38,382 nt of DNA from the NCBI GenBank assembly GCA_003557085.1, contig PWPR01000188.1:1-38382 (forward strand), in the 5' to 3' direction. This document shows, in pieces, positions 1 to 38,382 of this stretch. Position numbers and translations under genes: made by a program. Each line of letters begins with the position of its first letter. Position 1 is the stretch's first letter. A model generated the notes under the pieces. The model saw nothing but the letters and a program-made list of their open reading frames with translations, did no database searches and was not told where the DNA came from. This stretch comes from Clostridia bacterium (lineage in GTDB: Bacteria > Bacillota > UBA994 > PWPR01).

Positions 1-134
1 AAACCTGTGTCTTCAGACTTTGCTTCCATCTTCTCCATAGGCTCTCCACAACATACTAGCGCTTCTGCTCCTACATGAAGGACTTCTGTAACATTATGAC
101 ATATTTCACAATAATATAAGTCTCTAAGTTTCAT
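1..134 (-). CDS. Desulfoferrodoxin / superoxide reductase N-terminal (desulforedoxin-like) domain, truncated by window edge
   Basis: Reverse-strand translation MKLRDLYYCEICHNVTEVLHVGAEALVCCGEPMEKMEAKSEDTG has the CxxC...CC(G)xPM pattern of desulforedoxin domains; SD AGGAGGTG upstream. Not in the ORF track because it is partial. Confidence 0.8.
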   Translation of the reverse strand, partial: MKLRDLYYCEICHNVTEVLHVGAEALVCCGEPMEKMEAKSEDTG

Positions 135-237
135 TAAAAGACACCTCCTAGAATTTGGGCAACGCCCATGTTCTTATTATAACATAGCGAAAATATGTTT
201 TCATCTTTCTCTTGTTAAAATGTATGTTAAATATCAT

Positions 238-1086
238 CTATTTAGTGAGTTTTTTGTTCTCATCTTTAGCTTTATTTCTAAAACCCATCGAAAGCGCCTC
301 TGTTGGACAGCTACTTACACAACTGCCACATCTTATACACTCTAGGCTTTGACAATCATAGGCAGCATAAATGTTAAACTTACATACCTTTAGACATTTT
401 TGACATGAAATACATTTTTCTTTATTAACTCTTAATTGATAAAATGAAATCTTATTAAATACTGAGTAAATAGCACCTAAAGGGCAGACCCCATAACAAA
501 AGGGTCTATAAATAACTATTGATAAAACGGTTATAATGATCAATAAGAAAAGTTTCCAATAAAAGTTTAATCCAATTAAAGCCCTTAATGGAGCATTCGT
601 TGCTAGTAGCGGAAAACTTGCTCCAAGGGTTCCAGCTGGACAGATATATTGGCAAAAAGTTGGTGAGCTAACGAAAAAAGTTGGTAAAATTAACACAAAT
701 AACGCAAGTATTATATATTTAAGAAACCTTAGATTCCTAAGTCTTTTTGTCCACTCTAACTTTCTCGAAGGGAGTTTATTAAGTAAATCTTGAAACCACC
801 CAAAAGGACATAACCATCCACATATAAATCTTCCTAGTATAACCCCAAATAATGCTAATAAACCTACTACGTAAAATGAAAATTTATATCTAGGGTTGTT
901 TACAACAGCTTGTAAAGAACCAATTGGGCAAGAGGCAATAGCCCCAGGGCAAGAATAGCAATTTAGCCCTGGAACACATATGTTTTTTGATGTGCCTTGA
1001 TATATTCTTCCTTCTACAAAACCTTTTAAGTTTGCATTATAAAGAAGTGTCGTTATAAGTTGAGTAAAGGCTCTTTTTCTATCCAA
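238..1086 (-). CDS. Membrane 4Fe-4S binding protein (NapH/YccM-like polyferredoxin)
   Basis: Several TM segments, CxxxCP motifs (CGWLCPFGW, CYGVCPLGAIY) and two C-terminal CxxCxxCxxxC ferredoxin motifs. Confidence 0.85.
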   Translation of the reverse strand: MDRKRAFTQLITTLLYNANLKGFVEGRIYQGTSKNICVPGLNCYSCPGAIASCPIGSLQAVVNNPRYKFSFYVVGLLALFGVILGRFICGWLCPFGWFQDLLNKLPSRKLEWTKRLRNLRFLKYIILALFVLILPTFFVSSPTFCQYICPAGTLGASFPLLATNAPLRALIGLNFYWKLFLLIIITVLSIVIYRPFCYGVCPLGAIYSVFNKISFYQLRVNKEKCISCQKCLKVCKFNIYAAYDCQSLECIRCGSCVSSCPTEALSMGFRNKAKDENKKLTK

Positions 1087-1213
1087 TCCCTACACACTCC
1101 AAGCAAATATAAATAGCTTTTGTAAAGAGCTCAACTACTTCATCTCTATACACTCCTAAAACAATAAATATTACTGCAAGAATAAAGACCACATAAGAAA
1201 CAGACTTTTTCAT
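1079..1213 (-). CDS. 44-aa CXXC-motif membrane microprotein (CD1871A-like)
   Basis: Unlisted ORF MKKSVSYVVFILAVIFIVLGVYRDEVVELFTKAIYICLECVGIG*, one TM helix plus CLEC; lies between the selenoprotein and the 4Fe-4S gene and overlaps the latter's start. Confidence 0.75.
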   Translation of the reverse strand: MKKSVSYVVFILAVIFIVLGVYRDEVVELFTKAIYICLECVGIG

Positions 1214-1233
1214 TATTATCTTTCCTAACAATT

Positions 1234-1806
1234 TTAGTTATTTACTAAGTCAAATGCTTTGTCTACAGCCTCTATCAACTCTTCTAAGGAGCTTTTGCCT
1301 ACCTTTTCTAAATCAATCGTTTCTCCATGATTATCAACAAAATAGAGGTATGGCACATATTGAACATTTTCTATAGCAGGAATCATCGATTCATTGACTA
1401 AAATACAAGTTGTATTAAGTCCTGCTTTCTCTTTTTCAGATATACCTCTTTCAAGGTTTCTAATATTATCAGCAAATATTCCGATAATTTCAAAGCTCCT
1501 ATCTTGATATACTTCTTTTAATTCTGCCAGTACAGGCAACTCCTGTATGCATGAAGGTCATCCAGTAGACCATATGAAAACTAAGTTAACTTCAGAATCC
1601 GCAAAAATACTTTGATCTACCGTATCTCCAAACATATCTAAGGATTCAAACTCAGTTAAAGGCCCTCCTAGAATACTAGCTTCTGCAACTTCTCCATTTT
1701 CTGCATCATCATTTTGGCAAGCTACTAAAGTAAATATTGCAATAATGAGTAAGCTAATCAATAGAGTTTTTTTCTTCAGCAATGACTTCAATATTATCCT
1801 CTCCAT
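1234..1806 (-). CDS. TlpA/thioredoxin-like lipoprotein, probable selenoprotein (Sec at in-frame UGA 1558-1560)
   Basis: The two ORFs 1558-1806 and 1234-1539 are in one frame, split only by TGA. Read-through gives ...NLVFIWSTG-U-PSCIQELPVLAELKEVYQDR..., the TlpA active site W-x-T-x-C-x-x-C with U at the first Cys. Lipobox TLVAC. Start may be TTG near 1791 (SD GGAGAGG). Confidence 0.8.
1531..1547 (-). promoter_or_regulatory. Putative bacterial SECIS hairpin
   Basis: RNA UACAGG-AGUUG-CCUGUA: 6-bp perfect stem, 5-nt loop with G at loop position 2, stem starting 10 nt after the UGA. Confidence 0.7.
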
Positions 1807-4800
1807 TCTCTCTTTCTAAAATACTATATACGACAGGAACAATTACTAGTGTCAAAACTGTTGCTATCATTAGACCAAACATTAGCGAAATAGCCATTGG
1901 CATGAATAAACTACTGCCAGATAAAAACAATGGTATCATCCCAATAAAAGTGGTTGTAGTACTTAATATGATTGGCCTAAATCTTTTGCCCGATGCCTCT
2001 CGACAAGCAAAATCAATACTCTCGCCATTATCTCTAGCCCTATTAATGTAGTCTATTAAAACAATAGCATTGTTTACAACAATACCCATTAAGCTGACCA
2101 TACCCATCAAAGCAGTAAATGAAAGTGGCTGACGTAATAGAAATAAACCAAAGATTGATCCAATAGCTGATAGAGGTATTGTTAAAAGAATTACAAAAGG
2201 CTGAACAAATGACTTGAACTGGAAAAGCAATATCAAGTAAACTAAAACAATAGCAAACACAGCTTGTGTTCCCATTTCACCGAAGTTCTCTGCAATTCTC
2301 TCCATTTCACCATCATAAGATAGTGTTACACCATTCAGATTCAGACTTGCTACCTCTTTATTAATAGTCCTAGTGATGTGTCTTGCTTGATATCCTGGGA
2401 GCAAATCACTAGTGACCATGATAGTAAAGTCTCTATCATATTTGTTTAAGCCTGGCAAAACTGTCTCTAGTCCTATTTCTGCAACATTTTTAAGGATAGT
2501 TTTATTTCCTGTTAATGAAGATTTTACACCAAAATTCTCTAGTTCTTCAATACTTTTTATGTTTGATCTTACCATTATTTTAAATTCATCACCCATGTAT
2601 TGAAGAGTTGAGGCTTCTCTACCTGAAAGTGCTATGTTAATTTCATTTTGTATTTCATACTTAAGCAAACCCACAAAAGTTGCTCTATTTATATCTGGTA
2701 CTACTCTATATTGATATATCCTTGATGGGAAATCATCATTAACATTATAAGTCCCTTCTATGTTATAGAGTATTTGCTTTAGCTCTTCTGCTACTCTTTC
2801 TAACTCTCCTAAGTCTTCACCTGTCAGTCTTAATTGAATTGGATATCCTACATATTCTGCTAGCTCTAGTCTTTTAACAACTGCTTTTCCACCTATGAGT
2901 GACTTATCAATATCTTGCTGTAGTCTAGCTACAAATGAGCTATAATCATCAAACCCTTCTTTACTTGGGTCTAACTGCATTAATATTTGTGCTGTGCTCG
3001 CTGACTGAGAAAATGTAAATACGGTTGTATAAAACTTTGGCAATCCTCCTCCAATTGCTGTTGTATATTGTGTAACTGCTGGTATATCTTTTATCAATTC
3101 TTCAATTTGATCTGTTACTTGCTTCGTCGTTAAAATATCAATATTGTTTTCTGCTTCAATATCTATAAAGACATAGTCTTTGTCAGCATAAGGGAAGAAC
3201 TGTAAAGAAATGTTAACAACAAGAACTACTGTGACTATTATTAGTCCAAATACTGTTAACACTGATTTTCTCTTATTATTCATTGCTGTATTCAGAAGTT
3301 TAGTGAAGTATTCTTTCAATTTCTTTGATTTATCCACGCCTTCTACGCCAGGTTTGAAGAAAATGTAAGCCATTGTAGGAGTAACTAGAATAGCTGTTAG
3401 ATATGATGCTGTTAAAGCCATAATTATGATTTGAGGCAGAGTTATCATAAACTCTCCAGCAATAGAATCCATTAACAGAAATGGAGAAAAAGCTGCAATT
3501 GTTGTCAAGGTAGAGGTTAAAACTGGGACAGCAACTTCTCTTACTCCCTCAATGCAAGCTTTCAGTTTATCAATATCTTTATCTATATTTAGTTGAATCG
3601 CATCACTAATAACTATCGCATTATCTACTAGCATTCCTAATGCAATTATAAGTGACGCAATAGATATTAAGTGCAACTCTATTGACAATATATTCATTGT
3701 TATAAAGGTGGAAAAAATAGAGAGCGGGATAGCTGTAGAAACTATAATGGCATTTCTGAGGCCCATACCTATGAAAACGACAATTATTACAAAGAGAACT
3801 CCTTGTAATAAGTTTATTGCAAAATCATTAACAGACTTTCTTACATCTGCTGGCTGATCTATTACTTTGTCAATAGTAATACCTGCTGGTAACTGATCAA
3901 TAAACTCATCAATTACTTTGTCTATTTCAGACCCTATTCTCACCACATTGCTTCTTGTCTGAAAATATCCGCTTAATAAAATAGCGTTCTTTCCATTATG
4001 AACTACCCTATACATGTCATCTGCTACTTCAAAGTTAACCTCAGCGATATCTGCCAATCTTAAGACAGCTCCTGTGTCCCTTGACACCATAATCGGTAGA
4101 TTTCTTATATCTTCAATACTAGTTAAGAACCCTACTGTCTTAACATTTATTTTGCCTGATTCATCACCAATATTCCCAGATGGAATTTCTAAATTTTGCC
4201 CTTTGAGCAGTTCTACAATGTTATTAAGCGATAACTCCATTTGGTTTAGCAATCTAAAATCAACTTCTATTTGAACCTGCTTATCTTGTTTTCCTGTTAT
4301 TGAGAATCTAGTTGTTCCAGGAACCTTACTTAGATTCCTTGATAATTGTTCTCCATAAGTGTGCAGTTCTTCATACGAATAACTGTCCCCCGTTAAGGCT
4401 AATATGATTCCAGAAGTGTCCATTATATCTGTATTCACTTCTATTGGTAACACTTCATTTGGAAGATCATTATGAAGATCCGCCATTCTTCTCCTAAGCT
4501 CTACCCAAGCCTTATCAAGATCAGCCCCATGATCCATTCTCAATTGAATCAAAGCAAAGCTATCAAATATGTATGACGATGAATAGCTATATCCATCAAG
4601 CTGTGCAATTTCATCTTCTATCCTTGTAACTACATGTCTTTCAATATCAACAGACTCTGCTCCTGGATATATTGCCGTTATAATTGCAATAGGAGTTGCT
4701 ATATCAGGCATCTCATTTCTTGGCATAATATAGTAGCTAAACATACCTATAACTAGAACTATAATTACCAAAAAGAGTGTTATCTTTCTATATTTAATTA

Positions 4801-4822
4801 CTACTTCAAGTACTTTATTCAT
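1754..4822 (-). CDS. RND family efflux transporter permease (AcrB/MexB-like)
   Basis: 1022 aa, N-terminal TM then large loop, two TM bundles, GMLVDNAIV and GIVVNNAIVLID motifs. Confidence 0.93.
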   Translation of the reverse strand: MNKVLEVVIKYRKITLFLVIIVLVIGMFSYYIMPRNEMPDIATPIAIITAIYPGAESVDIERHVVTRIEDEIAQLDGYSYSSSYIFDSFALIQLRMDHGADLDKAWVELRRRMADLHNDLPNEVLPIEVNTDIMDTSGIILALTGDSYSYEELHTYGEQLSRNLSKVPGTTRFSITGKQDKQVQIEVDFRLLNQMELSLNNIVELLKGQNLEIPSGNIGDESGKINVKTVGFLTSIEDIRNLPIMVSRDTGAVLRLADIAEVNFEVADDMYRVVHNGKNAILLSGYFQTRSNVVRIGSEIDKVIDEFIDQLPAGITIDKVIDQPADVRKSVNDFAINLLQGVLFVIIVVFIGMGLRNAIIVSTAIPLSIFSTFITMNILSIELHLISIASLIIALGMLVDNAIVISDAIQLNIDKDIDKLKACIEGVREVAVPVLTSTLTTIAAFSPFLLMDSIAGEFMITLPQIIIMALTASYLTAILVTPTMAYIFFKPGVEGVDKSKKLKEYFTKLLNTAMNNKRKSVLTVFGLIIVTVVLVVNISLQFFPYADKDYVFIDIEAENNIDILTTKQVTDQIEELIKDIPAVTQYTTAIGGGLPKFYTTVFTFSQSASTAQILMQLDPSKEGFDDYSSFVARLQQDIDKSLIGGKAVVKRLELAEYVGYPIQLRLTGEDLGELERVAEELKQILYNIEGTYNVNDDFPSRIYQYRVVPDINRATFVGLLKYEIQNEINIALSGREASTLQYMGDEFKIMVRSNIKSIEELENFGVKSSLTGNKTILKNVAEIGLETVLPGLNKYDRDFTIMVTSDLLPGYQARHITRTINKEVASLNLNGVTLSYDGEMERIAENFGEMGTQAVFAIVLVYLILLFQFKSFVQPFVILLTIPLSAIGSIFGLFLLRQPLSFTALMGMVSLMGIVVNNAIVLIDYINRARDNGESIDFACREASGKRFRPIILSTTTTFIGMIPLFLSGSSLFMPMAISLMFGLMIATVLTLVIVPVVYSILERENGEDNIEVIAEEKNSID

Positions 4823-4828
4823 AACAGT

Positions 4829-6016
4829 TTAACTCTCTATGATTTCTATCTTGTCGCCAGGCTTAATAAAATTAGCATTAGATACTATCAAGAGATCTCC
4901 TTCGTTTAAGCCTGTTACACGTGCTGTAATATTTCTTGTTTCAACAACGGAAATATTTTTCCTTACTGCTTTACCTAATTCAGCAACCAAAACATAGCTA
5001 TCTCCAGCAAACATTATACTGTCAAGTGGTATCCAAATACCTTTATCTTCTCCAATAATTATACTTACATTAGAAATTAACCCTAATCTATAATTGCCCT
5101 CTTTAATAGCCACCTTAGCCTCATATGTGCCAGTAGCTTCATCAGGCATTTCTGAGATAGATACTAACTCTCCTGATACTATATCCCCAAGCACATCTAC
5201 TTCTGCTTCCATCCCAGTTTCTACTTTTTGAATATCTTTTTGAGCAATCCCAAATGTTACAACCTGATGATCACTTCTTACAATAACAATTGGATATCCT
5301 GCACCAACAACTTCTCCAGCTTCAAAAGTTGTTGCTGCGACAAATCCTTCAATCGTACTTTTTAGTTCAGTCTCAGATAGAGCTCTTAACTGATACTCGT
5401 AATTAATATTAGCTTGTTCGTAATTTGCTCTTGCTGAAGTGATATCCTCAACTCTTGCGCCTTGCATAGCTTGCAGATACATTTGCTCTGCTTGAGCTAA
5501 ATCACTTTCTAAGAGCTCAACTTCTAATCTAGCACTTCTCAATTGACTTTCTGATAAAGCACCTACCTCAAATAATTGTTCTAATTTATCTAAGTTATCA
5601 ATTGCAAATGCATAAGCATCTTGTGCTTTTTTAAAATTTAGCTCTGCAGTTCTTTTTTCTTCTTTTGTAGCACCAGTCAATGCTTTATCATACTGTGCTT
5701 TAGCAGCATCCATTTGAGATTTTGCCACAGAAACAGCTACCTGAGTATCCCTTTTATCTAAAGTAGCAAGAGTATCACCCACAGAGACTTGGTCCCCTAC
5801 ACGATAATTTAAGCTCGCTAGTGTACCTCCTGTTTTAAAGCTGTATTTAATGAGGTCATCTGAAGAGACAACCCCTATATAATTAAGATGCTGAGAAAAG
5901 TATTCTTCTTGCAACTCTACTACTCTTACAGGTGTTATTTGATTAATGTCAGCTAATCCATCCTGACATCCTACAAAAAGTAGCAAAAATGCTGTAATCA
6001 TCAATATGATCTTCAT
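4829..6016 (-). CDS. RND efflux periplasmic adaptor / membrane fusion protein (HlyD-like lipoprotein)
   Basis: Lipobox LLLFVGC, lipoyl/barrel-sandwich segments around a coiled coil; adjacent to RND gene. Confidence 0.9.
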   Translation of the reverse strand: MKIILMITAFLLLFVGCQDGLADINQITPVRVVELQEEYFSQHLNYIGVVSSDDLIKYSFKTGGTLASLNYRVGDQVSVGDTLATLDKRDTQVAVSVAKSQMDAAKAQYDKALTGATKEEKRTAELNFKKAQDAYAFAIDNLDKLEQLFEVGALSESQLRSARLEVELLESDLAQAEQMYLQAMQGARVEDITSARANYEQANINYEYQLRALSETELKSTIEGFVAATTFEAGEVVGAGYPIVIVRSDHQVVTFGIAQKDIQKVETGMEAEVDVLGDIVSGELVSISEMPDEATGTYEAKVAIKEGNYRLGLISNVSIIIGEDKGIWIPLDSIMFAGDSYVLVAELGKAVRKNISVVETRNITARVTGLNEGDLLIVSNANFIKPGDKIEIIES

Positions 6017-6037
6017 TTTAATCCCTCGTCTTTTACT

Positions 6038-6868
6038 TTATCTTAAAATCAATTTTAGATAATACTGGGTCAGTATTTTCTCTAAGCCACAGTCTGTTGC
6101 TGTTTTAATAATTTCCTCTTCTTCAGCTAAATAGTTGACCATAAACACATCTTCAGGAAAACACTTATTATTTGCAATAGAAATATAAAGTTTCCTCAAG
6201 TCATTTCTATCTCCACTTAATATCTCTACTCTTTTTATATATAATACGGAGTCTATTTCACAGCAAATCAAGCATTTAAGTCTTTTTTCAATATTAATAC
6301 CAATCCAACGATACTTAGAATCTCTCAAAGAGTCTAATCTCCTACTCCACACTGTGTCACTTTGAATGCTTATCAAATGCGAAATGTCATTATAATCATA
6401 ACTAGTCAAAGAGTATTCACGTGGGGCTCTATTAAACTCTCCCTTCAAAGTAGTCAACTCAGATATCATACTAAAACCAGCCTGCTTATATAGATTATAT
6501 GCTATTTTATTGGATGCTAAAACTTCTAGCCCTATGTCAGACATTCCAGCTAGTTTTAACCTTTTAATCACGTTATCTAAGAGGATTTTTCCATATCCCA
6601 TTTGTCTATGCTCTTTAAGTAGACCAAATGCTGAGATCCATGACCTTTTACCCCTTGTTGAGATTATCGCTAATCCAATTGGGGTATTCTTATAGGTAAT
6701 TACTTGCGAAAATTTATTACTTATCGGCAGTGTTTTTTCGTATTTTTCATAGCTATGAAAATTGTGCTTTGCTGTAAAGTAGTAATCTTCATATACTTTA
6801 TTATAAAGATCTATTTTCGTATTTTCTGCAAGCCTGCTAAATGGAATAAATCCTAATTTTCCCATCAC
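6038..6868 (-). CDS. GNAT family N-acetyltransferase
   Basis: LLKEHRQMGYGKILLDNVIKRLKLAGMSDIGLEVLASNKIAYNLYKQAGF acetyl-CoA binding motif. Confidence 0.8.
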   Translation of the reverse strand: MMGKLGFIPFSRLAENTKIDLYNKVYEDYYFTAKHNFHSYEKYEKTLPISNKFSQVITYKNTPIGLAIISTRGKRSWISAFGLLKEHRQMGYGKILLDNVIKRLKLAGMSDIGLEVLASNKIAYNLYKQAGFSMISELTTLKGEFNRAPREYSLTSYDYNDISHLISIQSDTVWSRRLDSLRDSKYRWIGINIEKRLKCLICCEIDSVLYIKRVEILSGDRNDLRKLYISIANNKCFPEDVFMVNYLAEEEEIIKTATDCGLEKILTQYYLKLILR

Positions 6869-7392
6869 TCTAAAAGGCCCTTTCTAATATCTTCAAGTTT
6901 TTTGAGTGTTTTTTTACTCATATTAGTCATCAGCGGATCATTTATCTTAATCCTACCTAAATGCTCAGACACCAACTTCTCATCAGTTCTAAGAATATCA
7001 AGCCACAGCTCCCTTGATGATAGCCTCGCCGCTCCTTGACTTAATATATAATCTTGCTGACTTCTATCTGACGTTGCAACTTGAATTTCATAATTATTTT
7101 TCATTTCATGGACTGTTCTTTCAATCAAAGTATCTGCTGTCTCATTCTGGCTGGTGAAAACAACTGTTGTATTCCTGTCATACTGAAAAATACTACCTAA
7201 ACCTTCTGGAACCCTATATGCGTCAAATATGACTAAAAGTTTAACACCTTTATAGCTTGCATAATTTGACAAAATTTCAAGAAGCGTTTCTCTTGCATCT
7301 GTTATATTAATTTTTCTTCTTTTTTCTTTTTTAAATATGCTATAATCGCTAAATATTAAATTATAGCCATCCGCAATTAATATTTTCTGCAT
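6865..7392 (-). CDS. NYN domain endoribonuclease (YacP/Rae1-like)
   Basis: MQKILIADGYNLIFSDYSIF... VIFDAYR ... ETADTLIERTV ... VATSDRSQQ pattern. Start moved from 7530 to internal ATG at 7392. Confidence 0.8.
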   Translation of the reverse strand: MQKILIADGYNLIFSDYSIFKKEKRRKINITDARETLLEILSNYASYKGVKLLVIFDAYRVPEGLGSIFQYDRNTTVVFTSQNETADTLIERTVHEMKNNYEIQVATSDRSQQDYILSQGAARLSSRELWLDILRTDEKLVSEHLGRIKINDPLMTNMSKKTLKKLEDIRKGLLE

Positions 7393-7452
7393 TACTATCT
7401 CTTCCTCACTATCCTGTGCTCTATTATACCATCTAAGTTTAAAATAAATATG

Positions 7453-7480
7453 AAAAAAAAGGCAAACTATATAGTTTACC
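7453..7480 (-). terminator. Rho-independent terminator
   Basis: GGTAAACTATATAGTTTGCC followed by TTTTTTTT on minus strand. Confidence 0.75.
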
Positions 7481-8270
7481 TTAATTTCGAATAAATAATC
7501 ATTGCATCCAAAGTAAATGTTAAATCCCAATAATCTAGGTCTGGGTAAGGGTTGATGTAATTAATATTTCTAAATATATCTCTTTCAATTCTTAGTTTCT
7601 CTTTTTTTAATAAATCATAAGATATTTCTGGAATTAGCCAATACCAATATCTACTAAATAAAGGATAGTGATTTTCATTTTCTTCAATAAGTTCATCTAT
7701 GTTTGAAAGTAAGTGTCTAACTGCAGGAGAGGAGCTTCCCTTTGTTGCATACTCATAAAGATAAAAGGGATAAGAATAATATGATAAGTCTAATTCTAAG
7801 CTAGAATTTTTGACTAATTCTTTAAGTTTATCAGCATAAGTCTCTTTCGAAATAGACTCTTTTCTTATCAGATTGCCAATAATAGCCAACACCCTGTTTC
7901 TTAACAATTTATCATCTTCCCACCATTCTTTATATGGATAATGATAGAAATCAAAAGGTGGCAATAAGGTACCATTGTACTGAATATTATGCTTCACCCA
8001 AAAACTAATATCTTGTATAATAGATCCTTGTACATCACTAAGCATATCAATATAAAATAAAGCGGCCTCTGTAGCAACTGAATTACTACTAGGACAACGT
8101 ACATCATGTTCTAGTCCATGTCCAAAACCACCATCACTATTTTGGTAAGCTCTCAATGCTTTAAGTGCTTGTTGCTTATTTTGATTCTCAAAAAAATGCT
8201 GGTAAACTATTCTCTCTAACAAAGTGCCCTCACTGAATATTCTATTTTTATAACCAGTAAAATCAACCAC
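7476..8270 (-). CDS. Uncharacterised protein with prenyltransferase/squalene-cyclase-like alpha-toroid repeat
   Basis: LRAYQNSDGGFGHGLEHD motif resembles QxxDGGFG toroid repeats. Confidence 0.55.
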   Translation of the reverse strand: MVDFTGYKNRIFSEGTLLERIVYQHFFENQNKQQALKALRAYQNSDGGFGHGLEHDVRCPSSNSVATEAALFYIDMLSDVQGSIIQDISFWVKHNIQYNGTLLPPFDFYHYPYKEWWEDDKLLRNRVLAIIGNLIRKESISKETYADKLKELVKNSSLELDLSYYSYPFYLYEYATKGSSSPAVRHLLSNIDELIEENENHYPLFSRYWYWLIPEISYDLLKKEKLRIERDIFRNINYINPYPDLDYWDLTFTLDAMIIYSKLR

Positions 8271-8282
8271 TTGAATTCTCCT

Positions 8283-8717
8283 TTAGAGTTTTTTATTCAT
8301 TATAAGCTCTTCAATAACAAAACCTTTCTTCTTGTAGAAGCTAATAGCCTTTTCATTATTACTATTTACTCTCAAAGATATCATATTTATTTGCTCTTTT
8401 ATGGCAATAGAGTCTATGTAGTTGATAATTTGTTGGGCAACTCCTTGTAGTCTAGATTCTTGTTTCACATAAATCTGGTCTAACCTGATATTATCGTTAT
8501 CAGGCATATGAGAAATCACAACTATTGCATAACCACAAACCTCATCATTCATTTCTGCTACAATAATAATTTGATTCTCTGAGTTAATCAGTAATTTAAA
8601 CAAAGCTTCTTGTTGGAAGACAGCATCACTAAAATAATCTCCTGTTTCATTTAATAAGTCTCTATTGAGCTCTTTCAAATATTTAAAATCACTAGCCTTT
8701 GCTTTTCTCACAATCAT
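8283..8717 (-). CDS. GNAT family N-acetyltransferase
   Basis: LDQIYVKQESRLQGVAQQIINYIDSIA...NEKAISFYKKKGF. Internal ATG at 8717 preceded by GGGGAGA is the better start. Confidence 0.8.
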   Translation of the reverse strand: MIVRKAKASDFKYLKELNRDLLNETGDYFSDAVFQQEALFKLLINSENQIIIVAEMNDEVCGYAIVVISHMPDNDNIRLDQIYVKQESRLQGVAQQIINYIDSIAIKEQINMISLRVNSNNEKAISFYKKKGFVIEELIMNKKL

Positions 8718-8801
8718 GTAATCTCCCCATATCTTCAACATATTTTTATTACTGCTTATTTTTATTCTAACAAATGTATATCTTATCTGCTAGTAATAAC
8801 A

Positions 8802-8837
8802 GAAAAAATAGGCCTATCACTCTAGTGATAAGCCTAA
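8802..8837 (-). terminator. Rho-independent terminator after pyrG
   Basis: TAGGCTTATCAC-TAGA-GTGATAGGCCTA followed by TTTTTT. Confidence 0.85.
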
Positions 8838-8840
8838 AAT

Positions 8841-10436
<1,596 letters not shown>

Positions 10437-10467
10437 TTAATAAATCCCCCTTATTTATATAAATAAA

Positions 10468-10489
10468 CGGCCCGTCACCCTACGAGCCG
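10468..10489 (-). promoter_or_regulatory. Hairpin followed by U-rich tract in pyrG leader (possible attenuator)
   Basis: CGGCTCGTAGGGTGACGGGCCG then TTTATTTAT, between promoter and pyrG start. Confidence 0.4.
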
Positions 10490-10519
10490 ACATTAATAAG
10501 TCTTTACAATACCTCGTTT

Positions 10520-10549
10520 ATTCTACCCAATATATAAAAATACTGTCAA
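10520..10549 (-). promoter_or_regulatory. Sigma-A-like promoter upstream of pyrG
   Basis: TTGACA - 18 nt - TAGAAT on minus strand. Confidence 0.6.
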
Positions 10550-10578
10550 GCAAGAAATAGCTTATTTACAAATAAAAT

Positions 10579-11748
10579 TTAAAGATTGTCTATATGACCT
10601 CTCACTACCATAGCCCTATCGTTTTTCATGTAATATCTGGGAACCCTTCGGTTGATTAAAGCTGGCACCTCATAACTAATAGTATCTGTCATTTTGGCAA
10701 CTTCTGCTAAAGATATTTCATCATGTCCTTGTTTTCCGATTATGACGACTTCGTCTCCTGTTTTAACATTTTGTATATCAGTTACATCAATCATCAGTTG
10801 ATCCATTGCAATTATTCCTATAATCTTGGCCCTTTGACCCCTTACTAAGACTTCTCCTCTATTACTTAATGTCCGTCTGACGCCATCAGCATATCCTACT
10901 GGTAAAGTTGCTATAACAGTTTCTCTTTTTGTTACATAAGTTGCCCCATATCCAACAGCAATACCTTTTTCAACTTTCTTCATGAAACCAATAAGTGTTT
11001 TGAAAGTAAGTGTGCTTTTCAAAGGAGCACTTAATTGATTTCCTAGCATATTCTCTTTAGGATTGAACCCATATAAAGCTGCACCTATCCTTACAAATTC
11101 ATAGTCACATGCGATACTTCTCATTAAAGCAGCGCTATTAGCAATATGAAAATGAATATCTTGATATCCATACTCACTAGCCACCCTCTTAGCTTGTTCA
11201 AACTTAGCTTGCTGGCTATTTGTGTATGTTAAATCATCCGAGTCTGCAGTTGAAAAGTGTGAGTACATTGCTTCCACATTTAAATACTCCAGCATTTCCA
11301 TTTGCTTGAGGAAATCTGGTAGCTCTTTCATCATAACGCCTAATCTACTCATACCTGTGTCTATATTAATATGAACATTAATTTTTTTATCCCAGGATTG
11401 TGCTATAGAATTAAGAGCTTTTGCAAATGGCCAACAATAAACAGTAGGTGTTAAATTATAGTGAAATAACATGTCATAATTATCAATGCCTACATAATTA
11501 AATATCAAGATGGGCACTGTAATTCCAGCTCTTCTAAGTTCTATACCTTCTGTTAATACTGAAACAGCTATCATATCAACTCCTTGAGCAACTAGAAATC
11601 TTGAAACTTCAATTGCTCCAAATCCATATGCATCTGCCTTTACAACACCTATTATTTTTGCCCCTTTTTTTAGCTTCTCTTTTAATAAATTTAAATTATA
11701 TGCCATACAATCAAAATCTATCTCAACCCAGGTATGTGGTCTGTACAT
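10579..11748 (-). CDS. alr: Alanine racemase
   Basis: KADAYGFGA PLP lysine motif, MYSHFSTAD, MDQLMIDVT. Confidence 0.95.
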   Translation of the reverse strand: MYRPHTWVEIDFDCMAYNLNLLKEKLKKGAKIIGVVKADAYGFGAIEVSRFLVAQGVDMIAVSVLTEGIELRRAGITVPILIFNYVGIDNYDMLFHYNLTPTVYCWPFAKALNSIAQSWDKKINVHINIDTGMSRLGVMMKELPDFLKQMEMLEYLNVEAMYSHFSTADSDDLTYTNSQQAKFEQAKRVASEYGYQDIHFHIANSAALMRSIACDYEFVRIGAALYGFNPKENMLGNQLSAPLKSTLTFKTLIGFMKKVEKGIAVGYGATYVTKRETVIATLPVGYADGVRRTLSNRGEVLVRGQRAKIIGIIAMDQLMIDVTDIQNVKTGDEVVIIGKQGHDEISLAEVAKMTDTISYEVPALINRRVPRYYMKNDRAMVVRGHIDNL

Positions 11749-12894
11749 TTAATTATCTCCTTCATTATTAATACTATCATTAAAGAAATCTGGGTTTTTC
11801 TCTTTTTTATAGGCTTCGTATTCATGCCATAGTATTAGTAAAGTTGCTCCTATTGGCACTGATAATAATAAACCAAATAGACCTCCTAAGGCTCCACCCA
11901 TCGTCAAAAATACAATTGTCCAAAACGGAGATATCCCAACCACAGAACCGAGTACTTTTGGAGTAAGGTATATGCTCTCAAGTTGTTGAATTATAAATAT
12001 AATTATAAACACAGCTAAAAACTCTGGGAATCCTCCAATTAATGCAAATAAGAGAGATGGAACTGCTCCTATAATTGGTCCAACATATGGAATAATGTTC
12101 GTTATACCTATAATTAGAGCTATTAATGAAACAAAAGGAATAGAGTAGTCAGTAAAATAATTAAATAATAGCATAGCTATGAAAGATAATACCCCTACAA
12201 AAATGCATGTGATTCCTTTGCCTACTATGAACTTTTTTATTTGCTCATCTACTATCATCAAAATCCTTATAGTTTCTTTAGCTGCCCTTTTAGGAAGAAT
12301 GACTTTAATAGATTCATAAAAATCATTTTCCATGCTTGGATACTCAGTTAAACCATACCATGAAACTAATAATGCTAAAATAAAGCCGAAAATACTATTT
12401 ATAACTGCACCTGCTGACAAAATTGCACTTTCTAGAAAAGAAAGAAATCCTCTGGCAATTTGAGATAATGCTGTATTAAAATAGTCCAAAAACTCACTTA
12501 AGAACTCTACTGAAATGCTATAATCTTGCAAATTTAGCTCACTAAAAAAAGTGTTAATCGCCTCATTCATTTTAGGTATTGATTGAATAAATAATTCTGT
12601 AGAATGCACAATGGCAGGAGTTACAACTAGAATTAGCATTGTAATAATTACAAAAAGCAAAAGAAAACTAAGCAATACGCTAACTCTCCTATTTAGCTTA
12701 AACTTTTTAGTTAGCTTGCTTACAACAGGAGACATTAAATATATTAATACTAAAGCCCAAATAATACTTTTTATTACGACCCCCAAAGTGGCTAAAGCAT
12801 TGTCCACAATAACTAATCTGATGATTAAAATAACAAAGAAAGTGTAAGCTATAACTGATTTTTTGGTAATTGAAAAGTCTGAATTAAACCCCAT
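11749..12894 (-). CDS. AI-2E family transporter (YtvI/PerM-like permease)
   Basis: Multiple TM helices, ITNIIPYVGPIIGAVPSLL motif. Confidence 0.88.
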   Translation of the reverse strand: MGFNSDFSITKKSVIAYTFFVILIIRLVIVDNALATLGVVIKSIIWALVLIYLMSPVVSKLTKKFKLNRRVSVLLSFLLLFVIITMLILVVTPAIVHSTELFIQSIPKMNEAINTFFSELNLQDYSISVEFLSEFLDYFNTALSQIARGFLSFLESAILSAGAVINSIFGFILALLVSWYGLTEYPSMENDFYESIKVILPKRAAKETIRILMIVDEQIKKFIVGKGITCIFVGVLSFIAMLLFNYFTDYSIPFVSLIALIIGITNIIPYVGPIIGAVPSLLFALIGGFPEFLAVFIIIFIIQQLESIYLTPKVLGSVVGISPFWTIVFLTMGGALGGLFGLLLSVPIGATLLILWHEYEAYKKEKNPDFFNDSINNEGDN

Positions 12895-12922
12895 ATTTTT
12901 TTGGCAATTGCCATCCTCCTCA

Positions 12923-13765
12923 CTAAATGATTTTCAATAGTTTATCTGTTGTTTTAAAATGTATTTTTGCTAACTTCTTAAGACCTTCAAATCCATATTT
13001 TTCTAAAACAATTATTCCCGTTTCTTCGACATTATATGCCCCTTTAGGTAATTCTATATTGATTTTCTTACTCATTCTCTCAAGCGCAACTAGAAAGCTT
13101 GCCCTAGCAATAATGGAAGCTGCAGCAACAGCTATGTATTTATCTTCTGCCTTAGTTTCTTCCACTATCTTAATCTCGGCATTAAGCATCTTACCAATAT
13201 TACTTCTGCTTGCAAACTTATCAATATATATGGTATCTACTTCATTCTTACATAATTCTTTAATATTCATAACATGTTGCTTTGCAAGTAAAACATTAAG
13301 ATTCTTCTCCTGTTCATATTTTTCATTGTACTCCTTAGGCATAAGAGTGCTCACTTTTACCTCGCAAAGCTTCTTAATTTCATGAGAAATCTCAATTACT
13401 TTTTTGTTGCTAAGTTGTTTGCTATCTCTGATTCCTAAGTCATTCAACTTAGAACTATCTTTAATATACACAGCAGCTGTTACTAAAGGTCCAAAGTAAT
13501 CTCCTTTACCACTTTCATCTACTCCTATTACATTTCTCTGAACTTGTTCTTCATATCCTAGAAGCTCTAAAAAGCTCCCTATATCCTTACCTTGCAATAA
13601 TATTTTGCCTTTCTTATAGACTGTGATTGAGATCTCTTGAAATTTCCCTTTTTTAATTATCCAATCTTCCTTAGCTTCTTGCCATTCTATATCAAGGTTT
13701 AAAATCTTTTTAGTGAGATTCTTGTCTTTATCACAATTTTGTTCTATAGTAAAATAAGATTTCAA
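12923..13765 (-). CDS. rnhC: Ribonuclease HIII
   Basis: GVDESGKGDYFGPLV, DSKQLSNKK, AAASIIARASFL. Confidence 0.93.
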   Translation of the reverse strand: MKSYFTIEQNCDKDKNLTKKILNLDIEWQEAKEDWIIKKGKFQEISITVYKKGKILLQGKDIGSFLELLGYEEQVQRNVIGVDESGKGDYFGPLVTAAVYIKDSSKLNDLGIRDSKQLSNKKVIEISHEIKKLCEVKVSTLMPKEYNEKYEQEKNLNVLLAKQHVMNIKELCKNEVDTIYIDKFASRSNIGKMLNAEIKIVEETKAEDKYIAVAAASIIARASFLVALERMSKKINIELPKGAYNVEETGIIVLEKYGFEGLKKLAKIHFKTTDKLLKII

Positions 13766-13893
13766 TTATAAACTCCCCTATCAAGCTTCAATTTTTCTTG
13801 TTATTATACATACTTATATAGTAAGATTATAGTAGATATAACGAATCATTGAAACAAAAGATTATCAAACTTTTAAGAATTGTGGTGATTATT

Positions 13894-14595
13894 ATGAAAA
13901 ATTTCAAAATACTGATTGTAGATGACGAAATCGAAATTTGTGAACTTTTAAAGCTCTATCTTGAAAATGCTAATTATATCGTTGAGTTTTGCCATACTGG
14001 AGATGAGGCACTCCAGCTAACAAAAGAGTTTGATCCTGACTTAATTATTCTAGATGTTCTATTACCAGATATTAATGGAGTAGATTTATGTCCTAATCTA
14101 AGAAAGCACACAAGTGCCCCTATTATTTTCTTAAGCTGTAAAAAACAGGAACATGATAAAATTAGTGGCCTAGAAGCAGGTGGTGATGATTATATTTCTA
14201 AACCTTTCAGTCCAAGAGAACTTGTAGCAAGAATTAAAGCTAATCTAAGAAGAGAAAGTCTCTCACCTTTCATTATTCAAGAATGTGATGAACCTAATAT
14301 TGAACTATCTAATATGACAATTGATAGAAATAATCATACGGTTATTATTGATGATGAAAGAATTTCTTTGTCTGTAAAAGAATTTGAACTTCTTTGCTTC
14401 CTTGCTAATTCTCCAAACAAGGTCTTTAGTGTAGAAGACATTTACCAGCAAGTATGGAGTAATGATGGCATTGGAGATATACGAACTGTAATGGTGCATG
14501 TTAGAAATCTCAGAAAGAAAATTGAAAAAAACCCAGCTAGACCAAGAAATATTATAAATATTAGAGGCGCTGGCTATATGCTGAAAACTGAGTAA
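13894..14595 (+). CDS. OmpR-family response regulator
   Basis: Receiver (LIVDDE, LDVLLPD, KPFSPREL) plus winged helix (RTVMVHVRNLRKKIE). Start chosen at MKNFKILIVDDE. Confidence 0.9.
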   Translation: MKNFKILIVDDEIEICELLKLYLENANYIVEFCHTGDEALQLTKEFDPDLIILDVLLPDINGVDLCPNLRKHTSAPIIFLSCKKQEHDKISGLEAGGDDYISKPFSPRELVARIKANLRRESLSPFIIQECDEPNIELSNMTIDRNNHTVIIDDERISLSVKEFELLCFLANSPNKVFSVEDIYQQVWSNDGIGDIRTVMVHVRNLRKKIEKNPARPRNIINIRGAGYMLKTE

Positions 14596-14601
14596 AAAAA
14601 G

Positions 14602-14627
14602 AAAACCCCGTATTTTCACGGGGTTTT
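14602..14627. terminator. Bidirectional intrinsic terminator between converging genes
   Basis: AAAACCCCGTATTTTCACGGGGTTTT. Confidence 0.85.
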
Positions 14628-14629
14628 AC

Positions 14630-15604
14630 TTATTCTAAGAATTTTCCAAAATACTCTTCCATAGTTAAATTACTCTCATATAAAGTCTGTGCTAACTCAA
14701 CACCTACATATCTCAAATGCCAAGGTTCATATGAATACCCTACAATATCTTCCTTGCTATCTGGATATCTAATTATAAAGCCAAAGTCAGCTGCGTTCTC
14801 AGCTACCCAGATGCCTTCTGGTGAATCAGCAAAATCAGTCGTCAATCTATGTCTTCCAATTGACTCTCCAGATATGTCCATCGCTAAACCTGTATGGTGT
14901 TCGCTTTCTCCAGGCCTAGCACTTATTCTATTAGCTTCTCTTTCCGACCCTAATGTGTTTACATAATGAGCAAAAACACTTACTTGTAAATCATAAGATC
15001 GATAACCAGAAACTCCATAAAGAATATGTCCTTCTCTATCAGCTGCTGCAAACATTTCTTCAAGCGCTACAGCAGCTTCTGGTCTTAAATGCATTTTTTC
15101 TAGATAGCCAACATAACCCATATTAGGAGGCCATCTAACATCTGGAACAACCAAGTCATTAGGCATATCATCTCTGGTCAAAGCAAACTCTTTACTAACA
15201 ATAACATCAAGTCTCTCTGAATCTTCTACTATTTTTCTTCCATCATCATCCAAATAATAATTGAGTAAAGGGTTAGAAACTACTTCTAACTCTATAGTTG
15301 CACTAATCTCTTCATAAGAGACTGTTACTTGGTAAGCTTTGTCAGCCTCTAAATCATTTCCTACCTTAAGACCAACCTCAGTTAAATATAGGTTATCAAC
15401 GCCGTTTATTACTATGTCTTGATAACTTAGCTCAACTACTTCACCGTCATCATAAACAGCATGAAATGTCATTATTAATTCTTGCCCTGAATATAGTCTC
15501 ATGCTAGTAGGACTTACTCTTAACTCGACTAACTCAGCTCTACTTAAAGGGCATGCAGTTAAAACCAACAATACAATAGTCAATAAAACGATTAATCTTT
15601 TCAC
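14630..15604 (-). CDS. M15 family D-alanyl-D-alanine carboxypeptidase (VanY-like), exported
   Basis: YGVSGYRSYDLQ, SEHHTGLAMDIS, EPWHLRYVG; N-terminal signal. Confidence 0.9.
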   Translation of the reverse strand: MKRLIVLLTIVLLVLTACPLSRAELVELRVSPTSMRLYSGQELIMTFHAVYDDGEVVELSYQDIVINGVDNLYLTEVGLKVGNDLEADKAYQVTVSYEEISATIELEVVSNPLLNYYLDDDGRKIVEDSERLDVIVSKEFALTRDDMPNDLVVPDVRWPPNMGYVGYLEKMHLRPEAAVALEEMFAAADREGHILYGVSGYRSYDLQVSVFAHYVNTLGSEREANRISARPGESEHHTGLAMDISGESIGRHRLTTDFADSPEGIWVAENAADFGFIIRYPDSKEDIVGYSYEPWHLRYVGVELAQTLYESNLTMEEYFGKFLE

Positions 15605-15696
15605 TTAAACACCTTCCCACAAAACTTCTTTATGCTTTCTACTTATTCTAGCTTTGAATTCTTGTTTTGTACAGAAAAAATGCCTATAAACTCTTC

Positions 15697-16551
15697 TTAA
15701 CTAGTCTTAAGCCTTGGATCTAATACATCTCTTAACCAATCACCTACTAAATTAATTCCTAGTACTGTTAACATAATGGCAATGCCAGGAAAGGCAGTAA
15801 CCCACCAAGCACTAGTGATATAGCCTCTTCCATCAGCAAGCATACTTCCCCATGTAGGGATTCTTGATTCAACACCTAAGCCTAAGAAAGTTAATGATGC
15901 TTCTGCGATTATCATATTTGCAACTCTTAAAGTTCCTACAACCACAATAGTGGGAAAGACATTTGGTAATATATGACCAAAGATAATCTTCCCATTCTTT
16001 TGCCCAAGTGCTTTAGCTGCTTTTACATACTCAAGCTCTCTTAATAAAAGCACCTCTCCTCTTACTAATCTACTATACATCACCCAGCCAGTAATACTTA
16101 ATACTAGTATTACATTTCTTAATCCAGGTCCTAAAACAGACATGATTGCTAATGCAAGTAAAATAAATGGAAATGCAAGTTGAACTTCTGTTAGTCTCAT
16201 TAAGAAACTATCTAGAAAACCTCTATAATATCCCCCAAGTAACCCAAGGACAGTTCCAAATATCCCTGATAGCAAAACAGTTATTATTCCAACCAATAAT
16301 GATATTCTCGTACCATATATGATTCTACTTAAAATATCTCTTCCTAAATGATCAGTGCCTAGTAAGTGCTCACTACTACCTTCATCATCCCAAGATGGTG
16401 GCAAGAGCCGCTTATTCAAATCTGACTCATTTGGATCGTAAGGAGAAAAGACTGGTGCTAATATCGCACTAACCACTACTATTAAAATAATGATAGCACC
16501 AGCCAAAGCTGTCTTTCTCTTAATCAGCATTTTGAGAGTTTTGTTCTTCAT
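15697..16551 (-). CDS. oppC: Oligopeptide/dipeptide ABC transporter permease (OppC/DppC-like)
   Basis: GTDHLGRDILSRIIYGTRISL and EAA-loop-like EYVKAAKALGQKNGKIIFGHILPN. Confidence 0.92.
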   Translation of the reverse strand: MKNKTLKMLIKRKTALAGAIIILIVVVSAILAPVFSPYDPNESDLNKRLLPPSWDDEGSSEHLLGTDHLGRDILSRIIYGTRISLLVGIITVLLSGIFGTVLGLLGGYYRGFLDSFLMRLTEVQLAFPFILLALAIMSVLGPGLRNVILVLSITGWVMYSRLVRGEVLLLRELEYVKAAKALGQKNGKIIFGHILPNVFPTIVVVGTLRVANMIIAEASLTFLGLGVESRIPTWGSMLADGRGYITSAWWVTAFPGIAIMLTVLGINLVGDWLRDVLDPRLKTS

Positions 16552-16560
16552 AATTCACAC

Positions 16561-17478
16561 CTACTCATATCTTATTCTTGGATCTAAGACTGTATATATA
16601 ACATCAGTAAAAATGTTTATAAATACAATACTTACAGCAAGGATAAACACACCCGCTTGTACTATTGCAATATCTCTATTTTGGATAGCTTGCAACATAA
16701 ACCTACCCACTCCTGGCCAAGCAAAAATTGTTTCTGTGATTACCGCCCCACCCAAAAGTGTGCCCAACTGTAGAGCTAAAATTGTAATAACTGGCAATAC
16801 AGCATTTCTCAAGGCATGTTTTAAGACAATCCATTTATGCCTAACACCTTTTGCTCTAGCTGTTTTTATATAATCTTGTTGCATGATTTCTATCATCCTT
16901 GATCGAAGCATTCTTGCAATAGTAGCAGCAGTATATGCACCAACTGTAAATGCTGGTAGTAAAAGATGCTGCCATGTTCCTCTTCCTGTAATTGGCAATA
17001 AACGATACTTCACTCCTGCAACATATAGCAACATTAAGCCTAACCAAAACACCGGCATTGATTGCCCAATAAGTGCTAGTATTGAGCCTATATAGTCAAT
17101 AATCGTGTTAGAAAACACTGCCGTAACTAATCCTAGTGGGACTGCTATTGCCAAGGCAATCAAAACACTAGCTAAGGTTAGCTCAATTGTTGCAGGCATT
17201 CTTTCAATTATTAAGCCCATAGCAGGTTGATTATGATGTAGAGAATTTCCAAAATCTCCTCTCACAGCTCCTGATAAAAACCTAAAGTATTGAATGTATA
17301 AAGGATCATTAAATCCTAAGCTCTCCCTCATTGCTTCAGCTACCTCCGGTGCTGTGTCCATTGGAAGAAGTAATGCTATAGGGTCTCCAGATAAATACAT
17401 TAACATGAATACAATCAAGGAAACTCCAAATAAAACAATTAATGCATTACGTAGTTTGCGCAGCAAAGATTTCGACAT
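16561..17478 (-). CDS. oppB: Oligopeptide/dipeptide ABC transporter permease (OppB/DppB-like)
   Basis: DYIKTARAKGVRHKWIVLKHALRNAVLPVIT motif; adjacent to oppC. Confidence 0.92.
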   Translation of the reverse strand: MSKSLLRKLRNALIVLFGVSLIVFMLMYLSGDPIALLLPMDTAPEVAEAMRESLGFNDPLYIQYFRFLSGAVRGDFGNSLHHNQPAMGLIIERMPATIELTLASVLIALAIAVPLGLVTAVFSNTIIDYIGSILALIGQSMPVFWLGLMLLYVAGVKYRLLPITGRGTWQHLLLPAFTVGAYTAATIARMLRSRMIEIMQQDYIKTARAKGVRHKWIVLKHALRNAVLPVITILALQLGTLLGGAVITETIFAWPGVGRFMLQAIQNRDIAIVQAGVFILAVSIVFINIFTDVIYTVLDPRIRYE

Positions 17479-18451
17479 TTTTTCTTCCTCCTATCTTGTC
17501 AGAATAATGACAAGCTACTTGATGGTCGTTATCAATTTGTTCAAGGTTTGGCCTGCTATCTACACACAAGTCTGTAGCCATATGACATCTTGTCCTAAAG
17601 CCACATCCTGTTGGTGGAGAAATAGGATTAGGCATTTCTCCTGAAAGAATAATTTCTTCTCGTTTAGCTAGCGGATCAGCTACAGGAACAGCTGATAATA
17701 AAGCTTTTGTATATGGGTGCTTAGGTTTTAGGAATATATCTTCAGTACTTGCTATTTCTACAATTTTCCCTAAATACATTACAGCTAATCGATCACATAT
17801 TTGCCTAACTACACCTAAATCATGTGCTATAAATAAATAAGAGAGGCCAAACTCTTCTTTCAAATCATTTAATAGATTTATAATCTGTGCTTGTACAGAT
17901 ACATCTAGTGCAGAAACTGGTTCATCACAAACAATAAATTTTGGATTTACTGCTAACGCTCTTGCAATTCCAATCCTTTGTCTTTGACCACCACTGAACT
18001 CATGAGGAAACCTATTTTTACTTTCTGAAGGGAGACCAACAATATCTAAAAGCTCATCGATCCTTCGCTGCTTATCTTTTCCTTTAGCAATCTTATGAAT
18101 CTCTAGTGCTTCACCAATAGTTTTCCCAATCTTCCATCTAGGATTAAGAGAAGCAAAAGGGTCTTGAAAAACAATTTGCATATCTTTTCTATGTTTTTGC
18201 ATTTCTCGTTGTTTAATTTTTGTGATATTTTTCCCATTAAACAATATCTCTCCGCTTGTTGGCTCAAGTAGCCTTAATATAGCCATTCCAGTTGTTGATT
18301 TTCCACTACCTGACTCACCAACAAGCCCTAATGTCTCTTTTTCATTTACAAAAAAATCTATGTTATCAATTGCCTTGACATAAGCAGTCTTATTTAAGCC
18401 AATTTTTACGGGGAAATACTTTTTCAGTCCCTTTACTTCTAGTATTCTCAC
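17447..18451 (-). CDS. oppF: Oligopeptide ABC transporter ATP-binding protein (OppF-like)
   Basis: Walker A GESGSGKST, FSGGQRQRIGIARAL, Walker B FIVCDEP; oligo_HPY-type C-terminus with CGFRTRC. Confidence 0.93.
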   Translation of the reverse strand: MRILEVKGLKKYFPVKIGLNKTAYVKAIDNIDFFVNEKETLGLVGESGSGKSTTGMAILRLLEPTSGEILFNGKNITKIKQREMQKHRKDMQIVFQDPFASLNPRWKIGKTIGEALEIHKIAKGKDKQRRIDELLDIVGLPSESKNRFPHEFSGGQRQRIGIARALAVNPKFIVCDEPVSALDVSVQAQIINLLNDLKEEFGLSYLFIAHDLGVVRQICDRLAVMYLGKIVEIASTEDIFLKPKHPYTKALLSAVPVADPLAKREEIILSGEMPNPISPPTGCGFRTRCHMATDLCVDSRPNLEQIDNDHQVACHYSDKIGGRKNVEIFAAQTT

Positions 18452-19428
18452 TTTGTAACCTCCTTGATAAGACTACTTGCATAAAAACAAGCTACTTCTT
18501 GATTTCCTATTTTTTCTAGCATTGGTTCTTCTACTACACATTTTTGACTTGCAAACTCGCATCTTGGAGAAAACCGACAACCCTTAGGCATATTTTCTAA
18601 AGTAGGCACTGTGCCTCTAATTTGAACTAAACGTCCCATTCTCTTTTTTACATCCGGTACAGACTTAATTAATCCTTTTGTATAAGGGTGCTTAGGGTTG
18701 TAGTAGATATTTACAACCGAACCCATTTCAACTATTTTCCCACTATACATAACAGCTACTTTATCAGCTACTTCAGCAACGACACCTAAATCATGTGTAA
18801 TAAATAAAACTGCTGTATTAAGATCTTTTTGAAGCTTTTTAATTAGCCTCAAAATTTGTGCTTGAATTGTTACATCTAAAGCAGTAGTAGGTTCATCAGC
18901 AATTAAAAGCTTCGGATTACATGAAAGTGCCATAGCAATCATAGCTCTTTGTCTCATCCCACCACTCATTTGGTGAGGATATTGTTTGGCTCTGGTGGCG
19001 GGATTTGAAATTCCCACTTGATCCATTACTTGTACTGCTTGAGCTAATGCCTCTTTCTTTGCTAGACTACTATGAATTCTAATTGCTTCTGCTATTTGCT
19101 CACCAACCCTAAATACAGGATTGAGGGATGTCATCGGTTCTTGAAAAATCATAGCAATCTCTTTACCTCTGATCCTTGCCATTTTTTTTTCATTCAACCT
19201 AGCAAAATCTAGGCCATCTAATATGATTTCACCATCAACAATTTTTCCTGGCTTTGAAATTAACTTCATCATAGCATGTGCAGTTGTGCTTTTTCCACAA
19301 CCAGACTCTCCTACAATTGCTAGAGTTTCACCTTGTTCTATCTCAAATGAAACCTCTTTTATAGCCTCTATAGTTCCAGCATCTACTTCATAATTTACTG
19401 ATAAATTGTTTACCTTTAATAATGTCAT
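18448..19428 (-). CDS. oppD: Oligopeptide ABC transporter ATP-binding protein (OppD-like)
   Basis: Walker A GESGCGKST, MSGGMRQRAMIAMAL, LLIADEP; CRFSPRC C-terminus. Confidence 0.93.
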   Translation of the reverse strand: MTLLKVNNLSVNYEVDAGTIEAIKEVSFEIEQGETLAIVGESGCGKSTTAHAMMKLISKPGKIVDGEIILDGLDFARLNEKKMARIRGKEIAMIFQEPMTSLNPVFRVGEQIAEAIRIHSSLAKKEALAQAVQVMDQVGISNPATRAKQYPHQMSGGMRQRAMIAMALSCNPKLLIADEPTTALDVTIQAQILRLIKKLQKDLNTAVLFITHDLGVVAEVADKVAVMYSGKIVEMGSVVNIYYNPKHPYTKGLIKSVPDVKKRMGRLVQIRGTVPTLENMPKGCRFSPRCEFASQKCVVEEPMLEKIGNQEVACFYASSLIKEVTK

Positions 19429-19475
19429 TTTTTCACCACTTTAGATATATTTTCGCTGGACATTACGCCCTGTTT

Positions 19476-21032
19476 TTATTCATTCCAGTCAATATTAAAA
19501 ACTCTTATTATTTCATCAGGCCTAGGACTCCAAGATATTCTTTGACTTAAACCATATAGGTCTACTTGCTGATATAAAGGAACAAACGCAGCTTGCTCAT
19601 GAATTATCTCTATTACCTGATGATAAAGACTTTCTCTAGCTTGATCATCCATTGTTCTTTTTGACTCATTTAGCAACTCATCTAACACAGGATTGTAATT
19701 GCTATCTTGGTAATATGCTGTTATTAAATTAGTGTTTAACCAAAAATCTAAAGTTGAGCCCGCATCAAATGTTGAGCTTCCCCAACCTATTAACCATACA
19801 TCATGCTTTTGTTGGCCCTGCAAAGTATTTGTTGCATAACTTCCCCATTCTTCAAAAGATAGATTCACATCAAACCCTACACTTCCTAATTGGGCAGCAA
19901 TTGCTTCTGCGACTTCTTTGTCCATTGGATATCTTCCTGAAGGAGATCCCATATTAATCACTATGCCTTCTGCTATTCCTGCATCAGACAACAATTCTTG
20001 AGCTCTTTCTAGATTAAAACCATATGGTTCTAAGTTACTATCAAAACCAAGGTCAAAATTAGCTACAGGTTGAGCAGTCGGAGTTGCTCTTCCAGAAAAG
20101 ATATTATTTACAATTGAATCAACATCTATTGCATAATTTATAGCTTGCCTAACTTTTACATCACTTACAAGTTGATTTTTTGTTGTGAAGACCAGCATAA
20201 TAAATCTGGTACTATTTGTTTGTCCGACACTTAAGCTTGCATCATTTTCTACTTCACTTACTTGATGAGGCGGTAGATTGACAATTATATCTGCTTCACC
20301 AGCCTGTAAAGCCATAACTCTTGCAGCTGACTCTGGAACTGGTTTAAAAATTACTTTTTTAACACTAGGAGAACCTTTCCAGTAGTCTTCATTCGCCACT
20401 AATGTAACGTGCTCATCTTTAACCCATCTTTCAAACTTATATGGCCCTGTACCTATAGGCTCGCTAGCAAATGTTTCTTGTCCAACCTCTTCAATATAAT
20501 GCTTAGGAACAACTCGTAATGCTGCCAATCTCACGAGTAAAAGTGGATAAGGTTCTGCTGTTTTTATTATCAGCTCAAAATCGTCCTCTATAACAACCTC
20601 ACTTATTGCACTGTAATTACCTATTTGTGAGCTATTATTTTCAGGGTTTTGAATCCTTTCTATAGTAAATTTCACGTCGTTGGCAGTAAACTGCACACCG
20701 TCATGAAAAAAAACATCATCTCTTAAATAAAACTTCCACGTAGTCTCATCTTGCATTTCCCAGCTACTTGCTAAAGATTCTACTATGTTCATCGAATCGT
20801 CTTGGTCTAATAATGAATCAAACATTTGCCTGTCAACATTTGCTGTTGGTGTTTCTGAATGCATATTTGGATCCATCGTTGTTGGGTCAACACCTTGCAA
20901 AACAGTCAACACTTTCTCTGTATCATCTCCATTATTGTCACCTTCTGTTGCAGCTTGGCATCCTGTAAAAATTAATACTACTACTAACATTAAAATAACT
21001 AATCTATTCCTATTAAAAAGAGTTCTGGTCAT
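19476..21032 (-). CDS. Peptide ABC transporter substrate-binding lipoprotein (SBP1)
   Basis: SBP_bac_5-type protein, lipobox LIFTGC; heads the opp operon. Confidence 0.93.
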   Translation of the reverse strand: MTRTLFNRNRLVILMLVVVLIFTGCQAATEGDNNGDDTEKVLTVLQGVDPTTMDPNMHSETPTANVDRQMFDSLLDQDDSMNIVESLASSWEMQDETTWKFYLRDDVFFHDGVQFTANDVKFTIERIQNPENNSSQIGNYSAISEVVIEDDFELIIKTAEPYPLLLVRLAALRVVPKHYIEEVGQETFASEPIGTGPYKFERWVKDEHVTLVANEDYWKGSPSVKKVIFKPVPESAARVMALQAGEADIIVNLPPHQVSEVENDASLSVGQTNSTRFIMLVFTTKNQLVSDVKVRQAINYAIDVDSIVNNIFSGRATPTAQPVANFDLGFDSNLEPYGFNLERAQELLSDAGIAEGIVINMGSPSGRYPMDKEVAEAIAAQLGSVGFDVNLSFEEWGSYATNTLQGQQKHDVWLIGWGSSTFDAGSTLDFWLNTNLITAYYQDSNYNPVLDELLNESKRTMDDQARESLYHQVIEIIHEQAAFVPLYQQVDLYGLSQRISWSPRPDEIIRVFNIDWNE

Positions 21033-21156
21033 GAAAAATTCCTCCTATTATTTTTTGATTTTGAGTTCTACTAGTTTCGAAAGTTGATACCAGAGCTTTA
21101 ATACCCTGGAAAAAAGACAATAACATTAAGTCAGATAATGCAAGGCCACTTTCCAT
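21013..21156 (-). CDS. Putative 47-aa leader peptide upstream of and overlapping SBP1 start
   Basis: SD AAGGGGGTGAT then ATG: MESGLALSDLMLLSFFQGIKALVSTFETSRTQNQKIIGGIFHDQNSF*; start context matches the other two SBP leaders. Confidence 0.5.
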   Translation of the reverse strand: MESGLALSDLMLLSFFQGIKALVSTFETSRTQNQKIIGGIFHDQNSF

Positions 21157-21192
21157 GACCATCACCCCCTTTATACAATTTATTAATTTAAA

Positions 21193-21460
21193 CAAAAAAC
21201 TCCGCCTCAGCTAAGAGACGGAGTATTATCCGTGGTACCACTCTTGTTCTAAAGTTTCCTTTAGCACTTAGTCAGACACAAGCATGTCCGCTTCTCTATA
21301 ACGGGAGAAATCCGTTTACCTTACTTATTTCAGGTTCAAAGCTCAAAGGGGATATAATTTTCTATTCATGTACTGGCTCACACCAACCACCAGCTCTCTG
21401 AAACATTTATAGAGAATTCATTGTCCTTGTCATCGCTTAATTTATTTTGCTTAAATTTAA
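21193..21460 (-). ncRNA. T-box leader D, predicted specifier AUC (Ile), specifier at 21351-21353
   Basis: AGAGAGCTGGTGGTTGGTG Stem I distal motif, T-box AGAGTGGTACCACGG, terminator CTCCGTCTC...GAGGCGGAGTTTTTT; specifier by alignment (13 nt ending in GAGC). Confidence 0.9.
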
Positions 21461-21465
21461 TAAGC

Positions 21466-21494
21466 ACTATATCATGACGAGCTACCTTCGTCAA
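21466..21494 (-). promoter_or_regulatory. Promoter of T-box D
   Basis: TTGACG - 17 nt - TATAGT. Confidence 0.7.
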
Positions 21495-21515
21495 GCTTTT
21501 TTTTCTTTACTCTAA

Positions 21516-21636
21516 TAAAAAATACTCCATCTCAATAAAGAGACGGAGTATTTATCCGCGGTACCACTCTTGTTCTAAAGCTATGCTTTAGCACTTTACT
21601 AGACTCTAGGTGCAAAAGGAGTTTTGTCGCAGTAAT
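21516..21636 (-). ncRNA. Headless T-box module 1 (Stem III + antiterminator/terminator, no Stem I)
   Basis: GTGCTAAAGCATAGCTTTAGAACAAGAGTGGTACCGCGG then ACTCCGTCTCTTTATTGAGATGGAGTATTTTTT; too short after terminator C for a Stem I. Confidence 0.8.
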
Positions 21637-21889
21637 AAAAAAATCCGTCTCAATTAAGAGACGGATAATATCCGCGGTACCACTCTAATTCCGATTTAAT
21701 CGGCACTTTTCCAGCTAAAGTCTGCTCCCTTATAACGGAGGGAATCCGCTCACCTTACTATTTTTCAGGCTTGTGCTCAAGAGTGAGTTCATTCTTTCAT
21801 CTGTACTACTTTCCACCAACCAGTAGCTCTCTATAACACTTGAAAGAAATACTATTCTCCGTCACTGCAATTATTCTTGCTTAAATTTA
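21637..21889 (-). ncRNA. T-box leader C, predicted specifier CUC (Leu), specifier at 21785-21787
   Basis: AGAGAGCTACTGGTTGGTGGAAAGTAG, TGAA-CTC-ACTCTTGAGC, T-box AGAGTGGTACCGCGG, terminator ATCCGTCTC...GAGACGGATTTTTTT. Confidence 0.9.
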
Positions 21890-21895
21890 ATAAGC

Positions 21896-21924
21896 AATAT
21901 ACCATGACGCGGTACCTGCGTCAA
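21896..21924 (-). promoter_or_regulatory. Promoter of T-box C
   Basis: TTGACG - 17 nt - TATATT. Confidence 0.7.
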
Positions 21925-21949
21925 GATTTTTTTCAAAAAATAATAGTTT

Positions 21950-23464
21950 TTATTCATTCCAGCTAATTTCTGCAACTTTAATTACCTCGTCACTCCTTGG
22001 CTTCCAATTAATTCTATTACTACTACCATAAATATCCTTTTGCTGATAAAGGTTTACAAAGGGAATATCATTTTGAATTTCTTCTAGTATTTTATGATAT
22101 ATTTCTTCTCTTATAGTATTATCTAAAGTGCTAAGTCCTTGATCTATCAAATTGTCAATATATTCATTTCTGGACTCACTTAACCTGTATTGTGACATGT
22201 TCTGACTTGTGTGAAGCCATTGTTTAAGAGTAGTTCCTGCATCAAAAGTAGCACTTCCCCATCCAATGAGCCAAATATCAGCATCAATTTGCCCAGATAT
22301 TATACTTCCTACATAGGCACCCCATTCAATAAACTGTAAATCTACTTCTAAACCTACATAACTTAGGTCTGCTTGAATAGCTTCTGCAACCTCTTTGTCC
22401 ATGGAATACCTTCCCGAAGGAGCATGCATAACAATTGTCTCATTCACTGCCCCTACTTTAGTTAGTAGTTCAATTGCTCTTTCTGGATCATAACCAAGTG
22501 GTTCTATATTAGGGTTATAACCTAAGTCAAAATTGCATACTGGCTGAGTACTAAGTATTGCATTATCTCCTAATATATTACTTATTATTGATTCTGTATT
22601 TATAGCTAAATTAATTGCTTCTCTCACTCTTACATCATTGACTAAATCTCTTTTTATGGTTTGTGCAAGCATTATAAATCTTGTACTATCAACACTTCTT
22701 GTTGAAATGTTATCTGCTGAATTAATCTCATCAATTTGGTGAGGTGGCACATTTGTTATAATATCTGCTTGATTTGCTTGTAATGCCATTACTCTTGCAG
22801 AGGACTCTGGTACTGGTTTAAACAAAACTTTTGCTATGTCTGTTTTCCCTTTCCAATAGTTGTCATTTCTAACTAATACTATTTCTTCATCTCTAACCCA
22901 TGACTCTAACTTATATGGTCCGCTTCCTATAGGATTTATGCTAAACTCTTGATTACCTACCTCTTCAATATAGTGCTTTGGGACAACTCTTAACTCAGCT
23001 AACCTGCTTAGTATTACTGGGTTAGGATACTTAGTTTCTATTATTACCTGATAATCTGATATTTCTTCAACGCTATTAATGCTGTCATAATAGCCTCTTC
23101 TAGGACTGTTCATTTCTGGGTCTAGAATTCTTTCAATCGAGTACTTAACATCTTTTGCTGTAAGACTTACACCATCGTGAAAAAAAACTTCTTCTTCAAT
23201 AGTTATTAGCCATCTTGTCTCACTTAAGTTCTCATAACTTTTTGCAATATTATTTACTATTTCCATGGAACTATTTCTAGATAGTAAAGTGTCAAATATT
23301 TGATACTCTACATTGCCTGTTGGTGTATCTGTGTGCATAATTGGATCTAAGGTTGTTGCATCTACACCTTGTAAAACTACTAGTGTTTTTTCTACTACAT
23401 TGTCATGACTGCATGCTATTAAGATTAAAGTTGAAATTAGCAATATCATAATAAATTTTTTCAT
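21950..23464 (-). CDS. Peptide ABC transporter substrate-binding lipoprotein (SBP2)
   Basis: Paralogue of SBP1, lipobox TLILIAC. Confidence 0.92.
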   Translation of the reverse strand: MKKFIMILLISTLILIACSHDNVVEKTLVVLQGVDATTLDPIMHTDTPTGNVEYQIFDTLLSRNSSMEIVNNIAKSYENLSETRWLITIEEEVFFHDGVSLTAKDVKYSIERILDPEMNSPRRGYYDSINSVEEISDYQVIIETKYPNPVILSRLAELRVVPKHYIEEVGNQEFSINPIGSGPYKLESWVRDEEIVLVRNDNYWKGKTDIAKVLFKPVPESSARVMALQANQADIITNVPPHQIDEINSADNISTRSVDSTRFIMLAQTIKRDLVNDVRVREAINLAINTESIISNILGDNAILSTQPVCNFDLGYNPNIEPLGYDPERAIELLTKVGAVNETIVMHAPSGRYSMDKEVAEAIQADLSYVGLEVDLQFIEWGAYVGSIISGQIDADIWLIGWGSATFDAGTTLKQWLHTSQNMSQYRLSESRNEYIDNLIDQGLSTLDNTIREEIYHKILEEIQNDIPFVNLYQQKDIYGSSNRINWKPRSDEVIKVAEISWNE

Positions 23465-23522
23465 TGAATTTTCCTCCTAAATTTTTCTCTCTAATTGACT
23501 TGATAAAAAAAGGAAGTTCCAT
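23403..23522 (-). CDS. Putative 39-aa leader ORF upstream of and overlapping SBP2 start
   Basis: SD GAGGAGTGAT then ATGGAA: MELPFFIKSIREKNLGGKFNEKIYYDIANFNFNLNSMQS*; shared start context with the other SBP leaders. Confidence 0.4.
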   Translation of the reverse strand: MELPFFIKSIREKNLGGKFNEKIYYDIANFNFNLNSMQS

Positions 23523-23552
23523 TCACATCACTCCTCGCTATTAAGGCTAAAA

Positions 23553-23630
23553 CAATAACCCCGTCTCTCATATGAGAGACGGGGTTAGCCGCGGTACCAC
23601 TCTCTTTCCTAAAATAATTTAGGCAACTGA
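23553..23630 (-). ncRNA. Headless T-box module 2
   Basis: Stem III CCTAAATTATTTTAGG, AGAGTGGTACCGCGG, AACCCCGTCTCTCATATGAGAGACGGGGTT; no Stem I between it and terminator B. Confidence 0.8.
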
Positions 23631-23667
23631 GAAAATATCTATATCGATAGGTCTTAGTGGCCTTATT

Positions 23668-23931
23668 AAAAAAGCCCCGTCTCAATTAAGAGACGGAGCT
23701 CATAGTCCGTGGTACCACTCTTGTTCCCAATTCTTGGGCAACTCTATCAGATACATAATATCTTCTTCCTTGATATCGGTGGAAATCCGCTTACCCTACT
23801 TAATTTCAGGTTCGTGCTCGGAGAGGAATTCACTAGAACATTTCGACGCTGGCTTTCACCTTCCCAGCTCGCTTTAGTCTTAACCCACTAGTTACTATTT
23901 CTCGTCATTGCTTTAGCTCTTTATAATATTG
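23668..23931 (-). ncRNA. T-box leader B, predicted specifier UUC (Phe), specifier at 23826-23828
   Basis: GCGAGCTGGGAAGGTGAAAGCCAGC Stem I, TGAA-TTC-CTCTCCGAGC, AGAGTGGTACCACGG, terminator CCGTCTCTTAATTGAGACGGGGCTTTTTT. Confidence 0.88.
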
Positions 23932-23937
23932 CTAAGG

Positions 23938-23967
23938 AATATATCATGCTTGAGGCACCATTGTCAA
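23938..23967 (-). promoter_or_regulatory. Promoter of T-box B
   Basis: TTGACA - 18 nt - TATATT. Confidence 0.65.
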
Positions 23968-23982
23968 GCATTCCTTAAATAT

Positions 23983-25509
23983 TTATTTCCATGAAGTCGT
24001 GAAAATATCTATTATTTCATCCCCTCTCGGTGTAAAGTTTACTCTGCTGCTAACTCCATATAGGTCATTTTGCTGATATAAGTTTATAAAAGCTACGTCT
24101 TTTACTACTTGCTCGATAATTTGCTCATAGAGTTGCTCTCTTAAGTTATCATCTACTGTTATTAAAGCTTCTTCTAATAAAGCATCTACCTTATTGTTTG
24201 TTTCTTCATCTACTCTGTAGTAAGCTGTTGGATTATTAGTATGTAACCATTGCAATAAAGTTGTCCCGGCATCAAAAGTAGCACTTCCCCAGCCAATTAA
24301 CCATAAATCTGCATCCATAGTTCCGTTAATAATCTTAGATACATAAGTATTAAAATCTTCAAACACCAAGTTCACTCTTACTCCGAGTGCTTCAATTTGT
24401 GCTGCAGCTGCTTCTGCCACTTCCTTGTCCATTGCATATCTTCCCGAAGGTGACTTAAGAGTTATTTCTAAATCATTTGCTCCCGCGTCTACTAGTAAGC
24501 TTTGTGCCTTCTCTAAATCATGCCCTCTATTAGTGATGTTTGAGTTATGACCTATATCAAAAACACTAATAATTTGATTAGAAACAGTGGCTTTTCCTGA
24601 GAAAATATTCTGCACAATACTTTCATTATCTACAGCCAGCTCTAAGGCTCTTCTTACTCTAACATCACTGACAGCTTCGTTTTCTGTTGTGAATGCAAGA
24701 AAGATTACTCTTGTAGAAGCAACCTCTGCTACACTTCCAACAGCTTCTATCTGCTCAATATTGTGTGGTGGTAAATTGGTTATTATGTCTGCTTCACCTG
24801 CTTGCAAAGCCATAGTTCTTGCTGCAGCTTCTGGTACAGGCTTAAAAGTCACTTTCTCAATTTCTGGAGCTCCTAAAAAATATTCTTCATTAGCAACTAG
24901 TTCTATTCGCTCATCTTTTACCCATGATTTGAATCTAAATGGACCACTTCCAATAGGCTCACTGGCAAATTTACTATTACCAACATTTTCTACATAATCT
25001 TTTGGAACTACTTCTAATGCTACAAGTCTACTTAGTAGAACTGGCGAAGGCTCCTTGGTAATGATTTTAAAACTATGTTCATCAATTATACTCACTTCAT
25101 CAATAAAGTCGTAATGACTAATTCTAGGACTTTGAGTGCTTGGGTCTACTATCCTCTCTATTGAGAATTTTATATCTTCTGTTGTCAGTGCGCTTCCATC
25201 ATGAAATTTGATATTTTCATGGATGGAAAACTCCCAACTAAGCTCATCTATCATATGCCATGATTTAGCTATGCCTTCTACGATATTCATTTCTACATCT
25301 CTTTTTAGTACTGTGTCAAAAATTTGATGACCAACATTTCCACTAGGTGTATCTGAATGCATTGCAGGATCAAGAGTAGTTGCATCAGTTCCTTGCAATA
25401 CTATTAACTCTCTAGAATTTTCAACTACTTCTTCTTGATTACATCCAAATAAAGACACACTTAAAACAAGTATCAAAACAGTTATTAAAACCTTAGTTAA
25501 TTTTTTCAT
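23983..25509 (-). CDS. Peptide ABC transporter substrate-binding lipoprotein (SBP3)
   Basis: Paralogue of SBP1/2, lipobox SVSLFGC. Confidence 0.92.
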   Translation of the reverse strand: MKKLTKVLITVLILVLSVSLFGCNQEEVVENSRELIVLQGTDATTLDPAMHSDTPSGNVGHQIFDTVLKRDVEMNIVEGIAKSWHMIDELSWEFSIHENIKFHDGSALTTEDIKFSIERIVDPSTQSPRISHYDFIDEVSIIDEHSFKIITKEPSPVLLSRLVALEVVPKDYVENVGNSKFASEPIGSGPFRFKSWVKDERIELVANEEYFLGAPEIEKVTFKPVPEAAARTMALQAGEADIITNLPPHNIEQIEAVGSVAEVASTRVIFLAFTTENEAVSDVRVRRALELAVDNESIVQNIFSGKATVSNQIISVFDIGHNSNITNRGHDLEKAQSLLVDAGANDLEITLKSPSGRYAMDKEVAEAAAAQIEALGVRVNLVFEDFNTYVSKIINGTMDADLWLIGWGSATFDAGTTLLQWLHTNNPTAYYRVDEETNNKVDALLEEALITVDDNLREQLYEQIIEQVVKDVAFINLYQQNDLYGVSSRVNFTPRGDEIIDIFTTSWK

Positions 25510-25547
25510 TATGATCTCCTTTTTTCTTTCTAATTAGTAGTTTTCAA

Positions 25548-25571
25548 TCAATAATAATATCCTTCTTCCAT
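25548..25571 (-). CDS. Putative 7-aa leader peptide MEEGYYY upstream of SBP3
   Basis: SD AAAAGGAGTGA, 6-nt spacer, ATG GAA GAA GGA TAT TAT TAT TGA; lies downstream of a Tyr-type T-box. Confidence 0.5.
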   Translation of the reverse strand: MEEGYYY

Positions 25572-25594
25572 TACTACTCACTCCTTTTAAATAT

Positions 25595-25665
25595 AAAAAA
25601 ACCTCCATCTCTTCAGAGACGGAGGTTCCGCGGTACCACCCTGATTCTGAGCTTTCACTCAACAC
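25595..25665 (-). ncRNA. Headless T-box module 3
   Basis: Stem III TGAGTGAAAGCTCA, CAGGGTGGTACCGCGG, AACCTCCGTCTCTGAAGAGATGGAGGTTTTTTT. Confidence 0.8.
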
Positions 25666-25710
25666 TTGATGAAAAAAGTGCATTCAAAAAATATACAAAT
25701 AATACTGCAA

Positions 25711-25978
25711 ATAAATAAAGTCCGCCTCATTTAAGAGACGGACAGATAATCCGCGGTACCACTCTTTTTCCAATTTCTTGGCTGCTTTTTGAATAGACTC
25801 CATTCATACCTTGATAACGGAGGCAAACCCGTTAGCCCTACTTTTTATTCAGACTAAAGCTCAAGGGTGTATTCATAATAAGCAGGGAGCGCCAGCTTCC
25901 ACCAACCCTGGCTCTCTATAGCTATGCAAATTATTACTCTTCCCTATCAACGCTACATTCTTTATTATCTTAAAGTTG
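25711..25978 (-). ncRNA. T-box leader A, predicted specifier UAC (Tyr), specifier at 25869-25871
   Basis: AGAGAGCCAGGGTTGGTGGAAGCTGG Stem I, TGAA-TAC-ACCCTTGAGC, AGAGTGGTACCGCGG, terminator GTCCGTCTCTTAAATGAGGCGGAC. Confidence 0.9.
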
Positions 25979-25984
25979 CTTAAT

Positions 25985-26013
25985 AATATACAACAGATAT
26001 TTGAAGCTGTCAA
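25985..26013 (-). promoter_or_regulatory. Promoter of T-box A
   Basis: TTGACA - 17 nt - TATATT. Confidence 0.75.
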
Positions 26014-26280
26014 GATATTATTCGTGTTTAATGTAAAAATCTTTTCCACAGATTATGTTGAAAAACTGTTAGGGTTCTGTTGACTTAATCTTATAAAACT
26101 ATGGTATTAGGGATATTTACTCACTATTCCGAACACTTCATCGCTTTAACTTAATCGAGACTGCCTTTATACTATATGTTTTTCTTTGTATTAGCAACAA
26201 TTTAGATATATTTTCTTATTCTTTACCTAACTTATAATATTCAGACAATTGCTAATTATTCGCTTTTTTAGTTTCTTAAA

Positions 26281-26328
26281 TGTGGATAAAGCCTATCTTA
26301 TACACAGAGTTCTCCACAGTTTTCCACA
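26281..26328. promoter_or_regulatory. DnaA-box cluster
   Basis: TGTGGATAA (26281), TTATACACA (26298), TTCTCCACA (26310), TTTTCCACA (26320). Confidence 0.55.
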
Positions 26329-26363
26329 TATATTTCCATAATCAACACTTATTTATTTCCATT

Positions 26364-27962
26364 TTATTCTTTTTCTCTTAAATAATGTGCGTAACCTATC
26401 TCTCTTAAATAGTTTTGAAGAGCTAAGTTTCTACCAAATTCAGCTGATGCCAAGGCTTGCTCTAAGCTTGCTAGTTGCTCTTGTGCCTGTAATAAATTAG
26501 CCATTGGACTACCGGAGTTTGAACTAAACCCAAGTTCATAAGCAACTTCAGCTATTTCTAATTGTTTCTTTATTATTTCTAGATTTTCAAGTGATAACTC
26601 GTATGCATATTCAGCATTTTGCCAATCTAAATAGGATTTATGAATTGTACTTTTAGCTGTATACCAGATGTTTTCATACTCTATTTCTTTGAGCTCATAA
26701 TAAGCTAATGACTCTTGATACTCTTTTGTCGTATCTCTATGTTTTTTGTCTACATACTCAATATTCTTTTCTGCAAGTTCTAGGTCTTGTCTTGCTGTAA
26801 ACATATCTGTTCTGTGAAAATAAGCTATTTCAAAAGCGTCTTCTAATGAAAAATCTAACTCTTGGTATTCAGGCTCAATAAGTTTTACTTCTGTATGATA
26901 CGGAAGTCCCAATGCTTGGTTTAAATCAATTAGTGCCTTATTCCTCTCTATTTCAGCACCTCTAAGAGATATTTTTGAACCATTGTATTGAAGCATAACT
27001 AGTTGCAAATCTGAACTAGACATTAACCCTTGTGAGTAGGTATGGTATGCATTCTGGTACTGCTCTTTTGCTCTTAAATAGGCTTTCTCTTGAACTTCAA
27101 GTGTTTTATTTGCTTGAACTAAACCATAAAAAGAGCTTTCAGCCAGTAGCTTGAACCCTTCTGTTACATCAATGTCTGACCTTATCAATAATTGTGCTGC
27201 TTGATTAGTTTTAGTCCTAATTATATTTACTGCGTCCTCCATATCCAGGCGCCTTGTAGCTTGTAAACCAAGAATGGATGCAGCCATTGAATTTGCCTGT
27301 CTAACAGCCTCATTTGTTCCTAAATGTATCTCAAAGAATGCCTCTCCTGCTTGAGACTTGGCATCTTCCATCGCTTCAATTAATACTTCAGGAGGAAGCG
27401 CTCTGGCTGGCTCTGTTTCTAATTCTTGCGGCAGTTCATCTCTTATTTCGGGGGGTATTAGTGAGTAAAAACCACTCCCACTAAACTCATTATTTATGCC
27501 CGTAAGAAACTGCTTACTAATTCTTCTTTCCATTAAATGATCATAGTGCGTGTCAATTATATCTACTTCATACACTTCATTGTCAACTTCGATAGTTGTA
27601 GTATAGTCTAAACTTTTGACATAGTCTATTTCGCGTTGAATATCTATAACATTAGAAGATAGTTGATCTGCAAAACTTCGCATATCTCTCTCTAATCTTC
27701 TTAACTCTGCATTAGCATCTCCAGCAATATCTAGTTGAATATCTTGCAAATTCATCTGTTTCTCCGCTACTCTTTTATCAAGATTATTTTCTAGTACCAA
27801 CCGTACTGTATCCCTCAAGGATAATTCTAGTACTTCACTAGCTGCTTCTTCTAGATCTTCATTTTCTTGATATAAGCTATCTAGGTCTTCTTCAGAAATA
27901 GCAATAATTCCACTAAAAAGCATGCTAAAGACTATTAGAATACTTATTATTTTACTTTTCAT
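26364..27962 (-). CDS. TolC-family / outer-membrane-efflux-like coiled-coil protein, exported
   Basis: Signal peptide; long helical repeats; LIDLNQALGLP and AEVAYELGFSS resemble TolC-family segments. Confidence 0.75.
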   Translation of the reverse strand: MKSKIISILIVFSMLFSGIIAISEEDLDSLYQENEDLEEAASEVLELSLRDTVRLVLENNLDKRVAEKQMNLQDIQLDIAGDANAELRRLERDMRSFADQLSSNVIDIQREIDYVKSLDYTTTIEVDNEVYEVDIIDTHYDHLMERRISKQFLTGINNEFSGSGFYSLIPPEIRDELPQELETEPARALPPEVLIEAMEDAKSQAGEAFFEIHLGTNEAVRQANSMAASILGLQATRRLDMEDAVNIIRTKTNQAAQLLIRSDIDVTEGFKLLAESSFYGLVQANKTLEVQEKAYLRAKEQYQNAYHTYSQGLMSSSDLQLVMLQYNGSKISLRGAEIERNKALIDLNQALGLPYHTEVKLIEPEYQELDFSLEDAFEIAYFHRTDMFTARQDLELAEKNIEYVDKKHRDTTKEYQESLAYYELKEIEYENIWYTAKSTIHKSYLDWQNAEYAYELSLENLEIIKKQLEIAEVAYELGFSSNSGSPMANLLQAQEQLASLEQALASAEFGRNLALQNYLREIGYAHYLREKE

Positions 27963-27991
27963 GATACTCCTCCAAAAATTTATATATTAAA

Positions 27992-28014
27992 TAAGATAGG
28001 CTAGTAGCCTATCT
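27992..28014 (-). terminator. Hairpin with U-rich 3' flank between dockerin and TolC-like genes
   Basis: AGATAGGCTACTAGCCTATCT followed by TATTTAATA. Confidence 0.5.
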
Positions 28015-29007
28015 CTATCTTCTTGCCCCCGAAACTCTTCTTAATATCATTAAGGCATCATTTGCATCAACTATTCCATTATTTGTTACATCTGCAATTA
28101 AAAATTGTTTTTGCGTAAACCTACTTAAAGTAATAGGATCTAATAAAGAAACAACATCTGTCATGTCAACTACGTTATCAAGATTTACATCTCCTTGATG
28201 AATCTGTGGCTCTCTAGGAGTTTCCTCAGGTAAAGAGGGCTGTTCGTCAGGATCATCTGGTTGTGTTGGATCATCAGTGGGTGGTTGAGGTGTAATTGGC
28301 TCTTCGGTTCTATGTAAAGTTTTAATATTCACAGTTGTACTAATACTTGGTCCTATATTAAGAGTAATCCTAGCGTCACCTATATCATAAACATCTATTT
28401 CTAGCTCATTATTGACCAAATTGAAAGCTGCTTGTCCCCTTAGATTACCACTAGCATTAGTTTGCATCATATATGGATAAGTTGTTTCAACAACTCCAAC
28501 TCTAGTGTTACCACTATAAAAACTAAGCGGGATTTTTATTGTTCTTACTGTCCCTGGTTCTACATAAGCTGTCACAGATGATTGTGCAAGAGCAATCCTA
28601 TTGAATGGCAAAGAATCTCTAGCAGCTACAATTGTATAGTTTTGCTGCTCTCTTAAAAGGGAGTCTACCCTAATATATACTGTTTGACCTGCTTCAAGAT
28701 AAGTTGCTATAAAGAATCCATTGCCACTAGATAACTTCGTACCTCCATATAAAAACTGTAAGTTAGAATTGTATAAGTGGCCTCTTATTTGAGAATCAGC
28801 TCTTCCTCTAAAAGCGTAATAACCTGCTTCTTGTGCAGTAAAAGCATAGGTATCAATCATATACTCTTCACTCAATACCCCTGATTCTTGCTGGTTCAAT
28901 GACAGCTTTATAGCTTCTCTAAACAAGTTTGCTTGATTGCTATTAGCAGTACTTATATTAAGAACTAATATTGAGAGTAATATTATAGCAGCACCTATCT
29001 TCTTCAT
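28015..29007 (-). CDS. Exported dockerin type I domain protein
   Basis: Signal peptide, PPC-like N-terminal region, C-terminal GDVNLDNVVDMTDVVSLL...ADVTNNGIVDANDALMILRRV dockerin repeats. Confidence 0.8.
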   Translation of the reverse strand: MKKIGAAIILLSILVLNISTANSNQANLFREAIKLSLNQQESGVLSEEYMIDTYAFTAQEAGYYAFRGRADSQIRGHLYNSNLQFLYGGTKLSSGNGFFIATYLEAGQTVYIRVDSLLREQQNYTIVAARDSLPFNRIALAQSSVTAYVEPGTVRTIKIPLSFYSGNTRVGVVETTYPYMMQTNASGNLRGQAAFNLVNNELEIDVYDIGDARITLNIGPSISTTVNIKTLHRTEEPITPQPPTDDPTQPDDPDEQPSLPEETPREPQIHQGDVNLDNVVDMTDVVSLLDPITLSRFTQKQFLIADVTNNGIVDANDALMILRRVSGARR

Positions 29008-29018
29008 TAGGAATCCCC

Positions 29019-29750
29019 TTATAAATCTTCGCAGCAGCTACATTTAAACATATAGCCAACACCACGTTTGGTATGTATATATTTTGGATTAGTAACATCA
29101 TCATCATCTAATGCTTTTCTTAGATTTCTTATATGAGCCATAACTGTACTATCATTCTCACTAACTGGATTATTCCAAACCTTTTGATATATCTCTTTCT
29201 TTGATTGGTATGATTCTTGATTTTTAATCAAAAACACTAGCAGCTTTATTGTTAATTCGCTTACATCTCTCTCTTCCTCATTAACAAAAATCTTCAAGTC
29301 ATTCATATCAACCCTTAAGTCACCACAGATATATATGCCATTTTCTTGTCTATGACATATACTTTTAACATGTTTCCTCAGTTGTTCTTCAATAATAAAC
29401 ATTAACTCATCTATGTTTTTGATTTCTATCTGATCTTTTGCTTTTTTCACAACCTCTAAAGCAATTCCTTTTTGCTTGTCTTCAGGTGTCAATATCATAA
29501 CTATAGTATCCTTGAATTCCTTTACTCTAGCAGAAAAATCAATGATATCGCAATCCCCTAAAGTCATATCTATAATAACTAGATCATGCTGATACTCTTC
29601 ATACATGGCAAGTCCTTTGTCTTTTCTGTCAATTGAATCTACTCTTAAACCTTCTGCTTCTAAGTACATCCTGAGTGTATCAGTTACAGCTAAATCATCA
29701 CTCAAAATCAGCACCCTATTCGTAATCATTTTTTTCCTCCCTTTATGCAC
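29019..29750 (-). CDS. Winged-helix response-regulator-like protein with divergent receiver
   Basis: N-terminal receiver-like LILSDD...VIIDMTLGD, C-terminal STVMAHIRNLRKALDD...HTKRGVGYMF. Start probably MITNRV. Confidence 0.8.
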   Translation of the reverse strand: MHKGRKKMITNRVLILSDDLAVTDTLRMYLEAEGLRVDSIDRKDKGLAMYEEYQHDLVIIDMTLGDCDIIDFSARVKEFKDTIVMILTPEDKQKGIALEVVKKAKDQIEIKNIDELMFIIEEQLRKHVKSICHRQENGIYICGDLRVDMNDLKIFVNEEERDVSELTIKLLVFLIKNQESYQSKKEIYQKVWNNPVSENDSTVMAHIRNLRKALDDDDVTNPKYIHTKRGVGYMFKCSCCEDL

Positions 29751-29797
29751 ATATTTAAAAGCCTGTTCGCTTTTTATCAGTATTAGCTTATTTTAGC

Positions 29798-30010
29798 TTA
29801 TCCACATCATCCACAATCCTTTGTATAACATATTGTATACATATTCAAGTAAGAAATCTATATCTTTTATTAATTTCATTGTATTTATAACGATTTTTAG
29901 TCCATCTTTAGTGAGATAAAACACAAATATATAGGTTATTTGTCTTCTATTATTAATCTCTCCACAGCATCAAGAGCTTTTCCAAAAAGTTATCCACAAT
30001 TTGTGCATAA
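29798..30010. promoter_or_regulatory. DnaA-box cluster
   Basis: TTATCCACA at 29798 and 29990, TGTGCATAA at 30002 (inverted), near-match TCATCCACA at 29807. Confidence 0.55.
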
Positions 30011-30067
30011 CTTGTTGACAAACAGTTGTGCGTAGGAACGGTTGTACGCACGAACAAAGAGTATCTT

Positions 30068-30880
30068 TTATATCAAATTTGAAATTTTTATTTGATTTGC
30101 AACTTGCTTTTCATATACATTAACATATGTAAAGCCTAAATTTCTAAGCACTAATAAAGCTTCTTCTAGTCCTTTTCCGAGTTGATTTACATTATGAGAA
30201 TCTGAGCCAAGTGTAAGCATCTCTCCTCCAATATCTTTATACATTTTAATGAAGTCTATACTTGGGTTATTATCACCCAGTCCATACTTAAATCCTGCTG
30301 TATTTATTTCTAAAGAAATCTCTTTCTCTATCATCAACTTGTAAATAACTTCTATCTGTTCATAATGGTCCACTAAATTAAAGCTTCTAAACTTTTCATT
30401 ATATCTCTTTGGGACATCAAAATGACCAATTGAATTAATTCCATTAATTTTATCAATGCAGTAATGCATCTCTTTAAAGTATCTCTCCCATAGTTCATTG
30501 GTAGAATATACTAAAATGTTCTCTCCAGTCAAATCTTTCTTTGCTACATTGTGGACAGATCCTAAGACAAAGTCAAACTGATTTCGCTGAATTACTACTT
30601 GTGCTTTGGTAATCATGTGGGGCTGTAACCCCAGCTCAATACCAGCCAAAATCTTTATCTCATGCTGATATTTCTTCTTTAACTCTTCAATTTTTGGTAA
30701 ATATACTTTTGGCTCAAATTCAAACTTCATTTCTATGTCAAATGAAGGCTCAAAATCGTAGTCCATATGGTCTGTAAAACATATCTCTTTTAAATTAAGT
30801 TCTATGGCTTTCTCTATAATTGAACTCATCGATGCATTTGCATCAGGAGAAAATGTACTATGTATGTGATAATCTAACAT
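30068..30880 (-). CDS. PHP domain phosphoesterase (HisK/histidinol-phosphatase-like)
   Basis: MLDYHIHSTFSPDANA, CFTDHMDYD, LGSDSHN. Confidence 0.88.
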   Translation of the reverse strand: MLDYHIHSTFSPDANASMSSIIEKAIELNLKEICFTDHMDYDFEPSFDIEMKFEFEPKVYLPKIEELKKKYQHEIKILAGIELGLQPHMITKAQVVIQRNQFDFVLGSVHNVAKKDLTGENILVYSTNELWERYFKEMHYCIDKINGINSIGHFDVPKRYNEKFRSFNLVDHYEQIEVIYKLMIEKEISLEINTAGFKYGLGDNNPSIDFIKMYKDIGGEMLTLGSDSHNVNQLGKGLEEALLVLRNLGFTYVNVYEKQVANQIKISNLI

Positions 30881-30898
30881 TATTCACTCATCCTTTAT

Positions 30899-31663
30899 CT
30901 AACCTAACATCCAGTGTCCACCATCAACACTAATTGTTTGCCCTGTAATCCATTTTGCATAGTCTGATGCAAAGAATATCGTTGTATATGCTATATCTTC
31001 TGGTTCACCCAACCTTCGAAGAGCTAAAGACTCTATTACTCTTGCTTGTCCTTCTTTCCCCATAGCTTGCCATTGCTTCTCACTGTTTGGGTTTGATCTA
31101 ATAAATCCTGGAGCTATACAATTAACTCTAATATTGTACTCTCCAAGCTCTCTAGCACTTTGCCTAGTAAACCCAATTAGACCAGCTTTAGCACTTGCAT
31201 AGGCTTGAATGCCAGTAAGACTGTAAGAACGTCCTGCCCCTGATGATATATTTACAATAGCTCCTTTTTCTTTCTCTTTCATATATGAAGCTACTGCTCT
31301 TGTAAAGTTAAATGCTCCATCTAAATTTATAGCAAATATATTTCGCCATTCAGCATCACTTACCTTTTCAATTGGTTTTGCTGTTTGACCAGCAACTCCA
31401 CCTGCATTATTAACCAAAATATCTATTTTTCCATGTCTACTTATAATTTCATCTACTAAAGTATTAACTGCCAGGGAGTCTGTCACATCGATATTCTCTA
31501 TATGGCAGTGTTCACTATTAATAAATATAGTCTCTTCTTTTAATCTCTCAAATAAAATATCGCAAGCATATACAATAGCACCTGCTTTTAGCATTTCAAC
31601 TACAATGCTTTTGCCTATTCCATGTGCTGCTCCTGTAACAACAGCTATCTTATTATCTAACAC
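30899..31663 (-). CDS. SDR family oxidoreductase
   Basis: VTGAAHGIGKSI, NNAGG, YASAKAG motifs. Confidence 0.92.
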   Translation of the reverse strand: MLDNKIAVVTGAAHGIGKSIVVEMLKAGAIVYACDILFERLKEETIFINSEHCHIENIDVTDSLAVNTLVDEIISRHGKIDILVNNAGGVAGQTAKPIEKVSDAEWRNIFAINLDGAFNFTRAVASYMKEKEKGAIVNISSGAGRSYSLTGIQAYASAKAGLIGFTRQSARELGEYNIRVNCIAPGFIRSNPNSEKQWQAMGKEGQARVIESLALRRLGEPEDIAYTTIFFASDYAKWITGQTISVDGGHWMLG

Positions 31664-31832
31664 AGTAAAACCTCCATTCCATAAAACATTGTAACACTTT
31701 TAACATCAAATATACTAGGACTATATATCTTTTTAATTATAAGTTTATATTTTATTTGCTTTATATTTATGTAATAAAGGATTATTACTATTTTTGTAGA
31801 ATACTTTTTGCAAACTCAAAAGGAGATTTTTA

Positions 31833-32989
31833 ATGAAAGACAAAAACATATCAATTGAAACAATGCTTTCTCATTATGCTGAGGATAGAGATAGTTATTA
31901 TGGGGCAGTAGTTTCACCTATTTATCAGACCTCTCTATTTACTTTTGATTCAATGAAGTCCATCTCTGAAGCTTTTGACGATGAGCAAGCGAGTTATTTA
32001 TATACCAGAGGCAATAATCCTACAGCAAAAATCGCAGAAGACAAAATTGCTTATATGGAAAATGCTGAAAGTGCTAAACTGTTCTCATCTGGTATGGGTG
32101 CAATTTCTTCTGCTATTCTCTCTTGCGTTAAAGCTGGAGAGCATATTGTTGCTATTGAAACTGTTTATGGACCAACAATCAGTTTGCTTAGTGAGTACCT
32201 AAGCAAAAGACTTAATATCAAAACTACATTTGTGAAAGCAGATGAGAAGGAAATTATAAATGCTGTACAAGAAAATACTACTTTAATATACTTAGAAAGC
32301 CCCACTAGTTTAGTGTTTGAGATTATTGATTTAAAATGCATTGCAGATTTTGCAAAAAGTAAAGGAATTAAGACCATTATTGATAATAGCTGGGCAACTC
32401 CAATCTACCAAAAACCCTTAGATTACGGAATAGATATTGTTGTTCATTCTGTAAGCAAGTATCTAGCTGGTCATTCAGACCTTGTAGCTGGAGTTGTTGC
32501 TTCTAATACAGAAACAATCATGAGAATTTTGAAGTACGAACATGCACTATTTGGTGCAAAGATAGCACCAATTGAAGCATGGTTGATATTAAGAGGATTA
32601 AGAACATTACCTATAAGGTTACGTCAGCATAGTGAGTCAGCAATGAAAATAGCAAGGTTTTTAGAAAATCACAAAAAGTACGTAAAGTTAATTACCCAGG
32701 ACTTACCTCACATGAAAAGCATGAACTTGCTAAAAAGCAAATGACTGGGTTTAGTGGATTGTTAAGTTTTGAGCTTGAAGATGATTTAGTAAAAGCTCAT
32801 AGGTTTGTCGATAATTTGAAATACTTCAATATCGGTGTTAGTTGGGGTGGATTTGAAAGCTTAGTACTAAACCTGGCAAGAGATGGGAAGAATGAAGCTA
32901 TTCCTAAAGGTTTAATTAGAATATCTGTTGGTTTAGAACACGTTGATGATTTAATATCTGACTTAGATCAAGCTCTAAGTCTAATATAA
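31833..32989 (+). pseudogene. Trans-sulfuration family PLP enzyme (cystathionine gamma-synthase/beta-lyase-like), frameshifted near 32673-32677
   Basis: ORF 31833-32744 has SVSKYLAGHSD PLP motif. C-terminal family sequence KVNYPGLTSHEKHELAKKQMTGFSGLLSFELED continues in the -1 frame through 32989. Confidence 0.85.
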
Positions 32990-32990
32990 A

Positions 32991-33020
32991 AAAGCCTCAG
33001 TCAATTGAACTGAGGCCTTT
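32991..33020. terminator. Bidirectional intrinsic terminator
   Basis: AAAGCCTCAGTCAATTGAACTGAGGCCTTT. Confidence 0.8.
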
Positions 33021-33021
33021 A

Positions 33022-33750
33022 CTACTTATATGCGTCTTCTACGTAATATCTTCCAGGTTCTTTGCCTTTTAAAAATCTTGCTAAACGAAGAGCTCCTGAA
33101 GCAAATAAGTCTTGAGAAACTGCTCGATGTTTAATTTCAATAACTTCATCTTTACCTGCAAACATCACTGTATGATCACCAACAATAGAGCCTCCTCTTA
33201 TTGAGTGTACCCCTATTTCACCAACTTTTCTCTTTCCTGTTTTGGGATTTCTGCCAAAGCGAATAGAATCTTTATCTTCATCAGTCTGAAGAAGCTTCAG
33301 CAGTTCTTCTGCTGTTCCACTTGGACTGTCAGTCTTCCTATTATGGTGAGCTTCAATTACTTCATAATCCCATTCTGCAATCTTCTCTACTGCTAAACTC
33401 ACCAGTAGTTTCAAGACAGCTATTCCAATACTTGTATTTCCTGCTTGCATAATCGCTATGTTCTTTGATGCCTGCTCAATTTTTTTGAAGTCCTCAGAAC
33501 TATATCCAGTTGTACATAATAAAACAGCGGTCTTATTCTCTTGAGCAAAAGTCAAAATCTCCTCAAGGTTTGAAGGGTTTGAGAAGTCAATAATCACATC
33601 TGCATTTATTATCAACCCCTAAAGACTAGCAAGGTATTCCTCTGAAAAAGGGTCTACTTTTGCTATGGCCATAATTGAAGGATCACTTTCTATTAAATTG
33701 ATCATCTTCTTGCCCATGACACCTTTAGCTCCATAAACTATAACTCGCAT
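33022..33750 (-). pseudogene. dapB: 4-hydroxy-tetrahydrodipicolinate reductase with in-frame TAG at codon 44 (33619-33621)
   Basis: MRVIVYGAKGVMGKKMINLIESDPSIMAIAKVDPFSEEYLASL-TAG-GLIINADVIIDFSNPSNL...; same frame as the listed ORF 33022-33615. Confidence 0.9.
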
Positions 33751-33763
33751 TTAATACCAGCTC

Positions 33764-34642
33764 CTAAATAATATTCAGTTTCTCTAGTTCTTGCTTAATA
33801 ATAGTTGTACTTTCCGGTCTGACCTCTATAAGTGGCAATCTCATAGTTCCTTTGATTCTTCCCATTAACTCTAGTGCTTTTTTTACTGGCATAGGATTGT
33901 TCTCTATAAAGAGTGCCTTTACTAAGCCATTTATACTGAGTTGCATTTCTAATGCTTTCTTAATATCTCCGTTAAGATAATGATGCACTAAGCTAGATGT
34001 TTCTTTTGGCAGTACATTAGCAACAACAGACACCACACCTATGCCTCCTAAAGATAGAACTGGCACAATATGGTCATCATTTCCTGAATAAATATAAAAA
34101 TCATCAGGAACCAATCTTGCTATTTCAGCTATTTGTGAGATGTCACCACTAGCTTCTTTGATAGCAACAATATTATCTATCTTAGCTAACCTTGCCACAG
34201 TTTGGGCTTCCATATTACAACTTGTTCTTCCAGGAACATTGTACATCATAATTGGTAATTTTGTGCAATTGGCTATTTCTGAGAAATGTGCCAAAAGTCC
34301 TTCCTGAGTTGCTCTATTATAATATGGAGTAACTACTAATAGCCCATCTCCACTAACATCTTCAACATACTTACTTAAGTTTACTGCTTTAGAAGTGTTA
34401 TTGCCTCCAACACCTATAATAACTGGGACTCTTTTCTTAACTGTATCAATTGAAAACTTTATTAACTCTTTTTTTTCTGCTTCCTCTAATGTAACAGCTT
34501 CACCTGTTGTTCCACAAACAATGATTGCATCTGTTCCCTCTTTGATATGCCACTCAATTAAGTCTTCATAAGCTTCATAATCTACTAAGCCATTTTCATT
34601 AAAAGGAGTTACTATGGCTACTCCTGAACCTCTAAATATCAT
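33764..34642 (-). CDS. dapA: 4-hydroxy-tetrahydrodipicolinate synthase
   Basis: GTTGEAVTL, YNVPGRT, KEASGD motifs. Confidence 0.95.
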   Translation of the reverse strand: MIFRGSGVAIVTPFNENGLVDYEAYEDLIEWHIKEGTDAIIVCGTTGEAVTLEEAEKKELIKFSIDTVKKRVPVIIGVGGNNTSKAVNLSKYVEDVSGDGLLVVTPYYNRATQEGLLAHFSEIANCTKLPIMMYNVPGRTSCNMEAQTVARLAKIDNIVAIKEASGDISQIAEIARLVPDDFYIYSGNDDHIVPVLSLGGIGVVSVVANVLPKETSSLVHHYLNGDIKKALEMQLSINGLVKALFIENNPMPVKKALELMGRIKGTMRLPLIEVRPESTTIIKQELEKLNII

Positions 34643-34650
34643 TTTTTACC

Positions 34651-35958
34651 TCACATAATTTCTGTCTCAAGGTCATTTTGATGTACCTGAGCGATTTCTT
34701 CTCTTTTAGTTGTTAATATCTGTTTTCCATTTTTTACAAAGACTATAGCTGGCTTAACTAATCCATTATAATTACTAGCCATTGAATAGTTGTAAGCACC
34801 TGTAGCAAATAAAGCAACGTATTCTGAAACGCACACTTCTGGTAGTTTAATATCTTTTATTAAGATATCTCCTGATTCGCAACACTTTCCTGCTACTGAA
34901 AAGAGTTTTTGTTTTTTTGCTTCTACTTTGTTGACTATAACTGCATCATAACGTGCTCCATACAAACTAGGTCTTATATTGTCTGTCATTCCACCATCAA
35001 CCATTATATAATTTACGCCACCAGCTGTTTGCTTAATAGCTTCTACTTGATATAAAGTTACACCTGCAGGTCCAACTAGAGACCTACCGGGCTCTATTGT
35101 TACTCTTTGAAGACCAATATCTAATTCTTCAGCTTTCCTATCTACTAACTTTATTATTCCTGATAGTAACTTCTCTGTGTCTGGCTCTTTCTCTGCATTG
35201 TTTTGCCTAATTGCAAAACCACCACCAAAGTTAAGCTCCTTTACATCTATTCCAAACTCTTTCTCAAGCTCATAAGCTAGCTCTATCATAGAGTTAACAG
35301 CTGTTAGAAATGCTTCACCATTATTAACTTGCGAACCAATATGACAATGTAGTCCTTGAAAATCAATCAACTTTTCACTTTTTAGCTTAACAAGCTCTTC
35401 CTTTAGAGAAATACTTTCTTTTGCTACTCCAAATTTTGCATTCTTCTCGGCTGTTATTAGGTGACTATGAGTCTTAGCATATATATCAGGGTTAATCCTA
35501 ACCATAATTGCTGTTTTCTTTTTTAGATCTGCAACTATTTCTTTAATTCTAGAAATTTCACATAAGTTGTCAACTACAATAATGCCAACTCCATTTTCTA
35601 TTGCATAGTACAACTCTTCATCAGATTTTGAGTTTCCGTGTAAATAAACATTTTTTAGTTCAAATCCACTCTTCTTCAGTATATACATGTCACTAAGCGA
35701 TATTGCATCAATTGATAGTCCCTCATGTTGCATTAGTTTAGCAATATATGAAGTCAAAATAGCTTTTGAAGCATAAGCAATGTTGGTTTCTACTTTTCTT
35801 GACTTGAAGGCTTTCTTTGTTCTATCTATTCTGTACTCTATATCCTCTTGATCATATATGTAAAGAGGTGTTCCATACTCTTTTGCCAACTTTTCAAGAG
35901 AGACTCCTCCTATGTATAAACAATTATCTTTTACTTCACTCTTTATAGTAGCTATCAC
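34651..35958 (-). CDS. lysA: Diaminopimelate decarboxylase
   Basis: AYASKA PLP motif, HCHIGSQ, EPGRSLVG, CESGD. Confidence 0.95.
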   Translation of the reverse strand: MIATIKSEVKDNCLYIGGVSLEKLAKEYGTPLYIYDQEDIEYRIDRTKKAFKSRKVETNIAYASKAILTSYIAKLMQHEGLSIDAISLSDMYILKKSGFELKNVYLHGNSKSDEELYYAIENGVGIIVVDNLCEISRIKEIVADLKKKTAIMVRINPDIYAKTHSHLITAEKNAKFGVAKESISLKEELVKLKSEKLIDFQGLHCHIGSQVNNGEAFLTAVNSMIELAYELEKEFGIDVKELNFGGGFAIRQNNAEKEPDTEKLLSGIIKLVDRKAEELDIGLQRVTIEPGRSLVGPAGVTLYQVEAIKQTAGGVNYIMVDGGMTDNIRPSLYGARYDAVIVNKVEAKKQKLFSVAGKCCESGDILIKDIKLPEVCVSEYVALFATGAYNYSMASNYNGLVKPAIVFVKNGKQILTTKREEIAQVHQNDLETEIM

Positions 35959-35974
35959 TTATATCACCACTTAT

Positions 35975-36445
35975 CTATCTTAATTTTTCTTTTATTATAT
36001 TTTTGAGTTCACCTTCTGATATGTTTTTATCTATTAACAATATCTCTAATCCTATCTCATCAAATAGGTTGTTTAGAAAACTTATCTCATCTTTATTACT
36101 TAGTAGTATTATTGCAAGATGTGGTCTAAAATCATAATCAGTAACTAAGTAATCAATTATAAGACGTCTTGCCTCACCATCAACCTTATTAACTATTTTA
36201 CTTAAAGGCACAAAAGGTAATATTTGATAACTATGCTCTCTAATAATGCTCTTAAGGCTTTTATAGCAAGCATATTCATCTTTATCGAGTATATATTCTT
36301 TTAATATTATGCCTTCTTGCTTAACTTCCTTTGCTAAGCTCCTGTCATTCCTTTTTGACCCTGACAAACTAATCACGATAAATAATCCAATTACGAGGAT
36401 GGCAGGAAAAACTAAAATATTTATGACTCTGAGCATTATTATCAC
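35975..36445 (-). CDS. Small single-TM protein of unknown function
   Basis: 156-aa ORF in a co-directional operon; N-terminal TM helix. Confidence 0.6.
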   Translation of the reverse strand: MIIMLRVINILVFPAILVIGLFIVISLSGSKRNDRSLAKEVKQEGIILKEYILDKDEYACYKSLKSIIREHSYQILPFVPLSKIVNKVDGEARRLIIDYLVTDYDFRPHLAIILLSNKDEISFLNNLFDEIGLEILLIDKNISEGELKNIIKEKLR

Positions 36446-36499
36446 CTACCTTGGTTTGAATTTAATGCATTATATCATTATTTGACTTTAAAGAGAAGT

Positions 36500-37333
36500 T
36501 TATTTTATTCCAATTACAACTCTATCTTTAGCTGAGAAGTCCTCTAACACATAAATATTAGAAAACCCTGCCTGCTTTAGCAATCTTTTTACTGATTCTC
36601 CTTGTTTAAATCCTATTTCTAAAGCTAAGAACCCACCTGGTCTTAACAATTTATAACCTTCTCCAGCTATTTTCTTATAGAAATATAGCCCGTCTTCTCC
36701 ACCATAAAGAGCAATAAAAGGCTCTCTTTTGACATTTTTCTCCAATGAGTTCATTTCCAAACTTGTTACATACGGAGGATTGCTCACAATACCATCATAA
36801 TTCTCCCCTTCAATCTTAGAAAACAAATCACTTTCACAAAACTCTATTTTTTCAAAAACTTTATTTAAAGCTGCATTCTTCTTTGCGATAGTTAAAGCTT
36901 TCTGGGAAATATCAATGGCGGTTATTTTTATATCATCAATCGCATTAGCAACACTTATTGCAATAGCTCCACTACCTGTACCTAGGTCAATTAATCTGGC
37001 TTTCCTATCTGGCAATAGCTTAATTACTTCTTCTACAAGCAGCTCTGTTTCTGGCCTTGGTATTAAAACATTTTCATCAACATGAAATTCTAAACCATAA
37101 AACTCCTGCTTACCCAAAACATATTGAATAGGCTCACCCTCAATAACTCTTTTTGCATCCTTAATTGCCTTATTGCAAATATCTTTATTAATCTCTTCAT
37201 TTAATTGAATAACAAATTGATGATATTCAAGATTCAATAAAGACATTAACAAAAGACGGGCAGTAACCCGTCCCTCTTGATGATCTTCTTCTAATATTGT
37301 GCTTAAATAGTTCCATAAATCTCTTAGCTTCAT
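36500..37333 (-). CDS. prmC: Release factor glutamine methyltransferase
   Basis: DLGTGSGAIAISVA, SNPPYV; directly after prfA. Confidence 0.95.
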   Translation of the reverse strand: MKLRDLWNYLSTILEEDHQEGRVTARLLLMSLLNLEYHQFVIQLNEEINKDICNKAIKDAKRVIEGEPIQYVLGKQEFYGLEFHVDENVLIPRPETELLVEEVIKLLPDRKARLIDLGTGSGAIAISVANAIDDIKITAIDISQKALTIAKKNAALNKVFEKIEFCESDLFSKIEGENYDGIVSNPPYVTSLEMNSLEKNVKREPFIALYGGEDGLYFYKKIAGEGYKLLRPGGFLALEIGFKQGESVKRLLKQAGFSNIYVLEDFSAKDRVVIGIK

Positions 37334-37336
37334 GGC

Positions 37337-38382
37337 TTATCCTTCTAAATTAGCTAATTTTTTAGTTTGATCCTCTGTAGTAAGAGCCTCTATTAACTGC
37401 TCAATCTCACCATCTAAAATTTTGTCTAATTGATGTAGCGTAAGATTTATCCTATGATCAGTTACCCTTGTTTGAGGATAATTATACGTTCTAATTCTCT
37501 CAGACCTATCTCCAGTACCTACTTGACTTCTTCTTTCACTAGCCAGCTCAGCTTCTTGTTTTGCCATCTCTGCTTCTAGTAGTCTGCTTCTTAATACTCT
37601 CATAGCCTTTTCTTTGTTTTTGATTTGTGACTTCTCATCCTGAATGGCTACTACAGTATTGGTGGGTAAATGAGTCAATCTTACTGCTGAGTATGTAGTA
37701 TTAACACTTTGACCTCCAGGACCACTTGAGCAGAAAATATCTACTCTTATATCATTAGGGTCAATTTCTACATCAACTTCTTCTGCTTCTGGCAAAACTG
37801 CAACTGTAGCTGTAGAAGTATGAATTCTACCACTTGTTTCTGTTGCTGGCACTCTTTGCACTCGATGAACTCCACTTTCATATTTAAGTTTGCTATAAGC
37901 ACCTTTACCCTCTATTACAAAAGTTACTTGTTTAATTCCTCCAATACCAGTTTCACTAGTATCCATAACTTCTACTTTCCAGCGTTGTCTCTCTGCATAC
38001 CTTGAATACATTCTAAATAGCTCTGCAGCAAACAGTGCGGCCTCGTCTCCTCCAGCACCTGCTCTAATCTCAACAACAACATTCTTGCTATCATTAGGAT
38101 CTTTTGGAATTAAAGCATGCTTAATCTTTTCCTCTAGCTTATCTCGTTTATCCTTTAGCTCTTTTATTTCATCATAGAGCATATCGTAAAATTCTCCACT
38201 TGCTTCCGCTTCAAGCATCTCTTCAGAGTCTTTTATTTCATTTACAATTACTTCATATTTATTAGCTAACTCTACCGTCTCACTTAAGCTAGCATGTTCT
38301 ACTGAATAATTTCTAAACTTATCTTGATTATTAATAATTTTTGGGTCTGAAAGTTTTCTAGTTAATTCATTATATCTATCTT
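37337..38382 (-). CDS. prfA: Peptide chain release factor 1, 5' end beyond window
   Basis: [10 protein letters not shown] motif, PAT tripeptide (RVPATET). The frame stays open to the window edge beyond the listed Met at 38218. Confidence 0.95.

Follow-up and report, generated by a model that had tools for sequence, protein, structure and literature searches.

Short leader ORFs carrying the T-box amino acid as putative translational sensors in Bacillota

Behind the T-boxes of three peptide-binding protein (SBP) genes we found short open reading frames (ORFs) that carry codons for the amino acid read by the T-box. We consider it likely (a probability of roughly two in three) that these leaders sense the tRNA of the T-box a second time, at the level of translation, similar to the arrangement of Bacillus rtpA, even if the stalling of ribosomes and its translational effect are inferred. 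This reading builds on observed features, namely the specifiers, the leader ORFs, the positions of the cognate residues, the conserved frame and Shine-Dalgarno (SD) sequence, and the absence of a terminator between leader and gene.

T-boxes and leader ORFs of the window

The Rfam search on the window (i.e., the whole stretch of DNA analyzed, 38,382 nucleotides) identified four full T-boxes (RF00230) on the minus strand, all above the gathering score and all meeting the criteria for membership of the family (a stem I with specifier, an antiterminator with UGGN, and a terminator). Matches to a snoRNA and to a Bacillus sRNA were far below threshold. The specifiers read off the Rfam alignment were UAC (Tyr), UUC (Phe), CUC (Leu), and AUC (Ile), the same that the preliminary description of this DNA had assigned. 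The three SBP genes, which lie 5′ of the importer ATPases and permeases on the minus strand, are SBP_bac_5 paralogues (SBP 2 and SBP 3 are 51% and 53% identical to SBP 1, respectively). The control region of each SBP has the same order: promoter-like site, T-box, leader ORF, and gene, with a second antiterminator/terminator unit, devoid of stem I, following the Tyr, Phe, and Leu T-boxes. The features are as follows:

25731–25959, minus strand: Tyr (UAC) T-box of SBP 1 (RF00230, 123.7 bits)
25589–25665, minus strand: second stem III/antiterminator/terminator unit without stem I, Tyr locus (TGGTACC motif at 25639, terminator 25629-25598)
25548–25571, minus strand: Tyr leader ORF MEEGYYY* (SD GGAGTGA; orthologous leaders MESDYYY and MEPDYAY)
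23983–25509, minus strand: SBP 1 (SBP_bac_5, PF00496)
23686–23917, minus strand: Phe (UUC) T-box of SBP 2 (RF00230, 99.8 bits)
23550–23650, minus strand: second antiterminator/terminator unit without stem I, Phe locus (motif at 23600, terminator 23587-23556)
23403–23522, minus strand: Phe leader ORF MELPFFIKS... (39 aa), overlapping the SBP 2 start (cognate residues at 5 and 6)
21950–23464, minus strand: SBP 2 (SBP_bac_5, PF00496)
21654–21874, minus strand: Leu (CUC) T-box (RF00230, 140 bits)
21515–21620, minus strand: second antiterminator/terminator unit without stem I, Leu locus (motif at 21567, terminator 21553-21520)
21466–21494, minus strand: promoter-like site directly 5′ of the Ile T-box (TTGACG-17-TATAGT, consensus match only)
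21211–21442, minus strand: Ile (AUC) T-box of SBP 3 (RF00230, 127.8 bits)
21013–21156, minus strand: Leu leader ORF MESGLALSDLMLL... (MESGLAL..., 47 aa), overlapping the SBP 3 start (start context identical to that of the G001 Leu leader MESDLGL)
19476–21032, minus strand: SBP 3 (SBP_bac_5, PF00496)
15697–19428, minus strand: Opp/Dpp/Nik-type importer, two ATPases and two permeases (Pfam, NCBIfam)

Neither the second units nor the promoter-like site before the Ile T-box had been mentioned in the preliminary description. At the Tyr locus, an upstream stem I motif was looked for before the second unit and none was found. Given the promoter-like site, transcripts reaching SBP 3 may start at the Leu promoter and pass both T-boxes, or start at the Ile promoter and pass a single one.

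Each of the three leaders has a strong SD sequence and is placed between the T-box terminators and the SBP start. The common start context that had been claimed for them is correct (GGAGTGAGTAGTA-ATGGAA, GGAGTGATGTGA-ATGGAA, and GGGGGTGATGGTC-ATGGAA), and from the ORFs and the specifiers we could confirm, at the Tyr, Phe, and Leu loci, that the leaders behind the terminators echo the T-box amino acid. As also anticipated, two of the three overlap the SBP start: the stop codon of the Phe leader lies 62 nt inside the SBP 2 gene and that of the Leu leader 20 nt inside SBP 3, while the Tyr leader begins 62 nt upstream of the SBP 1 ATG and ends 38 nt short of it. No terminator-like site was found between leader and SBP start at the three window loci; thus, these leaders are not attenuators of the trpL type.

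As for the genetic code, UGA is a rare but real stop codon in the window (2/30 genes); for the trpB mini-ORFs, UGA as Trp was considered as a possible reading.

Conservation of the leaders and of the cognate residues

The same cluster is present in two genomes of the same family, G001 and G002 (JANQLZ010000065.1). G001 carries five SBPs with Tyr, Phe, Leu, Val, and Ile T-boxes, and G002 the Tyr and Ile SBPs together with an orphaned Leu T-box. Tyr leaders occur in both (MESDYYYNNN... in G001 and MEPDYAYKT... in G002), and the Leu leader, with identical start context, is common to two genomes, the window's and G001 (MESDLGLKLK...). The G001 Val leader (MEKYLINVFSAFMV...) is weak, having no cognate residue before position 8, and no leader ORF was found at the G001 Phe, G001 Ile, and G002 Ile loci; the Phe leader is a single instance, its G001 orthologue being without one. 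Outside this cluster, T-boxes also precede the SBPs of G037 (L061, L063, and L064), in two cases with tandem antiterminators, but without a cognate leader, and in the f3 relatives G004 and G006, a T-box precedes oppD without a leader.

When the composition of the seven SBP leaders (three genomes) was matched to the specifiers in all arrangements, the observed one came out best (p = 0.0024); by four residue classes, the same test gave 1/24, the smallest value possible. In six of the seven, the leader frame continues uninterrupted across the SBP start; this frame is the same at all six loci, and the remaining two are closed. The distances covered were 58, 124, 106, 79, 121, and 106 nt (five different lengths), and the probability of such an open frame by dinucleotide shuffle was 0.41, 0.05, 0.015, 0.05, 0.03, and 0.03, respectively.

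To look beyond the SBPs, we started from a T-box survey in related genomes and then followed the downstream gene through the phylum. A Tyr-rich ORF was found behind a UAC T-box, 5′ of a gene of the tryptophanase/tyrosine-phenol-lyase family (NF009709 above cut-off, TIGR02618 below). The leaders at the lyase loci were DVDYPYPY (with a CTG start), MDVDYPY, MESDYDY, MDYYYYS, MDPDYYY, MEPGYND, and MDCDYYY, the latter found twice (GTG and TTG starts). A Tyr leader also precedes DAHP synthase: a pattern search retrieved it in two genomes (in one of them, tyrA follows), and the aroF search added three more (MEPDYAY and, twice, MESDYAY). Overall, the Tyr leader M[DE]x[DG]YxY was found at 16 loci, in seven families (f1, f3, f23, f32, f69, f93, and f117) and before three gene types. 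One further pattern match, in G258 (L298), was rejected for lack of a link to a T-box. Many Tyr T-box loci have no leader (e.g., L237, L239, L241, L252, L258, L260, L319-L321, L323, and L327-L331), which indicates that the second layer is optional.

All 16 Tyr leaders have Tyr at position 5 and an acidic residue at position 2; position 7 is Tyr in 14/16 and position 4 is D or G in 15/16. There is no conservation from residue 8 on, and the start codon varies among ATG, GTG, TTG, and CTG. The fact that residues 2 and 4 are conserved along with 5 and 7 could point to nascent-chain arrest of the TnaC type, in which the peptide would respond to the free amino acid and M[DE]x[DG] would be part of the arrest motif. 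We regard this as very improbable: with no more than seven residues, the conserved part would not extend far into the exit tunnel, one scaffold carries either Tyr or Leu, and residues 2 and 4 may merely reflect G-rich codons near the start.

At 14 of the 15 SBP/lyase loci, no stop codon closes the leader frame before the downstream RBS. The window Tyr leader does not reach it, nor do four of the five aroF leaders, which end 39–65 nt short of the gene. The preliminary description had proposed to look in relatives for a conserved start context, reading frame, and cognate residues, and the leaders passed this test: the Tyr leader recurs at the 16 loci of seven families, and the Leu leader, with its start context, in the two genomes.

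We then performed a rule-based scan (ASCERTAINMENT) on 194 T-box spacers, the criterion being a start codon with an SD 3′ of the terminator. Some SD-preceded ORF was present in 70 spacers. Where the second codon was GAN, the cognate residue stood at position 5 in 17/19 scan ORFs, a count that becomes 15/17 after dropping the two loci first found by motif pattern, and 8/10 if each family and residue class is counted once (with the f3 lyase leaders added by hand). The other SD-preceded ORFs in the scanned spacers showed no comparable trend by eye.

The match between leader and T-box amino acid could arise by chance, as the preliminary description had cautioned, because codons for Tyr, Phe, and Leu arise readily in AT-rich DNA: the window has a GC content of 34%, and each leader alone is only modestly unusual. 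However, the leaders recur over seven families despite changes between TAT and TAC and of the start codon, and at 10% per site, chance has a probability of about 1e-13 to 1e-15, or of 4e-7 if every family and residue class is counted as a single event. Chance as a general explanation is thus scarcely credible. In particular, the caution is refuted for Tyr and very unlikely to hold for Leu; for the single Phe instance, it is only weakened and cannot be excluded.

The position-5 count also bears on the idea that the leader does no more than load ribosomes or provide translational coupling to the downstream gene, its cognate residues being incidental. Although the strong SD and the overlap with the gene start at many loci would suit such a role, it would not account for a residue 5 that matches the specifier in 17 of 19 leaders; moreover, the overlapping frames mostly continue past the gene start instead of stopping at it, and four aroF leaders have no overlap at all. 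We consider this role improbable.

Pairing of leader and gene starts and the proposed mechanism

At the Leu/Ile locus, a long-range RNA duplex was predicted:

21011–21176, minus strand: leader initiation region (21176-21133) paired with the SBP 3 initiation region (21054-21011), −37.6 kcal/mol

Here the SD, the start, and the first eight codons of the leader are predicted to pair with the SD, the start, and the first codons of the SBP; none of 1,000 shuffles gave a duplex as strong, and the region had a z of −4.05. Leader and gene starts are likewise predicted to pair at G001 Leu (−25.2) and G001 Val (−20.7), and in the G372 aroF locus GGUUACAU at the leader start lies opposite AUGUAACC upstream of the aroF start. 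Own leader/gene pairs were stronger than swapped ones (SBPs, p about 0.003; 19 loci, p about 0.002); when the Leu/Val group was left out, p ranged from 0.01 to 0.11, depending on the span of sequence taken. The pairing was not significant at the Tyr and Phe SBP loci, and a general anti-SD structure in every SBP locus, suggested by the folds, was rejected on this basis. On these predictions, long-range pairing is limited to part of the loci, and it convinces only for Leu/Val and a few others.

According to the mechanism that we propose, uncharged cognate tRNA would first let transcription past the terminator(s) through the T-box. The first ORF of the read-through transcript would then be the leader, which has strong initiation signals and cognate codons at positions 5 and 7 (or 5 and 6). 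When charged tRNA is plentiful, ribosomes would traverse the leader and the SBP RBS, holding SBP translation down; at the Leu/Val loci, the RBS would additionally be engaged in base pairing with the initiation region of the leader. If charged tRNA runs short, ribosomes may stall at codons 5–7, covering the 5′ part of the leader, which is the strand otherwise pairing with the SBP RBS; the RBS would be left free and SBP translation would rise. The conserved leaders, frames, and cognate residues support the two-layer sensing put forward in the preliminary description, with stalling, occlusion, and unmasking remaining inferences. Also inferred is the direction of the effect, with stalling switching the gene on: it relies on geometry and on the rtpA precedent, without ribosome occupancy or reporter data.

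Since the window Tyr leader and four of the five aroF leaders end well before the gene, simple occlusion fails there, and another consequence of stalling, such as message protection or altered structure, must be assumed. The leader could even sense starvation and act on message survival alone, a ribosome stalled behind the terminator shielding the mRNA from 5′ nucleases or Rho. This would serve the loci where the leader ends well before the gene, but it leaves unexplained both the 14/15 SBP/lyase frames open to the downstream RBS and the pairing of leader and gene starts; we hold it to be unlikely.

Comparison with known systems

Chen and Yanofsky reportedly described, in 2003 and 2004, the rtpA (anti-TRAP) operon, in which a Trp T-box is followed by the leader peptide rtpLP. 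This leader stops just before the SD of the downstream gene, and transcription and translation of rtpA both respond to the same uncharged tRNA. To our knowledge, such double sensing of one uncharged tRNA by T-box and leader ribosome is known from essentially this one Bacillus gene. Our loci resemble rtpA in having a T-box and a cognate-codon leader ORF in tandem before the gene, which meets the rtpA-type criterion of such an ORF between T-box terminator and gene; in B. subtilis rtpA, the T-box operates in tandem with ribosome stalling that depends on the tRNA (PMC11255114, PMC4027176, PMC2896485). They differ in the amino acids (Tyr, Leu, Phe, and perhaps Val instead of Trp), in the genes served (uptake, lyase, and biosynthetic genes instead of a regulator), in the overlap of most SBP/lyase leaders with the gene start, and in the leader-start/gene-start RNA pairing of some loci.

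With trpL/hisL-type transcription attenuators, the leaders share a peptide with cognate codons, whereas the window terminators belong to the T-box, 5′ of the leader. The Leu/Val duplex suggests a likeness to ermC-type translational attenuators, a leader ribosome being proposed to free a sequestered RBS; unlike in ermC, where it is an antibiotic, the signal here would be uncharged tRNA, and the pairing, strong at the Leu/Ile, G001 Leu, and G001 Val loci, is not significant at the SBP loci for Tyr and Phe. In the open-access literature searched, we found no description of a Tyr leader peptide following a T-box, which is weak evidence of novelty, as subscription papers were mostly not covered.

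The rtpA-like arrangement is apparently modular and widespread. A fuller claim is, in our judgment, evenly balanced between right and wrong: that the scaffold M[DE]x[DG], with cognate residues after it at 5 and 7, forms a modular translational amino-acid sensor that is widespread in Bacillota as a second layer behind T-boxes, changing with the specifier on gene duplication (Tyr, Phe, and Leu), serving uptake, lyase, and biosynthetic genes, and with pairing as part of the switch at some loci. If the leaders work, they would represent a general design with a readable code, in which the amino acid can be read from residues 5 and 7. T-box specifiers could then be confirmed from the leader peptides, which would also help to assign the substrates of peptide-binding proteins, and the benefit of reading one signal two times, be it in gain, speed, or noise control, could be tested via two codon changes.

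Finally, several SBPs are the poorest, or among the poorest, of the set in their own amino acid; the Leu SBPs are not depleted in Leu. This depletion, for which no statistical test was made, fits proteins made during cognate starvation. In the window, the Tyr SBP contains 2.1% Y and the Phe SBP 2.1% F; in the relatives, the values are 4.1 and 5.3% I in the Ile SBPs and 5.1% V in the Val SBP.

Composite T-boxes and a Leu T-box without an SBP gene

In the Tyr, Phe and Leu control regions of the window, a full T-box is followed by a second stem III, antiterminator and terminator without a stem I of its own. The motifs of these second units are located as follows:

25639, window, second-unit motif of a composite T-box
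23600, window, second-unit motif of a composite T-box
21567, window, second-unit motif of a composite T-box

This composite layout may place two terminators under the control of a single specifier, and it is also present outside the window, in its family relatives G001 and G002 and in the further genome G037 (loci L057, L058, L063 and L064). In G002, no gene for a peptide-binding protein (SBP) lies between the Leu T-box (L058, 5960-6201) and the next T-box, which is an Ile one. Loss of its gene could have orphaned this Leu T-box; alternatively, it could represent a step towards the stacked Leu and Ile T-boxes of the window. Several of the SBPs, among those of the window and of L057 and L058, have a low content of the residue sensed by their T-box.

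Mini-ORFs between Trp T-boxes and trpB

A Trp T-box and a strongly initiated mini-ORF precede trpB at three loci:

G000:C111:19734 (L013), trpB Trp T-box
G001:1352126 (L115), trpB Trp T-box
G002:C51:28662 (L100), trpB Trp T-box

The mini-ORFs (MFKT*, MLYHW* and MFVNT*) all have UGA as stop codon, and ACC UGA ACU UGA is read in two of the three. At each locus, the Shine-Dalgarno (SD) sequence of the leader appears to pair with a segment upstream of the trpB SD, with sequences that differ among the loci.

Tyr T-boxes upstream of a lyase gene

In many Bacillota, Tyr T-boxes precede a gene of the tryptophanase/tyrosine-phenol-lyase family (L235-L268), usually regarded as catabolic. At one of these loci (L236, genome G010), the Tyr leader MDVDYPYLAKPY shares the frame of the lyase gene with no stop between them, and therefore it could be an N-terminal extension of the lyase rather than a separate leader.
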